Shown: positions 1-64,000 of the stretch, piece by piece | Numbering within the stretch: position 1 is the stretch's first letter | Layout: each line of letters starts with the position of its first letter | NCBI GenBank assembly: GCA_002086835.1 | Contig: MVIG01000001.1 | Coordinates: 434,001-498,000 of the forward strand | Length of the DNA: 64,000 bases | Source: Mycolicibacterium porcinum | GTDB taxonomy: Bacteria > Actinomycetota > Actinomycetes > Mycobacteriales > Mycobacteriaceae | Reading direction: 5' to 3' | Translations under genes and position numbers: made by a program | The notes under the pieces: model-generated | The model's database searches: none | Seen by the model: the letters and a program-made list of their open reading frames with translations, nothing else | What the model was told of the DNA's origin: nothing

Positions 1-426
1 CTGTGCCCGATGCCATTTCTGCGTCAGGGCGAGTTCCAGCGCCGCGCGCTCGTCGGCCGCTGCCAGCTCCCGGCGCAGACGCTCGTCGGCTCGGGCGATG
101 TCGTGTTTGGCCTGACGCTGGATGGTGAGGGTCAGCCACATCGTCAGCATCACGACGACGAACACGACGGCACCGAAGAACCATTCGGCCTTGCTGCCGA
201 TCTGGCCCGGGCTGAACAACAGGTACGCGATGATCGCCACGGCGCCCGCACCGCCGCACACCAGCCAGCCGACACTGGCCTTGTTCTTGACCGAGGGGTT
301 CGGGGCGGGGTCGTGATCCACCGCAGCCATCCGCATCGGCTCGGTTGCCTCACCGCTTTGGCCGTAGTCCAACGGGGCACCCCCTGACGACTCAGCGACC
401 GTCGTCGATTCAGTTAGTCCGGCCAT
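1..426 (-). CDS. Two-TM membrane protein with charged helical tail, 3' end outside window
   Basis: I do not recognise this protein. The reading frame opens with ATG at 426, preceded by a GGAGG ribosome site (minus strand), and stays open for 142 codons to the window edge, so the C-terminus is missing. The first ~55 residues are polar. Two hydrophobic stretches follow: about residues 57-78 (WLVCGGAGAVAIIAYLLF) and 86-107 (WFFGAVVFVVVMLTMWL). The visible end is rich in Arg, Glu and Ala (RADERLRRELAAADERAALE) and probably forms a cytoplasmic coiled coil. It diverges from the next gene across a ~200 bp gap. Being open to the boundary with a good ribosome site supports it as real; its role is unknown. 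Confidence 0.75.
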   Translation of the reverse strand, partial: MAGLTESTTVAESSGGAPLDYGQSGEATEPMRMAAVDHDPAPNPSVKNKASVGWLVCGGAGAVAIIAYLLFSPGQIGSKAEWFFGAVVFVVVMLTMWLTLTIQRQAKHDIARADERLRRELAAADERAALELALTQKWHRAQ

Positions 427-632
427 GTCGACCTCCCGTCGGCCAAGCCTGCCACCGTGCGGCGTTCAGCGTAGGGCCACCCTCGGCGGCGGACGCTACC
501 GGCCGGGTGACACCCGCATTCGCATACCCTGTTTTTCGTCATTCTTCAAGTGCCCCTAGCGATGACGTGCCGCTCACAAACCGCTAGTGTCATCGGCGTC
601 TAACGATCTTTTCGCTTGAGAATTGAGGGCCC
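427..632. promoter_or_regulatory. Divergent intergenic region
   Basis: This gap separates the minus-strand membrane protein from the plus-strand gene at 633 and must carry both promoters. A pair of inverted 7-mers, CGATGAC near 558 and GTCATCG near 591, lies shortly upstream of the plus-strand gene, and TCTAAC near 599 could act as a -10. GAGGG just before the ATG at 633 is the likely ribosome site. No RNA gene or further ORF was seen. Confidence 0.35.
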
Positions 633-1205
633 ATGGGACAAAACGCGACGCTGGAAGGTGATTCGGCGGTCATCGTCAGTCTGTCGGAAGCGGCGATGCA
701 CATGTATTCCGCTGCGATCGACGCTCTGCCGTTCCCCGAGGACAAGAAGTTCCACAAGCGCGCCGACGTCGTCCTGTCCGGCCTGCGCAAGCTGCGCGCC
801 TCGCTGACCGAGGCAGCCAGCAGCAATCGGCCTTCGCCTGCGGTCATCGTGGCGCTGAGTGGAGTTCGGCAGCGCTACGACTCGCTGATGGCCCATGCTG
901 CCGCCGCGCCGGGATCCTCTCTGGGACAGCAGATCTACGTCACCCGCGTCCACGCCAAGCTGTCGGCCCAGGAAGTCGCCAACGGCGCAGGCCTGCGCGA
1001 CGGTCTGCTCGACGAACTCGAGGCCGGCGCAACGCCGACCGACGCCGAGGCTGCCAAGATCCGGGACACCATCGCGGCGCTGGGTGGGTTGCCCGGCGAC
1101 GATCACGGTATCCACGCCGTCCCGGCCTCGGGTGACTACGGGTCGTCGGACGAACCGCAGGCCAACGGCTGGGAGCCGGTGCTGGTCTCCGAAAACGCGG
1201 GCTGA
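633..1205 (+). CDS. Conserved mycobacterial hypothetical protein with degenerate HTH-like segment
   Basis: A 190-residue soluble protein without signal peptide or membrane segment. Residues ~105-155 resemble a weak XRE-type helix-turn-helix: the stretch KLSAQEVANGAGLRDG has the SAQEVA...AGL pattern of helix 2-turn-helix 3, followed by DELEAG and an alanine-rich helix ending in IAALGG. The N-terminal ~95 residues are helical and contain no motif I know. The start is the ATG at 633 with GAGGG a few bases upstream. A strong intrinsic terminator follows 84 bp downstream, so it is probably monocistronic. A DNA-binding role is only a guess; XRE-like regulator or structural protein are both possible. 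Confidence 0.7.
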   Translation: MGQNATLEGDSAVIVSLSEAAMHMYSAAIDALPFPEDKKFHKRADVVLSGLRKLRASLTEAASSNRPSPAVIVALSGVRQRYDSLMAHAAAAPGSSLGQQIYVTRVHAKLSAQEVANGAGLRDGLLDELEAGATPTDAEAAKIRDTIAALGGLPGDDHGIHAVPASGDYGSSDEPQANGWEPVLVSENAG

Positions 1206-1288
1206 ACGACCGGTGCGTCGTCGTCGATGAGACGACGGCGCGCAACCTTCATCGGTTAGCTGAGTTGTACTGCGGCGCACGATGATTG

Positions 1289-1318
1289 GAAGCTCCCCAG
1301 CAAACGCTGGGGAGCTTC
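1289..1318 (+). terminator. Intrinsic terminator-like hairpin
   Basis: Perfect 13-bp stem (GAAGCTCCCCAGC and its complement) closed by the tetraloop AAAC. It lies between the gene ending at 1205 and the nitroreductase starting at 1355. It lacks a long U tail, as is usual in mycobacteria. Confidence 0.75.
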
Positions 1319-1354
1319 TCTGGTTTCCCGGGGCGCCGGTTGTAGTCTCGCGGC

Positions 1355-2008
1355 ATGACCGCCGAACCAGCCCTGAACCTGACTGTCGATGAGCTCCTCG
1401 CCACCACCCGCTCGGTGCGCAAACGTCTCGACTTCGAGAAGCCGGTCTCGCGTGACGTGATCATGGAGTGTCTCGACCTGGCCCTACAGGCCCCCACGGG
1501 GTCGAATGCGCAAGGCTGGCAATGGGTTTTCGTGGAGGACCCGGCAAAGAAGAAGGCGCTGGCCGACATCTACCGGTCGAACGCGAACCCCTATCTCGAT
1601 CAACCCAAGCCGGAGCGCGGTGACATCCGCGATCAGCAGCTCGACGCGGTGATGAGCTCCGCCAAGTATCTCGCCGAGAATTTCGAGAAGGCTCCGGTGC
1701 TGATGGTGCCGTGCCTTGAGGGGCGTCCCGACGGCGCGCCCGCCGGGATGAGCGCGTCGTTCTGGGGATCGCTGCTGCCCGCGGTGTGGAGCTTCATGCT
1801 GGCGCTGCGCTCCCGCGGTCTGGGCTCGGCCTGGACCACGCTCCACCTGCTCGGCGACGGGGAGAAGCAGGCCGCCGAGCTGCTGGGCATCCCGTTCGAT
1901 CGCTACGCCCAGGCCGGGCTGTTCCCGATCGCATACACCAAGGGCACCGACTTCAAGAAGGCCAAGCGCCTTCCCGCCGAGCAGTTCTCGCACTGGGACA
2001 GTTGGTGA
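1355..2008 (+). CDS. Nitroreductase family protein (Rv3368c-like)
   Basis: A 217-residue FMN-dependent nitroreductase-fold protein expected to reduce nitro or quinone compounds with NAD(P)H in the cytoplasm. The family signature is visible as the N-terminal TTRSVRKRLDFEKPVSRDVI (residues ~16-35), which includes the conserved Arg-Ser-hydrophobic-Arg FMN phosphate site, followed by LDLALQAPTGSNAQGWQW, and a C-terminal SRGLGSAWTT segment. Its length equals that of mycobacterial Rv3368c relatives, and its position beside the spoU-type gene matches M. tuberculosis gene order. It is probably a single-gene unit, with a hairpin terminator before it and a convergent neighbour after it. The physiological substrate is not evident. 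Confidence 0.85.
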   Translation: MTAEPALNLTVDELLATTRSVRKRLDFEKPVSRDVIMECLDLALQAPTGSNAQGWQWVFVEDPAKKKALADIYRSNANPYLDQPKPERGDIRDQQLDAVMSSAKYLAENFEKAPVLMVPCLEGRPDGAPAGMSASFWGSLLPAVWSFMLALRSRGLGSAWTTLHLLGDGEKQAAELLGIPFDRYAQAGLFPIAYTKGTDFKKAKRLPAEQFSHWDSW

Positions 2009-2121
2009 GCCCGGCGCAGCCCTGGGGCGCCTGATGCCTCCGGTGAAATTGTGAAGCCGGTGTATGAACTCTCTGTGAGATTCGGGCGTGGGTCGCGGCG
2101 CGGCCCACGCCCGAGGCGTAA

Positions 2122-2586
2122 CTAGACGCCGCCGGCGAACCCGTGTTGGCGCCACGCCTCATAGGCGGCGACCGCCGCGGCATTGGACAGATTCAATGAC
2201 CGCCTGCCGTCGAGCATCGGAATACGTACCTGTGCCGTGATATTCGGGTCGGCCAGGGTTTGTGCATCGAGTCCGGTGGGTTCCGGGCCGAACATCAACA
2301 CATCTCCCGGTTGGTACGCGATGTCGGCGAATGACGTCGACGCGTGCGCGGTGAACGCATAGACGCGGGCCGGCATCAACACGCGCCACGCGGCCGCCAG
2401 ATCGGCGTGCACGGTCACGGATGCCAGGTCGTGGTAGTCGAGGCCGGCCCGGCGCAGCTTGGGTTCGGACAGGTCGAAACCCAACGGCTCGACCAGGTGC
2501 AGCTCGCACCCGGTGCCTGCCACCATCCTGATCGCATTGCCGGTGTTGGGTGCGATGCGGGGAGAAAAGAACAACACCCGGAACAT
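2122..2586 (-). CDS. tRNA (cytidine(34)-2'-O)-methyltransferase-like SpoU/TrmL protein
   Basis: A 154-residue member of the SPOUT RNA 2'-O-methyltransferase superfamily, in the short TrmL-like subfamily that modifies the wobble ribose of certain tRNAs using SAM. The trefoil-knot motifs are visible: N-terminal PRIAPNTGNAIRMVAGTGC, central LMFGPEPTGLD and the C-terminal knot RSLNLSNAAAVAAYEAWRQ. The start chosen is the ATG at 2586, which gives the normal family length and begins directly at the first beta strand (MFRVLFFSP). Upstream in-frame codons would add an unlikely Arg/Pro-rich extension. It is orthologous in position to Rv3366. Substrate tRNAs are inferred from the family. Confidence 0.85.
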   Translation of the reverse strand: MFRVLFFSPRIAPNTGNAIRMVAGTGCELHLVEPLGFDLSEPKLRRAGLDYHDLASVTVHADLAAAWRVLMPARVYAFTAHASTSFADIAYQPGDVLMFGPEPTGLDAQTLADPNITAQVRIPMLDGRRSLNLSNAAAVAAYEAWRQHGFAGGV

Positions 2587-2858
2587 TCGACGATGATCGT
2601 ACGAAGGGCCGCCTGCGGGCGAATCGGGATGTAAATGAGGCCGCAATCGGCGCCCGGAATGGGCACCGGAAATCGCCGCGCGATTCGGCAAGGACAGCGC
2701 TGTTTGCTCGATTACCACACAACTGCGCTACGGCTCGGTCACGAACTCTGTCTGTTCAGTAAGAATTGTGGAAACGCTCGCGGGAGACTGTCATACTCGT
2801 GCAATTGCCAAGGCGTTTGACGCCCGCCCCAGCGTGGGCGGAAACAGCAGGAAGTCTT

Positions 2859-2921
2859 ATGAATCACGCCCCACGAGTGAATTGCGGCCACGCCGCCGGT
2901 AGTGCGGTTGGGCGCCGATGA
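2859..2921 (+). CDS. Candidate 20-codon leader ORF overlapping the conservon sensor start
   Basis: ATG at 2859 is preceded at good spacing by AGGAAG and opens a 20-codon frame (starts MNHAPRVNCGH, ends VGRR) whose stop TGA overlaps the sensor kinase ATG as ATGA at 2918-2921. The sensor kinase ATG itself has no convincing ribosome site, so this leader could feed ribosomes to it by translational coupling. No similarity to a known peptide was recognised. It may be a regulatory uORF or a chance frame. Confidence 0.4.
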   Translation: MNHAPRVNCGHAAGSAVGRR

Positions 2922-5900
2922 CTGCCTTCACGCAGCTGAAACAGGCTGACGGCACCCTCGTCGAATTTTCCCCAACCCCATCGGCTCCGGCCAAGCGTCC
3001 CTCGCGCTGGTCCCCGGCCAACTGGCCGGTCACCAGGAAAGTCCTCGCCATCGTCGTCGTGCCGTTGATCCTGGCGGCGACGTTCGGCGGCTTGCGGATC
3101 TATGCCAGTGCCAGTGCCGCCGGCGACCTGCGGTTGGCGGCCGATCGTGCCGAATTGATTCCCGACATCGACAGCTACATGGCCGCCATGGAAGGCGTGC
3201 TGATCGCGGCCACCGAAGGTGGCGACGGGGAATCGGCCATGTCCACGTTCAAAGAGCGCAAGACCGATCTGCAGCAACGGGCGGACGCCACTGATCTGCC
3301 CGAGGACGTCGATCAGGCTGTGGACAGCCTTCTCGGTAAAGGCCAGGAGCTCGTCGATGCGGTGATGGCAGGTTCGATCGACCTGCGTCAGCGCATCCTC
3401 AACTACGGTCCGCTGCTGCTGACCGGGGAAGCCGCCATCACCGGCTCGGTGCACAGCAACCAGCAAGCGGTTCAGGCCCAGGTCGAGGCGCTCGCCCGGG
3501 CGGTCGGTGCCCGCGGCCAGATGGCGATCCAGCGGATGCTGGTCAATCGCGGCGGCGACGAGCCCGAGCCCTTGCTGCGCACCTCGATGATCACGATGGC
3601 CGGTACCGAACCGTCCACGGTCGCCGCGCTGACGAAGGTGCTGGGCGGTGGCTCCGAGGAGGCGGCCACGCTGCGCGCCGAGATGGTCAAGCGCATGGCG
3701 ATGATGTCCAACCCCGGTATCCCGCTGGTCGGCAACCCGGACATGCTGGCCTCGCTGGACGCCACCAACAAGGTCGCCGAGCAGATCATCAACGACACCA
3801 CGACGGCCATCCCGGCGGCCGTGGAGTCCCAGGCCAGCGATGCCCGCAATGATGCGATCCGCGACGCCATCCTGGTGGCGACCGCGATCGTCAGCGCCAT
3901 GGTCATCGTGTTGCTGGTGGCCCGCTCACTGGTGCGGCCGCTGCGCACGCTGCGCGACAGCGCGCTCAAGGTGGCACACCAGGATCTGGCCAAGGAGATC
4001 GAACGCGTCCGCGCCGGCGGTGAGTTGGTACCGGTCAACCCGATCCCGGTGCAGACCACCGAAGAGGTCGGCCAGGTGGCCCACGCCGTCGACGAACTGC
4101 ACGAGCAGGCGGTGTTCCTCGCCGGGGAACAGGCGCAGTTGCAGCTGCAGGTCTCGGACATGTTCGAGACGCTGTCGCGGCGCAGCCGGTCCCTCGTCGA
4201 CCAGCAGTTGTCGCTCATCGATCAGCTCGAGCGCAACGAGGACGACCCGGAACGCCTGGAGAGCCTGTTCCGGCTCGACCACCTGGCTGCCCGCATGCGC
4301 CGAAACGGCGCGAACCTGCTGGTGCTGTCCGGATCCAAGCTGGCACGCGAGCACAGCAGGCCGGTCCCGCTGGCGACGATCATCAATGCCGCCGCCTCGG
4401 AAGTGGAGGACTACACCCGTGTCGTCACCGCGGCGGTGGCCGACGTGGAGATCATGGGTGCGGCAGCCGGTGACCTCATTCACCTGCTGGCCGAGCTGCT
4501 CGACAACGCACTGCGTTACTCGCCGCCGATCTCGCAGGTGCGGGTGTCGGCCGTGCACGCGGCCAAGGGCGCGCTGGTGATCGAGGTCAGCGATGTCGGC
4601 CTGGGCATGACGGAGGCCGACCTGCGGGTCGCCAACACCCGTCTGCAGTCCGGCGGCGAGGTCAACCCGTACACCGCGCGTCACATGGGTCTGTTCGTGG
4701 TCGGGCGGCTGGCCACCCAGCACGGCCTGGTGGTGCGGCTGCGCAGTACCGTCGCCGAAGAACCGAGCTCGGGTACCACGGCCGGGGTGTACATCCCAGC
4801 GACGCTGCTGGCCCGCGACGGTGGCGACCCGATCGATGAGCTGCCGTACGGCAGGCCCGTCGACGCGCATGCCGGGATCTCCACGGCCCTGTCGTTGGAC
4901 GCCGACCCCGCCGATGCATCGGCCGGATCGGGCACCGATGAGCCCCACCTCAACGGCGCGGAGATGCCGTTCGACCTGCTGCCGCAGCGCAGCCCCGGAG
5001 CCAGCGGTATTTCGGAGCTCCCGGGCACGCTCGCCCCGCAACCGGAACCAGAACCGGCCGCCGAGGCACCGGACGAGGAGCCCGCGGACGAGCCGGTCAG
5101 CGAATGGCCACAGCAGTGGCCGGTGCACACCGAAGAGAGCGCGGCCCTGGCCAAGGGCGAAGTCAAGGGCGAAGGCGCGGCCGACGCTGTCGCCGAGGAA
5201 GCCCACGATGTCCAAGCGGACGACACCGAGGCCTCGCGTCAGACACCGACCAACACCTCGTCGTTCTTCGCATCCCGCGGACAGGCCGCCGCGTACGGCA
5301 TCAACGGCGTCAACGGGACCGGCGACCTCAACGGCCTGAATGGCCTGAACGGCCACAACGGGCTGAACGGGCACAGCGGCCTGAACGGTGTCAACGGTCT
5401 CAACGGTGCGGCTCAGGAAGCCGATCACGCACCGGATGAGACGGTGGACGCCGCCGCGGCCGAGGCCGAAGGCTCCGACGTCCAGGGCGACTCGATCTAT
5501 CAGTCGATGGTCTCGGAATTCGAGATCGACCCGACGACCCACGTGCGCAGCGCCGACCTGGACTGGAAGACGGTCTGGGAGAAGGGCTGGTCGGTGGCCG
5601 CCGCCGCGCAGGATGCGCCCGTCGAACAGCACACCGAGGAAGGCCTTCCCATGCGTACGCCGGGCGCCCGTCTGGTGCCGGGTGGCGTGGCCGCCGCCGT
5701 GGGGGTGGCGGGCGAGTCCAACGGCCGTCACCGCAACGGTGGAGTACACCGTAACGACGACAGCTTCGAGACGGTAGCATCGGCAGACGAACCTGACAGC
5801 GGCATGTTCGCGGCGTTCAAACCGCGCGATCCCGAGTCTGTCCGTACGAGCACCAGCAACCTTTTCGGAGGCGTGCACGCCGGACGGTCGCATGCCCGTG

Positions 5901-5926
5901 AGACCAGAGGAACCGATAACGAATGA
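2918..5926 (+). CDS. Conservon sensor histidine kinase-like protein (CvnA type, Rv3365c-like)
   Basis: A 1002-residue membrane sensor, first gene of a conservon operon. It has a short cytoplasmic N-terminus, TM1 at ~41-63, an extracytoplasmic helical sensor domain (~64-312, NIT-like), TM2 at ~317-337, a HAMP-like linker ([22 protein letters not shown]), a dimerisation helix with His455 ([13 protein letters not shown]), and a GHKL ATPase domain (~480-630) with N-box [16 protein letters not shown] and G-box DVGLGM. A long low-complexity Pro/Glu/Ala tail follows, with an Asn-Gly repeat run at ~791-825 ([11 protein letters not shown] type). Conservon kinases are thought to signal to the partner roadblock/DUF742/GTPase proteins rather than to a response regulator. 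Kinase activity is not proven. It overlaps the next gene by ATGA. Confidence 0.9.
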
Positions 5927-6330
5927 CCCGTCCGACGCAGCGCGACTCCCTGGACTGGCTCGTGTCCAAGTTCGCCCGCGAGGTTTCCGGGGTGTCCCAC
6001 GCGGTGCTCGTTTCGGCCGACGGACTCCTGATGGCTGCCAGCGAACACATGCCGGTCGAGCGGGCAGACCAGCTCGCCGCCGTCTCCTCTGGCCTGGCCA
6101 GCCTCGCCACAGGCGCCTCCCAGCTGTTCAACGGCGGCCACGTGATGCAGTCGGTGGTCGAGATGGAGAACGGCTACCTGCTGCTGATGCGGGTGGGCGA
6201 CGGCTCCAACCTCGCCACGCTGACCGCACCCTCATGTGACATCGGCCAGGTCGGCTACGAGATGGCGATCTTGGTCGAGCGGGTCGGCGCGGTGGTGCAG
6301 TCTTCGCGCCGTACGCCGCAGCCGTCCTGA
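5923..6330 (+). CDS. Roadblock/LC7 domain protein (CvnB type)
   Basis: A 135-residue protein that is essentially one roadblock/LC7 (MglB-like) domain: [33 protein letters not shown], a central helix [20 protein letters not shown], and the strands [18 protein letters not shown]. Such proteins dimerise and act as regulators or GTPase-activating partners of small Ras-like GTPases; here the partner is presumably the GTPase two genes downstream. The ATG overlaps the stop of the sensor gene (ATGA), implying translational coupling. The order sensor-roadblock-DUF742-GTPase is the defining conservon arrangement. Confidence 0.92.
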
Positions 6331-6364
6331 GTGCTCTGTCCCCTTCTGCCTTCGCGAGGTGCCT

Positions 6365-6730
6365 GTGGACGAACCAGAACCCACCGATCGTCCGAGTTTG
6401 GTGCGGCCGTACACACTGACGGCCGGCCGTACCGACTCGCGCGTGCATCTTCCACTGGAAGCGCCGGTGCAAAAAACCGACACGACGCGCGAACCGCGTT
6501 GGACGGGGCACGATGTGCGCGCTCAGATCGTAGAGTTGTGCACCGGCAGCCCTTCGGTTGCCGAGATTGCCGCACATTTATCCCTCCCGCTCGGCGTGGC
6601 GCGCGTGCTGATCGGGGACTTGGTGACGCAGGGTTATCTACGGGTCGAAGCCACCCTCGATGACTCGGCTAGCTTCGACGAACGCCGCGAATTGATTGGA
6701 AGGACCCTGCGTGGCCTACGAGCACTCTGA
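6365..6730 (+). CDS. DUF742 protein (CvnC type)
   Basis: A 121-residue DUF742 protein, third member of the conservon. The N-terminal SLVRPYTLTAGRT is the DUF742 hallmark. A winged-helix-like C-terminal half follows (ELCTGSPSVAEIAAHLSLPLGVARVLIGDLVTQGYL), consistent with a possible DNA- or protein-binding fold. The start is GTG at 6365, five bases after the GAGG at 6356-6359; another GTG at 6359 is too close to that ribosome site. It overlaps the GTPase gene by 20 bp. Its biochemical role is unsettled in the family; it probably belongs to the same membrane-associated signalling complex. Confidence 0.88.
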   Translation: MDEPEPTDRPSLVRPYTLTAGRTDSRVHLPLEAPVQKTDTTREPRWTGHDVRAQIVELCTGSPSVAEIAAHLSLPLGVARVLIGDLVTQGYLRVEATLDDSASFDERRELIGRTLRGLRAL

Positions 6731-7322
6731 ACCCCGCTCGGCCTCCGCCGGTGGCGCCCCCCGACGTGGGGCCGCCTCGACGAAGATCGTCATCTCTGGC
6801 GGGTTCGGGGCAGGGAAGACGACATTCGTCGGCGCGGTCTCCGAGATCATGCCGCTGCGCACAGAAGCGTTGGTCACCAACGTGTCTGAGGGCGTCGACG
6901 CGTTGGACGGCACCCCGGACAAGCGCACCACGACGGTCGCGATGGACTTCGGCCGCATCACCCTGGACGAGGATCTGGTGCTTTATCTGTTCGGTACACC
7001 CGGGCAGCGCCGGTTCTGGTTCATGTGGGACGACCTGGTGCGCGGCGCGATCGGCGCGATCATCCTGGTCGACGTGCGCAGGCTGCAGGACAGCTTCGCC
7101 GCGGTCGACTTCTTCGAGGCCCGCAAGCTGCCGTTCATCGTCGCGGTCAACGAGTTCGATGACGCGCCAAAACATCCCACCCAGGCGGTGCGTAAGGCAC
7201 TGGCGCTGCCGGAGCACATCCCGGTGGTGGCTGTGGACGCTCGCGACCGCAACTCGGCCAAGGCCGCGTTGATCGCGGTCACCGAATACTCGCTGAGCAC
7301 GCTGTCAGCGTTGCCTGGCTGA
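6711..7322 (+). CDS. mfpB: Small Ras-like GTPase of the conservon (CvnD type, MfpB-like)
   Basis: A 203-residue P-loop GTPase. Walker A is GGFGAGKT at ~30-37, the switch region contains TTTVAMDFGRI and FGTPGQRRFWFMWDDL (G3, DxxG-like), and the G4 motif appears as VNEFD. The start is GTG at 6711 with GGAAGGA six bases upstream; a TTG at 6696 would need the same bases. It is the effector of the sensor-roadblock-DUF742 module. In M. smegmatis the homologue next to mfpA has been named MfpB and reported to influence MfpA action on gyrase (family knowledge, recalled). It is separated from mfpA by only three bases, so the two are co-translated. Confidence 0.9.
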   Translation: MAYEHSEPRSASAGGAPRRGAASTKIVISGGFGAGKTTFVGAVSEIMPLRTEALVTNVSEGVDALDGTPDKRTTTVAMDFGRITLDEDLVLYLFGTPGQRRFWFMWDDLVRGAIGAIILVDVRRLQDSFAAVDFFEARKLPFIVAVNEFDDAPKHPTQAVRKALALPEHIPVVAVDARDRNSAKAALIAVTEYSLSTLSALPG

Positions 7323-7325
7323 GGC

Positions 7326-7889
7326 GTGGTAGCTGACGAAACCGCGTGGGCGGACCGGGAATTCACCGGTCACGACTTCCGTGACGACGATCTGAGCCGG
7401 TTGCGCACCGAGCGGGTGGTGTTCACCGAGTGTGACTTCAGCGGTGTGGACATGTCCGAGTCGCAGCATTTCGGCTCGGCGTTCCGCAACTGCACGTTTC
7501 GCCGCGCCACGCTGTGGCACAGCGAGTTCACCAACTGCAGTCTGCTGGGGTCGGTGTTCACCGAGTGCCGGCTCCGGCCGATCAAGATCGTCGAGTCGGA
7601 TCTGACCTTGGCCGTGCTCGGTGGCTGCGATCTGCGCAACGTCGACCTGTCGGACTGCCGCCTGCGGGAGGCCAGCCTGGTCGGGGCCGACCTACGCAAA
7701 GCGGTGCTACGGCAGGCAGACCTGACCGGTGCCCGGGTGCAGGACGCCAAGCTCGACGAGGCGGACCTGCGCGGCGCCCGCGTCGACCCCACCTTCTGGA
7801 CCACCGCCAAACTGCGCGGTGCCAAGATCGACATCAGCCAGGCGCTGGCCTATTCGGCCGCCCACGGCCTCGACGTCCACGGCGGGTAA
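7326..7889 (+). CDS. mfpA: Pentapeptide-repeat gyrase-interacting protein MfpA
   Basis: A 187-residue right-handed quadrilateral beta-helix protein made of A(D/N)LXX-type pentapeptides, for example CDLRNVDLSDCRLREASLVG and ADLRKAVLRQADLTGARV. MfpA dimers mimic B-form DNA, bind DNA gyrase and protect it from fluoroquinolones, giving low-level resistance. The repeat core runs from ~residue 10 to 150. The C-terminal helices (WTTAKLRGAKIDISQALAYSA) form the dimer interface in the family. The start is GTG at 7326, three bases after the GTPase stop, so it is the last gene of the conservon operon. A strong hairpin follows. Length is close to the 183 aa of the M. tuberculosis protein. Confidence 0.93.
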   Translation: MVADETAWADREFTGHDFRDDDLSRLRTERVVFTECDFSGVDMSESQHFGSAFRNCTFRRATLWHSEFTNCSLLGSVFTECRLRPIKIVESDLTLAVLGGCDLRNVDLSDCRLREASLVGADLRKAVLRQADLTGARVQDAKLDEADLRGARVDPTFWTTAKLRGAKIDISQALAYSAAHGLDVHGG

Positions 7890-7900
7890 CGTCCACTGCC

Positions 7901-7956
7901 GAGCAGACGCAAAACCGCCCCTCTTCCTGCGAAAAGGGGCGGCTTTGTGTCTGCTC
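7901..7956. terminator. Bidirectional terminator between convergent mfpA and ABC gene
   Basis: A long hairpin lies in the 77-bp gap between two convergent genes. The outer arms are GAGCAGAC (7901-7908) and its complement (7949-7956); the inner arms are CCGCCCCT (7915-7922) and AGGGGCGG (7935-7942). One mismatch and one G-U pair interrupt about 21 paired bases. A-rich and T-rich tracts fall inside the stem, so it can terminate transcription from both sides. Confidence 0.85.
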
Positions 7957-7966
7957 GCGGGAGAAC

Positions 7967-10633
7967 TCAGCCGGCCTTGAGGCGGATCCGCCAGCGCACG
8001 AACCCGGTGTAGACGATGCAGAGCAGCAGCAGGATGCCGATGTTGATCAGCCACACGGTCGGGGTGTGCTTCCAGTGCGTATCGGCGGGCAGCAGCGGCG
8101 GCGGCACCAGGCGGGTCAGGTCGATGGTCGACGCCGAGGCCGCGAAGCCCCAGCGCGCCGGGGTGATCCACGACAGCTGATCGAGCACCACGCGATCGGT
8201 CACCGGGATCATGCCGCCGGAGAACACCAGCTGGCTCATCACTGTGACCACCAGCAGGGGCATGATCTGTTCGGCCGAGCGGGCCAGTGCCGACAACGCC
8301 AGGCCCACCATCGCCGAGGCCACACACGTCATCGAGATGTCGATGAACAACTCCAGGTTGCGGCCGCTGATGAAGGCGCCGCTGTCGACAGAGCCGGGGC
8401 CCCAACCCTTTCCGAGGATCGTGATCACCGTGACGATGGCGGATTGGAGCACCGCGAACACCGCGAAGACCGCGATCTTGGCCAGCAGGTAGGCCGTCGT
8501 CGACAGGCCGACCGCCTGCTCGCGACGGAAGATCGCCTGCTCGCCGATCAGCGCGCGGATGGTCAGCGCGGTGCCCATGAAGATCGCACCGACGTTGAGC
8601 ATCACCAGGATCTGGCCCGCTTCGTTGGGTGCCTCACCACCTTGGACAGCCGGCACCGGCAGACCGAACCCGACATCGCCGGGCACGGACAGCGACAGCA
8701 CACCCATGATGAACGGCAGCATCAGCAGGAACGCGGTGTAGCCCCGGTCGGACACGATCAGCCGGACTTGCCTGCGGGCGATCGTGGACAGCTGCCGGAA
8801 CAGGCTGGTCTTGGCCGGTTCACCCAGATCGTTGGGCTGTGCCGACGACGCGGTGGCCGCCGGTGCGGGGCCGGTGCGGGCCAGATACTTGCGGTTGGCC
8901 TCGGCCGGATCGCCGGCGACCGTGCTGAAGATGTCCGCCCAGTTGGTGGTGCCGAGTTCCGGGCCGATCTGGTCGGGCGGCCCGCAGAAGGCGGTTTTGC
9001 CGCCCGGCGCCAGCAGCAGCACCTGGTCGCACACATCGAGGTAGGTCAGTGAGTGCGTGACCACCAGCACCACGCGGCCGGCGTCGGCCAGCTGGCGCAG
9101 CATCGTCATCACCTGGCGGTCGAGCGCCGGGTCCAGACCCGAGGTGGGCTCGTCGAGGATCAGCAGCGACGGGCCGGTCAGCAGTTCGAGTGCGACCGAG
9201 GCGCGTTTGCGCTGCCCGCCGGACAGCTTGTCGACGCGGGTGTCGAGGTGCTTGGTCATCTCGAGTTCCTCGAGCACCTGCATGACGACCTGCTCGCGGT
9301 CTTCCTTGGTGGTGTCCGGTGGCAGCCGCAGCTCGGCGGCGTACATCAGGGCCTGACGAACGGTGAGCTGACCGTGCACCACGTCGTCCTGCGGGACCAT
9401 TCCGATCCGGGAGCGCAGCGAGGCGTACTCGGCGTGGACGTCGTGGCCTTCGAAGGTGATGGTGCCGCTCGTCGGATGTGTGTAGCCGGCGACCTGTTTG
9501 GCGAACGTCGACTTGCCCGCACCCGACGGTCCGATCACCGCGGTGAGGGTGCCGGGCCGGGCGTCGACGGAGATGTTGTCGAGCAGTGTCTTGTTGCCCT
9601 CGATGGTCCACGTCAGGCCGCGCACCTCGAGGCCGCCGGTGCGGGTGTCGGCCTCGGTCTCGCTGCGGCGGACCAGGGTGCCGCCGGAGAACACCAGGTC
9701 GACGTTGCCGATGGTGACCACGTCACCGTCGTGCAGGATCGCGTTGTCCACCCGCGCGCCGTTGACGAACGTGCCGTTGATGCTGCGCTCGTCACGGATC
9801 TCGGTGCCGCCGGTCAACGGGATCAACGTGGCGTGATGGCGTGAGGCCAGCACGTCGGGGATGACGATGTCGTTGTCGGTGGCGCGGCCGATCTTCACCG
9901 CACCTGCCGGCGCCGGGGTGGTGCGCCCGGGCCGCAGGATCTTGAGCATGCTGGTCGCGATGTTGCCGCCGGCCTCGCTGCTACCGCGGTCGGGGGTGGC
10001 CGCCGGCGCCATCGAAGTCGCTGCCTGCGACGGGTTCGGGGCGCTGCGGACCGGCTGAGCCTGATAGGCCTGAGGTGCGCTGGTGTAGCCGCTCTGGGGG
10101 CCGCTGGGATATCCGGTCTGTGGTCCGCTCGGGTAGCCGCCGCTCTGCGGTCCGTTCGGATACCCCGTTGGTGGTGTCGGGTAACGCGGCTGCGGCCCGG
10201 ACGAGTATCCGGGGCGCTGGGCCGCGGGTGGCTGACCGTACTGCGGACGCCCGGGGGCCGCCTGAGTGGGCCACGCCCCGCTGGGCCGGTTCCCGATGGG
10301 CACCGCCGCGGTCGGAGTCCGGCCGACCGAGCCCTGGTGCCGTCCGACCTCGAAGGTCACCTGGGGTCCGTCCGGGTTGCCGATGTTGACGACCTGGCCG
10401 TCGTGGATGTCGATCGAGGGCACCCGGCGGCCGTTGGCGTACATGCCGTTGAGGCTGCCGTTGTCGATCGCGACCCATCGACCTTGGTCGAAGCGCAGCA
10501 CCAGGTGCGCACGCGAGATCAGCGGGTGGGCAATGCGTACGTCGGCTCGGAGGTCTCGGCCGATGACGACATCGTTGCCCGGGGCAAAGGTACGAGTCGA
10601 TCCGTCGTAACGAACGGTCAGCGCAGGGCTCAT
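7967..10633 (-). CDS. FHA-domain ABC transporter, ATPase-permease fusion (Rv1747 type)
   Basis: An 888-residue fusion. FHA1 is at ~5-96 (GRDLRADVRIAHPLISRAH, NGSLNGMYANGRRV), then comes a Pro/Gly/Tyr linker with YPSGPQ-type repeats (~140-195). FHA2 is at ~246-320 (SRHHATL, SINGTFVNG). An ABCG-type ATPase domain follows, with Walker A GPSGAGKS at ~368-375, signature LSGGQRKR at ~470 and Walker B LLILDEPTSGLD, and then a six-helix ABC2 permease domain. M. tuberculosis Rv1747 is phosphorylated by PknF in the linker and is linked to cell-wall lipid (PIM) export; the same control is likely here. The start is ATG at 10633; the upstream TTG at 10642 is less attractive. It is convergent with mfpA and divergent from the next gene. 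Confidence 0.88.
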   Translation of the reverse strand: MSPALTVRYDGSTRTFAPGNDVVIGRDLRADVRIAHPLISRAHLVLRFDQGRWVAIDNGSLNGMYANGRRVPSIDIHDGQVVNIGNPDGPQVTFEVGRHQGSVGRTPTAAVPIGNRPSGAWPTQAAPGRPQYGQPPAAQRPGYSSGPQPRYPTPPTGYPNGPQSGGYPSGPQTGYPSGPQSGYTSAPQAYQAQPVRSAPNPSQAATSMAPAATPDRGSSEAGGNIATSMLKILRPGRTTPAPAGAVKIGRATDNDIVIPDVLASRHHATLIPLTGGTEIRDERSINGTFVNGARVDNAILHDGDVVTIGNVDLVFSGGTLVRRSETEADTRTGGLEVRGLTWTIEGNKTLLDNISVDARPGTLTAVIGPSGAGKSTFAKQVAGYTHPTSGTITFEGHDVHAEYASLRSRIGMVPQDDVVHGQLTVRQALMYAAELRLPPDTTKEDREQVVMQVLEELEMTKHLDTRVDKLSGGQRKRASVALELLTGPSLLILDEPTSGLDPALDRQVMTMLRQLADAGRVVLVVTHSLTYLDVCDQVLLLAPGGKTAFCGPPDQIGPELGTTNWADIFSTVAGDPAEANRKYLARTGPAPAATASSAQPNDLGEPAKTSLFRQLSTIARRQVRLIVSDRGYTAFLLMLPFIMGVLSLSVPGDVGFGLPVPAVQGGEAPNEAGQILVMLNVGAIFMGTALTIRALIGEQAIFRREQAVGLSTTAYLLAKIAVFAVFAVLQSAIVTVITILGKGWGPGSVDSGAFISGRNLELFIDISMTCVASAMVGLALSALARSAEQIMPLLVVTVMSQLVFSGGMIPVTDRVVLDQLSWITPARWGFAASASTIDLTRLVPPPLLPADTHWKHTPTVWLINIGILLLLCIVYTGFVRWRIRLKAG

Positions 10634-10700
10634 CGCGCTCAACTCTATCTGTACTTTTCGCCGGGGCTGGGCCGTTGCGGCGGTGTCGCGGCGTGTGACG

Positions 10701-12452
10701 ATGGCTCACATGGTTTCTGAAGGGCGGCAGAAGACGGTCGGCCGGGTGCTCGGCGTGCTGCGAACGCTCGGCACGGTGCTGGCCGGCGCGGCAGTGGTGT
10801 TGTTGGTGTGGGCCGCGGCGCTGGCCGGCTGGGCCCGGCTGGTCGCGCCGCGCAGCGCCGCCGAAAGCTCCTGGTACGTGGTCGGCCTGCACCGGTGGGG
10901 TGAGGCCTTGCCGAACCGCATGGCGTTGGTGGTGGCGGTCGTCGCCGTGGTGCTGATCACGGCGATGGCTTACAGCGTCTGGCGGGGTCACACGGGCCGG
11001 GACCTGGCGGCCACCCCGGCCGGGACGGCGGGCGTGGCGGCGCTGCTGGTGATCGCGTACATCACCCAGGGAGTTCCGGCGTTCTACCGGACGGCGATGG
11101 ACAACTCGGCGGTCACCGCGGCATTGCCCGCCGGACTGGCGGCGTGGTGGTTGTGTCTGGCCGGGGCCGCTGCCACCTTCCTGGCGGCCCGTGCCTTCCC
11201 GAGCCTGGAACGCGCCTCGGTCAAGTTGCTGGCTGTCGGTGCGGCGATCGCCGTCGTGGTTGCCGCGGTGGTGACCGTGGGCGCGTTGCGGGCCGGTGAC
11301 GACGCGCGCTTCCTCGACGCGACGACGGCGGCAGCTACCGATGTGCCCGCCATGCCCACCGCGTTGGGCAAGCGGACGTTCACGGTGCCGGTGCCCGACG
11401 CGTTCGAGGGGGACAAGCACGACCCCAATCGTCAGATCGTCGCTGCCGGAGCCGGTTTCGCGGTGTACGGCGATCACCGGATCACCGCGTACGGCGCCGA
11501 CGGTAAGGAGCGGTGGCACTTTGCCCGTACCGGCCCCGGCGGGGTGATGGTGAACGGCATGCGGGTGTTCGACCACGGGGCCACCGTGGTGGCCTTCGTC
11601 GACAAAGGCCTGGTCGGGCTCGACGCCACCACCGGGGAGCAGCTGTGGTCGAACGCCGACGATCAGATGATGTACGCGCTGGCCGAAGTCCCCGGCTACA
11701 ACCTGGACGCGCCGTTCGTGGTGTACCGCGATGACCGGGTCTGGGTGCGGTTCGACACCCGAACCGGCGAGTCGATGTGGACGGTGCCCGCACCTCATGC
11801 GGATTGCGCCTTCCCGCCGCGTGCCGTGGACACCCCCGCGTGGCTGGTGTCGGTCGTGCAGTGTCCTGCCGGACCGGGCAATGCGATCCGGGTGGTGGCA
11901 CTCAACCCCGACAATGGTGAAACGGTCTGGGATCACGAGGTGTTCAAGGGTCAGGCTGATGCGGGCGCGGTGGCCACCCCGGCGAATGCGGTGGGCATCT
12001 TTGTCCAGGTCGGCGGAGTCGGTGCACCGGCGGGGATTTCCTACGTCAACGTGGTCGACAAGACGGTGACCCCGCTTCCGGATCGGGGCACGGGCGAACC
12101 TTCACTCGGCCCGAGTGACAACTTCCTGTTCTCTGGCCGCGACGGTGGTCGTCAGCTATTGCTGTTCGGCCCCGACGGCAAACAGAGATGTGCTGGCGCC
12201 CAGGGCATCCGCGGCACCCAGACCCGTGCGCTGGGCCAGGGCAGAGGCCTGGCCTACCTGTCGTTCGCGGACAGTTTCGCCGTCGCGGACAACGGAGATC
12301 AGGGGTCGCTGCGCACCTTCGACGCGAAGACGTGCACCCAGACTGCGGCGGTGCCCGCCGAAGCGGTGGAGGGTTTCGTCCCGGTGCCAGGTGCGGTGCT
12401 GGTGCTGCGCCGTGATGCGCAGACGCTCCAGATCGACGGGTACACCAGCTAA
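10701..12452 (+). CDS. Five-TM membrane protein with C-terminal PQQ-like beta-propeller
   Basis: About 583 residues. The N-terminal ~200 residues carry five hydrophobic helices (for example TVLAGAAVVLLVWAAALAGW and LLAVGAAIAVVVAAVVTVGA). An odd number of helices would place the C-terminal ~370 residues outside the membrane. That part has beta-propeller repeats of PQQ/quinoprotein type: ITAYGADGKERWHF, GLVGLDATTGEQLWS, VRFDTRTGESMWTV, VALNPDNGETVWDHE. No enzymatic motif was found; such propellers often act as assembly or binding scaffolds. The start is uncertain: GTG 10683, GTG 10695, ATG 10701 and ATG 10710 are in frame and none has a clear ribosome site. Its stop overlaps that of the convergent gene. 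Confidence 0.75.
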   Translation: MAHMVSEGRQKTVGRVLGVLRTLGTVLAGAAVVLLVWAAALAGWARLVAPRSAAESSWYVVGLHRWGEALPNRMALVVAVVAVVLITAMAYSVWRGHTGRDLAATPAGTAGVAALLVIAYITQGVPAFYRTAMDNSAVTAALPAGLAAWWLCLAGAAATFLAARAFPSLERASVKLLAVGAAIAVVVAAVVTVGALRAGDDARFLDATTAAATDVPAMPTALGKRTFTVPVPDAFEGDKHDPNRQIVAAGAGFAVYGDHRITAYGADGKERWHFARTGPGGVMVNGMRVFDHGATVVAFVDKGLVGLDATTGEQLWSNADDQMMYALAEVPGYNLDAPFVVYRDDRVWVRFDTRTGESMWTVPAPHADCAFPPRAVDTPAWLVSVVQCPAGPGNAIRVVALNPDNGETVWDHEVFKGQADAGAVATPANAVGIFVQVGGVGAPAGISYVNVVDKTVTPLPDRGTGEPSLGPSDNFLFSGRDGGRQLLLFGPDGKQRCAGAQGIRGTQTRALGQGRGLAYLSFADSFAVADNGDQGSLRTFDAKTCTQTAAVPAEAVEGFVPVPGAVLVLRRDAQTLQIDGYTS

Positions 12453-13357
12453 GCGGGTGTCTCGGCGAGCCTGGGTACGGCCGCTTCCGGGTAGCGGTCC
12501 TGGGCGTCCCAGACGTCCCAGGTCTGCACAGCCCAGAACACGGCGAACAGCACGATGAGGATGAGTTCGACGGTGATCACGCCGAAGTGCCATCCGAGGA
12601 TCAGCAGCACGACACCGGCGACGACGGTGACGAGCATGAGCGCGGCGATGGTCGCGTAGAACCGGGCCAGGGGCTGGCGGACGGCTGCTCTGGCGTAGCA
12701 CGCGTGGTAGACCGCCACGAGCGTGATCGCCAGGAACATCGCCACCGCGGCGATCACATGGGCATGTTGGGCGAACCAGTCCCACAGCATCAGCGGGGCC
12801 CCCGCGATGGCGATGACCAACAGTGCTGCCGGTAGCCACTTTTCGACCCGCAGCAACGCGGTGGCGACGGCCTTCCACGGGGTGGCGGCCTCCGCACAGG
12901 CGGGAGCGGACGCCACCGGCGCCTGTTGCGGACGGCGCCAGCGGTCCAGCGCGAGGTACATCCCGGTGCCGACGGCGACGGCCACGAACAACGCGGCGAC
13001 GTTGTTGGCGACGCCGCCGAACGGGTCGGTGACCGTGGGAAGCCATGGCTGACAAAGGTCGTCGGGTCCGGTGGGCACCAGCGCGACGATGAAGGCCATG
13101 AACCCGGAGTAGTTCAGCAACGCGTCTTCGCCGACCCGGCTGCCCTTGTAGGCGATCAGGCAGATCCCGATCGCGCACAGGGAGGCCAGGAACACCGCGT
13201 GGGTGCGGGTGTAGAAGAACGCGCTGATCGACCCCTGCGGGCAACTGTGCGCCCACGTCAGTGCGAGCGAGGACAGCAGGAACACCACCAGCGCTACTAG
13301 GCCGACCCGCACGTAGCGGTAGGTCACCATGGTGTCGCTGACGGCGTCGGTGCTCAC
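12449..13357 (-). CDS. Polytopic membrane protein, eight predicted helices
   Basis: A ~302-residue integral membrane protein of unknown function with eight hydrophobic segments (for example VGLVALVVFLLSSLALTW, VIAAVAMFLAITLVAVYHAC, VITVELILIVLFAVFWAVQ). After TM1 a short loop holds SCPQGS, and a second loop holds DDLCQPWLPTVTDPFGG; the two cysteines could form a disulfide outside the membrane. The start chosen is GTG at 13357, which overlaps the stop of the upstream flavin oxidoreductase as GTGA and implies coupling. ATG at 13330 is the alternative. Nothing in the sequence reveals a substrate. Confidence 0.72.
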   Translation of the reverse strand: MSTDAVSDTMVTYRYVRVGLVALVVFLLSSLALTWAHSCPQGSISAFFYTRTHAVFLASLCAIGICLIAYKGSRVGEDALLNYSGFMAFIVALVPTGPDDLCQPWLPTVTDPFGGVANNVAALFVAVAVGTGMYLALDRWRRPQQAPVASAPACAEAATPWKAVATALLRVEKWLPAALLVIAIAGAPLMLWDWFAQHAHVIAAVAMFLAITLVAVYHACYARAAVRQPLARFYATIAALMLVTVVAGVVLLILGWHFGVITVELILIVLFAVFWAVQTWDVWDAQDRYPEAAVPRLAETPA

Positions 13358-14577
13358 TTCACGAGTGTGTCCGGCGCTCCCGTCACCACGCAATGGGTGT
13401 GGCTGTAGATGGTGGGCATACACATGTTGCAGTGCGTGCAAAGCGATTTGACCGAACCCTTGGCTTCCTCGGCCTGGATCCGGTTGAGCAGGTCCGGTTC
13501 TGCGAGCAGCGCGCGGCCCATCGCGACGAACTCGAAGCCCGCCGCCATCGCCCGGTCCATGGTCTCGCGGTTGGTGATACCGCCCAGCAGGATGATCGGC
13601 ATGGTCAGCTCGGCGCGGAACTTCTCGGCGTCGCGCATCAGATACGCCTCGTGGTACGGGTATTCGCGGAAGAACTTGTTGCCGCTCATCCGGATGCCCC
13701 AGCTGATCGGGGGTTTGAAGTTCGCCGCGAACTCCTTGACCGGGGCGCCGCCGCGGAACAGGTACATCGGGTTGACCAGTGAGCTGCCCGCCGTCAGCTC
13801 GATGGCGTCAAGGCCGCCGTCCTCCTCGAGCCACTTCGCCGTCTGCAGCGACTCGTCGATCGGGATGCCGCCGCGTACGCCGTCGCTCATGTTGAGCTTG
13901 GCGATGACGGCGATCTTCCGGTCGCCGTGCTTGTCGACGGCGTCGCGGACCGCGCGGACCACACCGCGGGCGACCTTCGCCCGGTTCTCCAGCGATCCGC
14001 CGAACTCGTCGGTGCGGCGGTTGATCAGCGGGGACAGGAATGAGCTGGCCAGGTAGTTGTGGCCGAGGTGCACCTCGACGGCGTCGAACCCGGAGTCGAT
14101 GGCGAGCCGGGCGGCGTTTGCGTGGGCTTCGGTGACGTCGCGGATGTCGTCGATCGTGGCCTTCCTGGCGAACCGCATCGACAGCGGGTTGAAGAACCGC
14201 ACGGGCGCGAGCGCCGGGGCCTTGTTGGTTCGCGAGTTGGCCACCGGCCCGGCGTGGCCGATCTGGGCACTGATGGCCGCCCCCTCGGCGTGGATGGTCT
14301 CGGTGAGTTTGGTCAGCCCGGGCACAGCCTCGGGCCGCATCCAGATCTGCCAGCCATCGGTCCGGCCGCCCGGTGCCACCGCGCAGTAGGCGACGGTGGT
14401 CATGCCGACACCCCCGGCCGCGGGCAGCCGGTGATAGTTGATCAGGTCCTGCGTGACCAGCGCGTTCGGCGTGGACGCTTCGAAGGTGGCGGCCTTGATG
14501 ATGCGGTTGCGCAGCGTCACGGGGCCGAGCTTGGCCTCACTGAAAACATCAGTGAACACATTGGGCTGGGTGTTCAT
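13354..14577 (-). CDS. Old yellow enzyme family NADH:flavin oxidoreductase (Rv3359-like)
   Basis: A 407-residue TIM-barrel flavoprotein of the OYE/2,4-dienoyl-CoA reductase superfamily. N-terminal PVTLRNRIIKAATFEA binds the FMN. The signature HLGHNYLASSFLSPLINRR followed by DEFGGSLENRAK is the canonical OYE substrate/FMN loop. C-terminal MPIILLGGITNRETMDRAMA and FVAMGRALLAEPDL hold the FMN phosphate. The Cys-containing tail SLCTHCNMCMP resembles the [4Fe-4S] ligand region of the dienoyl-CoA reductase branch, but the protein stops soon after it, so an iron-sulfur cluster is uncertain. The start is ATG at 14577. It is likely co-transcribed with the membrane protein that overlaps its stop. The substrate is unknown. 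Confidence 0.85.
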   Translation of the reverse strand: MNTQPNVFTDVFSEAKLGPVTLRNRIIKAATFEASTPNALVTQDLINYHRLPAAGGVGMTTVAYCAVAPGGRTDGWQIWMRPEAVPGLTKLTETIHAEGAAISAQIGHAGPVANSRTNKAPALAPVRFFNPLSMRFARKATIDDIRDVTEAHANAARLAIDSGFDAVEVHLGHNYLASSFLSPLINRRTDEFGGSLENRAKVARGVVRAVRDAVDKHGDRKIAVIAKLNMSDGVRGGIPIDESLQTAKWLEEDGGLDAIELTAGSSLVNPMYLFRGGAPVKEFAANFKPPISWGIRMSGNKFFREYPYHEAYLMRDAEKFRAELTMPIILLGGITNRETMDRAMAAGFEFVAMGRALLAEPDLLNRIQAEEAKGSVKSLCTHCNMCMPTIYSHTHCVVTGAPDTLVK

Positions 14578-14614
14578 ATGCTGAGCCTGCCACGCGGCTG
14601 ACACAATGGGCACC

Positions 14615-15466
14615 GTGGGTTCCATTGTGTTGGACGGTAAGGCGACGCGCGACGAGATCTTCGTCGACCTCAAGCAGCGTGTGGCGAAGTTGACCGAGGC
14701 CGGCCGGACGCCCGGCCTGGGGACTGTGCTGGTCGGTGACGACCCCGGTTCGCAGGCCTATGTGCGCGGCAAGCATGCCGACTGCGCAAAGGTCGGGATC
14801 AATTCGATCCGCCGCGACCTGCCCGCCGACATCACCCAGGCTCAGCTCGACGAGACCATCGACGAGCTCAACGCCAACCCGGACTGCACGGGCTACATCG
14901 TGCAACTGCCGCTGCCCAAGCACCTCGACGAGAACGCCGCGCTGGAGCGCATCGACCCGGCCAAGGACGCCGACGGTCTGCATCCGACCAACTTGGGCCG
15001 GCTGGTGCTCGGCAAGGATGCGCCTCTGCCTTGTACCCCTCGCGGCATCGTGCACCTGCTGCGCCGGTTCGACGTGCCGATCGCCGGCGCGCACGTCGTG
15101 GTGATCGGCCGCGGCGTGACGGTCGGCCGGCCGATGGGCCTGCTGCTGACCCGGCGTTCGGAGAACGCCACCGTGACGCTGTGCCACACCGGCACGCGGG
15201 ATCTGCCGGCCCTGACCCGTCAGGCAGACATCATCATCGCCGCGGTCGGTGTGCCGCACATGGTCACCGCGGACATGGTCAAGCCGGGTGCGGCCGTCGT
15301 CGATGTCGGCGTGAGCCGGGTGGACGGCAAGCTGACCGGTGACGTCGCGCCTGACGTCTGGGATGTGGCGGGGCATGTGTCGCCCAACCCGGGTGGCGTC
15401 GGTCCGCTGACGCGGGCGTTCCTGCTGACCAATGTCGTCGAGCTCGAAGAGTCGAAACTGGCGTGA
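14615..15466 (+). CDS. folD: Bifunctional methylenetetrahydrofolate dehydrogenase/cyclohydrolase FolD
   Basis: About 283 residues. FolD interconverts 5,10-methylene- and 10-formyl-THF with NADP+, supplying one-carbon units for purines and formyl-Met. Motifs: [22 protein letters not shown] with the catalytic Lys, [12 protein letters not shown], the PCTPRGI segment, the Rossmann motif [18 protein letters not shown] and the C-terminal [17 protein letters not shown]. The GTG at 14615 aligns with the start of the M. tuberculosis protein as I recall it; ATG at 14606 in the same frame is the alternative. The stop overlaps the next gene (GTGA), so folD and the DUF3017 gene are coupled. It diverges from the OYE gene by under 40 bp. 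Confidence 0.95.
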
Positions 15467-15756
15467 CGGCAAAGGAGTTCGTCCAGAAGGTGGTCGCGGG
15501 GCAGTGGCCGATCCTCGTGGTCGGGCTGATCTTCATCGCGGCCTTCGCCTTGGTGGTGGCGGGCTACTGGCGCCGCGGCGCGTTGGTGATCGGGATCGGT
15601 GTCGGTGCGGCGGCTGCGCTGCGGCTGGCGCTGACCGACGACCGGGCCGGTCTGCTGGTGGTGCGAAGCCGGACGATCGACTTCGCCACCACCGCGACCG
15701 TGAGTGCCGTGGTGCTCTACATCGCCTGGACCATCGACCCGCTGGGCACCAGTTAG
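15463..15756 (+). CDS. DUF3017 small membrane protein (Rv3355c-like)
   Basis: A 97-residue protein with three hydrophobic helices ([38 protein letters not shown] and [17 protein letters not shown]) and a short charged N-terminus. It matches the actinobacterial DUF3017 family, which is typically coded directly after folD. The GTG start overlaps the folD stop by four bases. No function is known. Its stop overlaps that of the convergent erm gene by four bases. Confidence 0.88.
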
Positions 15757-16493
15757 CGGACCGCATCGAACAGGGCGGCCCACTGTTGTGCGGACAGGTC
15801 ACGCGGCAGCGCCGAGGGATGAATTCCGTTGGCCTGCAACCACCGACGATCCACGTGATGGCGCAGGATCTGCGCCATGCCGTGGCCCCGCCCGGTGAAC
15901 ACCTCGTGTGCGAGGGCCTGATACCTGCGTCGGTCGGCCGTGGGGACCAGGGGTTCACCACGGCGTGTGATGGTCAACAGCCCGGCGTCCACACCGGGTC
16001 TGGGCCGGAAGGCATCTGCGGAAACCTTTCGTGCCAGACCGAATTCGAACCATGGCCACCACTGCGCGGTCATCATGGTGGCGCCGCCGATGGCGGCTCG
16101 TCGGCGGGCCACCTCCCATTGCATCAGCAGGACGGCGTCGGTCCACCCCGGGCCGTGTAGCAGTCGCCGCAGCATCGCGGTGGTCAGGTGAAAGGGCAGA
16201 TTGCCCACCACCACATGCGGCGCAGTGGGGAGGCGGTACTTCAGAAAATCCGCACTGACCACTTCGGCTGAAGTTCGGTCCGCCAATCGTCGCGCCCGCC
16301 GCCGGTCGATCTCGATGGCGGTCAGCTGCCGGTTCAACCGTTGCAGTGGCAGGGTGAGCGCACCGTCGCCGGCGCCGATTTCGATGATGGGACCTGTTGT
16401 GCGCGAAACGATTGTGACGATGTCGGCGATCACTCGTCGGTCGCACAGGAAGTTCTGGCCGTACTCGTGACGGCCGTGATGAGTTGAAGGCAC
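15753..16493 (-). CDS. erm: 23S rRNA (adenine-N6)-dimethyltransferase Erm, mycobacterial type
   Basis: A 246-residue SAM-dependent methylase that modifies A2058 of 23S rRNA and confers macrolide-lincosamide resistance. Motifs: the N-terminal GQNFLCDRRVIADIV loop, motif I EIGAGDG (~38-44), acidic EIDRRRARRL, ADFL (~81-84) and the catalytic GNLPFHLTTAML (~97-108). The length fits the intrinsic erm genes of rapidly growing mycobacteria such as erm(39), rather than the longer erm(38) or the shorter erm(41) (recalled). The start is GTG at 16493 with GGAG at 16499-16502. The region upstream holds an 11-codon leader and competing hairpins, suggesting inducible expression; see those entries. It is convergent with the DUF3017 gene. 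Confidence 0.92.
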   Translation of the reverse strand: MPSTHHGRHEYGQNFLCDRRVIADIVTIVSRTTGPIIEIGAGDGALTLPLQRLNRQLTAIEIDRRRARRLADRTSAEVVSADFLKYRLPTAPHVVVGNLPFHLTTAMLRRLLHGPGWTDAVLLMQWEVARRRAAIGGATMMTAQWWPWFEFGLARKVSADAFRPRPGVDAGLLTITRRGEPLVPTADRRRYQALAHEVFTGRGHGMAQILRHHVDRRWLQANGIHPSALPRDLSAQQWAALFDAVR

Positions 16494-16498
16494 GGAGA

Positions 16499-16559
16499 CT
16501 CCGCAGTCGCAGGGACAAAGCTGCTGCGGCGGATGTTCCGAGAAGGTGAAGATCCGCCG
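16499..16559 (-). promoter_or_regulatory. Candidate erm attenuator: two mutually exclusive hairpins
   Basis: Between the leader ORF and erm, one 8-bp stem pairs 16552-16559 with 16527-16534 (CGGCGGAT/ATCCGCCG on the mRNA). A second 6-bp stem pairs 16524-16529 with 16501-16506 (CCGCAG/CTGCGG). They share bases 16527-16529, so only one can form. The second stem covers the GG of the erm ribosome site GGAG at 16499-16502. This arrangement is what translational attenuation of erm genes requires; it is inferred from sequence only. Confidence 0.5.
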
Positions 16560-16560
16560 G

Positions 16561-16596
16561 CTATGTGGTGCGCAAGCGGAGGTAGGTCACTGACAT
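16561..16596 (-). CDS. ermL: erm leader peptide with RLR motif
   Basis: An 11-codon ORF (MSVTYLRLRTT) upstream of erm on the same strand. It contains Arg-Leu-Arg, the known macrolide-dependent ribosome arrest motif of one class of erm leader peptides. The ATG at 16596 lies seven bases after a -10-like TACCGT, so it is probably the first codon of a leaderless mRNA, common in mycobacteria. It is followed at once by the hairpin pair that could mask or free the erm ribosome site. Drug-induced stalling here is inference. Confidence 0.6.
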   Translation of the reverse strand: MSVTYLRLRTT

Positions 16597-16603
16597 GGCT
16601 GTC

Positions 16604-16650
16604 ACGGTAGCCAGGGGTGCGGTCCAGCCTCAACTGATTTTCTCAGGAAA
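16604..16650 (-). promoter_or_regulatory. Candidate erm promoter, possibly WhiB7-dependent
   Basis: On the minus strand TTGAGG (16628-16633) and TACCGT (16604-16609) are spaced by 18 bases and place the start site at the leader ORF ATG. Directly upstream of the -35 is an AT-rich patch (16634-16650). An AT-rich stretch abutting the -35 is the hallmark of WhiB7-controlled promoters, and mycobacterial erm genes belong to that regulon. The match is by eye. Confidence 0.45.
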
Positions 16651-16662
16651 TGCCCAGGAGGC

Positions 16663-16685
16663 AATATTGCCCAATGGGCAATATT
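16663..16685. promoter_or_regulatory. Perfect palindrome, candidate operator of the adjacent TetR
   Basis: Eleven-base arms (AATATTGCCCA and its complement) around a single central base; the inner GCAATATT motif also occurs twice as a direct repeat. It sits 17 bp before the tetR start at 16702 and about 30 bp upstream of the erm -35, so the repressor could control itself and possibly erm. Confidence 0.65.
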
Positions 16686-16701
16686 TGGCTACCGTGAAGA
16701 C

Positions 16702-17331
16702 ATGGCACCGGGACTGCGGGAACGCAAGAAGCTCGACACCCGAAGGGCGCTGAGTGACGCGGCGCTGAGCCTCGCGTTCGAGCGCGGGTTGGAGAACGTC
16801 ACCCGCGAGGACATCGCCAACCTGGCCGGAGTCTCGCTGCGTACCTTCACCAACTACTTCGCCGGCAAGTACGAGGCACTGGCCTACCGGCAGCAGGAAC
16901 GCCTGCGGCGCAGTATCGACATGCTGCGCGCGCGGCCGTTAGATGAACCGCTGTGGACCGCCATCGCCGAATCCGTGGTCAAACCGCTGGACGACGACAT
17001 GTCCGACGTCTACGGTGCAGAGAACGTGCTACCGACCCGCGAGCAGCTGGTCGAGGTCCGGAAATTGCTGATGATCCCCGAAATTCGCGACGCGACGTTC
17101 CGGGGAATGTCGGACGAGTGGGTCGTTGCGATCGCCGAGCGCACCGGCACCGAGCCGCATGACATGTATCCGCGCCTGGTGGCCGCCGTCGTGCGGGCTG
17201 TCGGCGACGTCGCGATGGATGAGTACGGAAACGCTGATCCACCAGTGGCTTTCGCGTCACTGCTGCGCAAAGGCTTCGCGGCGGTGGCCGCGGGTCTGCC
17301 GGAACCGGGCCGCGCGCCGATTTCCACCTGA
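16702..17331 (+). CDS. TetR family transcriptional regulator
   Basis: A 209-residue TetR regulator. The HTH is at ~33-60 (VTREDIANLAGVSLRTFTNYFAGKYEAL), preceded by the usual first helix RRALSDAALSLAFERGLENV. The C-terminal ligand domain has no recognisable specificity. ATG at 16702 lies just after a perfect palindrome, the likely operator. The FAD monooxygenase follows 79 bp downstream on the same strand and is the obvious target; erm diverges upstream. The TetR ligand may therefore be an aromatic antibiotic or xenobiotic, which is inference from context. Confidence 0.88.
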   Translation: MAPGLRERKKLDTRRALSDAALSLAFERGLENVTREDIANLAGVSLRTFTNYFAGKYEALAYRQQERLRRSIDMLRARPLDEPLWTAIAESVVKPLDDDMSDVYGAENVLPTREQLVEVRKLLMIPEIRDATFRGMSDEWVVAIAERTGTEPHDMYPRLVAAVVRAVGDVAMDEYGNADPPVAFASLLRKGFAAVAAGLPEPGRAPIST

Positions 17332-17387
17332 GGGCTGCGGCGACCGCGGATCAACAGCCCTGGTGCAGAAACCGGCGCGGACAAAGG

Positions 17388-17400
17388 CACGTAATACGTG
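17388..17400. promoter_or_regulatory. Palindrome CACGTA-A-TACGTG next to ribosome site
   Basis: A perfect 6+1+6 palindrome ends where the GGGAGG ribosome site of the FAD monooxygenase begins (start 17411). It could be a regulator-binding site or an RNA hairpin affecting ribosome access. Confidence 0.4.
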
Positions 17401-17410
17401 GGAGGAAACC

Positions 17411-18946
17411 ATGAACCACAAGACAGACGTCGTCATCTCGGGCGCCGGCCCCAACGGCCTGTTGGTGGCGGGTGAGCTGGCGCTGGCCGGGGTGCGGCCG
17501 GTGGTGCTTGAGCAGCTACCCGAGCCAAGCTCCGAACTGAAGGCCAACGGCATTGTCGGACAGGCCAACCGAGTGCTCGACCTGCGCGGGCTGTATCAGG
17601 AGCTCAGTGGTACAGGCCAGGCGCCGGAGCCCATGGCCGGCTACATCTTCGCGGGCATGCAGGTTCCGTTCACCGATGTCGTCGACAACCCGATGTACGG
17701 CATGCTGATCCAGCAGCCACGTGTGGTACGGCAGTTGGTGGACTGGGTGCAGGGACTCGGAGTCGAGATCCGTTGGGGTCATGAACTCGTCGCCCTCGAG
17801 CAGGTGGCCGGGGGAGTCGTCGTCGACGTCACCTCGCCTGCGGGTGATTACCGGTTGCCCGCCACCTACCTGGTCGGGGCCGACGGTGGCCGCAGCCCGG
17901 TCAGGAAGAAGGCCGGCATAGAGTTTCCGGGGCTGACCACCGACGTGGTGGCCCGGGTCGCCCATATCAGCCTGCCGGACGAACTGCGCACCGGTTACGG
18001 AGCATTGGATGTGCCTGGCGTCGGTCACATTCCGTTCGGGCACAATCGTTTCGACGGTGGGGTGCTGATCTACGCCGAGTTCCAGGCGGGCCGGTCGATG
18101 CTCGGGACCATCGAGTACGGTTCGGTCCTGCCGGATGACGCGCCAGAGCTGACGCTCGATGAGTTGCGGGCGAGCGCGCGACGGGTGGTGGGTGCCGATC
18201 TGCCGATCGAACCCCCGGATGGGCCGGGGCCGCATGCTCTGCGGCGCATCAACGGCCAGAACACCCGCCAGGCCGAGCGGTACCGTGCCGGCAACGTGTT
18301 CCTGGTAGGCGATGCTGCTCATGTGCATTCGGCCATGGGCGGGCCCGGTCTGAATCTGGGACTGCAGGACGCCATGAACCTGGGCTGGAAACTGGCCGCC
18401 GCCGTGCAGGACCGAGCGCCCGACGGGCAGTTGGACAGCTATCACAGTGAGCGTTGGCCGGCCGGGCAACGGGTGATGATGCACTCGATGGCTCAGGCCG
18501 CCCTGATGGCCGCCGGTCCGGAAGTCACGGCGCTGCGAACGCTTTTCGGTGAACTGCTGGCCACGCCGGACGGCTCGGCGCACATCGCCGGCGTGCTGGC
18601 CGGCTCCGATGTCCGTTACGAGGTCGAAGACGGGCACCGGCTGTCCGGGTACTTCGTTCCCGATTTCGTGCTCGACGACGGTCGCCGCATCGCCGAGCTG
18701 CTGCACTCGGGTCGGCCGATGTTGCTCGATCTCTCGGGCGGAGCGTGCGCCGACGTCGTCGACGGCTGGCGGGACCGGGTCGACGTGATGGTGACGACGG
18801 CGGCGGATGGACCCGCCGCGGCCCTGCTGATCCGGCCTGACGGCTACGTCGCTTGGGCTGCAGACGAATCCGATGAGGATGGGCTGCGGGCGGCGCTGGC
18901 GCGCTGGTTCGGTCCGGAGTCCGAGGTGACTGCGCTCAGCGCCTGA
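17411..18946 (+). CDS. FAD-dependent aromatic hydroxylase of the PHBH fold
   Basis: A 511-residue class A flavoprotein monooxygenase. The N-terminal Rossmann motif is ISGAGPNGLLVAGELALAG (~9-27), the NADPH/FAD 'DG' motif is VGADGGRSPVRKKAG (~155-169), and the FAD ribityl motif is GDAAHVHSAMGGPGLNLGLQ (~300-319). The C-terminal ~110 residues form the thioredoxin-like extension seen in phenol- and antibiotic-hydroxylating members (rifampicin monooxygenase, tetracycline-hydroxylase and pentachlorophenol monooxygenase relatives). The start is ATG 17411 with GGGAGGA at ideal spacing; a long upstream in-frame extension is rejected. Placement between TetR and next to erm suggests xenobiotic or antibiotic inactivation, but the substrate cannot be read from sequence. 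Confidence 0.87.
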   Translation: MNHKTDVVISGAGPNGLLVAGELALAGVRPVVLEQLPEPSSELKANGIVGQANRVLDLRGLYQELSGTGQAPEPMAGYIFAGMQVPFTDVVDNPMYGMLIQQPRVVRQLVDWVQGLGVEIRWGHELVALEQVAGGVVVDVTSPAGDYRLPATYLVGADGGRSPVRKKAGIEFPGLTTDVVARVAHISLPDELRTGYGALDVPGVGHIPFGHNRFDGGVLIYAEFQAGRSMLGTIEYGSVLPDDAPELTLDELRASARRVVGADLPIEPPDGPGPHALRRINGQNTRQAERYRAGNVFLVGDAAHVHSAMGGPGLNLGLQDAMNLGWKLAAAVQDRAPDGQLDSYHSERWPAGQRVMMHSMAQAALMAAGPEVTALRTLFGELLATPDGSAHIAGVLAGSDVRYEVEDGHRLSGYFVPDFVLDDGRRIAELLHSGRPMLLDLSGGACADVVDGWRDRVDVMVTTAADGPAAALLIRPDGYVAWAADESDEDGLRAALARWFGPESEVTALSA

Positions 18947-19355
18947 GGGCGCGGCGCAGCACTCCGGGATGGCGGGCGATCTTCGGTCCGAGCAGCAGGG
19001 CGAACACCGTGGTCGCGAGCCAAGGCCGCAGGTGCGGACGCAGGCGTCGGATCTGCCCGCTGTCATCGAGTTCGATCACGAGCGCGTCGGTGATGGCGAT
19101 TCCGGCAACTCGGCCTTCGCTGATCGCGACGCGCGTTCGGTCATCGCCGATCGTTTCCTGCCACGTCAGGCCGCGCAGACCGCCGTACACCGCACCGAGG
19201 AGCAGGCGTAGGTCGTCGCGTCCGCGGAACGCCATCCTGCCGGACAGCGGCGAGGTCAACGAGGCGTCGGGCGCCAGCGTCGCGACCAGTGCGTCGAGGT
19301 CCTTGGTGCGGGTGGCCTCGCAGAACGCGGCGACTGCGTCGGTTGTCCTTGTCAT
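18936..19355 (-). CDS. SnoaL/NTF2-like protein
   Basis: A 139-residue NTF2-fold protein with the SnoaL-like opening TDAVAAFCEATRTKDLDALVATLAPDA, the typical helix-helix-strand start of a cone-shaped barrel. Such proteins act as small cyclases, isomerases or ligand-binding pockets. The C-terminal ~30 residues (FALLLGPKIARHPGVLRRAL) form an extra helix. ATG at 19355 follows a GGAGAGGG-type ribosome site. It is transcribed divergently from the HxlR regulator across a 77-bp gap holding a large inverted repeat and is thus its likely target. Its 3' end overlaps the convergent monooxygenase by 11 bp. Confidence 0.8.
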   Translation of the reverse strand: MTRTTDAVAAFCEATRTKDLDALVATLAPDASLTSPLSGRMAFRGRDDLRLLLGAVYGGLRGLTWQETIGDDRTRVAISEGRVAGIAITDALVIELDDSGQIRRLRPHLRPWLATTVFALLLGPKIARHPGVLRRALRR

Positions 19356-19373
19356 GCCCTCTCCTCACCTAAC

Positions 19374-19386
19374 TTGCGATTCGCAA
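19374..19386. promoter_or_regulatory. Palindrome TTGCGA-T-TCGCAA
   Basis: A perfect 6+1+6 palindrome just upstream of the SnoaL-like gene, adjacent to the larger inverted repeat. It may be a second regulator site or part of that gene's promoter. Confidence 0.4.
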
Positions 19387-19387
19387 C

Positions 19388-19436
19388 CCACTCAACCGTA
19401 GTTCATGGCGAAACGCAATGAACTACGGTTGAGTGG
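19388..19436. promoter_or_regulatory. 19-bp inverted repeat, candidate HxlR operator
   Basis: Perfect 19-base arms (left arm CCACTCAACCGTAGTTCAT, 19388-19406; right arm 19418-19436) are separated by 11 bases. The right arm runs into the GTGGTG start of the HxlR gene. Each arm contains CGTAGTT. It lies between the divergent HxlR and SnoaL-like genes and is suited to autoregulation and control of both. Confidence 0.7.
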
Positions 19437-19939
19437 TGCCCAAACAGTCCTTCAGCGACATCTCGTGCTCGATCGCGCGGGCGGTCGAGGTGGTGGGGCA
19501 GCGGTGGACACCGCTCGTCCTGCGTGACCTGTTCGCGGGGATGACCCGGTTCGAGGACATCCGGCGCGATCTCGGGATCGCGTCCAACATCCTGGCGGCG
19601 CGCCTCGACGAACTCGAACGTCACGGGGTGGTGGAACGCCGCCAGTACCAGAGCGCACCCCCGCGTTACGAGTACGTACTCACGGACAAGGGGCGCGACC
19701 TCTACCCGGTGATCGCGACACTGGTCGCCTGGGGAGACAAGTGGCTGGCCGGCGAGGACGGGCCGCCGGCACTGATCGTGCACACCGAATGTGGTCGCGC
19801 CACCACCGCGAAGACCGTGTGTGCGGAGTGCGGCGGCGAACTCGACGCGTCGACAGCCACGGCCACGGCCGGCCCGGGCGCGCGGCCGGGACCGGGCACG
19901 GCCGTCATCGGCGAGTTCGTCCTGGGCCGCGACGCCTAG
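19433..19939 (+). CDS. HxlR family winged-helix regulator with C-terminal cysteine cluster
   Basis: A 168-residue HxlR-type regulator. The wHTH spans ~10-105 with the family signature CSIARAVEVVGQRWTPLVLRDL, then FEDIRRDLGIASNILAARLDEL and the wing ERRQYQSAPPRYEYVLTDKGRDL. The C-terminal segment TECGRATTAKTVCAECGG carries three cysteines and resembles a small metal- or redox-sensing tail. The start is one of two tandem GTG codons (19433, 19436) inside an inverted repeat, so binding there could also block translation or elongation. Its likely target is the divergent SnoaL-like gene. Confidence 0.87.
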   Translation: MVPKQSFSDISCSIARAVEVVGQRWTPLVLRDLFAGMTRFEDIRRDLGIASNILAARLDELERHGVVERRQYQSAPPRYEYVLTDKGRDLYPVIATLVAWGDKWLAGEDGPPALIVHTECGRATTAKTVCAECGGELDASTATATAGPGARPGPGTAVIGEFVLGRDA

Positions 19940-20664
19940 CCGAGGGTGGCCCGGATCCCCACGGTGACGTAGGGCAGCGCCAGCCCCGAAGAGTTGGCCA
20001 GCGCCGGGTGGGTGGCCAGCAGTTCGCGCACCTGCTCCAGCGTCCGGGTACGCACCCGCTCCGGTGAGGTGATGCAGTAGCTACGGGAGGCCACCAGGTC
20101 GATGAGGGCCTGGGGCGTCAGGTAACTCGTCCACTCCACCTGATGCCGCTCGATGTCTCCGAACGGCTCGGCCAGTGTCACCTCGTTGGTGAACGGATCG
20201 TGTTCGGGGCCGATGATGCGGCCCAGATCCTTGACCCAGCCCAGGCGTTCGTCGCGGGTGTTCCACACCAGGCCCAGCCGGCCGCCGGGACGCAACACCC
20301 GGCTGACCTCCTTGACGGCCCGCTCGGGATCGAACCAGTGCCAGGCCTGGGCCACCAGCACCGCGTCCACGCTGTTGTCGGCCAGCGGGATCTCCTCCGC
20401 CGTGCCCAGCAGCGCCGGGGTGTCCGGCAGTGAGTTCGACAGCAGCTCAAGCATTTCCGGGATCGGATCGACGGCGATCACGTCCAGCCCGCGTTCGACG
20501 AGCCTGGTCGTCAGCTTGCCCGTGCCCGCGCCCAGATCCAGCACATCCTGGGCCCCCTCGGGGAGCAGCCAGTCGATGGCTTCCGGCGGGTACGACGGCC
20601 GGCCGCGTTCGTAGGCTGCGGCTTCCGAGCCGAACGACAGGGAACGCGCCTTGGGTGAGCTCAC
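19936..20664 (-). CDS. SAM-dependent class I methyltransferase (Rv3342-like)
   Basis: A 242-residue UbiE/Methyltransf_11-type protein. Motif I is [20 protein letters not shown], motif II is [14 protein letters not shown], and [19 protein letters not shown] and [14 protein letters not shown] are the later strands. The substrate is not evident. It starts at GTG 20664, overlapping the metX stop by four bases (GTGA), and so is the third gene of the riboswitch-controlled methionine operon. A homologue sits at the same place next to metA in M. tuberculosis. Its link to SAM supply suggests control by SAM, which is inference. Confidence 0.87.
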
Positions 20665-21791
20665 CGCTGTGCCAGCTCCAGCGTGCGGCGGATCAGCTTG
20701 CCCACCACTTCCGTCTCGACCAGGAAGCCGTCGTGGCCGTACGCCGAGTCGACCACGTCCAGGCCACTACAGCCCGGCAGCAACTCGGCCAGTTCCTGCT
20801 GCAGCCGGATGGGGTAGAGCCGGTCGGAGGTGATCCCGCCGACGATGACGGGTACCGGACAGCCACGCAGCGCACTGGTGACCCCGCCGCGGTCGCGGCC
20901 CACATCGTGGGTGGACAGCGCATCGGAGAGCGTCACATAGGTGCCCGGGTCGAACCGGCGGGCCAGCTTGCCGCCCTGGTACTCGAGGTAGCTCTGTACG
21001 CCGTAGCGGCCGCCGGCGGTCGGATCCTCGTCGCCCTGGGCGTCGTTGCGGAACCGCTCGTCGAGTTCTTCCTCGCCGCGGTAGGTCAGGTGCGCGAAGC
21101 GCCGGGCGATCTCCATGCCGGCCAGCGGGGCCCGGCCGGTGCCGTAGTAATCCCCGCCCTGCCAGTCCGGATCGGCCTTGATCGCGGCCACCTGGGTGCT
21201 CTGGGTGCCGATCTGATCGGCCGTGGCGCGGGCGCCGACGGCCAGCACCAGTCCGGCCCGGACTTCGTCGGGATGCCCGACGAGCCATTCCAGCGCGCGG
21301 GCTCCGCCCATGGACCCGCCGACCACCGCGGCGACTTCGGTGATGCCGAACGCCGCCAGCGCGGCGCGGTCGGCCTCGACCTGGTCCCGGATGGTGATCT
21401 GGGGAAACCTTGAACCCCAGGGCTTTCCGTCAGGAGCGAGCGATCCCGGACCCGTGGATCCCTGGCAGCCGCCGAGCACATTGGTCGAGATCGCGCACCA
21501 CTGATCGGTATCGATCGGGGCGCCCGGTCCGGCCACTCCGTCCCACCAGCCCGCGGTCGGATGTCCGTCGCCTGCCGGTCCGGTGACGTGGGAGTCGCCC
21601 GTCAGCGCGTGCAGCACCATCACCACGTTGTCGCGCGCGGGTGAGAGCTCACCCCAGCGCTGCACCGCGATCGACACGTCGGGCAGGACGGTGCCGTTCT
21701 CCAGCGTCAGGTCGCCGATGCGCACGACGCTGATCTCGCCTTCGGTAGGCAACGGAAGGGTGGACACGGCCGGTTCTTCGGTGATCGTCAT
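20661..21791 (-). CDS. metX: Homoserine O-acetyltransferase MetX
   Basis: A 376-residue alpha/beta-hydrolase that acetylates homoserine with acetyl-CoA, the committed step to methionine by direct sulfhydrylation. The oxyanion-region [10 protein letters not shown], the nucleophile elbow [14 protein letters not shown] with Ser160, the Asp in GITSDRLYP and the His in YGHDGFL form the catalytic triad, and the inserted lid domain is present. The start is ATG 21791. It lies 20 bp downstream of the sulfhydrylase gene and overlaps the next methyltransferase gene. Annotated metA in M. tuberculosis but metX by family. Confidence 0.95.
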
Positions 21792-21811
21792 ACCGGTCTT
21801 CTCTCGCCGTC

Positions 21812-23143
21812 CTACACCGTCGCCGGAGTCTGCGCGATGCCACTGAACGGACGGGCAGCGGCGAAACCCTGTTCGAGGTCGGCCAGGATGTCGTCGATGC
21901 CCTCGATACCGACGGCCAGTCGCACCAGACCGGGGGTGACACCGGTGGACAGCTGTTCCTCGGGGGACAGCTGCTGGTGGGTCGTCGAAGCCGGGTGGAT
22001 GACCAGCGAGCGCACATCGCCGATGTTGGCGACATGGCTGTGCAGGGTCAGGGCGTTGACGAAGGCCTTGCCCGCTTCCACACCGCCGGCCAGTTCGAAC
22101 GCCAGCACGGCGCCTGTGCCCTTCGGCGCGATCTTCTTACCCAGCTCATACCAGGGCGAGCTGGGAAGTCCGGCGTAGTTCACCGAGGTAACGTCAGGAC
22201 GCCCGGCGAGGTACTCGGCGACCTTCTGCGCATTGGCCACGTGGCGTTCAACACGCAGCGACAGCGTTTCCAATCCCTGCGCGATCAAAAAGGCATTGAA
22301 GGGGGACAGCGCGCTGCCCAGATCACGCAGCAGCTGCACGCGGGCCTTGAGCGCGTAGGCGGGCGCGCCCAGCTCGGCGAACACCACTCCGTGGTAGCTG
22401 GGGTCGGGCGTGGTGAATCCAGGGTGGCGGCCCTGCGTCCAGTCGAAGTTGCCGCTGTCGACGATCACGCCCGCGATCGCCGATCCGTGGCCGCCGAGGT
22501 ACTTGGTGGCCGAGTGCACGACAATGTCCGCCCCGAGCGCGATCGGCTGGATCAGGTACGGGGTGGCGATGGTGTTGTCGACGATCAGCGGGACACCGTT
22601 CTCGTGTGCCACGGCGGACACGTTCGGGATGTCGAGGATGTCGATCTGGGGGTTGGAGATGGTCTCGGCGAAGAACGCCTTGGTGTTCGGTCGCACCGCG
22701 GCCCGCCAGCTGTCCAGGCTGTCCGGATCTTCGACGAAGCTGACCTCGATGCCCAGCTTGGGCAACGTGTAGTGGAACAGGTTGTACGTGCCGCCGTACA
22801 GACGCGGGCTGGACACGATGTGGTCGCCGGCGGCGGCCAGGTTGAGGATGGCGAACGTCTCGGCGGCCTGGCCCGAGGACAGCAGCAGCGCGGCGACGCC
22901 GCCTTCGAGTGCGGCGATGCGCTGCTCGACGACATCGGTGGTCGGGTTACCGATCCGGGTGTAAATGTTGCCCGGCTCGGCCAGACCGAACAACGCGGCG
23001 GCGTGGTCGGTGCTGTCGAACGTGTAGGACGTGGTCTGGTAGATCGGCAGGGCCCGGGCGTTGGTGGCGGAATCGGGGCTCTGGCCGGCGTGGACCTGCT
23101 TGGTCTCGAATGACCAGTTGGCGGCGATCTCTGGATTTGTCAT
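21812..23143 (-). CDS. metC: O-acetylhomoserine sulfhydrylase (MetC/MetY)
   Basis: A 443-residue PLP enzyme of the Cys/Met metabolism family that makes homocysteine from O-acetylhomoserine and sulfide. Motifs: [20 protein letters not shown] (phosphate-binding Tyr/Arg), [12 protein letters not shown], the PLP lysine in [13 protein letters not shown] (Lys214), and the C-terminal [12 protein letters not shown]. The length of ~440 with a long insertion is typical of O-acetylhomoserine rather than O-succinylhomoserine enzymes. The start is ATG 23143 with GGAGGAG nine bases upstream. A SAM-IV aptamer and a short ORF occupy the 5' leader, so expression should fall when SAM is abundant. Confidence 0.95.
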
Positions 23144-23197
23144 GGCTGGGATATCTCCTCCGGTGACGGGACGAGGAAGGTCAGGGGTGCGGGTCGG

Positions 23198-23278
23198 CTA
23201 CCAGGCGTCGGGCTTGCCGTTCAGGACGACAGGCTCACACCGTGGGTTCACTGACACATACACATGGCTGGCCTCCAT
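23198..23278 (-). CDS. Candidate 26-codon ORF between SAM-IV aptamer and metC
   Basis: An ATG at 23278 opens a 26-codon frame (begins MEASHVYVSVNPRCEPVV, ends with TGG TAG) lying wholly between the riboswitch and metC, 54 bases before the metC ATG. A weak AGGGAAA lies upstream. Aptamer-dependent folding could act through translation of this ORF. It may also be fortuitous; comparison with relatives would decide. Confidence 0.35.
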   Translation of the reverse strand: MEASHVYVSVNPRCEPVVLNGKPDAW

Positions 23279-23310
23279 CAGGTTTCCCTGTCTGTCTGGG
23301 GGCCCGTACC

Positions 23311-23437
23311 GTCGGACCCGCGCTTGCCTTACAGCCGCGAACGACTGCTCAACCTGGTCATCACCCGGGGCACCCCACCGCGGTTGGAGGGTTGCCGGCC
23401 AGCAAGCCGGGGCTTGATGCTGACACTCATGACCGGC
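23311..23437 (-). promoter_or_regulatory. SAM-IV riboswitch
   Basis: The minus strand reads GGTCATGAGTGTCAGC at the 5' side, then CCCCGGCTTGCTGGCCGG, the highly conserved CGGCAACCCTCC, GTGGGGTGCCCCGGGTGATG and a closing GCGCGGGTCC segment. This is the actinobacterial SAM-IV aptamer I know from mycobacterial and Streptomyces sulfur genes. It lies 168 bases upstream of metC. I could not identify the expression platform. Confidence 0.92.
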
Positions 23438-23573
23438 CTGCAGCTTATCGCAACGCGCTGAGGCCATGCCAGTCGGTTCTGTGGGGTGTTTGCCCGTTCT
23501 GTGCGGACGGGACTGAAACACGTTCAGCTCGGCGGGCGTGTGGAGGTGTCGGACGTCTGAACACAAGCCAAAG

Positions 23574-23587
23574 TTACTGGTCAGTAA
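23574..23587. promoter_or_regulatory. Palindrome TTACTG-GT-CAGTAA upstream of icd2
   Basis: A perfect 6+2+6 palindrome 125 bp before the icd2 start, in the divergent region shared with metC. It may be a repressor site for icd2; no family motif was recognised. Confidence 0.35.
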
Positions 23588-23711
23588 TGAAAGCTGCCCC
23601 TTCGAGGCGGTTCCCGTCCTTGTAGTCTGGCCGCGACACAAGAGCAGCGAATAACCACGAGTGACAACGAGTGATCCTCGTCGAACCGAGACTGACGCCG
23701 GGAGAGCAACC

Positions 23712-25952
23712 ATGACTGCCCAGCAGCCGACCATCATCTACACGCTGACCGACGAGGCGCCGCTGCTTGCGACGTACTCCTTCCTACCGATCATCCGCGC
23801 CTTTGCAGAGCCGGCGGGTATCGATATCCAGACCAGTGACATTTCGGTGGCGGCCCGCATCCTGGCCGAATTCGGCGACTACCTGACCGACGATCAGAAG
23901 GTCCCTGACAACCTCGGTGAGCTGGGCCGTCTCACACAGCTGCCCGAGACCAACATCATCAAGCTGCCCAATATCAGTGCCTCGGTCCCGCAGCTCGTTG
24001 CCGCGGTCAAGGAGTTGCAGGAAAAGGGCTACGCGGTTCCCGACTTCCCGGGTGACCCGAAGACCGACGAGGAGAAGGCGATCCGCGATCGCTACTCGAA
24101 GATCCTCGGCAGCGCGGTGAACCCCGTTCTGCGCGAAGGCAACTCGGACCGTCGCGCACCCAAGGCGGTCAAGGAGTACGCGCGCAAGCACCCGCACAGC
24201 ATGGGCGAGTGGTCGCAGGCTTCCCGCACCCATGTGGCCACCATGAAGACCGGCGACTTCTACCACGGTGAGAAGTCGATGACGCTGGACAAGGCTCGCA
24301 ACGTACGTATGGAGCTGGACACCACCGGTGGCGAGACGATCGTCCTCAAGCCCGAGGTCAAGCTCGACGAGGGTGACGTCATCGACTCGATGTACATGAG
24401 CAAGAAGGCGCTGATCCAGTTCTACGAGGAGCAGATCGAGGACGCCTACAAGACCGGCGTGATGTTCTCGCTGCACGTCAAGGCGACCATGATGAAGGTC
24501 AGCCACCCGATCGTGTTCGGCCACGCCGTCAAGGTCTTCTACAAGGACGCCTTCGCCAAGCACCAGAAGCTCTTCGACGAGCTCGGCGTCAACGTCAACA
24601 ACGGTCTGTCCGATCTCTACAGCAAGATCGAGGCACTGCCCGCCTCGCAGCGCGAGGAAATCATCGAGGACCTGCACCGCTGCCACGAGCACCGCCCCGA
24701 GCTGGCCATGGTGGATTCGGCCAAGGGCATCTCCAACTTCCACTCGCCGTCCGACGTCATCGTCGACGCGTCGATGCCGGCCATGATCCGCCTCGGCGGC
24801 AAGATGTACGGCGCCGACGGCCGCACCAAGGACACCAAGGCGGTCAACCCCGAGTCGACGTTCTCCCGGATGTACCAGGAAGTGATCAACTTCTGTAAGA
24901 CGCACGGTCAGTTCGACCCGACCACCATGGGGACGGTGCCCAACGTCGGTCTGATGGCGCAGAAGGCCGAGGAGTACGGCAGCCACGACAAGACCTTCGA
25001 GATCCCGCAGGCCGGCGTGGCCAAGATCGTCGACATCGATTCCGGTGAGGTGCTGCTGAGCCAGGAGGTCGAAGAGGGCGACATCTGGCGGATGCCGATC
25101 GTCAAGGACGCCCCGATCCGGGATTGGGTCAAGCTGGCCGTCAACCGGGCTCGGTTGTCCGGTATGCCTGCCGTGTTCTGGCTCGATGACGAGCGCCCGC
25201 ACGAGAACGAGCTGCGCAAGAAGGTCAAGGCCTACCTCAAGGAAGAGGACACCGAGGGTCTGGAGATCACGATCCTGCCGCAGGTGTGGGCCATGCGCTA
25301 CACGCTGGAACGCCTGATCCGCGGCAAGGACACCATCTCGGTCACCGGCAACATCCTGCGCGATTACCTGACCGACCTGTTCCCGATCCTGGAGTTGGGC
25401 ACCAGCGCCAAGATGCTCTCGATCGTGCCGCTGATGGCCGGTGGTGGGCTGTACGAGACCGGTGCCGGCGGCTCGGCCCCCAAGCATGTCCATCAGCTGG
25501 TGGAAGAGAACCACCTGCGCTGGGACTCGCTCGGCGAGTTCCTCGCACTGGGGGCCAGCCTGGAGGACCTCGGCAACAAGACCGACAATGCCAAGGCCAA
25601 GGTGCTGGCCGCCGCGCTGGACACCGCGACCGGAGAGTTGTTGAACGAGAACAAGTCTCCCTCGCGCAAGACCGGTGAGCTGGACAACCGGGGCAGCCAG
25701 TTCTACCTGGCGCTGTACTGGGCGCAGGCGCTGGCCGAGCAGACCGACGACAAGGAATTGGCCGCACACTTCGCTCCGCTGGCCAAGTCGCTGGCCGAGC
25801 ACGAGCAGACCATCGTCTCCGAACTCAATGCGGCACAGGGCAAGCCGGCCGACATCGGCGGCTACTACTACCCGGACCCGGAGAAGACCGCCTCGGTGAT
25901 GCGTCCGAGCAAGACGCTCAACGACACGCTGGCGGCCGCCGAGAAGGCTTAG
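23712..25952 (+). CDS. icd2: Monomeric NADP-dependent isocitrate dehydrogenase Icd2
   Basis: A 746-residue enzyme of the monomeric IDH family, oxidatively decarboxylating isocitrate to 2-oxoglutarate with NADP+ in the TCA cycle. The length of ~740 and segments such as [70 protein letters not shown] and [20 protein letters not shown] are typical of this family and absent from the dimeric Icd1. The start is ATG 23712 with GGGAGAG upstream; the earlier in-frame start lacks such a site. A strong hairpin follows the stop. Confidence 0.96.
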
Positions 25953-25959
25953 GCGCTCG

Positions 25960-25990
25960 GGCTCGGCGCCGGCAATACCCGCGCCGAGCC
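25960..25990 (+). terminator. icd2 terminator hairpin
   Basis: Perfect 10-bp stem GGCTCGGCGC (25960-25969) with its complement at 25981-25990 and an 11-base loop, beginning eight bases after the icd2 stop. Its right arm is also the start of the tandem 20-mer array that follows. Confidence 0.75.
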
Positions 25991-26040
25991 TGTGCTCAGG
26001 TCGCCGAGTCTGCGCTCAGATCGCCGAGTCTGCGCTCAGA
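25981..26040. repeat. Three tandem 20-bp units
   Basis: Copies at 26001-26020 and 26021-26040 (TCGCCGAGTCTGCGCTCAGA) are identical; the unit at 25981-26000 differs at four positions. The last copy pairs with CGATCTGTACGCAGACT at 26062-26078, giving a second hairpin in the convergent gap between icd2 and the hydrolase gene. The core CTGCGCTCAGATCG recurs at 55374-55387 in another intergenic hairpin. Confidence 0.8.
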
Positions 26041-26101
26041 TCGGCGAAACGCCCGATTTCTCGATCTGTACGCAGACTGGATGCCCTGGGCGCATGGTCG
26101 A

Positions 26102-26929
26102 TCACCCCGTGGCGCGCGTTTGACCGATGTGCCGGTCGACGAACTCGGTGATCAACCGGGTGACGGTGTCGGGTGCCTCGAACATCGGGACGTGTCCGAC
26201 CCCCTTGAGGGTGGTGACGACGGCGTCCGGCGCCAGGCTCTTGGTGAAGTGCCGGGTGAAGCGTGGCGCGGGCAGCACCCGGTCCTTCTCGCAGATCACG
26301 AGTTGGGTTGGGGTGCGCGAGTTCTTGATCTCCATCAGGCCCGCGGTGGTCAGCGCCTTGACCATGAGCTTGAAGTACGCGGGGCAGTGCGCCAGGTCCT
26401 CGATCAGATCCCGACGGTCGCTGTCGTTGAGCACTTCGGGTGTCGCGCTCACTGCCACGTACGAGATCTGCTTGGTCAGTGGGAATTTCAGCAGCTGCTG
26501 TCGCAACACCGCAGTGGAGAGCACGATCGGCAGGGCCGCCATGAACTTGGCGATGATCTCGTACTTCGCGGGGGTGAACCGTGACCAGCCGCCGGCGGGC
26601 GCGATGCCGGTCAGCGTGCGGGCCCGGCCGCGGCGTTCCAGTTCGAAGGCGACCCAGCCGCCGAGCGAGTTCCCGACGATGTGCGCGGTGCACCAGCCCA
26701 GTTCGTCGAGCCGGCGTTCGACGTCGTCGGCCAGGGTCGCGACATCGAGGAGCAGCGGTGCGTGCGCACCGCCGTGATGGCCCGCCATGGTCGGCGCGAA
26801 CACCTCGTACCGCCCGGTCTGCGCGAGTTGCGGTGCGACGTACTTCCACACGCTCTGTGAGAGCAGGAAGGGGTGCAGCAACAGAATCGGTTCGCCCGAT
26901 CCGAGGTGGATGGGAGCACGTTCAGCCAT
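26102..26929 (-). CDS. Alpha/beta hydrolase
   Basis: A ~275-residue alpha/beta-hydrolase. It shows an oxyanion HPF (LLLHPFLLSQSVWKYV), nucleophile elbow VGNSLGGWVAFELERRG with Ser, acidic residue in LVICEKDRVLPAP, and His in GVGHVPMFEAPD, so the catalytic triad is complete. The lid region is helical. It resembles esterases or C-C bond hydrolases, but nothing fixes the substrate. The start is ATG 26929 (MAERAP); ATG 26941 is an in-frame alternative. It lies where M. tuberculosis has Rv3337/Rv3338, between icd and trpS. It is divergent from xthA. Confidence 0.83.
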   Translation of the reverse strand: MAERAPIHLGSGEPILLLHPFLLSQSVWKYVAPQLAQTGRYEVFAPTMAGHHGGAHAPLLLDVATLADDVERRLDELGWCTAHIVGNSLGGWVAFELERRGRARTLTGIAPAGGWSRFTPAKYEIIAKFMAALPIVLSTAVLRQQLLKFPLTKQISYVAVSATPEVLNDSDRRDLIEDLAHCPAYFKLMVKALTTAGLMEIKNSRTPTQLVICEKDRVLPAPRFTRHFTKSLAPDAVVTTLKGVGHVPMFEAPDTVTRLITEFVDRHIGQTRATG

Positions 26930-27009
26930 GCCGCCCGACATTAAGGTGATACCGCCGGTACCGCAAGAGCCTGTCGTTGGTGTCGGTGCCGATCGGTAGG
27001 GTCTGGGCC

Positions 27010-27819
27010 GTGGCATCTCCGGGACCCCTGACCGTCAGCACCATCAACGTCAACGGCATTCGCGCCGCGGTCAAGCAGCGGTCGGCAGAGAACCTGGGGC
27101 TGCTGCCGTGGCTCAAGGAAACCGAGGCAGACGTGGTGTGCCTGCAGGAGACCCGGGCCGATGACGAGCAGCTCAACGATGCCTTGGCGCCGGCCCTGGC
27201 CGATGGTTGGAACCTGGCCTCGGCTGTTCCGCATGTCAAGGGCCGCAACGGGGTCGCGGTGTTGTCCCGGCATCCGATCGAGGAGGCCCGGCTGCTGGTC
27301 TCCGACGAGTTCGAGGCGCACGGCCGCTACCTCGAGGTGGACACCGCCGGCGTGACGGTGGCCAGCGTGTACGTGCCGACCGGCGAGGCCGAGACGGACC
27401 GTCAGCTGGAGAAGGAACGGTTCATGGCCACTGTCGCCGCGCGGATGGCCGAGCTGCACGGCCGTGACGCTGTGCTGTGCGGTGACTGGAACATCGCGCA
27501 CACCGAGAACGACATCAAGAACTGGAAGGGCAACGTCAAGAAGGCCGGCTTCCTGCCCAGTGAACGGGCCTGGCTCACCGAACTGCTGGGGACCGGCTGG
27601 GTGGACGTGGTGCGGGTGCTGCATCCCGACGTGGCCGGGCCCTACAGCTGGTGGTCGTGGCGCGGCAAGGCCTTCGACAACGACGCCGGCTGGCGCATCG
27701 ACTACCACCTGGCCAGCCCGACCCTGGCCGTCCGGGCCACATCGGCGCGGGTGGACCGGGCCGAGCTGTACGCGCTGCGGTGGTCGGATCACTCACCGGT
27801 GACGGTCAGTTACGGCTGA
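27010..27819 (+). CDS. xthA: Exodeoxyribonuclease III XthA
   Basis: A 269-residue Mg-dependent AP endonuclease/3'-5' exonuclease of base excision repair. Catalytic motifs of the EEP superfamily are visible: STINVNGIRAA (Asn), VVCLQETRADD (metal-binding Glu), YVPTGEAE (Tyr), CGDWNIAHTEND (Asp-Asn) and WSDHSPVTV (Asp-His). The start is GTG 27010; an upstream in-frame ATG at 26977 would overlap the promoter of the divergent hydrolase. The last ten bases overlap the convergent gene at 27810. Confidence 0.93.
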   Translation: MASPGPLTVSTINVNGIRAAVKQRSAENLGLLPWLKETEADVVCLQETRADDEQLNDALAPALADGWNLASAVPHVKGRNGVAVLSRHPIEEARLLVSDEFEAHGRYLEVDTAGVTVASVYVPTGEAETDRQLEKERFMATVAARMAELHGRDAVLCGDWNIAHTENDIKNWKGNVKKAGFLPSERAWLTELLGTGWVDVVRVLHPDVAGPYSWWSWRGKAFDNDAGWRIDYHLASPTLAVRATSARVDRAELYALRWSDHSPVTVSYG

Positions 27820-28427
27820 CGCCAGTCGGGGCGACGGCCCAGGTGGGCCAGGATTCGATCGAAATCCGTTGCGCCCGAACCGTCGACGGCCCGATCGAAC
27901 GGTGAGGCCGCGGTATCGCGGAAGTCGCCGTCGGGGATCGCCATGACCAGCGGCAGCACGGCGGCAACGACGTCGTCCGGCAGTTCATAGGGCGTTCCGA
28001 GACTGGCCGCGACATCCCAGCCGTGCACCGCGTAATCGACCAGGTGGAATCCGATCGCCAACGCTCCCGGGAACGTCGCGCCAGGCCCGAATTCGGGTAG
28101 GGCGAACGTCGCCTCGGTGATTCCGTCGGCGGCGAAGGCCTCGAGCACGTCATATGCGGCCGCGGTGTAGCTGCCGACCGGGTCGGCGCGCACGGCGTCG
28201 GCCACGGTCGCAACGTCCCAGACCGACTTGTCGGCACCGTGTCCGCGCGCCGATGCCGCGAACCCGCGGTGCTGCACGGTCATATGGGCCAGCAGATCGG
28301 CGAGCGTCCACTCCGTGCATGGAGTGGGGCGGTCCAGGTCGGAGGTGCGGACCGCGTCGACGGCTTCGATGGAACGCAGGACGGCGACGCGGTGAAACGC
28401 GCGTAGGTCTGTCTCAATAGTATGCAT
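27810..28427 (-). CDS. Mycothiol-dependent maleylpyruvate isomerase-like (DinB/TIGR03086) protein
   Basis: A 205-residue protein of the actinobacterial TIGR03086/MDMPI-N family with a DinB-like four-helix bundle. The signature is DLDRPTPCTEWTLADLLAHMTVQHRGFA, where the His of LLAHM is a metal ligand, and DYAVHGWDVAASLG with the second His. Family members bind metal and some use mycothiol in isomerisation or conjugation. The start is ATG 28427. It is divergent from the MarR gene, with two palindromes in between, and may be under that regulator. The reaction is not known. Confidence 0.85.
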   Translation of the reverse strand: MHTIETDLRAFHRVAVLRSIEAVDAVRTSDLDRPTPCTEWTLADLLAHMTVQHRGFAASARGHGADKSVWDVATVADAVRADPVGSYTAAAYDVLEAFAADGITEATFALPEFGPGATFPGALAIGFHLVDYAVHGWDVAASLGTPYELPDDVVAAVLPLVMAIPDGDFRDTAASPFDRAVDGSGATDFDRILAHLGRRPDWRQP

Positions 28428-28428
28428 T

Positions 28429-28443
28429 CGCTTACGATAAGCG
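28429..28443. promoter_or_regulatory. Palindrome CGCTTA-CGA-TAAGCG, candidate MarR site
   Basis: A perfect 6+3+6 palindrome starts two bases upstream of the ATG of the isomerase-like gene, in the divergent region with marR. Binding here would block transcription or a leaderless start of the minus-strand gene. Confidence 0.55.
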
Positions 28444-28457
28444 TGAGCACATCGTAT

Positions 28458-28470
28458 TGCAACGCTTGCA
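28458..28470. promoter_or_regulatory. Palindrome TGCAA-CGC-TTGCA, candidate MarR site
   Basis: A second perfect palindrome (5+3+5) in the same 68-bp divergent gap, 26 bp before the marR ATG. The two sites are 29 bp centre to centre, about three helical turns. Confidence 0.5.
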
Positions 28471-28495
28471 GTGGACGAATATCTACGATGAGCGG

Positions 28496-28918
28496 ATGTC
28501 TCGGCGCCCGGATCTGGCGGCCATGATGGCCCCGTTGTTGCGAGAGATGCTCGCCGCCGAGCAGCCGGTGCTCGACGCCCACGGCCTGTCCATGTGGGGT
28601 TACGTGGTCCTGCTCGCGCTCGACCGGTCCTCGGTGCGGACGCAGGCGGCGCTGGCAGAGGCGATCGGTGCCGACAAGACCCGCATCATCCGCACCCTCG
28701 ATGACCTGCAACAGCAGGGCTTCATCGCGCGCGAAGCCGACCCCGACGACCGCCGGGTGCGGCTACTGGCCATCACCGAGGCGGGCCGCGCGGTCAAGGA
28801 CGCGGTCCAGCGGGAGATCCAGCGCGGGGAGGAGCGCTGGCTGGGGGAGTTGTCTGCCGACGATCGGAAAGTGTTCCTGCGGGTGCTGCAGCAGCTGACC
28901 CGCGAAGAATCCGGATGA
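28496..28918 (+). CDS. MarR family transcriptional regulator
   Basis: A 140-residue MarR winged-helix regulator: LSMWGYVVLLALDRSS (helix 1-2), TQAALAEAIGADKTRIIRTLDDLQQQGFI (recognition helices), and the wing READPDDRRVRLLAITEAGR with the conserved Asp-Arg-Arg. The start is ATG 28496; a TTG at 28457 would run through the palindromes. It probably represses itself and the divergent isomerase-like gene. trpS follows 24 bp downstream, which may be partly co-transcribed. Confidence 0.88.
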   Translation: MSRRPDLAAMMAPLLREMLAAEQPVLDAHGLSMWGYVVLLALDRSSVRTQAALAEAIGADKTRIIRTLDDLQQQGFIAREADPDDRRVRLLAITEAGRAVKDAVQREIQRGEERWLGELSADDRKVFLRVLQQLTREESG

Positions 28919-29959
<1,041 letters not shown>

Positions 29960-29979
29960 GCGCCAGGGAGGGGTTGGCG

Positions 29980-30996
29980 GTGGACGAGCCGGAGAAGCCG
30001 GGACTGCTGGCCCGAGCGCGTGCGCGTTTTCCGTGGTTTGACCATGTGATGCGCGCGCAGGAGCGCTACAACGACTGCAACGGCAACTTCTACGCCGCTG
30101 GGATCACATATTTCACGATCTTCGCGCTGTTCCCGTTGTTGATGGTCGGCTTCGCCGCCGGCGGGTTCCTGTTGTCGCGCCGACCAGATCTGCTCCAGGA
30201 GATCGAGGATCGGATCCGGCAAGCGGTCTCGGGTGATCTCGGCCAGCAACTGGTCACCCTGATGGACTCGGCCATCGCCTCCCGTGGCACGGTCGGCGTG
30301 ATCGGACTCGCTACTGCCGCGTGGGCAGGCCTGGGCTGGATGGCCAACCTGCGTGAGGCGCTGAGCCAGATGTGGGAGCAGCACGCGGAGTCCAGCTTCG
30401 TCGGCAACAAGCTCTCGGACCTGGCCGCGCTGATTTCGGCGTTCCTCGCGATGGTGATCACCATCGGGCTGACGGTGTTGGGTGATCCCAGCTTGATGCG
30501 GAAGGTGTTGCGCTGGATCGGTCTTCATGATGGGGCGGTGCTCGGCAGCGGGTTGCGCGTCATCTCGATCGTTGTGTCGGTGTCGATCTCCTGGCTGTTG
30601 TTCAGCTGGATCATCTCCCGGTTGCCGCGCGAACCGGTGCCGTTCCGGCGATCGATCCGGGCCGGCCTCCTGGCCGCCGTGGGCTTCGAGATCTTCAAAC
30701 AGGTGGCCTCGATCTATCTGCAGTCGGTGCTGAGCGGTCCGGCCGGAGCGACTTTCGGCCCGGTGCTCGGATTGATGGTGTTCGCCTATGTCACCGCGCG
30801 ATTGATCCTCTTTGCGACGGCCTGGGCGGCGACATCCACCGAGAGCCTGGCCGAAGCGCCGGTGCTACCGCCGGACCCCGCGCAGATCGTCACCAGGGTG
30901 CAGGTCCACGAGGGGATCGGGGTGTCCGGCGCTTTGGCCGCGGCCGCCATGGGGGCCATTGGCGCCCTTGGACTTTCGCGTCTACTGAGGCGCTAG
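29980..30996 (+). CDS. YihY/BrkB family inner membrane protein (Rv3335c-like)
   Basis: A 338-residue integral membrane protein of the YihY/virulence factor BrkB family. It begins with the family motif NGNFYAAGITYFTIFALFPLLM, and six hydrophobic helices follow, including VGVIGLATAAWAGLGWMANL (with the conserved LREALSQMWE) and AGATFGPVLGLMVFAYVTARLILFATAW. Function is unsettled; it is not RNase BN despite old names. GTG at 29980 has AGGGAGGGG eight bases upstream; the TTG at 29974 is too close to it. The stop overlaps the convergent exporter gene by four bases. Confidence 0.88.
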   Translation: MDEPEKPGLLARARARFPWFDHVMRAQERYNDCNGNFYAAGITYFTIFALFPLLMVGFAAGGFLLSRRPDLLQEIEDRIRQAVSGDLGQQLVTLMDSAIASRGTVGVIGLATAAWAGLGWMANLREALSQMWEQHAESSFVGNKLSDLAALISAFLAMVITIGLTVLGDPSLMRKVLRWIGLHDGAVLGSGLRVISIVVSVSISWLLFSWIISRLPREPVPFRRSIRAGLLAAVGFEIFKQVASIYLQSVLSGPAGATFGPVLGLMVFAYVTARLILFATAWAATSTESLAEAPVLPPDPAQIVTRVQVHEGIGVSGALAAAAMGAIGALGLSRLLRR

Positions 30997-31310
30997 TGAG
31001 TGACGGCCTTCAGGCCGACGATGCAGGCGACAACGCCGAGCATGAGCAATATCTTGATCACCGAAGCGGATTCGGCGCCGGTGATCATCGCGAAGCCCAC
31101 CGTGAGCACCGCACCGATGCCGACCCAAATCGCATAGCTGGTACCGGGCGGCAGGGTGCGCATCGCGACGGCGAGGCCGCCCATCGACAACGCAAGCGCC
31201 ACAAAGAATACGACCGACGGAGCCAGGCGCGTGAAACCTTCGGTCTTGCTCAGGGCGGTCGCCCACACGGCTTCGAGAACACCGGAGACGACGAGAATCA
31301 GCCAAGCCAT
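30993..31310 (-). CDS. sugE: SMR family guanidinium exporter (Gdx/SugE)
   Basis: A 105-residue, four-helix small multidrug resistance protein. It has Glu13 in the first helix (VLEAVW), Trp16, Ser42, Tyr59 and Trp62, the set that defines guanidinium-selective Gdx transporters, and TM3 has the GTSYAIWVGIGA motif. A guanidine-III riboswitch sits in the 5' leader, which independently supports guanidinium/H+ antiport. The start is ATG 31310 with GGAGG upstream. It works as an antiparallel dimer in the cytoplasmic membrane (family knowledge). It is divergent from the nitronate monooxygenase gene. Confidence 0.93.
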   Translation of the reverse strand: MAWLILVVSGVLEAVWATALSKTEGFTRLAPSVVFFVALALSMGGLAVAMRTLPPGTSYAIWVGIGAVLTVGFAMITGAESASVIKILLMLGVVACIVGLKAVTH

Positions 31311-31324
31311 GGCACACCTCCAAA

Positions 31325-31368
31325 CACTCCGTCTTTTCGCTGGCCGGGTACGGGTGCGCCTCGTCCGG
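31325..31368 (-). promoter_or_regulatory. Guanidine-III (ykkC-III) riboswitch
   Basis: The minus strand reads CCGGACGAGG, then a G+C-rich CGCACCCGTACCCGG segment and GCGAAAAGACGGAG, in the same order and spacing as the guanidine-III pseudoknot aptamer I know from Thermobifida fusca. It ends 14 bases before the ATG of the SMR gene with the GGAGG ribosome site just after, a layout suited to translational switching. Confidence 0.88.
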
Positions 31369-31418
31369 TGCCATGTGCTGGCGCCTTCCATTGTAACAAC
31401 GACGTAACATTGCAGGCT

Positions 31419-32267
31419 GTGAGCTTGGCAACCACCTGGTCGCGGTCGATCGGCATCGATGTCCCCATCGTCAACGCCCCGATGGGCGGCGCGGCAGGAG
31501 GCCGGCTGGCGGCAGCGGTCTCGGCTGCGGGCGGCCTGGGCATGATCGGGATGGGCAGTTCGGCGACGGCCGAGCAATTGACCGCTGAGCTCGCCCGGCT
31601 CGATGGGCAGCGATTCGGAATCGGACTGGTGCACTGGGTCGTCGAGGACCGGCCGGATCTGTTCGAGGTCGCGGTCGCCGCCCAGCCGGCACTGCTCAGC
31701 GTGAGTTTCGGCGCGGATTGGGAGTGGGTGCGTCGGGCGCACGACGCGGGCTTGACGGTGACGACGCAGGTGGCCACGGTCGACGCGGCCCAGCGCGCGG
31801 TCGATGCCGGTGTGGACGTCGTGGTGGCGCGGGGTGCCGAGGGGGGCGGTCATGGCGAGCCGACGGTCGGCACCCTGCCGCTGCTGGCCGAGGTGCTCGA
31901 CGCCGTCGATGTGCCCGTGCTCGCCGCCGGTGGGATCTCGTCGCCCCGGGCGGTGGCGGCGGTGCTGGCGGCCGGAGCGGCCGCGGCGTGGGTTGGTACG
32001 GCATTCGCCGCTTGTTCTGAGGCCTTGACGCCCGCGGCGGCACGTGACGCGCTGATGGCTGCCGACAGTGCAGCTACCGAACTCACCACGGAGTACGACG
32101 TCGCCGCCGGATATCGTTGGCCGCCCGGCATTCCCGAGCGGGTATTACGTGGATCGCCGGTCAATGCGGGGCAGGGGGTGGGACTGGTGCAGGATCCGGC
32201 CGGCGCGGCCGAGATTGTGCGATCGCTGTCCGAAGGGGCCGACCAGCTACTCGGGCGTTGGCGTTGA
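31419..32267 (+). CDS. Nitronate monooxygenase (2-nitropropane dioxygenase family)
   Basis: A 282-residue FMN TIM-barrel protein: PIVNAPMGGAAGGRLAAAVS at the N-terminus, GLGMIGMGSSA, the VARGAEGGGHGEPTVGTLPL loop with the catalytic-region His, VPVLAAGGISSPRAVAAVLA and AAWVGTAFAACSEA for FMN phosphate binding. It oxidises nitronates such as propionate-3-nitronate, or acts on related substrates. The start is GTG 31419, with a -10-like TAACAT at 31405-31410, so the mRNA may be leaderless. It is divergent from the guanidinium exporter and ends in a shared bidirectional hairpin. Confidence 0.88.
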   Translation: MSLATTWSRSIGIDVPIVNAPMGGAAGGRLAAAVSAAGGLGMIGMGSSATAEQLTAELARLDGQRFGIGLVHWVVEDRPDLFEVAVAAQPALLSVSFGADWEWVRRAHDAGLTVTTQVATVDAAQRAVDAGVDVVVARGAEGGGHGEPTVGTLPLLAEVLDAVDVPVLAAGGISSPRAVAAVLAAGAAAAWVGTAFAACSEALTPAAARDALMAADSAATELTTEYDVAAGYRWPPGIPERVLRGSPVNAGQGVGLVQDPAGAAEIVRSLSEGADQLLGRWR

Positions 32268-32270
32268 CCG

Positions 32271-32313
32271 GGGCCTGCCGAACCGCCGAGAGCGGCGGCG
32301 GTCCGGCAGGCCC
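32271..32313. terminator. Bidirectional terminator hairpin
   Basis: Perfect 10-bp arms GGGCCTGCCG (32271-32280) and complement (32304-32313), with further G+C pairing inside. It lies in the 78-bp gap between the convergent nitronate monooxygenase and glycosyltransferase genes. Confidence 0.8.
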
Positions 32314-32345
32314 GGCCCGTATTTAACTTGATCGGCAATTAGTTG

Positions 32346-33623
32346 TCAGGGGAATCGTGGATTCGGTGGCGTTTGCTCCAGCGCGTTCTCGACGCCTCTC
32401 AGTACCTGCGCCGCACCGTCTTCAGCGGCGACAGCCGCCGCCACCCTCGCCGCGTGGTCTCGGAAGCGGCCGTCTGACAACACGTCGCGGATCGCGCTAC
32501 CGAGGTTGTCGGCGGTGAGTCGACGCTGCGGGATCGGTCGGGGACTGATGCCGAGGCGGAACAGTCTTCGCGCCCAGAACGGTTGGTCGCCATACGCGCC
32601 CGGAGCTGCGATTGCGGGCACTCCGGCGCGAAGTCCTGCCGCGGTGGTTCCGGCGCCGCAGTGGTGGACCACCGCTGCCGCCCGCGCGAACAGCCAGTCG
32701 TGGGGAACCTCGCCGACCGCGATCACGTCGTCACCGCACCAGTCGAGGCCTGCCCAACCAGCCTGGATCACGCCCCGCACACCCGCATCCCGAACCGCCT
32801 GCGCGACAAGCGCGGACAGCCGTTCGGCTTCAGCTCTGCTGTTGACCGTGCTACCGAAGCCGACGACGACCGGTGCTGGCCCGGCATCCAGAAACGCGGC
32901 CAGCTCGGTGGGCGGTTGCCATCCGGTCTGGTGGGCCGGCCACCAGTAGCCGACGACATCGATGCCCGGCCTCCAGTCGGATGGACGGGGGAGCACCGCA
33001 GGTGAGTAGCCGTAGAGGATGGGCCAGCGCGCGTCGCTGCGTCGGCGCCTCAGCGTCCGTGCCGAGGCTTCGGGCAGATCGAGTTGTGCGCGAAAGTGGT
33101 TGACCGCCTTGCCGTACAGGCCGTCGATCAGTGATTCCCCGATCCGTGCTGCCGCCCGGTTTCCGAACCTGCCCGCCGACCACGCACCCAGCACGGCCGG
33201 GGGATACTCGGCAGTCGCCGAGAAGGGCTGCAGCCGGACGCCGATGCTGGGAATGGCAAGCGCATCGGCCAGCGGATGTCCGGCCAGCTCGGCGAAGGGT
33301 GACAGCAGCAGCACCTCGGGCGGGTCGTCACGGACGGCCGCCAATACCCGATCGCCCAACTCCCGCATGCCGCGCGGCGACAGAAAGACCGCCATCGCCT
33401 TGGCGGCTTCGCGCGCGGACACGTCGGACAGGTCGGCCGAGGTGTCGTCCAGGTCGTCGTCGAGGCCGCGAAACTCCAACCCGCATCCGATCACGAGATC
33501 GGCGAAAGCCTGATACGCCACCACGATCACGCGATGGCCGGCGTGTTGTAGCCGCAAGCCGACGCCGGTCAGCGGTGCCACATCACCGCGACTCCCGATG
33601 GCGATGATCGCGATGGTGGCCAT
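32346..33623 (-). CDS. GT1 (UGT/MGT-type) glycosyltransferase
   Basis: A 425-residue GT-B glycosyltransferase of family GT1, resembling the lipid/macrolide/glycopeptidolipid transferases of actinobacteria (Rv1524/Rv1526c kin). N-terminal IAIIAIGSRGDVAPLTGVGLRLQHAGHRV is the acceptor-domain opening with the GSRGDV motif. The C-terminal donor site is VVHHCGAGTTAAGLRAGVPAI followed by GDQPFWARRLFRLG. It likely transfers a sugar to a lipid or xenobiotic aglycone. The ATG overlaps the stop of the upstream TetR gene (TGATG), so the two form an operon and the regulator probably controls it. Confidence 0.9.
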   Translation of the reverse strand: MATIAIIAIGSRGDVAPLTGVGLRLQHAGHRVIVVAYQAFADLVIGCGLEFRGLDDDLDDTSADLSDVSAREAAKAMAVFLSPRGMRELGDRVLAAVRDDPPEVLLLSPFAELAGHPLADALAIPSIGVRLQPFSATAEYPPAVLGAWSAGRFGNRAAARIGESLIDGLYGKAVNHFRAQLDLPEASARTLRRRRSDARWPILYGYSPAVLPRPSDWRPGIDVVGYWWPAHQTGWQPPTELAAFLDAGPAPVVVGFGSTVNSRAEAERLSALVAQAVRDAGVRGVIQAGWAGLDWCGDDVIAVGEVPHDWLFARAAAVVHHCGAGTTAAGLRAGVPAIAAPGAYGDQPFWARRLFRLGISPRPIPQRRLTADNLGSAIRDVLSDGRFRDHAARVAAAVAAEDGAAQVLRGVENALEQTPPNPRFP

Positions 33624-34255
33624 CAGAGTTTGGCCGTCGCCTTCTCGAAGATCTCGACGAGTGCTTCGCCGTGGGCGATGACGTCGTAGTCGGGATCGCG
33701 GGCGTACTCTTGCGCCGCACTGTCCAGCGCGCCGCGCAGGATGTTCTTCATGAACAGCGGTGACAGTGCGCGGAACTCACCGCTTTCCAGCCCCGCGGCG
33801 AAGATGCTCTGCGGGTCGAGAGCCGCCAGGTCTCCGGTCGGGGGATGCTCCTGGACGGCCTTGGCCGCGGTTTGGTCGACCCGCAATCCGTCCGCGTCGC
33901 GGTAACCCGAGATGAGCTCGAGCATCGCCACGGCCGCCGAGCGGTTGGCTGCGACGAACGCGATGTTGGCCCGGATGTAGGCGGACAGTTTTGCCGCCGC
34001 GGTGGTTTCGGCGTTGACCGCTGGGACGATCACGGCGACGCCGCGCGTGAAGATTTCGGTGAAGACCGCCTCGACCACTTCTGACTTGTTGGTGAAGTGA
34101 TACAGCACAGCACTTTTCGCGATCCCGATGTGCTCGGCGATGCGCGCCAGCGAGGCCTGCGGGTAGCCCTGCTCGGCGATCACCTCCAAGGCGCCGTCGA
34201 CAATCTGCCGGCGGCGGGCTTGTTCGGTAAACGTCTTCGTCCGTTCTGACCGCAT
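33623..34255 (-). CDS. TetR family transcriptional regulator
   Basis: A 210-residue TetR regulator: the first helices QIVDGALEVIAEQGYPQASL and HTH RIAEHIGIAKSAVLYHFTNKSEVVEAV (~38-64). The C-terminal domain (FVAANRSAAVAMLELISGYRDADG) is helical without known ligand. ATG 34255 is preceded by TAATCT and a perfect operator palindrome at 34268. It is translationally coupled to the glycosyltransferase gene, its likely target, suggesting induction by the compound to be glycosylated. Confidence 0.9.
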   Translation of the reverse strand: MRSERTKTFTEQARRRQIVDGALEVIAEQGYPQASLARIAEHIGIAKSAVLYHFTNKSEVVEAVFTEIFTRGVAVIVPAVNAETTAAAKLSAYIRANIAFVAANRSAAVAMLELISGYRDADGLRVDQTAAKAVQEHPPTGDLAALDPQSIFAAGLESGEFRALSPLFMKNILRGALDSAAQEYARDPDYDVIAHGEALVEIFEKATAKL

Positions 34256-34267
34256 GGTCTGAGATTA

Positions 34268-34279
34268 GACCGATCGGTC
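34268..34279. promoter_or_regulatory. TetR operator GACCGATCGGTC
   Basis: A perfect 12-bp palindrome 12 bp upstream of the TetR gene start, overlapping the position expected for its promoter. ACCGATCGGT-type sites are common operators of mycobacterial TetR regulators. Confidence 0.65.
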
Positions 34280-34358
34280 AGAAGTTGGCAAGGGGATGCC
34301 GTGGCTCGACGCCGGTTCGTGGATATCGACTGGCTGGAGCCCTATCGGCAGCTGAGAA

Positions 34359-35588
34359 TCAGCGAGCGGGCCGACGATTCAGCGAACGCGCCCCCATGAT
34401 CAACAGGAGCACGATCACGGCACCGACGATGGCGACGCCGACCCGGACCGGCAGTGAATCCGCCGGTGGCAGAACCGAAGCCGCCTGGGCTGCGGTCGGT
34501 TCGTCGGCCTTGGGTGTCTTCAGGGACGGGTCCGGGTCGACGAGGGTGCCGACCTTCGTTCCCGGCGGGGTGGCGAACCCGTAGTCGAGCAGGCGCGCCG
34601 CCTGTTCCCACGGCGCGATCGGCACCCGGGTGCCTTTCATCAGGATGGCGACCAGTCGCCGGCCGTCACGGTTGGCGGCACCGACGAAGGTCTGGCCGGC
34701 GTCGTCGGTGTAACCGGTCTTGCCGCCCATCGCGCCGGGGTAGTTGTAGAGCAGCTTGTTGTCGTTCTCCACTGGGTAGGACGGGTTGCCGTCGCGCCCG
34801 GGGAAGTCGTAGGTCTGGGTGGCCACGATGTCGGCGAATGCCGGGTTCTGCCAGGCGTAGCGGTAGAACAGCCCGATGTCGTAGGCCGAGGTGCTCATGC
34901 CGGGGCCGTCCAGACCCGAAGGGGTGGCCGCGCGGGTGTCCCGGCCGCCGAGCTTGCCGGCGAGGATGTTCAGCTTCTGCAGCGCGGGGTCCATCCCGCC
35001 GAGTTGAACCGCAAGTGCGTGCGCGGCGTCGTTGCCGGAGTGCATCAGCAGACCGTGCAGCAGGTCGTTGATCGTGTACTGGCCGCCGGGGCCGACGCCG
35101 ACACGGGTGCCCTCGGAGTTGGCGTCCTCCTGGGTTCCCGCCACCAACTTGTTGAGGTTGAGTTCATTGAGGGCGGCCGTGGCCACCAGAACCTTGATGA
35201 TGCTGGCCGGTCGGTGGCGCCCGTGCGGATCCTTGGCGGCGATGATGTCGCCACTGTCCAGGTCGGCCACCAGCCAGGCCTCGGCGGAGACGTCGTTGGG
35301 CAGCGGTGGGGTGTTCGCTGCGGTGATCACCCCGCAACTTGAGAGCGCCTCGCCGCCAATCGTCTTCGCAGGCACCGGCAGCGGTCCTGGGGCCACGTCA
35401 CCGGGCTTCGGCGCTTCCGAGGCATCCACTGCCGGGGGCGTCGTCACCTTGTAGGGGCACTCCGGCGCTGGATCGGCGGCGGCCGTGGGTGCGCACAGGG
35501 CGGTCGGCCCGGCCAGCATCGCCAGGGCCGCCAGTGCCGAAAATCCGCGCTTCAGCGCACGTGTCGGGAGCCTTCGCTGGGTAGCCAT
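34359..35588 (-). CDS. dacB: D-alanyl-D-alanine carboxypeptidase DacB1 (PBP5/6-like)
   Basis: A 409-residue low-molecular-weight penicillin-binding protein that removes the terminal D-Ala of peptidoglycan stem peptides. It has a signal sequence ([19 protein letters not shown]), a Pro-rich linker, and the serine peptidase motifs SIIK at 129-132, SGN at 184-186 and KTG at 290-292. A C-terminal membrane anchor is at ~383-402 ([18 protein letters not shown]) before a basic tail. The length is close to that of Rv3330 DacB1. It acts on the outer face of the membrane. It is probably monocistronic; a TetR gene lies downstream across a 103-bp gap. Confidence 0.93.
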
Positions 35589-35740
35589 CGTCTGCGCAGA
35601 TTAGGCGAGCGACGACACGATTCCGCGTAGCCACGCTGTGACTCGTGTGGTTTCTGTGACAAATGTGATCTTGGGCGTGGGGGAGCCACGATCATGTTCG
35701 AGGCATGGGGCGGGGGACGGAACCAAGCCGTTAAGCGCGA

Positions 35741-35782
35741 TTGTCCAAGATCACACCACCGAAGGAGCCGTCCCCCTGCACA
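35741..35782 (+). pseudogene. Orphan copy of the secreted-protein leader (decayed gene start)
   Basis: GTCCAAGATCACAC (35743-35756) and the following CCGAAGGAG match the 5' leaders of the two secreted-protein genes at 37118 and 39717. Here the start codon position reads CTG and a stop follows after four codons (CTGCACAAACGATAG), so only the leader remains. It sits inside GGGGGACGG/CCGTCCCCC inverted arms. I read it as a relic of a third paralogue on the plus strand, or a retained leader element. Confidence 0.55.
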
Positions 35783-35822
35783 AACGATAGACCAGCTGTC
35801 AACGGTCTGACCGGACACATGG

Positions 35823-35854
35823 GTCGGCCCCCCTTGGAGGAAAGGGGGGCCGAC
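35823..35854. terminator. Terminator of the secreted-protein gene
   Basis: Perfect 13-bp stem GTCGGCCCCCCTT with its complement (35842-35854) and a 6-base loop, 14 bp downstream of the stop of the minus-strand gene ending at 35868. Confidence 0.8.
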
Positions 35855-35867
35855 TGGGGACGGGCAA

Positions 35868-37118
35868 TCAGCTTGCGCCGTCGCCGCCCCCCGCATCATC
35901 GGAGGAGTTGTCCGCCTTGTCGGCCTTCGCCGGTTTCGCGTGTTTGGCGGGTTTGGCCGGCTTCGCGAAGCCGTTCTTGAAGCCCTTCTTCAGCTTCGAG
36001 ACGGTCGTATCCACCTGGTCGGACACCGACGTGGCGACCTTCTTGACTGCCTCCTGGGCCTGCTTGGCTCCGGTCGGCGTGCCGGTCGCGGACGCCTGGT
36101 CCGGCGTCGCCACAGCGCGGTGCCGGACGAGTTGGCGCGCCGGCGCAGGATCGTCGGCCGCCGGGGTCTCCTGGGATTTGGTGAGCTCGGTTGGGGCCGC
36201 TGCTTTTTCGGCCGACGGCTCGGCTGCGACGTTCAGCGTGATGGTGTCCCCGGTCAGCTTCGCCAGGGCAGGGGCCGGCTTGATGGCATCCCTGATCGCC
36301 CGAGGAAGGTTGACCAGGAGGCCGGGGACCAGGCCCGCGGTGAACGTGGCGGGGTCGTACGACAGGAGCCCCCACGAGCTGGTGGGCGATCCGCCGAAAT
36401 CGTAGGTGTAGCCGTTGAGGAGGGCTCCGGTGAGGGTCGCCGGTGTGTTGACGAGGTTGAGGACGGCGTCCGCGATATCGCCGTCGCCCAAGGCGTCCGC
36501 TACCGCTTGCGCACTGTCGCCAGCGGCGACGAATGCGCCTTGCAGCGTCCCGACGGCAGGCAGGACGGCGCCGGTCACCAGCCCGCCGACCGCGGCGACG
36601 GTGGCATTGGCGATGTTTTGGGTGATCGTGACGGGGATTTCCAGCGCGCTGATCAAACCGAACGCGGACATCAGCACCCCGAACATGAGATTGCCGGCGT
36701 CCAGCCCCGCCTGGTGGTACTCGCCCGCCTCGATGTCATCGATCAGCGTCTGTAGGGCGGCCCCGAGGCTGCCCGGTTCGCTCGACGTGGCCGAGGCGAT
36801 CAGTCCCTGAATGGTGCTGGCTAGCCCCGTCGCCACCGACGTGACGTAACCGACGTCATTGGTGATCACCTGTCGAAGGACCGGCGCCGGGTCGCTGACG
36901 AGAGCACCGCCGATGCGGGCGGTGTTGCCGAATGCGTCGGTGAGTACTTTGGTCCAGGCCGTGACGGGGTTGGTCGCGGCGGTGAGGTCGACGGCTACGG
37001 ATTGCATTGTGGGCGTGAGCATCTGCGGTGCCGACGGTGAAACCGGCGACACCGCCATCGCTCCGGCGCCGACGAGTGCAACACCGGCCGTCAGGGATGA
37101 ACGGACAGCTACGTGCAC
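35868..37118 (-). CDS. Secreted mycobacterial protein with Lys/Pro/Ala-rich C-terminus, paralogue A
   Basis: A ~416-residue exported protein of unknown function. The start is GTG 37118, nine bases after GAAGGAGG; upstream in-frame ATGs lie in the conserved leader. The N-terminus VHVAVRSSLTAGVALVGAGA is a signal peptide matching that of the paralogue at 39717. The middle (~40-300) is hydrophobic and Ala/Gly/Val-rich with segments such as ALEIPVTITQNIANATVAAV and LVPGLLVNLPRAIRDAIKP. The C-terminal ~60 residues are strongly basic (KLKKGFKNGFAKPAKPAKHA), resembling the heparin-binding tail of HBHA. This may anchor the protein to cell-wall polymers or host glycans (inference). A 13-bp terminator follows. 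Confidence 0.8.
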   Translation of the reverse strand: MHVAVRSSLTAGVALVGAGAMAVSPVSPSAPQMLTPTMQSVAVDLTAATNPVTAWTKVLTDAFGNTARIGGALVSDPAPVLRQVITNDVGYVTSVATGLASTIQGLIASATSSEPGSLGAALQTLIDDIEAGEYHQAGLDAGNLMFGVLMSAFGLISALEIPVTITQNIANATVAAVGGLVTGAVLPAVGTLQGAFVAAGDSAQAVADALGDGDIADAVLNLVNTPATLTGALLNGYTYDFGGSPTSSWGLLSYDPATFTAGLVPGLLVNLPRAIRDAIKPAPALAKLTGDTITLNVAAEPSAEKAAAPTELTKSQETPAADDPAPARQLVRHRAVATPDQASATGTPTGAKQAQEAVKKVATSVSDQVDTTVSKLKKGFKNGFAKPAKPAKHAKPAKADKADNSSDDAGGGDGAS

Positions 37119-37138
37119 AGGGGCCACCTCCTTCGGGG

Positions 37139-37179
37139 GTGTGATCTTGGACACGCAGAACGTACCTGAGAAGAACCTG
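37139..37179 (-). promoter_or_regulatory. Conserved promoter/leader element of the secreted paralogues, copy B
   Basis: On the minus strand CAGGTTCTTCTCAGG (37179-37165) and, 27 bases from its start, GTCCAAGATCACAC (37152-37139) precede the GAAGGAGG ribosome site. The same two blocks at the same 27-base offset occur before the paralogue at 39717. Whether it is a promoter, an RNA element or both is unknown. Confidence 0.6.
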
Positions 37180-37346
37180 ATGAACGCGCATGAATTCATG
37201 GCTAACTTCCAACCCGTCGCCAGGGCGCAACGCTCGGCAAGCCACGCTATCTGGCGATCCTGCTGATCAGAGCAGATCTACGCGAGCGTCAGCAATGAGA
37301 AGCCGTTCGGCTGATATTTAAGAACGCAACGAGTTGCCGGATGTTC

Positions 37347-37360
37347 TAGAACTCGTTCTA
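37347..37360. promoter_or_regulatory. KstR-like operator TAGAACTCGTTCTA
   Basis: A perfect fit to the 14-bp KstR motif TnnAACnnGTTnnA, with 6-base arms. It overlaps GTTCTAGAAC, itself a palindrome. It lies 229 bp upstream of the minus-strand secreted-protein gene; no plus-strand gene begins nearby. KstR represses cholesterol catabolism genes in mycobacteria. Confidence 0.6.
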
Positions 37361-37593
37361 TCGGGCGCTGGCTTTTGCCGTGTCGGCGGTTTGACCACAT
37401 TCAACTGGTGGTTTCACGCTGTCGCGATTGACTGAATTCACATAGAGGTGAGTGGTGATCGTCTCTGAGCGGGGTTAGCTGCGCTGTCCTGCGACTGCAG
37501 GTGGCAACCGTTGACAGGGCCGTCGCCGGACAAGCCCGGAGGTTGCACGCAGCCCTTGGACTGCCCGGTCCAGTTGTGCTGGGCCGCCTCCGG

Positions 37594-38130
37594 CTACTTG
37601 CTGCCTGGCGTGCCCAATTCTCGGAGCCCGGTGCTGATCCGTCGGCAGCTATCGCCGATGGCGGTGAGCTGCCGCCGTGACAGCGGATCGAGATAGTGGA
37701 TCCGAACCCAACCCGCGTAGGTGCGCAGCGCTAGGCGCATTCGGGACCGGCCGGCGGGAGTGATCTGGGCGAGCACGCTCCGCCGGTCGCGCTCACTGGT
37801 GGTGCGTCGGAGCAGCCCTTGCGCCTCTAGGCGACGGACCTGTTGGGTGACCCGACCCGGCATCAACACCACGGCCTGCGCCAGATCGCCCATCCGTGCG
37901 GTGCCATCCGGGGATTTCATCAGAAAATCGAGCAGGATGACGTCGAGCAAGGACAGCGCGTGCGCGGTGTGCAACGCCCGGTTGAGCGCGTGGTACGCGC
38001 GGATCGCGGTGTCCAGATAGTCGTGCCAACTGAGGCTCTCGAGCTCGTCTGCATCTGCCCACGCGGCTGCAGACTCATTGCGCCCCATCCGATTGCGAGC
38101 TTCACGGCCCGCCTTTTCAACGCTCGCCAC
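37594..38130 (-). CDS. MarR family transcriptional regulator
   Basis: A ~178-residue MarR regulator with a ~30-residue polar N-terminal extension. Core: LSLLDVILLDFLMKSPDGTARMGDLAQAVV, recognition helix LMPGRVTQQVRRLEAQGLL and the wing RRTTSERDRRSVLAQITPAGRSRM. The start is GTG 38130, six bases after GGGAG; an ATG at 38136 would sit directly on that site. The SMP-30-like gene lies upstream on the same strand, 137 bp away, so regulation of neighbours is possible but unproven. Confidence 0.85.
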   Translation of the reverse strand: MASVEKAGREARNRMGRNESAAAWADADELESLSWHDYLDTAIRAYHALNRALHTAHALSLLDVILLDFLMKSPDGTARMGDLAQAVVLMPGRVTQQVRRLEAQGLLRRTTSERDRRSVLAQITPAGRSRMRLALRTYAGWVRIHYLDPLSRRQLTAIGDSCRRISTGLRELGTPGSK

Positions 38131-38267
38131 AGACATCTCCCGACAAGATGCGGCAACTCCTGGCTGATGAATTGATCTTGAGGCCTCACACCATAAGGCG
38201 TCTCCTCGTCCTTCGTCGAGGGAATTGCTCAACTCAACGGTTTGCCTGTGTGCCGGCGCCCGCAGGG

Positions 38268-39293
38268 TCAGTAGGTACTCCCGATGTCGGTGTAGGCCAA
38301 TGCGGGGAATTCGATACTGGACATCCACAATCGGCCGTCGGCCTCGACGACTCCGGTGACGACACCGAACTCCTTGTGCCGCATGCGGATCCCGCTGACC
38401 GCGCGGCCGGTATCGGCGTCGAACGCCACCACCCACACCTGGGACTCGATCTTCGGCAGCAGGGGCTTCGGCAGCCGCCACAGCAGGCGACGCAGCGCGG
38501 GCGCCAGCGGTGCCAGCCGCTCGGCCGCGGGGACGATCGGGCTCACGAGCGCGACCCAGATCCGCCCGTCCGACCCGGTGGAGATGTTGTCCGGCATGCC
38601 GGGAAGATGCACCGCCAGCGGTGTCGAAGTGCCGGCCTGCGGTCCGGTCAGCCAGTACTTGGACAACCGGCGCCCCTGGGTTTCGGCGAACACCAGCGCA
38701 GATCCGTCGGCGGTGACGGTGACCCCGTTGGCGAAGTACAGGCCTTCGATGAGGGTGGTGACGGAGCCGTCGGTGGACAGTCGGTAGAGGCCGCCGGTGC
38801 CGCGGGCCTCCATGATGGCGCCGTCGAAGTGCTCGAAATGAAAGCGGCTGGTCGATTCGGTGAAATAGATTGTTCCGTCTGATGTTTCGGTGACGTTCGA
38901 GCAGAACGTCAGCTTCCTGCCATCCACGGACTCGACCAGCGTGGTGATCCCGCCGGTGCTCGGGTCGAGTGCCAGCAGCCCGCGGTGGCTGTCGCAGATC
39001 AGCACTCGCCCGTCGCGGGCGACGTGCAGGCCGAGGGGGCGTCCGCCGGTATCGGCGACGATGGCAGCGGCGCCATCGGGGGAGACCCGCACGATCCGTC
39101 CGTCCACCAATCCGGTCCACAGCTGTCCGGATTCGTCGGCGACGACGTCCTCGGGCCCCTCGCCCGGCATCGGCACGACGGTCAGTTCGGCTGGCCCGAA
39201 GTCGGGCAACGGGTCGACCGGAGGCGGAGTCCACCGGACCGGCTCGATGGGCGGCTTGTGCGGCACGGTGCCAGGGTAGCCCGACGATGGCAT
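38268..39293 (-). CDS. SMP-30/strictosidine synthase-like six-bladed propeller protein
   Basis: A ~341-residue cytoplasmic protein of the SMP-30/gluconolactonase/LRE-like or strictosidine synthase-like group. Signatures: GEGPEDVVADESGQLWTGLVDGRI, GRPLGLHVARDGRVLICDSHRGLLALD, GTIYFTESTSRF, FANGVTVTADGSALVFAETQGRRLSKYWL and GMPDNISTGSDGRIWVAL, with the conserved Glu, Asn and Asp metal ligands. The family hydrolyses lactones or phosphotriesters; the natural substrate here is unknown. The start is ATG 39293; GTG 39266 is an alternative and neither has a clear ribosome site. Confidence 0.83.
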   Translation of the reverse strand: MPSSGYPGTVPHKPPIEPVRWTPPPVDPLPDFGPAELTVVPMPGEGPEDVVADESGQLWTGLVDGRIVRVSPDGAAAIVADTGGRPLGLHVARDGRVLICDSHRGLLALDPSTGGITTLVESVDGRKLTFCSNVTETSDGTIYFTESTSRFHFEHFDGAIMEARGTGGLYRLSTDGSVTTLIEGLYFANGVTVTADGSALVFAETQGRRLSKYWLTGPQAGTSTPLAVHLPGMPDNISTGSDGRIWVALVSPIVPAAERLAPLAPALRRLLWRLPKPLLPKIESQVWVVAFDADTGRAVSGIRMRHKEFGVVTGVVEADGRLWMSSIEFPALAYTDIGSTY

Positions 39294-39716
39294 AGCGGGA
39301 CGAAAAGTCAAGTGCGGAGCCAATATTAGAAACACCGCGGTCCCGCCGGCGGACACTGACCACTGTATGAGAACCCATCACCACCGGCCTTCGGTCGGCG
39401 ACATCGATCTGGAGCATCGACACAGGTAGATGGTGATGAATGCGCGGCATGGCTAACTTTTCAGGCGGCAAGAACATGTTTCATTCGAGCCGGTCGGGTA
39501 GTTGCGATCTTAAATTCATCGCCCCGGCGGGTGGGTTTTCCGGGTCCCCCGAAAGGAGCGAATGATCTGGGCAAACAGCCGGGCGACCCGATTGCGGGCG
39601 GCTTCGTCCGGGACGCTGATTCGTTGCGACATTGCAAGAAATATCGAGGTTCTCAGGTTCCTCTTAGTAGCTTTTCTGACGTCCAAGATCACACCGGCGT
39701 CCGAGGGGAAGGCCAA
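39294..39716. other. 423-bp divergent intergenic region
   Basis: It separates the minus-strand SMP-30-like gene from the plus-strand secreted-protein gene. The right end (39654-39716) holds the conserved CAGGTTC...GTCCAAGATCACAC leader and a GAGGGGAAGG ribosome site. Nothing else gene-like was found; the earlier in-frame ATG at 39531 would read through the leader and is rejected as the start. Confidence 0.6.
39654..39694 (+). promoter_or_regulatory. Conserved promoter/leader element of the secreted paralogues, copy A
   Basis: CAGGTTCCTCTTAG (39654-39667) is followed, 27 bases from its start, by GTCCAAGATCACAC (39681-39694), then the ribosome site and GTG at 39717. It matches copy B block for block and in spacing. 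Confidence 0.6.
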
Positions 39717-41024
39717 GTGCAAGTATCAGTTCGTTCCTATCTCACAGCGGGGGTTGCGCTCGCCGGCGCGGGGGCGATCGCCCTCAGCCCGGTCAATCCG
39801 GTCGATCCGCATGTGCGCGATCTGCACCCCGTCACTGTCTCGAATTCCGCGGTGTCGCTGACGGCGACCGTTGATCCGATCACGTGGTACACCAACGTGT
39901 TCCAGCGGACCGCTGCCAATGCCCAGAACCTGGTCAACGTGTTCAACGCGAACCCGGCCCCGCTGTTGGCAACGATCGTCGCGAACCAGACCAAGAACGG
40001 GACCGCCGTTGCGACGGCGTTGCAGGCGTTCCTCGAGAAGGCGGCCACCAATGCCGAGACGGCGGTGCCCGCCGCGTTCGAGACGATCGGCACCGATCTG
40101 GCCGAACTCGATGTCGAGGGTGCGCTGAACACGCTGTTGAATCTGCCCATCGGCGTGCTCGGTGGACCTGGCGGGTTCCTCGGGGTGATGTCCAACGTCC
40201 TGCCTGTCACCACGGCGATCAAAGACTCGATCGTGAATCCATTGGCGAACGCGCAGAAAGCGGTGATCGCGCTGTGGGGCAATGGACTGTTGAAGGGCGT
40301 GTCCATCCTGCTCACCGCGGAGAGCATCTTCGCGCCGTTGATGAGCGGGGTGGGCTCGGTGGGTACCGCCATCCAGGATGTGATCGATGCGGGTAAGGAG
40401 GGCGATCCGGTCGGTGTGGCTTCGGCGATCATCAACGCGCCGGCCACGATCGCCGACGGCGTCCTCAACGGTGGCTACGGACCGACGATCAACGCCCTGC
40501 TCGTGTTCCACTACCCGGGCCTGTTGAGCGGCAACCAGGTACGGCTGCCGCTGAACCTCGGCAACATCACCGGACCGATCCAGGGCCTGGTCAACGCCCG
40601 CGATGCCGTGGTGAAGGCGCTCGGGGGCACGCTCAACCCGGTGCCTACGCCGGTACCGGTGCCTCCGATCGTCACCGCGGATACGGCGGCACCGGCGAGC
40701 CTGGACGCCGCACCGGTTTCCGCGTTGCGCGCGGCCCCGGGCGAAACCGTGGCCGGCGACGGTGTCGCGGACTCGGACTCGGACTCGGACTCGGCGCCGG
40801 CTCCGGCCTCGGACAGTCCGAAAGCGCTGTCTGCCCCTCGGGTGAAGGCCGCGGTTGCCAAGCCATCTGATCGAATCGGCAAGTCGGTCAAGGAGATCGG
40901 GGACAAGGCGGCGTCGGACCTGAAGTCCGGTCTGAAGAAGATCGGCGACAATGTCACCAAAGCCCTGAAGGCCAAGCCGGGCAAGCACCGTGCCGGTGGT
41001 TCGAGCGCCAGGAGTGAAAGCTAG
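39717..41024 (+). CDS. Secreted mycobacterial protein with basic C-terminus, paralogue B
   Basis: A 435-residue exported protein, paralogous to the product of 35868-37118. The start is GTG 39717 after GAGGGGAAGG. The signal peptide VQVSVRSYLTAGVALAGAGA is nearly the same as in the paralogue. An Ala/Val/Gly-rich middle follows (AAATNAETAVPAAFETIG-like helices, PIGVLGGPGGFLGVMSNVLP). Then come a Pro-Val-rich hinge (NPVPTPVPVPPIVT), a short Asp-Ser repeat (DSDSDSDSAPAPAS) and a Lys-rich amphipathic end (SVKEIGDKAASDLKSGLKK). Function is unknown; surface attachment is plausible from the basic tail. A 17-bp terminator follows at once. Confidence 0.8.
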   Translation: MQVSVRSYLTAGVALAGAGAIALSPVNPVDPHVRDLHPVTVSNSAVSLTATVDPITWYTNVFQRTAANAQNLVNVFNANPAPLLATIVANQTKNGTAVATALQAFLEKAATNAETAVPAAFETIGTDLAELDVEGALNTLLNLPIGVLGGPGGFLGVMSNVLPVTTAIKDSIVNPLANAQKAVIALWGNGLLKGVSILLTAESIFAPLMSGVGSVGTAIQDVIDAGKEGDPVGVASAIINAPATIADGVLNGGYGPTINALLVFHYPGLLSGNQVRLPLNLGNITGPIQGLVNARDAVVKALGGTLNPVPTPVPVPPIVTADTAAPASLDAAPVSALRAAPGETVAGDGVADSDSDSDSAPAPASDSPKALSAPRVKAAVAKPSDRIGKSVKEIGDKAASDLKSGLKKIGDNVTKALKAKPGKHRAGGSSARSES

Positions 41025-41035
41025 CTCACGACAGC

Positions 41036-41072
41036 CAATCGGCCCTCTCCAGAAACTGGAGAGGGCCGATTG
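41036..41072. terminator. Bidirectional intrinsic terminator
   Basis: Perfect 17-bp stem (CAATCGGCCCTCTCCAG and complement) with an AAA loop followed by TTCTG. It lies between the convergent secreted-protein gene and the aminotransferase gene, 12 bp after the former. Confidence 0.9.
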
Positions 41073-41091
41073 TTCTGCCGGTTCGCCGTCG

Positions 41092-42462
41092 TTACAACAG
41101 CTTTCCCGCCTCGGTGAGCACACCGTGCAGGATCTCGTAGATCGCGTCGAACTCGGCCTGCCCGCTGATCAGCGGCGGCGCCAGCTGGATCACTGGGTCG
41201 CCACGGTCGTCGGCACGGCAGTACAACCCGGCCTCCCACAGTGCCGGCGTCAGGAACCCGCGCAGCAGACGTTCGGACTCTTCGTCGTTGAACGTCTCCT
41301 TGGTCGCCTTGTCCTTGACCAGTTCGATGCCGTAGAAGAAGCCCTCACCGCGGACATCGCCGACGATCGGCAGGTCGTATAGCTTCTCCAGGGTGGCCCG
41401 GAACGCCGGGGCGGCTTCCTTGACGTGGTCGTTGATGCCCTCGCGCTCGAAGATGTCGAGGTTGGCCATGGCGACTGCGGCCGAAACCGGGTGTCCGCCA
41501 AAGGTGTAGCCGTGACCGAACGTGGTCTTGCCGTCGTTGAACGGTTCGAACAGCCGGTCGCTGGCCACCATCGCGCCCAGTGGTGAGTAGCCGGACGTCA
41601 GGCCCTTGGCGCTGGTGATGATGTCCGGCACGTAGCCGAAATCGTCGCAGGCGAACATCGAACCGATGCGGCCGTAGGCGCAGATGACCTCGTCGGACAC
41701 CAGCAGCACGTCGTATTCGTCGCAGATCTCGCGGACCCGCTCGAAGTAGCCGGGCGGCGGCGGGAAGCAGCCACCGGCGTTCTGTACCGGTTCGAGGAAC
41801 ACTGCGGCCACGGTGTCGGGCCCCTCGAACTCGATGGCCTCGGCGATCCGGTCGGCGCAGTAGCGACCGAAGACCTTTTCATCGTGGGCATATTCGGCAG
41901 GTGCGCGGTAGAAGTTGGTGTTCGGTGCGCGGAAGCCGCCGGGAGTCAACGGCTCGAACGGCGCCTTGAACGCCGGGATGCCGGTGATCGCCAGGGCGCC
42001 CTGCGGGGTGCCGTGGTAGGCGATCGCACGCGAAACCACCTTGTGCTTGCCGGGCTTTCCGGTCAGCTTGAAGTACTGCTTGGCCAGTTTCCACGCGCTT
42101 TCGACGGCTTCTCCGCCGCCGGTGGTGAAGAACACCCGGTTCAGATCACCCGGTGCGTAGTTGGCGACGCGTTCGGCCAGTTCGATGGCCGGCGGCGTGG
42201 CGTAGGACCACAGCGGGAAGAAGGACAGTTTCTCGGCCTGCTTGGCCGCCGCTTCGGCGAGTTCCTTGCGGCCGTGGCCGACCTGGACGACGAAGAGGCC
42301 GGACAGGCCGTCGATGTAGCTCTTTCCCTTGTCGTCGAAGATGTGAACACCTTCGCCGCGGGTGATGATCGGAGGTGTGATGCCCTCCCCGTGGCGGGCG
42401 AAGTGCCCCCACAGGTGGCGGTTGGCTTTTGTTGCCAGATCGGATTTTTCGGTGACGCTCAT
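41092..42462 (-). CDS. Class III (omega-amino acid/polyamine-type) aminotransferase, Rv3329-like
   Basis: A 456-residue PLP-dependent fold-type I aminotransferase. Motifs: FFTTGGGEAVESAWKLAKQY (phosphate cup), AYHGTPQGAL, EPVQNAGGCFPPP, LLVSDEVICAYGRIG with the ring-nitrogen Asp257, and the Schiff-base Lys286 in ITSAKGLTSGYSPLG. FGHGYTFGGHPVSAAVA completes the fold. Relatives act on putrescine, GABA, beta-alanine or similar omega-amines with pyruvate. The start is ATG 42462, five bases after GGGGAA, overlapping the Lrp stop as ATGA. With the aldehyde dehydrogenase divergent at 43095, it could supply an aminoaldehyde from a diamine. Confidence 0.9.
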   Translation of the reverse strand: MSVTEKSDLATKANRHLWGHFARHGEGITPPIITRGEGVHIFDDKGKSYIDGLSGLFVVQVGHGRKELAEAAAKQAEKLSFFPLWSYATPPAIELAERVANYAPGDLNRVFFTTGGGEAVESAWKLAKQYFKLTGKPGKHKVVSRAIAYHGTPQGALAITGIPAFKAPFEPLTPGGFRAPNTNFYRAPAEYAHDEKVFGRYCADRIAEAIEFEGPDTVAAVFLEPVQNAGGCFPPPPGYFERVREICDEYDVLLVSDEVICAYGRIGSMFACDDFGYVPDIITSAKGLTSGYSPLGAMVASDRLFEPFNDGKTTFGHGYTFGGHPVSAAVAMANLDIFEREGINDHVKEAAPAFRATLEKLYDLPIVGDVRGEGFFYGIELVKDKATKETFNDEESERLLRGFLTPALWEAGLYCRADDRGDPVIQLAPPLISGQAEFDAIYEILHGVLTEAGKLL

Positions 42463-42971
42463 CGAGTTCCCCAATTGTATTGCTGTTTGACGAGTTTCAG
42501 ATAGACGAGGGTTTCGGTGGTTATCACTCCCGGCAGTGAGCGGATCTGGGTGTTGAGTAGTTCGAGCAGACTGTCGTCGTCTTCGCAGACCACCTCGCAG
42601 ATGGCGTCGAAGGACCCGGCCGTCAGCACGACGTAGTCCACGGCTTCGATGGCCGAGAGCTTCTCTGCCAGCTTCAGGGTGTCGCCGGTGCAGCGGATGC
42701 CGATCATCGCCTGCCGGGCGAACCCGAGTTGTAGCGGATCGGTGACCGCGACGATCTGCATGACGCCGGCGTCGACCATGCGCTGGACGCGTTGGCGCAC
42801 CGCGGCTTCGGACAGGCCCACGGCCTTACCGATTCCGGCATACGAACGTCGGCCGTCGGCCTGCAGCTTCTCGATGATCGCCTTCGACAGTTCGTCGAGC
42901 TGAAAGGCGGTGCGAGAATTGTTCACGCGCAGTGGGACGGCCTGAAGGTCGGGACCATCAGGGTTGGTCAT
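42459..42971 (-). CDS. Lrp/AsnC family transcriptional regulator
   Basis: A 170-residue Lrp/AsnC regulator. The N-terminal HTH is QLDELSKAIIEKLQADGRRS then YAGIGKAVGLSEAAVRQRVQRMVDAGVM; the C-terminal RAM/AsnC ligand domain is FDAICEVVCEDDDSLLELLNTQIRSLPGV. Such octamers respond to amino acids or their derivatives. ATG 42971. It is coupled to the aminotransferase gene and divergent from the aldehyde dehydrogenase, with phased direct repeats between, so it probably controls both. Confidence 0.9.
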   Translation of the reverse strand: MTNPDGPDLQAVPLRVNNSRTAFQLDELSKAIIEKLQADGRRSYAGIGKAVGLSEAAVRQRVQRMVDAGVMQIVAVTDPLQLGFARQAMIGIRCTGDTLKLAEKLSAIEAVDYVVLTAGSFDAICEVVCEDDDSLLELLNTQIRSLPGVITTETLVYLKLVKQQYNWGTR

Positions 42972-42988
42972 GCACCGATTGTGCACGG

Positions 42989-43031
42989 AATCCGTCGTTT
43001 AGGGCAACCGAATCGATGAAATCCCTCGTTT
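42989..43031. promoter_or_regulatory. Phased direct repeats, candidate Lrp sites
   Basis: AATCCGTCGTTT (42989-43000) and AATCCCTCGTTT (43020-43031) are 11/12 identical and start 31 bp apart, three helical turns. They lie in the divergent region between lrp and the aldehyde dehydrogenase gene, as expected for an Lrp octamer that wraps DNA. Confidence 0.5.
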
Positions 43032-43094
43032 GAACCCGGCCTCGGCGCGGGATTACGTAGAGATCGGATGACTCATCGGTTACCGTGGGGCTCC

Positions 43095-44582
43095 ATGAGC
43101 GTGGCAGTGAATGTGACGAGCAGCTGGATCAACGGTGCACCTGTGGCGACGGCCGGGGCTACCCATCAGATCATCGACCCGGCCACCGGCAGGCCTGTAG
43201 CCGACTATGCCCTGGCGACTCCGGCTGATGTGGACGACGCCGTGAATGCCGCCCGCGCGGCCTTCCCCGCCTGGTCGAAGGCAACCCCGGCCGAACGGTC
43301 GGCGGTACTGGCCAAGCTGGCGAAACTCGCCGACGAGCACGCCGACCAGCTGATCGCCGAGGAAGTCAGCCAGACCGGCAAGCCGGTACGTCTGGCCACC
43401 GAGTTCGACGTCCCCGGCAGCGTGGACAACATCGACTTCTTCGCGGGTGCGGCCCGCCACCTGGAGGGCAAGGCCACCGCGGAGTACTCCGGTGACCACA
43501 CCTCCAGCATCCGGCGGGAAGCCGTCGGCGTCGTCGCGACGATCACGCCGTGGAACTATCCGCTGCAGATGGCGGTATGGAAGGTCATCCCAGCGCTGGC
43601 CGCCGGGTGCTCCGTCGTGATCAAGCCCGCCGAGATCACCCCGCTGACCACCCTGACGCTGGCCCGGCTCGCCACCGAGGCCGGCCTGCCCGACGGCGTG
43701 TTCAACGTCGTCACCGGAGGTGGTGCCGACGTGGGTACCGCCCTGGCCGGACATCGCGACGTCGACGTCGTGACCTTCACCGGATCCACCGCGGTCGGCC
43801 GCAAGGTGATGGCCGCGGCCGCGGTACACGGACACCGCACCCAACTCGAACTGGGTGGCAAGGCGCCGTTCGTGGTGTTCGAGGATGCCGACCTGGATGC
43901 CGCGATCCAGGGTGCGGTGGCTGGTGCCCTGATCAATACCGGCCAGGATTGCACCGCCGCGACCAGGGCGATCGTCTCCCGCGACCTGTACGACGACTTC
44001 GTCGCCGGGGTGGCCGAGGTGATGAGCAAGATCGTCGTCGGCGAGCCGCACGACCCCGACACCGACCTGGGTCCGCTGATCTCCTTCGCGCACCGCGACA
44101 AGGTGGCCGGCATGGTGGCCCGGGCGCCTGAGCAGGGCGGTCGCGTCGTGACCGGCGGCGTGGTCCCCGATCTGCCCGGCGCGTTCTACCGGCCCACCCT
44201 GATCGCCGATGTCGCCGAGACCTCCGAGGTGTACCGCGACGAGATCTTCGGCCCGGTGCTGACCGTGCGGTCGTTCACCGACGATGACGATGCGATCCGG
44301 CAGGCCAACGACACGCAATACGGCCTGGCCGCCTCGGCCTGGACCCGGGACGTGTACCGCGCGCAACGGGCCTCCCGCGAGATCAACGCCGGCTGCGTGT
44401 GGATCAACGACCACATCCCGATCATCAGCGAGATGCCGCACGGCGGTGTCGGTGCGTCGGGCTTCGGCAAGGACATGAGCGACTATTCGTTCGAGGAATA
44501 CCTCACCATCAAACATGTGATGAGCGACATCACGGGTGTGGCCGAAAAAGACTGGCACCGAACGATTTTCACAAAGCGCTGA
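43095..44582 (+). CDS. Aldehyde dehydrogenase, gamma-aminobutyraldehyde dehydrogenase-like (PatD type)
   Basis: A 495-residue NAD(P)-dependent aldehyde dehydrogenase. The proton acceptor is Glu252 (QLELGGKAPFVVFEDADLD), the nucleophile is Cys286 (NTGQDCTAATRAIV), and the cofactor site is TPWNYPLQMAVWKVIPALAA with FTGSTAVGRKV. The NAGQDCTAA context and the C-terminal MPHGGVGASGFGKDMSDYS match E. coli PatD/YdcW, which oxidises 4-aminobutanal to GABA. The start is ATG 43095; the earlier ATG 43068 lacks a good site. It begins the plus-strand catabolic block, with the amine oxidase gene 22 bp downstream. Confidence 0.92.
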   Translation: MSVAVNVTSSWINGAPVATAGATHQIIDPATGRPVADYALATPADVDDAVNAARAAFPAWSKATPAERSAVLAKLAKLADEHADQLIAEEVSQTGKPVRLATEFDVPGSVDNIDFFAGAARHLEGKATAEYSGDHTSSIRREAVGVVATITPWNYPLQMAVWKVIPALAAGCSVVIKPAEITPLTTLTLARLATEAGLPDGVFNVVTGGGADVGTALAGHRDVDVVTFTGSTAVGRKVMAAAAVHGHRTQLELGGKAPFVVFEDADLDAAIQGAVAGALINTGQDCTAATRAIVSRDLYDDFVAGVAEVMSKIVVGEPHDPDTDLGPLISFAHRDKVAGMVARAPEQGGRVVTGGVVPDLPGAFYRPTLIADVAETSEVYRDEIFGPVLTVRSFTDDDDAIRQANDTQYGLAASAWTRDVYRAQRASREINAGCVWINDHIPIISEMPHGGVGASGFGKDMSDYSFEEYLTIKHVMSDITGVAEKDWHRTIFTKR

Positions 44583-44604
44583 CGCGTCTGGAGGGAATGC
44601 TGCC

Positions 44605-45759
44605 GTGGCCATGACGTGCGCGGTCATCGGGGCGGGCGCGTGGGGGTTGCCCGCCGCGGCTGAACTCGCCCGCCGAGGGCACCGGGTGACGCTGATCGAC
44701 CGCTACGGCCCGCTCAACGGACTGTCGTCCTCGGCGGGGTCGACCCGGTTGTGGCGGCTCGCCGATCCCGACCCGATGCGGGTGCGGACCGCGCAGCGTG
44801 GTGTCGACGCGATGCGGCGCCTCGCCGAGCGGGCGGGAACGCCGGTGTTCCTCACCCGCGGTCTGCTGTGGCGCGACGACGAGTCGCTGCCTGCCGTGAC
44901 GTCGACGCTGGACGCCCTCGGAGTGGCGTACACGAGCGTGGCTTCCGGCGATGTGGATCGGTTCTTCCCGGATCTGCGCAGCGACGGCCGCGATGCCCTC
45001 TGGCAGCCGGTGGCCGGTGTCGTGCTCGCTGCCGCATCACTGCGGGCACAGTTGCGGATCTTCCAGAGTGTGCCCGGCGCAACGCTTCTCGAGCGCGATG
45101 TGGCGCGCGTCGAGAATGCCGCCAACGGCGTACGCGTGGTCCTGGACGACGGAGACGTCGTCGATGCCGATGTCGCGGTCATCGCGGCCGGGCCGGGAGC
45201 GGCACCGTTGTTGTCACCGCTCGGTCTCGACCTGTCACTACACCCGTATCTGGAACAGGTGGTGTACTTCGGGGAGCCGGCGAATCCTGCTGCCACCGAC
45301 GACTTTCCATGTTTGTTCGATGGGCCGTCGGCCGATCGTCCCGGCATCTATGCCATGCCGTCTCCCGGTGCGGGCTACAAGATCGGTTTGGACGCGCCGT
45401 TGCGGGACTACCGGGCCGGCGATGTCGACCGGACACCTGATGGCATCCGGTCGGCGGTGCTTCGCGACCGCGTGCGGGCCGACATGCCCGCGGTCGTGCC
45501 GACCGTGCTCAATGCCCAGGTGTGCAGTTGGACCGACTCTCCCGACGGCAAGTTCATCGTCGACCGCCTCGAGGGTGGAATCGTCGTCGCATGCGGCGAC
45601 TCGGGGGAGGGTTTCAAGTACTCCGCGCTGATGGGTGAGGTGCTCGCCGACCTGGCAGAGGGACACACGGCGGACCCGGATGTCGGCGATTGGTCGTTGG
45701 CGCGCTTCGCTGCGGGCGTGCCTGAGCGCACCGGCCCACACGTGCTCGGCAGGCATTAG
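44605..45759 (+). CDS. FAD-dependent amine/amino acid oxidase of the monomeric sarcosine oxidase family
   Basis: A 384-residue DAO-fold flavoprotein. The FAD motif is CAVIGAGAWGLPAAAELARR with LIDRYGPLNGLSSSAGSTRLWR. The C-terminal block QVCSWTDSPDGKFIVDRL and CGDSGEGFKYSALMGEVLADL matches the sarcosine/N-methyltryptophan oxidase family, and the Cys in QVCSWT is in the position that binds FAD covalently in MSOX. It oxidises a secondary or primary amine with O2, releasing H2O2. The start is GTG 44605 with GGAGGG nine bases upstream. It lies between aldehyde dehydrogenase and regulator genes, so a polyamine or methylated amine is the likely substrate. Confidence 0.88.
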   Translation: MAMTCAVIGAGAWGLPAAAELARRGHRVTLIDRYGPLNGLSSSAGSTRLWRLADPDPMRVRTAQRGVDAMRRLAERAGTPVFLTRGLLWRDDESLPAVTSTLDALGVAYTSVASGDVDRFFPDLRSDGRDALWQPVAGVVLAAASLRAQLRIFQSVPGATLLERDVARVENAANGVRVVLDDGDVVDADVAVIAAGPGAAPLLSPLGLDLSLHPYLEQVVYFGEPANPAATDDFPCLFDGPSADRPGIYAMPSPGAGYKIGLDAPLRDYRAGDVDRTPDGIRSAVLRDRVRADMPAVVPTVLNAQVCSWTDSPDGKFIVDRLEGGIVVACGDSGEGFKYSALMGEVLADLAEGHTADPDVGDWSLARFAAGVPERTGPHVLGRH

Positions 45760-45995
45760 GCGCCACGCGAAGGCTACGAGATCGTTCGTCACAGGCGATC
45801 TGCACGACGGTAATCGTTGTGCAATTCCCTCGCTGCGAGGATAACCACAGGGATGTGTCGTGCATCACAGTTGTTTGTGGATGTGACGAAAGCCTTGCGG
45901 GCGGCCCTCGAACGGACATAGGGTTCGGCTTGAGCGAACAAAGTGTTCGCCCAAAACAATCCTCTTGCTCTTTTGAGACGAACGGATGTTTCGAT
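45760..45995 (+). promoter_or_regulatory. 236-bp region upstream of the XRE-cupin regulator
   Basis: It contains the palindrome GCGAACA-AAG-TGTTCGC at 45934-45950 and an A/T-richer promoter stretch before the ATG at 45996. No gene was found in it; the long in-frame extension upstream of 45996 reads through the operator and has no start signal. Confidence 0.5.
45934..45950. promoter_or_regulatory. Palindromic operator GCGAACA-AAG-TGTTCGC
   Basis: Perfect 7+3+7 palindrome 45 bp before the regulator gene. It is the best candidate for binding by the XRE-cupin protein, giving autoregulation of the transporter block downstream. Confidence 0.6.
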
Positions 45996-46586
45996 ATGAG
46001 TGCGACCGTCGAGCCGGATCCAGCTGAAGCGGCAGACACCGTGGTCGGAGCCCGCATCCGCCAGTTCCGGGCCGCGCGGAAGATGTCTCTTCGGCAGCTG
46101 GCCGATCGTGCCGGTATCTCCCCGGGCTTCCTCAGCGAGGTGGAGCGCGGGCAGGTCAACGCGAGTGTCGGAACCCTGCGTCGGCTGGCTCAGTCGCTGG
46201 GCATCGTGCTGCCCGACCTGTTCACCGACGACGAGGTCACCGATGTCCGCATCCTGCGGAAGGCGGCCCGGCCGACCATCGAGGTGTCCGAGCTGAGCTC
46301 GAAATACCTTCTGTCACAAAAGCCGCTGCGAAACCTCGAGGTGTACGCGGGTGAGCTGTCGCCCGGGTCGAGCGCGGGCGAGGCCTATGTGCACGGTGAC
46401 GCGCAGGAGATCCTGATCGTCATCGCCGGCACTCCGACCCTGGAACTCGACGGTGAGCGTTACGTACTCGAGCCGGGGGACAGCGCGGAGTACCGCACCT
46501 CCATGCCGCACACCGTGCACAACCTGAGTGCCGCACCAGTCGAGCTCATCTGGATCGTCAGCCCCCCGACCGACTGGCCGACTTGA
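45996..46586 (+). CDS. XRE-cupin transcriptional regulator (PuuR-like)
   Basis: A 196-residue regulator with an N-terminal XRE HTH at ~20-74 (ARIRQFRAARKMSLRQLADR, AGISPGFLSEVERGQVNAS) and a C-terminal cupin_2 sensor (~118-190: EAYVHGDAQEILIVIAGTPT, YVLEPGDSAEYRTSMPHTVH). This is the architecture of E. coli PuuR, the putrescine-utilisation repressor. The ATG at 45996 was chosen because it gives the family length. It directly precedes the polyamine-type ABC importer genes and is likely their regulator. The effector is inferred, not shown. Confidence 0.88.
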   Translation: MSATVEPDPAEAADTVVGARIRQFRAARKMSLRQLADRAGISPGFLSEVERGQVNASVGTLRRLAQSLGIVLPDLFTDDEVTDVRILRKAARPTIEVSELSSKYLLSQKPLRNLEVYAGELSPGSSAGEAYVHGDAQEILIVIAGTPTLELDGERYVLEPGDSAEYRTSMPHTVHNLSAAPVELIWIVSPPTDWPT

Positions 46587-46660
46587 CGGGCCGCTCGTCC
46601 CGTCGCGGATGTGCCCGCATCCGCGAACACCTTTCCGCCCAGATCCAAAGGAGATTCCCA

Positions 46661-47785
46661 ATGAAGATGTCGCCGGCCGCTCGTAGTGTGTCCGCCTTGA
46701 TCGCTGCCGGGACCATCCTGGCCACCGCGTGTACGCCTGCAGGTCCCGGCCAGGCGGCCGACGTCGATCTGGGCAGCGGACCGCCGAAGGCGGGCACGGT
46801 CAAGGAAGGCGCTCTCAAAGGCATGACCCTGACGTTCGTGTCGTACGGCGGCATCTTCCAGGACGGGCAGACGAAGGCGGCGATCGAACCGTTCGCCGCG
46901 CAGTCCGGCGCAAAGGTGTTGCAGGACGGGCCCACTGAGAATTCGAAGATCAAGGCTCAGGTCGACTCCAAGAACGTGACCTGGGATGTGGTCGACAGCA
47001 CCAACGTGTTCACGGCGAAGAATTGCGGAACGTTGTTCATGCCGCTGGACACCAGCATCGTCGACATCAGCAAGCTGCCCCCGGGCACCAAGACCGACGA
47101 CTGTTCGGTTCCCGCAATGGGTTACGGACTGATCGTGGTCTACAACACCAAGAAGTACGGGGCGAACCCGCCGAAGACGTGGGCCGATTTCTACGACACC
47201 GCGAAGTTCCCTGGCAAGCGGGCGATCGAAGGAGTTCCGGGTGAACTCGACCCCGGCGTCCTCGAAGGTGCACTGCTCGCCGACGGTGTCGCCGCGGACG
47301 CGATCTACCCGATCGACATGGACCGCGCGCTGGCCAAGATGAACAGCATCCGGAAAGACACGGTCTTCTGGACCACCGGCGCCCAGTCCCAGCAGCTCAT
47401 CGAGTCCGGCCAGGTCGACATGGCCTTGGTGTGGAGCGGTCGGGCGTACTCGGCGGTCAAGAACGGGGCACCGTTCGCGCCGATCTGGGACCAGTGGATG
47501 CCCGAGGCCGACACCATCGCCGTTCCCGTCGGCGCCAAGAACCCCAAGGCGTCCATGGCACTCATCAACTTCTACCTCGGCGCCCAGCAGCAGGCCAAGC
47601 TTGCCGAACTGACGTCGTACAGCCCGATCAACGTCGACGCCAAGCCGCAACTCGACGACCTGGCCCGGTCGTACCTGACCACCACTCCGGAGCGGGAAAA
47701 GGACCGGTTCCCACTGGATCTCGGGTACTGGGCCGAACACCAGGAAGAGATCGCCAACAAGTACACGTCCTGGCTCGCGGGCTAG
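46661..47785 (+). CDS. Polyamine-type ABC transporter substrate-binding lipoprotein (PotD-like)
   Basis: A 374-residue periplasmic-binding-fold protein of the spermidine/putrescine cluster. The N-terminal signal ends in a lipobox-like ILATAC, so Cys24 is probably lipidated. The fold shows TLTFVSYGGIFQDGQTKAAI, WDVVDSTNVFTAKNCG, VPAMGYGLIVVYNTKKYGAN, PKTWADFYDTAKFPGKRAIE and QSQQLIESGQVDMALVWSGR. The start is ATG 46661 with AAGGAG upstream. The four transporter genes are adjacent with gaps or overlaps of under 15 bp. The ligand may be putrescine, spermidine or a related amine. Confidence 0.9.
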   Translation: MKMSPAARSVSALIAAGTILATACTPAGPGQAADVDLGSGPPKAGTVKEGALKGMTLTFVSYGGIFQDGQTKAAIEPFAAQSGAKVLQDGPTENSKIKAQVDSKNVTWDVVDSTNVFTAKNCGTLFMPLDTSIVDISKLPPGTKTDDCSVPAMGYGLIVVYNTKKYGANPPKTWADFYDTAKFPGKRAIEGVPGELDPGVLEGALLADGVAADAIYPIDMDRALAKMNSIRKDTVFWTTGAQSQQLIESGQVDMALVWSGRAYSAVKNGAPFAPIWDQWMPEADTIAVPVGAKNPKASMALINFYLGAQQQAKLAELTSYSPINVDAKPQLDDLARSYLTTTPEREKDRFPLDLGYWAEHQEEIANKYTSWLAG

Positions 47786-47798
47786 GAGGTTTCGTTCC

Positions 47799-48686
47799 AT
47801 GACGATGGTCGATGTGCTGGCAGGCGGAGCGCCACCCAAGACCCAGTCCACCCCTGCCACCTCCGGTCGGAGGCTGGGAGACATCGGCTTGCTGGCGCCG
47901 TCGGTTCTGCTCGTCGCCGGGGTCTTCGGGCTGCCGCTGGCCATCATGTTCTGGCAGGCGTTCAGCGACCCGGAACTCGGCTTCGGCAATTTCGCCTGGT
48001 ACCTGGGTGATTCGGTGCAGCGCGGGGTTCTGTTGCGCACGTTCACGACGGGTCTCGAAGTCACGGTGATCTGCCTGGTGCTCGGTTATCCCTACGCGTA
48101 CGCCATGGTCGCGTTCGGGCCCGCGGTCCGCATCGCACTGACCTTGATCGTGCTGGTTCCGTTCTGGACCAGCCTGATGGTGCGCACCTTCGCCTGGGTG
48201 ATCCTGTTGGAGGACGGCGGGCCGCTCCAAACCCTGCTGTCGTTCGTCGGGCTGGGCAGTGTGCCGCTGCTGCGTACCAACTTGGGCGTGGTGATCGGCA
48301 TGAGCCAGATCCTGTTGCCGTTTATGGTCCTGCCGTTGTACGCCGTGATGTCGGGCATCGACCGACGGCTCGTGCTCGCCTCGTCGAGCCTCGGCGCGCG
48401 ACCGGTCATCTCGTTCGCCAGGATCTGGGTGCCGCTGTCGCTGCCCGGCGTCGGCGCCGGCTGCCTGATGGTTTTCATCAGCAGCCTCGGCTTCTACGTC
48501 ACACCCGCGCTGCTTGGCGCTCCCGACGACGCGCTGATCAGCCAGCAGATCTATGTCCAGGTCACCAGCTTGCTGGCCTGGGGCAAGGGAGGGGCGATGG
48601 GTGTCGTTCTGCTGCTCGTCACCTTCCTGGTGCTGGTCGCGCTGCTGTACCTGTTGCGCCGAAACCGTAAGGAGCGCACGGCATGA
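47799..48686 (+). CDS. ABC transporter permease (PotB-like)
   Basis: A 295-residue inner-membrane permease with six helices, starting with IGLLAPSVLLVAGVFGLPLAIMFW. The EAA-like cytoplasmic loop is ASSSLGARPVISFARIWVPLSLPG. The ATG at 47799 has GGAGG nine bases upstream. The final ATGA overlaps the next permease gene. It pairs with that protein to form the import channel. Confidence 0.9.
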   Translation: MTMVDVLAGGAPPKTQSTPATSGRRLGDIGLLAPSVLLVAGVFGLPLAIMFWQAFSDPELGFGNFAWYLGDSVQRGVLLRTFTTGLEVTVICLVLGYPYAYAMVAFGPAVRIALTLIVLVPFWTSLMVRTFAWVILLEDGGPLQTLLSFVGLGSVPLLRTNLGVVIGMSQILLPFMVLPLYAVMSGIDRRLVLASSSLGARPVISFARIWVPLSLPGVGAGCLMVFISSLGFYVTPALLGAPDDALISQQIYVQVTSLLAWGKGGAMGVVLLLVTFLVLVALLYLLRRNRKERTA

Positions 48687-49483
48687 CACGGTATGCAAAG
48701 ACGTTCTGGGGCATCCTGCTCGGGCTGTTCTGTGCCGGGGTGGCGGTGTGGTTGGTCGCGCCGTCGTTGATCGTGGTGCCGCTGAGCTTCACCGACCGGC
48801 CGTCGTTCGCCTTCCCGCCGACCGGATGGTCGACACGCTGGTACCGCGCGTTCTTCGAGGATCCCGCGTGGATCGCCGCACTGAAGGCGAGCCTGGAGGT
48901 CGGGGTCCTGGTGGCAGTCTTCGCCACCTTGTTCGGCACCGCCGCTGCGGTGGCACTCAGCCGCACCCGGCTGGCCGGGCGGCAGGGAATACGGGCATTC
49001 CTGTTGGCTCCCATGGTTGTTCCGGTGATCGTGGTAGCCGTCGGCCTCTACGCGTTGTTCCTGAGGCTGAACCTGCTCGGGACCCTGTTCGGCTTCGTCG
49101 TCGCGCACACGATGTTGGCGCTGCCGTTCGTCATCGTGCCGGTGATGGCCAGCCTGCAGGGTTTCGACCGGCGCCTGGAGGACGCGGCGGCGATCTGTGG
49201 CGCAGGCCGATGGACCACGTTCCGGACCGTCACCCTGCCCCTGGTGGCGCCGGGGGTGCTCTCGGGCGCGCTGTTCGCGTTCGCGACGAGCTTCGACGAG
49301 GTCGTTCTGTCGCTGTTCATCCAGAACCCGTACCTGCAGACGCTGCCGGTCAAGATGTACGCCTCGGTCACGCGTGACACCGATCCCACCATCGCTGCGG
49401 CCGCCACCCTCATCCTCGCCCTGACGACAGGCCTGACCGTCGTCGCGGCCATCTACTCGCGCAGGAGGAATCGTGTCCACTGA
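48683..49483 (+). CDS. ABC transporter permease (PotC-like)
   Basis: A 266-residue permease with six helices (LLGLFCAGVAVWLVAPSLIV first). The EAA loop is EDAAAICGAGRWTTFRTVTLP and the C-terminal helices include DEVVLSLFIQNPYLQTLPVK, a typical PotC-type segment. It starts by ATGA overlap with the PotB-like gene and overlaps the ATPase gene by 11 bp, so the three are tightly coupled. Confidence 0.9.
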   Translation: MTRYAKTFWGILLGLFCAGVAVWLVAPSLIVVPLSFTDRPSFAFPPTGWSTRWYRAFFEDPAWIAALKASLEVGVLVAVFATLFGTAAAVALSRTRLAGRQGIRAFLLAPMVVPVIVVAVGLYALFLRLNLLGTLFGFVVAHTMLALPFVIVPVMASLQGFDRRLEDAAAICGAGRWTTFRTVTLPLVAPGVLSGALFAFATSFDEVVLSLFIQNPYLQTLPVKMYASVTRDTDPTIAAAATLILALTTGLTVVAAIYSRRRNRVH

Positions 49484-50561
49484 CAACACCCCGCACGGTG
49501 CGTCGATCACCTTGCGCGGCCTGACCAAGACCTACGGGTCGGAAAAGGCTGTCGACGCCATCGACCTCGACGCACGACCGGGTGAGTTTCTCACCCTGCT
49601 CGGCCCCAGCGGCTCGGGTAAGACCACCACGCTGAACATGATCGCCGGGTTCGTCGACGTCACCGAGGGCGAGTTGCTGATCGACGGCCGCCCCGTCGCA
49701 GATCTCCCGCCGTACCGGCGCGACATCGGCATGGTGTTCCAGCACTACGCGCTGTTCCCGCACATGACCGTGGTCGACAACGTCGAATACCCGTTGCGCC
49801 AGCGCAAGATGGCGAAGGCGCTGCGCCGTGAGAAGGTGGCTGCCGCGCTGCGCACCGTCGGCCTCGACGGCTACGGCAAGCGGATGCCCAAAGAACTGTC
49901 CGGTGGTCAGCAGCAGCGCGTCGCCTTCGCGCGGGCCATGGTCTATGAACCGCGCGTGCTGCTGATGGACGAACCGCTCGGCGCGCTGGACAAGAAACTC
50001 CGCGATTCGCTGCAACTCGAGATCAAGCGCATTCACGGCGAACTCGGCACCACGTTCGTCTACGTCACGCATGACCAGGACGAAGCGCTGGTCCTGTCGG
50101 ACCGCATCGCGGTGTTCAACAAAGCACGCATCGAGCAGATCGGTTCGCCGACAGACCTTTACGAGCATCCGCAGAGCATCTTCGTGGCCCGCTTCCTCGG
50201 CGAGTCGTCGCTGTTCTACGGAAAGCTCGAGGACGAGTGCATCGTCAACGCCTATGGCCGGCGGATCGTGGCCGCCCAGGGCGAATCGGCGCGCGGTGAT
50301 TCGGTGGCCGTCGTGGTGCGGCCCGAACGCATCCGCATCGTCACGGGTGACACCGAGCCCGCAGCCGTGAATGCAGTGCCCGGCACGGTGATCCAGGAGA
50401 TCTACCTCGGCAGTTCGCGCAAGGTCGAGGTCAGCCTGCCCGACGGCACCGTCGCACTGGTGCGCGAAAGCGCGGACAGCATCACACCGACCGAAGCGGG
50501 GCAACAGGTTTGGTTGACGTTCGATCCCGAGGTCGCCACCATCCTGCCCGCCGACAAATGA
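49473..50561 (+). CDS. ABC transporter ATP-binding protein (PotA-like)
   Basis: A 362-residue ATPase: Walker A GPSGSGKTTT, Q-loop MVFQHYALFPHMTV, signature LSGGQQQRVAFARAM, Walker B LLMDEPLGALD and H-loop YVTHDQDEAL. The C-terminal TOBE domain (VVVRPERIRIVTG, VPGTVIQEIYLGSSRKVEV) is typical of polyamine and Fe/molybdate-type importers. The GTG start at 49473 follows AGGAGG. It energises the permease pair of this operon. Confidence 0.93.
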   Translation: MSTDNTPHGASITLRGLTKTYGSEKAVDAIDLDARPGEFLTLLGPSGSGKTTTLNMIAGFVDVTEGELLIDGRPVADLPPYRRDIGMVFQHYALFPHMTVVDNVEYPLRQRKMAKALRREKVAAALRTVGLDGYGKRMPKELSGGQQQRVAFARAMVYEPRVLLMDEPLGALDKKLRDSLQLEIKRIHGELGTTFVYVTHDQDEALVLSDRIAVFNKARIEQIGSPTDLYEHPQSIFVARFLGESSLFYGKLEDECIVNAYGRRIVAAQGESARGDSVAVVVRPERIRIVTGDTEPAAVNAVPGTVIQEIYLGSSRKVEVSLPDGTVALVRESADSITPTEAGQQVWLTFDPEVATILPADK

Positions 50562-50590
50562 TCAACAGCCTCGAGTACAGGAGAACCAAG

Positions 50591-52009
50591 ATGTCCCCCG
50601 ACGGTCGCACGACCAGCGGTCTCGCCAATGACTTCGTGAACGGCAGCGTGTCGTTCTGGTACCGGGCAGCGGGCTGGCCGGAATCACGACCGCCCCTGCC
50701 GGGTTCGCGCGAAGCCGACGTCTGCATCGTCGGAGCCGGCCTCACCGGGTTGTGGGCCGCCTACTACCTGAAGAAAGAGCAGCCTGACCTCCGGATTGTC
50801 ATGCTGGAGAAGGAGTTCGCCGGGTTCGGTGCCTCCGGCCGCAACGGTGGATGGCTCTCGGCCGAACTCGCCGGTTCCCGCGACGCCTATGCATCCACCC
50901 ACGGGCACGACGGCGTCGTCGAACTCATGCGGGCCATGCGCGGTGCGGTCGACGAGGTTATCGGCGTCACGAAATCCGAGGGGATCGACGCCGACGTCGT
51001 CAAGGACGGTGTGCTGCATGTGGCACGCAACCAGGCACAGATGGGCCGGCTTCGCGAATCGCTCGAGTACGAGCGCAGCTGGGGCGCGACCGAAGACGAC
51101 TTCGTGGTCCTGACCGGCGACGAATCCAACGCCCGGATCCGGGTCGAACGCGCCATGGGGGCACTGTTCACGCCGCACTGCGCCCGGGTACAGCCGGCCA
51201 AGCTCGTTCAGGGTCTGGCCCGCGTGGTGGAGGGCATGGGCGTCGCGATCTACGAGCAGACCGAGGTCACCGACATCAAGCCGGGCCGGGCGATCACGGC
51301 TCGTGGCGACGTCCGGGCACCCGTCGTGCTGCGCTGCCTTGAGGGCTTCACCGCGACCATGCCGGGCCAGCGCCGGGCGTGGCTGCCGATGAACTCATCG
51401 ATGGTGGTGACCGAGCCGCTGCCGGATTCGGTGCTGGAGCAGGTCGGCTGGAAGGGGGCCGAACTGCTCGGCGACTACGCGCACGGATACATGTACGCCC
51501 AGCGCACCGCCGACAATCGAATTGCCCTGGGCGGCCGCGGGATTCCCTACCGGTTCGGTTCGGCACTCGATCACCGCGGGGCCACCCAGCAGTGGACCAT
51601 CGAGGCGCTCGGCGCGCTGGTACGCGACATGTTCCCGGCGACTCGCGATGTCCCGATCGAGCATGCGTGGTGTGGTGTGCTCGGCGTGCCGCGCGACTGG
51701 ACTGCCACCGTCGATTTCACCCGCGCCAGCGGACTCGGCACGGCGGGCGGCTATGTCGGCAGCGGTCTGACCACCACCAACCTGGCCGGGCACACCCTGG
51801 CCGATCTGGTGCTCGGCCGTGACACCGCGCTCACCCGGCTGCCCTGGGTGGGGCGACGGGTCCGCAAATGGGAGCCGGAGCCGCTGCGGTGGCTCGGAGT
51901 GCAGGCCATGTATGCGCTGTACCGCACCGCCGACCGGCGCGAGTCCACCCGCGGCCTGACCGGCACCAGCGGGCTGGCGCGGGTGGCCAACAAGATCACG
52001 GGGCGCTGA
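50591..52009 (+). CDS. FAD-dependent oxidoreductase, gamma-glutamylputrescine oxidase-like (PuuB/OrdL type)
   Basis: A 472-residue DAO-fold flavoprotein. The opening SVSFWYRAAGWPESRPPL and VCIVGAGLTGLWAAYYLKKE is typical of the OrdL/PuuB family, followed by GFGASGRNGGWLSAELAGSR; C-terminal SGLGTAGGYVGSGLTTTNLAG completes the FAD site. PuuB oxidises gamma-glutamylputrescine to the aldehyde. No gamma-glutamylputrescine synthetase (PuuA) gene is in the window, so direct polyamine oxidation is also possible. The start is ATG 50591 with AGGAGAA six bases upstream; an ATG at 50558 overlapping the ATPase stop is the alternative. Confidence 0.87.
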   Translation: MSPDGRTTSGLANDFVNGSVSFWYRAAGWPESRPPLPGSREADVCIVGAGLTGLWAAYYLKKEQPDLRIVMLEKEFAGFGASGRNGGWLSAELAGSRDAYASTHGHDGVVELMRAMRGAVDEVIGVTKSEGIDADVVKDGVLHVARNQAQMGRLRESLEYERSWGATEDDFVVLTGDESNARIRVERAMGALFTPHCARVQPAKLVQGLARVVEGMGVAIYEQTEVTDIKPGRAITARGDVRAPVVLRCLEGFTATMPGQRRAWLPMNSSMVVTEPLPDSVLEQVGWKGAELLGDYAHGYMYAQRTADNRIALGGRGIPYRFGSALDHRGATQQWTIEALGALVRDMFPATRDVPIEHAWCGVLGVPRDWTATVDFTRASGLGTAGGYVGSGLTTTNLAGHTLADLVLGRDTALTRLPWVGRRVRKWEPEPLRWLGVQAMYALYRTADRRESTRGLTGTSGLARVANKITGR

Positions 52010-52012
52010 CCG

Positions 52013-52363
52013 ATGGAGACGAGTGTGAAGCTGTTTGCCGTTGCCGCGACCACGGTGGAATTGCCGCAGCCGCAGCCCAAGCCGACGAGCGTCAGCGGTC
52101 AGCTGGAATCCTCGCTGGAAGTCTGGGCCGACGCGGTGACCGACACCGGGGTGTGGGAATGCGATCCGGGTGAGTTCACGGCAGACCGGTCCGGTGCGAC
52201 CGAGGTGTGCCACATCATCTCGGGCTCCGGCCGGGTTGTCGGGGAGGACGGAACGAGTGCCGACATCGGGCCCGGCACGCTGCTGGTGCTGCCCCGGGGC
52301 TGGCGAGGAACGTGGTTCGTCAAAGAGACGATCCGCAAGACTTACGTGATGGTGGGTGCCTAG
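52013..52363 (+). CDS. Cupin_3 (DUF861) domain protein
   Basis: A 116-residue single-domain cupin of the DUF861/EutQ-like group: GVWECDPGEFTADRSGATEVCHIISGSGRVV and ADIGPGTLLVLPRGWRGTWFVKETIRKTYVMV. Proteins of this kind often sit at the end of polyamine oxidase clusters and may bind a metal or product. The start is either ATG 52013, three bases after the oxidase stop, or GTG 52025, which has GGAGACG at better spacing. It is the last gene of the block; the stop lies inside a hairpin. Confidence 0.83.
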   Translation: METSVKLFAVAATTVELPQPQPKPTSVSGQLESSLEVWADAVTDTGVWECDPGEFTADRSGATEVCHIISGSGRVVGEDGTSADIGPGTLLVLPRGWRGTWFVKETIRKTYVMVGA

Positions 52364-52388
52364 GGCGTCGCGTGTTCGATCCGCCCTA
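52361..52388. terminator. Hairpin overlapping the cupin stop codon
   Basis: Perfect 7-bp arms TAGGGCG (52361-52367, containing the TAG stop) and CGCCCTA (52382-52388) with a 14-base loop, between the cupin gene and sigJ. It probably separates the polyamine operon from sigJ. Confidence 0.6.
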
Positions 52389-52398
52389 AACTGGGGCC

Positions 52399-53307
52399 AT
52401 GACCGCGAGCGCTCGGGTCGGCGAGTTCGAGGAGCTGCGGCCGCATCTGCTGGCTGTGGCCTACCGGCTCACGGGGACCTTCGCCGACGCCGAGGACATC
52501 GTCCAGGATGCGTGGATCCGCTGGGAATCCAACCAGACCACGATCGCTGACCTGCGGGCCTGGCTGACCACCGTGGTGAGCCGGCTCGGCCTGGACCGCT
52601 TGCGCTCCGCAGCCCACCGGCGCGAGGCCTACTACGGGGAATGGCTGCCAGAGCCCGTCGTCACCGGACTCGACACGAACGACCCCCTCAACGCGGTGGT
52701 GGCGGGGGAGGACGCCCGGTTCGCGGCGATGGTGGTGTTGGAACGGCTCACCCCCGATCAGCGGGTGGCCTTCGTGTTGCACGACGGGTTCGGCGTGCCG
52801 TTCACCGAGATCGCCGGTGTGCTCGGGGTCAGCGACGCATCGGCCCGCCAGCTGGCCTCGCGGGCCCGCCGTGCGGTCGCCGACAATCCGCCGCCGTCGT
52901 CACCCGATGATTTGCACAACCAGGTTGCCGGTGAGTTGATGGCCGCGCTGGCATCTGGGGAGCTCGAAGCCGTCGTGCGGTTGCTGCATCCCGACGTCAC
53001 CTTCACCGGCGATTCGAACCGGCGGGCCCCGACCGCCGCCCGCGTCATCCACGGTCCGGACAAGGTGGCCCGGTTCATCCTGGGGCTGTCCCACAAGTAC
53101 GGCCCGAATTGGTTGGCGGGCAGTCAGTTCGCGCTTGTCAACGGCCAGCTGGGTGTGTACACGACGGGCGCGCCCGCCGGTGGCGGCTATCCCGAGATGA
53201 TGCCCCGGGTCACGATCTTCACCGTTCGGGACGGTTTGGTCTGCGCCGTGTGGGATATCGCCAATCCCGACAAATTCACCGGATCCCCGCTGAGAGGTGC
53301 ACAGTGA
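52399..53307 (+). CDS. sigJ: ECF41 family RNA polymerase sigma factor SigJ
   Basis: A 302-residue ECF sigma factor. Sigma2 (~10-75: LLAVAYRLTGTFADAEDIVQ, DAWIRWES) and sigma4 (~105-165: RLTPDQRVAFVLHDGFGVPF, EIAGVLGVSDASARQLASRA) are followed by a fused SnoaL-like domain (~175-302). The ECF41 hallmarks WLPEP (82-86) and NPDKF (289-293) are present; the C-terminal domain of this group replaces an anti-sigma factor. The location corresponds to M. tuberculosis SigJ (Rv3328c) next to the Rv3329-type aminotransferase. A matching promoter precedes the AhpD-like gene at 55306. ATG 52399 with GGGG upstream. Confidence 0.93.
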   Translation: MTASARVGEFEELRPHLLAVAYRLTGTFADAEDIVQDAWIRWESNQTTIADLRAWLTTVVSRLGLDRLRSAAHRREAYYGEWLPEPVVTGLDTNDPLNAVVAGEDARFAAMVVLERLTPDQRVAFVLHDGFGVPFTEIAGVLGVSDASARQLASRARRAVADNPPPSSPDDLHNQVAGELMAALASGELEAVVRLLHPDVTFTGDSNRRAPTAARVIHGPDKVARFILGLSHKYGPNWLAGSQFALVNGQLGVYTTGAPAGGGYPEMMPRVTIFTVRDGLVCAVWDIANPDKFTGSPLRGAQ

Positions 53308-53801
53308 TGCCGAACGAGCACGGGACACTGGCCCACACGTTCAGCCGGATGATGTTCCGCGGCATGGACAAGATGCGGCACCGCGACGCCTTCGACATCG
53401 GTTCGCCGACCGGCTCGGACTTCACCGGGTTCGACGAGTACCGCCAGATCGTGTTGGTGACGTTCAAGAAATCGGGCGAGGCGATGCCCAGCCCGGTCAA
53501 CCACGGCGTAGCCGGCGGCAAGATCTATGTGCGCACGGATCCGTCGACCGGGAAGGTCAAGCGGATCCGCAACAACCCGAAAGTCCTTGTGGTGGCGAGC
53601 AATCTGCGCGGCAAGCCCACCGGACCCGTCGTTGCCGGCGTGGCACGCATTCTCCCCGAGGCCGAACACGCGCACGCCGACGCCGTGATCGCCGCCAACT
53701 GGAGTGCCCCGATGAAGGTGTTCGAGCGCAGCCTCGACTACGGCAGCCAACTGGCCGGGATACCAACGGCTTACATCGAGATCACGCCTGCCCAGGTGTG
53801 A
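53307..53801 (+). CDS. PPOX-class F420-dependent oxidoreductase-like protein
   Basis: A 164-residue flavin/deazaflavin-reductase split-barrel protein (pyridoxamine oxidase-like). It shows the core strands YRQIVLVTFKKSGEAMPSPV, GGKIYVRTDPSTGKVKRIRN and NPKVLVVASNLRGKPTG. The Lys-Arg pair in VKRIRNNP is typical of F420-binding members that act on small ligands. The ATG at 53307 overlaps the sigJ stop (TGATG), with GAGAGG upstream, so it is co-translated with sigJ. Its substrate is unknown; only three bases separate it from the convergent reductase gene. Confidence 0.85.
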   Translation: MPNEHGTLAHTFSRMMFRGMDKMRHRDAFDIGSPTGSDFTGFDEYRQIVLVTFKKSGEAMPSPVNHGVAGGKIYVRTDPSTGKVKRIRNNPKVLVVASNLRGKPTGPVVAGVARILPEAEHAHADAVIAANWSAPMKVFERSLDYGSQLAGIPTAYIEITPAQV

Positions 53802-53804
53802 CGC

Positions 53805-54629
53805 TCACAGGACGTAGGGGATCAGCGCCTTGCGGTCGGTGGGGTACTCGGGGAACTTCTCCTGGTACCAGCTGTGGGTGCCCAGCGCCCGGGGGATCAG
53901 ATTGCCCGCGGTGATCAGCAGGATGGCGACGCCGGGCAAGGCCCAGGTCAGCACTGCGAAACCGGACCAGGCGATGATCTCGCCCAGATAAGCCGGGCTG
54001 GTGACGAACCGGAACCCGCCGCCGAACGGGATCCGGTATTCGGCGGATGAGCCGCTTGCGCGAAGACCAGATGCAGATGCACCGGGATTCTTCTTGTCCC
54101 GCAGGTTCCGCACGATCGATTCGGAGTTGACCAGCAGCGCGAATCCGCACAGGTAGATCAGCAGCCCGACCAGGAACCTCGGGTCGGTCAACCACGCGGT
54201 GGTGTATTGCCCGAAGAAGTCGTGGCTGAACAGGGTTCCGTTGAGGTAGCCGTGCATGGATGTGACGAGCATGCCCATCACGATCACCGACACGTTGAAG
54301 GTGCCGCGCTTGCCGGGCGCCTGGCGGATCGCCAGCGGGAAGAACCAGCCCCGGTTGGCGTAGTGCAGCAGCCAGATTGCGGCCAGCACCAGGGAGGTCG
54401 GGTCGAATCGATGCGGCCCGGCCAGGTAGCTGATCAAGAACACCACCGTCGCGGGGATCTCCATCAGCCACCAGCCGAGCTTCGGGTTGAGGTTCAAGCC
54501 GAGTTTCGTCGTCGAGAACCGCCCGTAGGAGCTCTGTGCGAAGAAGCCGCCGATGATCACGAAGGCGGCGAACGCGAATGCCGCGGTCAGCACGGTGTCG
54601 TAGAACGTGTTGCCGGTGTACCAGTGCAT
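53805..54629 (-). CDS. Steroid 5-alpha-reductase family membrane protein
   Basis: A 274-residue integral membrane protein with about six helices and the C-terminal 3-oxo-5-alpha-steroid 4-dehydrogenase domain: FGGGFRFVTSPAYLGEIIAW, NLIPRALGTHSWYQEKFPEY, the NADPH-binding block of this family. The N-terminal half holds LHYANRGWFFPLAIR, also conserved. It should reduce the delta-4 double bond of a 3-keto steroid or a similar enone lipid. The start is ATG 54629 with GAGGAAA upstream. A KstR-type operator lies 51 bp upstream, which fits a steroid role. Confidence 0.88.
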   Translation of the reverse strand: MHWYTGNTFYDTVLTAAFAFAAFVIIGGFFAQSSYGRFSTTKLGLNLNPKLGWWLMEIPATVVFLISYLAGPHRFDPTSLVLAAIWLLHYANRGWFFPLAIRQAPGKRGTFNVSVIVMGMLVTSMHGYLNGTLFSHDFFGQYTTAWLTDPRFLVGLLIYLCGFALLVNSESIVRNLRDKKNPGASASGLRASGSSAEYRIPFGGGFRFVTSPAYLGEIIAWSGFAVLTWALPGVAILLITAGNLIPRALGTHSWYQEKFPEYPTDRKALIPYVL

Positions 54630-54679
54630 GGGCGTTTCCTCGCTGAGCAGGTGGTTCCAGCGGCTGTAGCCGCCTTTTC

Positions 54680-54693
54680 TGTAACGTGTTCTA
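54680..54693. promoter_or_regulatory. KstR-type operator upstream of the 5-alpha-reductase gene
   Basis: The minus strand reads TAGAACACGTTACA, matching the KstR consensus TnnAACnnGTTnnA at all fixed positions. It is 51 bp upstream of the reductase ATG, a normal operator position. KstR is the cholesterol-responsive TetR repressor of mycobacteria. Confidence 0.7.
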
Positions 54694-54724
54694 CCACCTG
54701 GCCGCATCGCGATGCGCCTCGGGA

Positions 54725-55306
54725 TCACTCAGCCCATGGAACGCGGCACGCATCTCCGGAGTTGAAGCCCTGCTCGGTGATGCCCAGCGCCGAGTACATC
54801 CGCGACCGCATGTTCTCCACCCCGATCTGATAGGTCAGCTCGATCACGCCGTCGTCGCCGAAGCGTTCGCGCAGATCGGCCACCTGCTCGTCGGTGACGT
54901 TGTGCGGGTCGGTGGTCATCGCGTCGGCATAGGCGATCGCGGCGCGCTCGTCCTCGGTGAACAGCGGCGAGGTGGCGTAGTCGTCGATCGACTTGAGCCG
55001 CTCCACGTCCAGGTTTTCCAGTCGCATCAGCATCGAGCCGAAGTCGACGCACCACGAGCAGCCGACGGTCCGGGCGGTCCAGAACACCGCGAGCTCGCGG
55101 ACCGTGGCCGGCAGTTTCTTGGAGCCGCCCTGCAACAGCATCTCGTGGACACCGTTGGCGACCAGCAGTCGCGGATGGTTCGCGGCCACGGCGAACGGCT
55201 CGGGCACCTCACCGAATTCGCGCTTGGCGTACCAGTACATGGCGCGAGTCAGCAGGCCGGCTTGCTTGGGGGTGACAGCGGGGATTCGTGTCTTGGTCTC
55301 GGTCAT
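54725..55306 (-). CDS. Carboxymuconolactone decarboxylase/AhpD-like protein, ECF41 partner
   Basis: A 193-residue CMD-family protein with the AhpD-type redox pair Cys83 and Cys86 in VGCSWCVDFGSM and the downstream helix LTYQIGVENMRSRMYSALG. Such proteins are alkylhydroperoxidase-like or decarboxylase-fold; in many bacteria a CMD protein is the genomic partner and target of ECF41 sigma factors. The ATG at 55306 is eight bases after the CGTC of an ECF41 promoter, so the mRNA is probably leaderless. The partner sigma gene is about 2 kb away on the other strand. Confidence 0.9.
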   Translation of the reverse strand: MTETKTRIPAVTPKQAGLLTRAMYWYAKREFGEVPEPFAVAANHPRLLVANGVHEMLLQGGSKKLPATVRELAVFWTARTVGCSWCVDFGSMLMRLENLDVERLKSIDDYATSPLFTEDERAAIAYADAMTTDPHNVTDEQVADLRERFGDDGVIELTYQIGVENMRSRMYSALGITEQGFNSGDACRVPWAE

Positions 55307-55314
55307 ATGGGTTA

Positions 55315-55341
55315 GACGAGGTAGCCCCGCGATGTGTGACA
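55315..55341 (-). promoter_or_regulatory. ECF41 (SigJ) promoter
   Basis: The minus strand reads TGTCACA (55341-55335), 16 bases, then CGTC (55318-55315). This equals the published ECF41 consensus TGTCACA-N16-CGTC. Transcription would start at or next to the ATG at 55306. Confidence 0.85.
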
Positions 55342-55355
55342 GACGGGGTGAGAAT

Positions 55356-55437
55356 GCGTAGCGGGCGTCGACTCTGCGCTCAGATCGCAGTTTCACTCGA
55401 AAACACGATCTGGCCGCAGTGTCGACGCCCGCTACGC
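55356..55437. terminator. Long imperfect hairpin downstream of sdhB
   Basis: Perfect outer 17-bp arms (55356-55372 and 55421-55437, GCGTAGCGGGCGTCGAC and complement) continue with 12 of 15 pairs (TCTGCGCTCAGATCG against its partner), leaving an 18-base loop. It lies between sdhB and the AhpD-like gene. It likely terminates sdh transcription and shares its inner core with the repeat at 26011-26043. Confidence 0.75.
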
Positions 55438-55454
55438 AGTGTCGGCAAGAAGAT

Positions 55455-56240
55455 CTAGCGCGCGAACATCAAAGCGCGCTTGACCTCCTGGATCGCCTGG
55501 GTCACCTGGATGCCACGCGGGCAGGCCTCGGTGCAGTTGAAGGTGGTGCGGCAGCGCCACACACCGTCGACCTCGTTGAGGATGTCCAGCCGCTCGGCGG
55601 CCGCCTCGTCGCGCGAATCGAAGATGAACCGGTGCGCGTTGACGATCGCGGCGGGGCCGAAGTACGAGCCCTCGCTCCAGTACACCGGGCACGACGTGGT
55701 GCAGCACGCGCACAGGATGCACTTGGTGGTGTCGTCGTAGCGGGCCCGGTCGGTGGCGCTCTGGATGCGCTCCTTGGTGGGCGGGTTGCCGCTGGTGATC
55801 AGGTACGGCTTGACGGCACGGTAGGCGTCGAAGAACGGCTCCATGTCCACCACGAGGTCCTTCTCCACCGGCAGGCCGCGGATCGGCTCGATGGTGATGG
55901 TCAGCTGCTTGCCCGGCTTCTTGGGTAGCAGATCGCGCATCAGCACCTTGCAGGCCAGCCGGTTGACACCGTTGATCCGCATCGCGTCCGAGCCGCACAC
56001 ACCGTGGGCGCAGGAGCGCCGGAAGGTCAGCGTGCCGTCCAGGTAGCCCTTTACGTAGAGCAGCAGGTTCAGCAGCCGGTCCGACGGCAGGCAGGGAACC
56101 CGGAAGCTCTGCCAGCCCGCGGCGTCCGGGTTCTCGGGGTTGAACCGGGCGATCTTCAGGGTGACCATCACCGCGCCCTCGGGCACCGGGGGCAGTGGCG
56201 GGTCGCCGGCTTCTGGCTTGTCGATGACAGGTGCACTCAT
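55455..56240 (-). CDS. sdhB: Succinate dehydrogenase iron-sulfur subunit SdhB
   Basis: A 261-residue electron-transfer subunit. The [2Fe-2S] ligands are in SCAHGVCGSDAM (Cys77, Cys82, with Asp in place of the third Cys, as in E. coli) and Cys97. The [4Fe-4S] and [3Fe-4S] motifs are CILCACCTTSCP and CRTTFNCTEACPRGI. It links the flavoprotein to quinone reduction in complex II. ATG 56240, two bases after the sdhA stop. Last gene of sdhCDAB. Confidence 0.96.
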   Translation of the reverse strand: MSAPVIDKPEAGDPPLPPVPEGAVMVTLKIARFNPENPDAAGWQSFRVPCLPSDRLLNLLLYVKGYLDGTLTFRRSCAHGVCGSDAMRINGVNRLACKVLMRDLLPKKPGKQLTITIEPIRGLPVEKDLVVDMEPFFDAYRAVKPYLITSGNPPTKERIQSATDRARYDDTTKCILCACCTTSCPVYWSEGSYFGPAAIVNAHRFIFDSRDEAAAERLDILNEVDGVWRCRTTFNCTEACPRGIQVTQAIQEVKRALMFAR

Positions 56241-56242
56241 GA

Positions 56243-57997
56243 TCAGTACTTCCGTTCCATCGGCTCGTAGCGAGTCTGCACCACGGGCTTGTAGTCCAGC
56301 CGGATGTCGGCCAGCAGCCCGGGGCCTTCCTTGTACGCCATGGTGTGGCGCATGTAGTTGGTGTCGTCGCGGTCGGGGTAATCCTCACGCGCATGGCCGC
56401 CGCGGGACTCTTTGCGGTTCAGCGCGCCGACCACGGTCACCTCGGCCAGCTCCAGCAGGAAGCCCAGCTCGATGGCCTCGAGCAGGTCGCTGTTGTAGCG
56501 CTTGCCCTTGTCGTGCACCGTGATTCGGCTGTACCGCTCCTTGAGGGCGTGGATGTCGGTCAGCGCCTGCTTGAGCGTCTCCTCGGTGCGGAACACCGCG
56601 GCGTTGTTGTCCATCGACTGCTGCAGCGCGGTGCGGATGTCGGCGACGCGCTCGTTGCCGTGCTCGGACAGGATGTCGCCGACCCAGCCGACCACCATGT
56701 CGGCCGGGTTCTCCGGCATGTCGACGTGGTTGTGGTTGGCGGCGTACTCGGCCGCGGCGATACCGGCGCGACGGCCGAACACGTTGATGTCCAGCAGCGA
56801 GTTGGTGCCCAGACGGTTGGCGCCGTGCACCGACACACAGGCGCACTCACCGGCGGCGTACAGGCCGGGGATGACGTTGGTGTTGTCGCGCAGCACCTGG
56901 CCGTGGACCGTGGTGGGGATGCCGCCCATGACGTAGTGGCAGGTCGGGTAGACCGGCACCAGTTCCTTGACCGGGTCCACACCCAGGTAGGTGCGGGCGA
57001 ACTCGGTGATGTCGGGAAGCTTGGCCTCCAGCACGTCCTCGCCGAGGTGCCGCACGTCGATGTAGACGTAGTCCTTGTTCGGTCCGGCGCCGCGGCCTTC
57101 GAGCACTTCCAGCACCATCGACCGGGCGACGATGTCGCGCGGCGCGAGGTCGACGATGGTCGGCGCGTAGCGCTCCATGAACCGCTCGCCCTCGCCGTTG
57201 AGCAGACGACCGCCCTCACCGCGCACGGCTTCGGAGATCAGGATGCCCAGGCCGGCCAGGCCTGTCGGGTGGAACTGGTGGAACTCCATGTCTTCCAAGG
57301 GAAGTCCCTTGCGGAAGATGATGCCAAGGCCGTCACCGGTCAGGGTGTGGGCGTTCGAGGTGGTCTTGTACATCCGGCCCGAACCGCCGGTGGCGAAGAC
57401 GATCGCCTTGGCGTGGAAGATGTGGATGTCGCCGGTCGCCAGCTCGTAGGCGATGACGCCGGTGGCCACCGGGCCGGCGGGGGTCTCCGTCAGCGCGATG
57501 TCGAGCGCGTAGAACTCGTTGAAGAACTCCACGTCGTGCTTGACGCAGTTTTGGTACAGCGTCTGCAGGATCATGTGGCCGGTGCGGTCGGCGGCGTAAC
57601 AGGCCCGGCGCACCGGGGCCTTGCCGTGGTCGCGGGTGTGGCCGCCGAAGCGACGCTGGTCGATGCGGCCCTCGGGCGTCCGGTTGAACGGCATGCCCAT
57701 CTTCTCGAGGTCGAGCACCGCGTCGATGGCCTCTTTGGCCATGATCTCGACGGCGTCCTGGTCAGCGAGGTAGTCGCCACCCTTGACGGTGTCGAAGGTG
57801 TGCCACTCCCAGTTGTCCTCTTCGACGTTGGCCAGTGCGGCGCACATGCCGCCCTGGGCCGCACCGGTGTGCGAGCGCGTCGGGTACAGCTTGGTCAGGA
57901 CGGCGGTACGGACGCGCGGACCGGCCTCGACGGCAGCGCGCATACCTGCGCCGCCGGCGCCGACGATGACGACGTCGTAGCGGTGTTCCTGAATCAT
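56243..57997 (-). CDS. sdhA: Succinate dehydrogenase flavoprotein subunit SdhA
   Basis: A 584-residue catalytic subunit oxidising succinate to fumarate. The FAD motif is DVVIVGAGGAGMRAAVEAG, and the covalent-FAD His43 lies in YPTRSHTGAAQGG. Substrate residues are in FHQFHPTGLAGLGILISEAV and RRFGGHTRDHGKAPVRR, and the HGANRLGTNSLLDINVFGRR segment is intact. ATG 57997, three bases after sdhD. This is the Sdh2-type operon (Rv3316-Rv3319 order C-D-A-B). Confidence 0.97.
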   Translation of the reverse strand: MIQEHRYDVVIVGAGGAGMRAAVEAGPRVRTAVLTKLYPTRSHTGAAQGGMCAALANVEEDNWEWHTFDTVKGGDYLADQDAVEIMAKEAIDAVLDLEKMGMPFNRTPEGRIDQRRFGGHTRDHGKAPVRRACYAADRTGHMILQTLYQNCVKHDVEFFNEFYALDIALTETPAGPVATGVIAYELATGDIHIFHAKAIVFATGGSGRMYKTTSNAHTLTGDGLGIIFRKGLPLEDMEFHQFHPTGLAGLGILISEAVRGEGGRLLNGEGERFMERYAPTIVDLAPRDIVARSMVLEVLEGRGAGPNKDYVYIDVRHLGEDVLEAKLPDITEFARTYLGVDPVKELVPVYPTCHYVMGGIPTTVHGQVLRDNTNVIPGLYAAGECACVSVHGANRLGTNSLLDINVFGRRAGIAAAEYAANHNHVDMPENPADMVVGWVGDILSEHGNERVADIRTALQQSMDNNAAVFRTEETLKQALTDIHALKERYSRITVHDKGKRYNSDLLEAIELGFLLELAEVTVVGALNRKESRGGHAREDYPDRDDTNYMRHTMAYKEGPGLLADIRLDYKPVVQTRYEPMERKY

Positions 57998-58000
57998 TGG

Positions 58001-58474
58001 TTAACCCCCAATATTCGGGTCGAAGGTGACCAGGACATAGGTACCCAGAACCAACGTGAACCCTGTCGCCAGCAGCAGCAGCGAATTCAGGTAGAACTTC
58101 GTGACGTTCTTACGGGCGTAGTCACCGATGATGGTGCGCAGGCCGTTGGCCCCGTGGATCATCGCGAGCCACAGCAGGGCCATGTCCCAGATCTGCCAGA
58201 ACGGGGAGGCCCAGCGCTGTGCGACGTAGTTGAAGTCGATGCGGTACACGCCGTCCTGCCACATCAGCATGATGAACAGGTGGCCGAGCGCCAGGAACAC
58301 CAGCGCCAGACCCGAGAACCGCATGAATAGCCAGGCGTACTTCTCGAAGTACGGAATGCCGCGGGGACGACGAGGGGCGCGCGGGTGGTCCAGCGCGGCC
58401 GGCCGGTCGTGCTCGCGTTCCATCACCGGTGCCGGACGGCCCAACCGCGACTCGCCCGCTCCTGGCGCGCTCAC
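58001..58474 (-). CDS. sdhD: Succinate dehydrogenase membrane subunit SdhD
   Basis: A 157-residue membrane anchor with three helices (FMRFSGLALVFLALGHLFIM, IWDMALLWLAMIHGANGLR, LNSLLLLATGFTLVLGTYVL) and conserved heme/quinone-region residues (GHLFIM, HGANGLR). The start is GTG 58474, overlapping the sdhC stop (GTGA), with GGAGCGG six bases upstream. It has a ~40-residue basic N-terminal extension before TM1. Confidence 0.93.
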   Translation of the reverse strand: MSAPGAGESRLGRPAPVMEREHDRPAALDHPRAPRRPRGIPYFEKYAWLFMRFSGLALVFLALGHLFIMLMWQDGVYRIDFNYVAQRWASPFWQIWDMALLWLAMIHGANGLRTIIGDYARKNVTKFYLNSLLLLATGFTLVLGTYVLVTFDPNIGG

Positions 58475-58887
58475 AGGAACCGCTCCGTCATGTGCATACC
58501 GAGAACTCCTAGTGCTGCGATGAGGACGACGGCAAAGACACCGACGGCGACCGCGAGCATCTGCCGCTGGTAGCGGGGACCCTGCTGCCAGAAGTCGATG
58601 AGGATCACCCGGATGCCGTTCAGTGCGTGGAAGAGCACCGCGGCGACCAGGCCCATTTCCATCAGACCGACGATGGGCGTCTTGTAGGTCTCGATGACCT
58701 CGTTGTAGGCCTGCGGGCTCACCCGGACCAACGCGGTATCGAGGACATGCACGAACAGGAAGAAGAAAATCGTGGCACCGGTAATACGGTGCAACACCCA
58801 GGACCACATTCCCGGATCGCCCTTGTAAAGGGTGCGCCGACGGGTTTTCCTGGGTTGCGGAGCCGACACCTCCGTCTGAGTACTCAT
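58471..58887 (-). CDS. sdhC: Succinate dehydrogenase cytochrome b subunit SdhC
   Basis: A 138-residue cytochrome b556-type subunit: SWVLHRITGATIFFFLFVHV with the heme-side His residues, VGLMEMGLVAAVLFHALNGI (second heme-region His) and a third helix MLAVAVGVFAVVLIAALGVL. The ATG at 58887 has GGAGGGCG upstream; the upstream in-frame ATG at 58905 would read through that site. First gene of sdhCDAB. Confidence 0.94.
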   Translation of the reverse strand: MSTQTEVSAPQPRKTRRRTLYKGDPGMWSWVLHRITGATIFFFLFVHVLDTALVRVSPQAYNEVIETYKTPIVGLMEMGLVAAVLFHALNGIRVILIDFWQQGPRYQRQMLAVAVGVFAVVLIAALGVLGMHMTERFL

Positions 58888-59016
58888 CTCGCCCTCCAAC
58901 GTCATCGGTGGACGTTCGGGACTGCCTGTGTATTAGCCCCAAACCTCGGGGCGACTCTAAACCCATTTGTACTGGCGAAGGAATTACGGTTGAGCCGTTC
59001 TACCTGAAAATCGCGC

Positions 59017-59035
59017 AGAAGTTAGGCTTACCTAT
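59017..59035. promoter_or_regulatory. Weak IdeR-box-like sequence in the sdhC-cdd gap
   Basis: AGAAGTTAGGCTTACCTAT agrees with about 13 of 18 informative positions of the mycobacterial iron box (TTAGGTTAG with its mirrored half). It lies 130 bp upstream of sdhC and 66 bp upstream of cdd. The match is marginal. Confidence 0.2.
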
Positions 59036-59100
59036 CTTACTGCGAGGGTCGGGAATTGGGGTTACGGAATGCATTCAGAACCTATGCCGGAGGTCGTCCC

Positions 59101-59499
59101 GTGACTGTTGTTGTCGACTGGAATCTGCTGCGTAACAAGGCAATCGAGGTGTCGTTCCACGCCTACGCGCCTTATTCGGGATTTTCTGTGGGGGCCGCGG
59201 CTCTGGTCGACGACGGTCGCGTCGTGACCGGATGCAATGTGGAGAATGTCTCATATGGCCTAGGTCTCTGTGCCGAGTGCGCTGTGGCCTGTGCCCTCCA
59301 TTCCGGAGGCGGCGGAAGGCTGCTGGCGCTGTCGTGTGTGGGCCCCGACGGGGGCCTGTTGATGCCCTGCGGACGGTGTCGGCAGGTGTTGCTCGAGCAC
59401 GGTGGCCCCGAGCTGTTGATCGACCATCTCGGCGGTGCACGGCCGCTGCGTGAGCTACTGCCCGACGCCTTCGGGCCCGATGATCTTGAACGCCGGTAA
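59101..59499 (+). CDS. cdd: Cytidine deaminase
   Basis: A 132-residue homotetrameric-type cytidine deaminase converting (deoxy)cytidine to (deoxy)uridine. Zinc ligands and catalytic residues: Cys57 and Glu59 in GLCAECAV, Cys90 and Cys93 in MPCGRCRQVLLEHGGPEL. The substrate loop is GCNVENVSYG. The start is GTG 59101 with GGAGG upstream; an ATG at 59056 is not needed for the domain. It is followed 48 bp later by deoA, another pyrimidine-salvage gene. Confidence 0.95.
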   Translation: MTVVVDWNLLRNKAIEVSFHAYAPYSGFSVGAAALVDDGRVVTGCNVENVSYGLGLCAECAVACALHSGGGGRLLALSCVGPDGGLLMPCGRCRQVLLEHGGPELLIDHLGGARPLRELLPDAFGPDDLERR

Positions 59500-59547
59500 G
59501 TCCAAGTGGTCCAACAACTCCGGGTTACTGGCGAGTAGGTTTACCCC

Positions 59548-60840
59548 ATGCCGCATTTCGACGCGCCGACCGTCATCCGGACCAAACGTGACGGCGGTGT
59601 GTTGTCCGACGCCGCGATCGACTGGGTGATCGACGGGTACACCAACGGACGGGTCGCCGACGAGCAGATGTCGGCACTGCTGATGGCGATCTTCCTGAAA
59701 GGGATGGCGCCGGCCGAGATCGCTCGGTGGACGGCGGCGATGGTCGATTCCGGCGAGCGGTTCGACTTCACCGACCTGCGCCGGGACGGGCGGCCGCTTG
59801 CGCTGGTGGACAAGCACTCCACCGGCGGGGTGGGGGACAAGATCACCATCCCGCTGCTGCCGGTCGTGATGGCCTGCGGAGCCAGCGTTCCGCAGGCGGC
59901 CGGGCGCGGGCTCGGACACACCGGCGGCACGCTCGACAAACTCGAGGCGATCCCTGGATTCACCGCGGAACTGTCGAAAGCTCAGATCCGGCAACAACTT
60001 CGGGATATCGGCGCCGCGGTGTTCGCGGCAGGGGAGCTGGCGCCGGCCGACCGCAAGATCTACGCCCTGCGCGATGTCACCGCCACCACCGAGTCGCTGC
60101 CGCTCATCGCGAGCTCGGTGATGAGCAAGAAGTTGGCCGAGGGCGCGCGGTCACTGGTGCTGGACGTCAAGGTCGGGCGCGGGGCGTTCCTCAAGACCGA
60201 GACTGAGTCGCGTGCGCTCGCGGCCACCATGGTCGAGCTGGGCAATGCCAACGGGGTGCCGACCCGCGCGCTGCTGACCGACATGAACTGCCCGCTCGGC
60301 TTGACCGTCGGCAATTCCGTGGAGGTCGCCGAGTCGCTGGAGGTCCTGGCCGGAGGCGGACCGTCCGACGTGGTCGCGCTGACCGTGGCGTTGGCCGCGG
60401 AAATGCTCGACGCGGCCGGGATCAGCGGTGTCGACCCGGCGCAGACGCTGCGGGACGGCAGTGCGATGGATTGCTTCCGTGTGCTGGTGGCGGCCCAGGG
60501 CGGGGACCTGAGCCGCCCGCTGCCCATCGGGACGGCCACAGAGACGGTGACGGCCCCGCGCGGTGGCGTCATGGGCGACCTCGACGCCATGGGCGTGGCG
60601 TTGGCGGCCTGGAGGCTGGGTGCCGGTCGTGCTCAGCCGGGCGAACCGGTGCAGTTCGGTGCCGGTGTGCGGATCCATCGCAAGCCCGGCGAGCCCGTGG
60701 CCGCCGGGGAGACCCTGTTCACGCTCTACACGGAGACCGCCGAACGGCTGCCGGGGGCCCTCGCCGAGCTCGATGGTGCCTGGACCGTCGGTGACGCCGC
60801 GCCCACGCCGCGGCCGCTGATCATCGATCGCATCGGCTGA
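59548..60840 (+). CDS. deoA: Thymidine phosphorylase
   Basis: A 430-residue enzyme phosphorolysing thymidine/deoxyuridine to base and deoxyribose-1-phosphate. The family motif is VDKHSTGGVGDKITIPLLP with SGRGLGHTGGTLDKLE-like AGRGLGHTGGTLDKLEAIPG; phosphate- and base-site residues are in YALRDVTATTESLPLIASSV and MSKKLAEGARSLVLDVKVG. Length is normal. It forms a cdd-deoA salvage unit as in M. tuberculosis. Confidence 0.96.
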   Translation: MPHFDAPTVIRTKRDGGVLSDAAIDWVIDGYTNGRVADEQMSALLMAIFLKGMAPAEIARWTAAMVDSGERFDFTDLRRDGRPLALVDKHSTGGVGDKITIPLLPVVMACGASVPQAAGRGLGHTGGTLDKLEAIPGFTAELSKAQIRQQLRDIGAAVFAAGELAPADRKIYALRDVTATTESLPLIASSVMSKKLAEGARSLVLDVKVGRGAFLKTETESRALAATMVELGNANGVPTRALLTDMNCPLGLTVGNSVEVAESLEVLAGGGPSDVVALTVALAAEMLDAAGISGVDPAQTLRDGSAMDCFRVLVAAQGGDLSRPLPIGTATETVTAPRGGVMGDLDAMGVALAAWRLGAGRAQPGEPVQFGAGVRIHRKPGEPVAAGETLFTLYTETAERLPGALAELDGAWTVGDAAPTPRPLIIDRIG

Positions 60841-60849
60841 GGCGCCCGG

Positions 60850-60866
60850 ACCGACTACGGGTCGGT
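60850..60866. terminator. Small hairpin between deoA and the convergent prpF-like gene
   Basis: A 6-bp stem ACCGAC/GTCGGT with a 5-base loop, 10 bp after the deoA stop. It is a weak terminator candidate in a 61-bp convergent gap. Confidence 0.35.
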
Positions 60867-60901
60867 GGCAGGCTCTGACGGACTCTCGTAACCATGCGTC
60901 T

Positions 60902-62032
60902 TCACACTGCTGCGCCGACCAGAGCAGGCACGGCGACGAACAGTTCTGCTGCTGCGATGCGGCGGGCCGCCCGGTGCAGGGTGACCGATTCCAATGTGCC
61001 GTCTGCCGTTGTTGTCAGGTGCGCGTGCAGCACTCCGGCAGGCGTTCCCAGCCGGATCGAATCAGACCGTCGGGCGGGCATATTGAGTGAGACGGTGCTT
61101 TGGGCGAGCGTCGAGGCAGCGGTGACGGCTACTGCTGAGGTCAGTCCGATCGCTGGGTGGGGGGCGAGCATCGACAGCATTCGCACCGAGACGTCGTAAT
61201 CGTCCGCGGCGATGTATTGGCCTGAACCGGTGCGGTAGTTCCTTGGGGGGCCGACGATTCCGACTTTGGGAACGGCGTGGCTGATCGGCTCGCCGGGTTT
61301 GCTCAGTCCCATCTGCAATGACGATTGCTGACGAAGAGCGATCAAAAGGGGGATCTGTTCGGCGATCACGGCATTGTCCTCGGTGCCGGTGAGGCCGAGG
61401 TCGGCGGCATTGAACAGCGATGCCGGAGCCCCCGCGTTGAGCATCGTCGCCGGGTACCGACCGCCGGCCACATCGACGTAGTCGATGGCATGGCCGGTCG
61501 GCAGGAGGCTGTTGACACCGGAATCAAGTCCGGTGAAGGACAGGCCCACTGGGACGCCGAGTGCGTTGGTGCCCGGCACGGCGGCGTCGCCCTCGATGGG
61601 GATGATCCCACCGGGTGTGGCGATCTCGGCGTTGAGCACAGCGCCGGTGTTCTGGTTGCGCATGCGGATCACGGTCACCGAGTCATCGACGGCGACCAGG
61701 CCGGTCTGTAATGCGTACAGGCCGATGGCGGTGGCGCAGTTGCCGCAGTTGCTTCCCCATTCGACGCGGCGGTCGCCGATCGCTACCTGAGCGAACAGGT
61801 AGTCGACGTCGATCCCGGGGATGTTGGAGCGGCGCACGATGGCGGCTTTCGATGTCGTCGAGCTCCCGCCGCCGACGCCGTCGAGTTGGCGGGGATCACC
61901 GGATCCGAACGCGGACGTGAGCAAAGCGTCCAGTCCGCCGGCCGTCGGCAGCAGTGGGTCGACGTCGACGGCGTTGAACAGCCAGCACTTGCTGGTTCCG
62001 CCCCGCATCCAGGTGGCGCGCAGTGTGAGCAT
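60902..62032 (-). CDS. PrpF family cis-trans isomerase/tautomerase
   Basis: A 376-residue PrpF protein (diaminopimelate-epimerase-like fold). The opening LRATWMRGGTSKCWLFNAVD, the HSATSKA-like GGGSSTTSKAAIV and WGSNCGNCATAIGLYAL are typical. Members isomerise 2-methylaconitate (PrpF) or tautomerise 4-oxalomesaconate. No methylcitrate-cycle gene is adjacent, so the substrate is more likely another unsaturated tricarboxylate or dicarboxylate. The start is ATG 62032. It is 145 bp downstream of the MatC-type transporter on the same strand, a likely operon. Confidence 0.85.
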   Translation of the reverse strand: MLTLRATWMRGGTSKCWLFNAVDVDPLLPTAGGLDALLTSAFGSGDPRQLDGVGGGSSTTSKAAIVRRSNIPGIDVDYLFAQVAIGDRRVEWGSNCGNCATAIGLYALQTGLVAVDDSVTVIRMRNQNTGAVLNAEIATPGGIIPIEGDAAVPGTNALGVPVGLSFTGLDSGVNSLLPTGHAIDYVDVAGGRYPATMLNAGAPASLFNAADLGLTGTEDNAVIAEQIPLLIALRQQSSLQMGLSKPGEPISHAVPKVGIVGPPRNYRTGSGQYIAADDYDVSVRMLSMLAPHPAIGLTSAVAVTAASTLAQSTVSLNMPARRSDSIRLGTPAGVLHAHLTTTADGTLESVTLHRAARRIAAAELFVAVPALVGAAV

Positions 62033-62177
62033 GAGAGTTCTGGCCTTTCCACACGGTGGGGTGTGAAGTCCACTGTGGTCGGTGACGTAGTGAAGAACAA
62101 TCACGAGTTTTCGGACTGTCATGTAGTTCTGCTTAACCCTCTTTGTCAGGGTTGGCGGATGTCCCCCTCGATGGGAG

Positions 62178-63560
62178 TCAGATCAGAGCGGGTGCGGCGA
62201 CCAGGATGAGCCAGCACAGTGCAGGTGCGACGGCGACGACGATGCCGGCGTTGAGCAGCAGCTGACGGTAGAACCGGGGTCGCGCGATGCCCTGGGCGTT
62301 GGCCAGGACGAGCGCACCGTTGGTGGAGAACGGCGAGACATCGACGACGGTGGCTGAGATCGCCAGTGCGGCAACAACTCCGGCGACGGGAAGCGCTCCG
62401 GTTTGCAACAGTGGCAGGGCCATCGGGATGACGGCGGTCAGCAGGGCCGTGGAGGAGGCGAAGGCCGACGTGACGCCGATGACGTAGCAGAGCACGACGG
62501 CGACCAGCAGGGGCGCGCCGATGGTGATGGCCATTTCGGCGAGGTGGTCGATGGTGCCGATCTCCTGCAGCACCGAGATGTAGGTGATCATGCCGGCGAC
62601 GAGCAGCACGGTCGACCAGCTGATCCCTGCGATGGCCTCGCTCTGTTTGGACAGGTCGGTGAAGGCCAGGACGGCGCCGGCGGCGATGGCGATGAAGCTG
62701 ATGGGCAGGTGGAACACCAGCACCAGGACCAGCACGATGCCGATGAGGGCCAGGGTGAGTTTCTGTACGCGGGTGATCGAGGTGGGTGCGGCCTCGAGGG
62801 CGACATCGGTGTGCGCGGGGCGGGTGAGTAGTCCGGTGCCGGTGCCGCCGGCGCCGCCACCGGTGGGCAGGTCTTCAGGGGTGGTGCCGCCGTCCCACAT
62901 ATCGTCGAATCCGGTGGGGACGGGGGAGCCGGTGGCGCTGAACTCGAAGGAGCGCATACGGGCCAGGGTGGCGTAGCCGACGACGGTCAGGACCGACAGC
63001 AGCAAGTTGATGCCGTAGCTGGCCAGGAACAGGGTCCACGGGCTGATGCTCAGTCCGCTTTTGTGGACGATGTCGCAGACCAGTACGCCGGAGACCGAGA
63101 TGGGGGAGAAGGCCCCGGCATGTGCGCCGTTGATCGTCATGATGCCCATGACCAGCGGGCTCATCTTGGTGCGTGCCGCGAACGACATCGCTGCCGGGGA
63201 GATCAAAGCGACGGCGGCCGGGCTGAAGGTACCCAGTGCGGTCAGGACCGAGGCGCAGAAGAAGAACACCCATGGCACCACGGTGACGCGACCTCGCACG
63301 CCGCGGATGCAGGCGTTGACCAGCAGGTCGATGGTGCCGTTCTTCTTGGCCATACCGAAGAAATAGGTGACCCCGACGATGGTCAGCACGATCGAACTCG
63401 GGAACTGCGCGAGGATCTCTTTGTCGTCGTAGCCGAGCATGAAGTACCCGACGCCGAAGGCGCCGATGAAGCCCAGAATTCCGATGTTGATCGGGAAGAA
63501 GGTGGCGATCACGAACATCGACACCAACGCGATCAGGGGGAGTAGTTCGACAGAGGTCAT
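62178..63560 (-). CDS. MatC/SLC13-type dicarboxylate carrier
   Basis: A 460-residue membrane transporter with about 11 helices. The N-terminal domain (ALVSMFVIATFFPINIGILG, GVGYFMLGYDDKEILAQFPS) is the dicarboxylate carrier MatC-N domain. Two related halves carry SPAAVALISPAAMSFAARTK with NGAHAGAFSPISVSGVL, and FASSTALLTAVIPMALPL with DVSPFSTNGALVLANAQG. A ~60-residue hydrophilic loop lies in the middle. It probably imports a di- or tricarboxylate used by the PrpF-like enzyme. ATG 63560. It is divergent from the LysR gene. Confidence 0.87.
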   Translation of the reverse strand: MTSVELLPLIALVSMFVIATFFPINIGILGFIGAFGVGYFMLGYDDKEILAQFPSSIVLTIVGVTYFFGMAKKNGTIDLLVNACIRGVRGRVTVVPWVFFFCASVLTALGTFSPAAVALISPAAMSFAARTKMSPLVMGIMTINGAHAGAFSPISVSGVLVCDIVHKSGLSISPWTLFLASYGINLLLSVLTVVGYATLARMRSFEFSATGSPVPTGFDDMWDGGTTPEDLPTGGGAGGTGTGLLTRPAHTDVALEAAPTSITRVQKLTLALIGIVLVLVLVFHLPISFIAIAAGAVLAFTDLSKQSEAIAGISWSTVLLVAGMITYISVLQEIGTIDHLAEMAITIGAPLLVAVVLCYVIGVTSAFASSTALLTAVIPMALPLLQTGALPVAGVVAALAISATVVDVSPFSTNGALVLANAQGIARPRFYRQLLLNAGIVVAVAPALCWLILVAAPALI

Positions 63561-63769
63561 GTGTGTTCTCTCAGTTCCCGAGAAGGTGGCTCAGCGAGGC
63601 GAAACCCGCGACCGTCCCGCAGACCTGCGTAAACGATGGCCAGTTCGGCGTCACACCTTTCGATGATCATTACGCAGATCACACTAGGAACAGGTTGACT
63701 TAACGACAATGTCGAGTTTGTCCAGTAGGGTTTAGTTGAACTTAAGCCAGTGGGGTTTCGGGAGCGTGC
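63561..63769. promoter_or_regulatory. Divergent LysR control region
   Basis: It holds the palindrome CGACA-A-TGTCG (63704-63714) and two related TTGA(A)CTTAA stretches (near 63695 and 63736) flanking it, placed between the transporter gene and the LysR gene. LysR sites are interrupted dyads in such positions. Confidence 0.45.
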
Positions 63770-64000
63770 ATGCTGGATACGAATCGAATGTTCACGTTGT
63801 GTGAGGTCGCCGCACGCGGATCGATCACTGCGGCGGCGGAGGCCCTCGGATACACCACATCGGCTGTCTCGCAACAGATTGCGAAGCTGGAGAAGGAGGC
63901 CGGCCAGCCGCTTCTTGAGCGTCACGCCCGCGGCATCGTCCTGACGGATGCGGGACGTGCGGTGGTTCGGCATACGGAGCGCATTCTGGTCGAACTGCAT
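63770..64000 (+). CDS. LysR family transcriptional regulator, 3' end outside window
   Basis: The first 77 residues of a LysR regulator are present; the frame is open to the window end. The HTH is canonical: FTLCEVAARGSITAAAEALG, YTTSAVSQQIAKLEKEAGQP, LLERHARGIVLTDAGRAVV. ATG 63770 has GGGAG five bases upstream. By the usual LysR layout it should control the divergent MatC-type transporter and the PrpF-like gene in response to their substrate. Confidence 0.92.
   Translation, partial: MLDTNRMFTLCEVAARGSITAAAEALGYTTSAVSQQIAKLEKEAGQPLLERHARGIVLTDAGRAVVRHTERILVELH

Follow-up and report, generated by a model that had tools for sequence, protein, structure and literature searches.

The region upstream of the erm gene in the 64,000 nucleotide stretch of DNA analyzed here (hereafter the window) is probably a drug-induced translational attenuator of erm, with a leaderless, ErmDL-like leader and a WhiB7-type promoter. 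Its layout, the conservation of that layout, its geometry and the co-evolution of one of its helices (2:3) are backed by sequence or comparison. A preliminary description of this DNA had read the region as a set of competing hairpins controlled by drug-stalled ribosomes; the promoter, the leader ATG and ORF, and the GGAG and GTG of erm were confirmed at the positions given there on the minus strand, and the meaning assigned to them is supported by sequence, comparison or modeling and is very probably right.

The erm gene (15753-16493, minus strand, as are all elements below unless stated otherwise) starts with GTG and encodes a 246 amino acid 23S rRNA methyltransferase. The closest NCBIfam model is Erm(38), which was matched with 438 bits, below the 800 bit cut-off of that model, and the protein passes the cut-off of the broad Erm model NF000499 (NCBIfam). 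It is the one Erm match at E 1e-60 or better in the 6.96-Mb genome of the window. On one side erm is neighbored by a divergent TetR-like gene (16702-17331, plus strand), on the other side by a small ORF followed by folD. Directly 5' of erm and in the same orientation lies a short leader ORF of 11 residues, MSVTYLRLRTT-stop (16561-16596, with the stop ending at 16561; codons ATG TCA GTG ACC TAC CTC CGC TTG CGC ACC ACA TAG). It is preceded by a -10 hexamer TACCGT (16604-16609) and, across an 18-bp spacer, by a -35 hexamer TTGAGG (16628-16633), and seven bases (GACAGCC) separate the -10 from the leader ATG at 16596, as had been described. Arg7-Leu8-Arg9 (16570-16578) is the predicted arrest motif, with Leu8 predicted in the P site and Arg9 in the A site. 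Segment 1, CUCCGC, comprises the codons of Leu6 and Arg7 (16576-16581), segment 2, CCGGCGGAUC (16551-16560), follows immediately 3' of the leader stop, segment 3, AUCCGCCGCAG (16524-16534), is a partner of either segment 2 or segment 4, and segment 4, CUGCGGAG (16499-16506), contains the erm Shine-Dalgarno (SD) sequence GGAG (16502-16499). The gap between the leader stop and GGAG measures 58 bases, and five bases lie between GGAG and the erm GTG (16493). All elements had been placed within one interval, which holds from the -35 to GGAG, while the AT-rich element AAAAT (16637-16641), three bases (CAG) 5' of the -35, falls just outside.

For comparison, 69 distinct actinobacterial erm upstream regions were used, with the window included and duplicates removed; close relatives remain among them, and counts are therefore not independent events. 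From the best 80 of 106 relatives (79 loci), the 45 actinobacterial loci (L004-L048) were compared and the other 34 served as distant controls. Further regions came from a survey of the genus, in which 31 of 396 genomes had an Erm match at E 1e-60 or better (G385, a match without a locus, was left out), and from plasmid sources of erm, of which 7 of 40 records were taken into the comparison. Left out of the 69 were L040 (no anchor, yet an RxR leader is present), 12 duplicates and L083, which is the window itself. A leader ORF of 8-30 codons with [RK].[RK] near its end, termed RxR leader, was present in 62 of the 69 regions, compared to 13.9 ± 3.2 in dinucleotide shuffles, and the strict form R.R..stop in 59, compared to 3.2 ± 1.6. 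In a joint mechanical scan, an ORF of 8-30 codons ending with R.R..stop was combined with TANNNT 6-7 nt before its start. This combination was detected in 55 of the 69 erm upstream regions and, on both strands of the 64-kb window, at one place, the erm leader. As controls, 132 stretches of 420 nt, displaced from 44 related erm genes, were scanned on both strands; none of these 264 control region-strands contains the combination, and nine have the strict ORF without the -10. A search of the window's own genome with the exact promoter and leaderless-ATG pattern, a strict pattern that would miss looser members, returned the erm locus only. In Rfam no family reached its gathering score, and two sub-threshold matches (11.3 and 10.2 bits) were obtained.

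The leader layout is not chance. That the RLR ORF arose as a chance product of GC-rich, Arg-rich sequence might be argued from the loose RxR ORFs, which occur on average in 13.9 of 69 shuffled regions and in 6 of the 34 distant relatives not labelled actinobacterial. The strict form, however, is present in only 1 of these 34 loci, far exceeds its shuffles, is unique in the window and is never joined to a -10 in the control region-strands. A chance origin is thus refuted by the comparison with shuffles and controls, and we assign it next to no probability.

In Mycobacterium abscessus, the WhiB7 motif is described as a stretch rich in A and T that lies 3 bp 5' of the -35 and is present in all 56 ChIP-seq regions, and erm41 is listed among the WhiB7 targets (PMC10727445, sections consulted). 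AAAAT-CAG-TTGAGG of the window has this same pattern of the WhiB7 regulon. An A/T run of at least four at -47 to -39 was detected in 53 of the 69 regions, compared to 0-11 of 69 at six other offsets, and in 36 of 69 regions it has a TTG nearby. Both the AAAAT and TTGAGG of the window and the frequency of the A/T run agree with the WhiB7-like promoter with an AT-rich -35 flank that had been proposed. Furthermore, erm(38) of M. smegmatis is reported to be regulated by WhiB7 (PMC13393426, sections consulted), and the genome of the window has a gene that combines a WhiB domain with the AT-hook RGRPRK. The erm promoter of the window is WhiB7-type, and WhiB7 would be expected to bind here. The A/T run is absent from 16 leaders, among them plasmid copies of erm(46), erm(36) and erm(50), one locus each from Actinomyces and Arachnia, and three loci from the genus of the window, and because of these leaders WhiB7 control of actinobacterial erm leaders is probably not universal.

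Among the 69 leaders, TANNNT precedes the leader start by 7 nt in 53 and by 6 nt in 11 (64 of 69 together), a count that is favored by our preference for the start with a -10 where several in-frame starts are possible. At the remaining 43 spacings within 0 to 44 nt, it was seen at most once each. This spacing is in line with the leaderless start suggested for the ORF MSVTYLRLRTT, and we infer that transcription starts at the A of the leader ATG (16596).

The arrest-peptide class RLR, to which ErmDL belongs, has the motif Arg/Lys-X-Arg/Lys, and this motif is found in the window and in 62 of the 69 regions in all. The middle residue of these 62 leaders is L in 29, I in 16, T in 9, P in 3, F in 3 and D in 2. 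The first basic residue is encoded by AGG in 29, CGG in 15, CGC in 14, CGT in 3 and AAG (Lys) in 1, and the second Arg by CGC in 55, CGT in 5 and CGG in 2. Arg is therefore kept via unlike codons next to a variable middle residue, as predicted by the +X+ rule. RxR is followed by two residues in 60 leaders and by three in 2. Counted from the first base of the predicted P-site codon through the last base of the leader stop, 58 of the 62 modeled loci with an R-x-R span 15 nt, two span 18 nt, one spans 9 nt and one 39 nt. The leading edge of a ribosome lies about 15-17 nt ahead of the P site, and a stalled ribosome would thus end about where segment 2 begins; that the 15-nt geometry puts the ribosome edge at segment 2 would explain why two residues regularly follow RxR. 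The assignment of RLR as a macrolide arrest motif is strengthened by these observations, since R-x-R with a free middle residue and the distance to the stop are kept in most erm genes sampled. Translation of ErmDL arrests when Leu7 occupies the P site and Arg8 is kept out of the A site, and RLR was described as critical for stalling with telithromycin and largely dispensable with erythromycin (PMC8298421, sections consulted).

If WhiB7 alone were responsible for the inducibility of erm, the leader would be a passive leaderless ORF, translated merely to deliver ribosomes to erm. The AT-rich element in 53 of 69 regions and the reported regulation of erm(38) by WhiB7 (PMC13393426) are in line with such an arrangement, which nevertheless gives no reason for the conservation of RxR at the peptide level with shifting codons, nor for the recurrent 15-nt geometry, and we regard it as very improbable.

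Seven of the 69 regions have no R.R near the stop (L012, L020, L039, L113, L114, L115 and L119), of which L012, L115 and L119 do contain R-x-R, though outside the counted form just before a stop. The leaders of L020 and L039 end with TDFRRA and TLIRRF, respectively. In L113 and L114 (Rhodococcus erm(46) plasmids), whose leader has TEFRRF, Glu-Phe-Arg-Arg is found where relatives have Arg-x-Arg-Arg, so that R-x-R is absent and the rest of the layout is kept. In L115 (654-743, Nocardioides plasmid pCHL) the stop codon is missing after RLRSR and the frame extends by 15 further residues, and in L119 (erm(50)) RLR lies ten residues before the stop. Thus, erm(46) and erm(50) kept the layout with a motif that is changed or displaced. 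In L012 (2470-2518, Mycobacterium deserti; L099 is the same stretch) the promoter and leader start are kept, whereas the stretch from the RMR codons to the erm start contains neither a leader stop nor attenuator segments nor an SD; here the leader continues out of frame into erm and is fused to its start.

Folding of the leader region (16596-16450) yielded -48.4 kcal/mol, which is more stable than the mean of its shuffles (-39.8 kcal/mol, z -2.45), and 2 of 200 shuffles were as good. The minimum-energy fold has a stem GGCGGAU:AUCCGCC (16558-16552 with 16534-16528) and a stem CUCCGC:GCGGAG (16581-16576 with 16504-16499), by which segment 1 covers the SD. An alternative overlapping stem is formed by CCGCAG:CUGCGG (16529-16524 with 16506-16501), and a small hairpin CGGA:UCCG (16503-16500 with 16496-16493) spans SD and start. 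The overlapping stems noted before, one of them over the erm GGAG, were hence recovered as 1:4 over the SD with 3:4 and 2:3 as alternatives. Among 19 short-type sequences, helix 2:3 is formed in 96.2% of cells, nearly invariant and without covariation within the set, helix 3:4 in 93.9%, with four of six pairs invariant, and helix 1:4 in 74.6%, poorly conserved and without covariation; RNAalifold on the same sequences returned the small hairpin over SD and start as well.

Since the helix cores of the short-type set are too invariant for covariation, pairing within each locus was compared to pairing after swapping segments across 64 loci (those of the ribosome model below, with L115 also dropped). 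Own pairing was better than swapped pairing for 2:3 (0 of 2000 permutations as good), 1:2 (p 0.0005) and 3:4 (p 0.003), and not better for 1:4 (p 0.34) and 2:4 (p 0.82). In a thinned set of 20 loci with pairwise alignment scores under 0.72, 2:3 remained better (p 0.0008), 3:4 reached p 0.03, which as one of six tests would not survive correction, and 1:4 (p 0.22), 2:4 (p 0.48) and 1:3 (p 0.23) did not differ from swapped. Helix 1:2 lost its signal on thinning (p 0.22) and was dropped as a co-evolving helix. Segments 1, 2 and 3 of erm(X) read AACCGC, GGCGGUU and AAACCGC, with both 1:2 and 2:3 kept. Judged from these sequence comparisons, helix 2:3 appears clearly to co-evolve across loci and helix 3:4 weakly so. 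The SD may be covered by the leader codons (1:4), by segment 3 (3:4) or by the local hairpin, and of these candidates only 3:4 has a (weak) co-evolution signal.

In an overlapping variant of the attenuator, the leader CUCCGC would be the only anti-SD and helix 2:3 would be permanent, so that the stalled ribosome would cover the anti-SD directly, with the same induction outcome and without a 3:4/2:3 switch. The minimum-energy fold of the window contains 1:4, and in the model described below the SD opens once segment 1 is partly covered (edge -3). On the other hand, 1:4 is found in 74.6% of cells of the 19 short-type sequences without covariation, its pairing is not better than swapped in either set (p 0.34 and 0.22), and relatives with AGG as first Arg codon (such as L011, L013 and L102) do not have the core pairs. 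We therefore consider direct occlusion rather unlikely and retain a switch from 3:4 or 1:4 to 2:3 as the preferred reading.

In 28 long-spacer relatives, a second strong GC-rich hairpin with the consensus CCGGGCG with UGCCCGG (A2 columns 130-156) is located between segment 3 and the SD; the window has nothing comparable. In these relatives the SD is often CCCGGAG, which might pair with the end of this second hairpin.

Ribosome positions were modeled by equilibrium folding, in which base pairs were forbidden under the ribosome and the chance of the SD being unpaired was computed, for 65 of the 69 loci (L012, L020, L032 and L046 were dropped owing to a fused leader or because no SD was found). 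With ribosome edges numbered relative to the P site, this chance in the window was 0.00 up to edge -6, 0.34-0.46 for edges from -3 to +18, and 0.21-0.22 from edge +21 on, the expected position of a terminating ribosome, at which the SD was not fully closed again. In the 19 short-type sequences, the mean rose from 0.13 to 0.35 with a ribosome modeled at RLR; this shift of 0.217 compares to 0.051 ± 0.034 in 40 spacer shuffles (maximum 0.137), and 12 sequences rose and 2 fell by more than 0.1, with 5 changing less. Over all 65 loci no general SD opening was observed (mean 0.21 to 0.25; 10 rose and 8 fell by more than 0.2). Modeling thus suggests that a ribosome at RLR opens the SD, both in the window and in most of its close relatives, in line with the earlier proposal that a stalled ribosome exposes the erm start, and this claim is limited to the short-type group of the window, as long-spacer relatives have no switch at equilibrium in the model.

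Such long-spacer relatives, with their second GC-rich hairpin and no modeled SD opening, would be accommodated if the leader acted via transcription (premature termination, Rho) or mRNA stability and not by uncovering the SD, and the uORF of whiB7 itself is reported to work by antitermination (PMC10727445, sections consulted). However, the hairpins of the window are not followed by four or more consecutive U, the SD-linked helix 3:4 co-evolves, if weakly, and in the group of the window the profile over stall positions agrees with SD control. For this reason an effect on transcription or stability is considered unlikely.

Taken together, we propose the following sequence of events for the attenuator. 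The WhiB7-type promoter would give an mRNA that starts at the A of the leader ATG, and ribosomes would therefore begin the 11-residue leader without a Shine-Dalgarno site. In the absence of drug they would reach the leader stop and leave, with the erm SD paired to segment 3 or to the leader CUCCGC. A ribosome that carries a macrolide or ketolide is predicted to halt when Leu8 occupies the P site and Arg9 cannot enter the A site; it would then cover segment 1, and its front would lie at about the leader stop codon. Segment 2 would then be free to pair with segment 3, the SD would lose its partners, and Erm would consequently be made. WhiB7 is itself induced via a drug-sensing uORF, and stalled ribosomes would therefore gate erm at two levels, transcription and translation.

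The region had been called a complete control region, which is too strong, as further control may be added from just upstream. A perfect palindrome of 21 bp, ATATTGCCCA-T-TGGGCAATAT (16684-16664), with a second, imperfect copy (16665-16651), is flanked by the divergent TetR-like gene on one side and by the AT-rich element of the erm promoter on the other. From its sequence it is a possible TetR operator, which could add a third control on erm.

The inducibility of erm(38) and erm(39) is published. In the parts of the literature found, inducible mycobacterial erm expression is credited to WhiB7 at the promoter; if the proposed attenuator is true, the leader itself contains a second, translational sensor, which has no ribosome-binding site and whose layout also occurs in mobile erm genes, for example erm(X), erm(36) and erm(55). 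We see even chances that the Erm(38)/(55)/(36)/(X) line shares one ancestral attenuator class, defined by a leaderless leader ending with RxRxx-stop, a near-fixed distance from arrest codon to stop that places the stalled edge at the switch helix, and mostly a WhiB7-type promoter. Were this the case, two uORF drug sensors in series, that of whiB7 and that of erm, would gate resistance. The proposed reading predicts which drugs induce which erm genes and raises the question if macrolides arrest ribosomes that started on a 5'-terminal AUG of a leaderless mRNA. Because of the RxR motif, induction by ketolides is predicted, which classical ErmCL-type leaders are said to escape.

Among the matches listed in a search of titles and starts of abstracts of the open-access literature, in which names of the type "erm(39)" are unsearchable, no leaderless RxR leader of an actinobacterial erm was found. 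Likewise, no earlier description of the leaderless start, the WhiB7-type promoter and the shared RxRxx-stop geometry was found among these matches. The erm(X) leader of Corynebacterium plasmids is a member of the same set of leaders as the window (MLISGTAFLRLRSNR, with TATAAT 7 nt before the start; L118). For erm(X), a leader peptide and erythromycin-inducible attenuation have already been proposed, in an account whose examined parts do not mention a leaderless start or the RLR motif (PMC3350403). A leaderless uORF attenuator is also known in mycobacteria from the polycysteine leaderless short ORFs (Canestrari et al., 2020, as described in PMC9031893, sections consulted), which sense the supply of cysteine, whereas the leader of the window would sense drug. 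The actinobacterial uORF of whiB7/wblC answers to ribosome-targeting drugs as well (PMC10727445, PMC12121999, sections consulted); in contrast to the leader of the window, it acts on transcription through a terminator/antiterminator and stands one step higher in the same response. ErmDL arrests at Arg-Leu-Arg when the middle residue occupies the P site and Arg is kept out of the A site (PMC8298421), as is predicted for the window leader, and differs in that the window leader is predicted to be leaderless, has RxR two residues before the stop and a middle residue that varies among relatives. The likeness to ErmDL is one of features, with no claim of homology.

As proposed for the window, a stalled leader ribosome in ErmCL/ermC frees a downstream partner and the erm SD is released. 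The 1:2/3:4 switch of ErmCL/ermC is that of the classical erm attenuators, from which the window departs in having another arrest motif and a leader without an SD; moreover, in the window's group the leader codons themselves can cover the SD. Attenuators of erm by leader peptides are a known kind, to which the window would belong by the sequence features and modeled behavior compared here.
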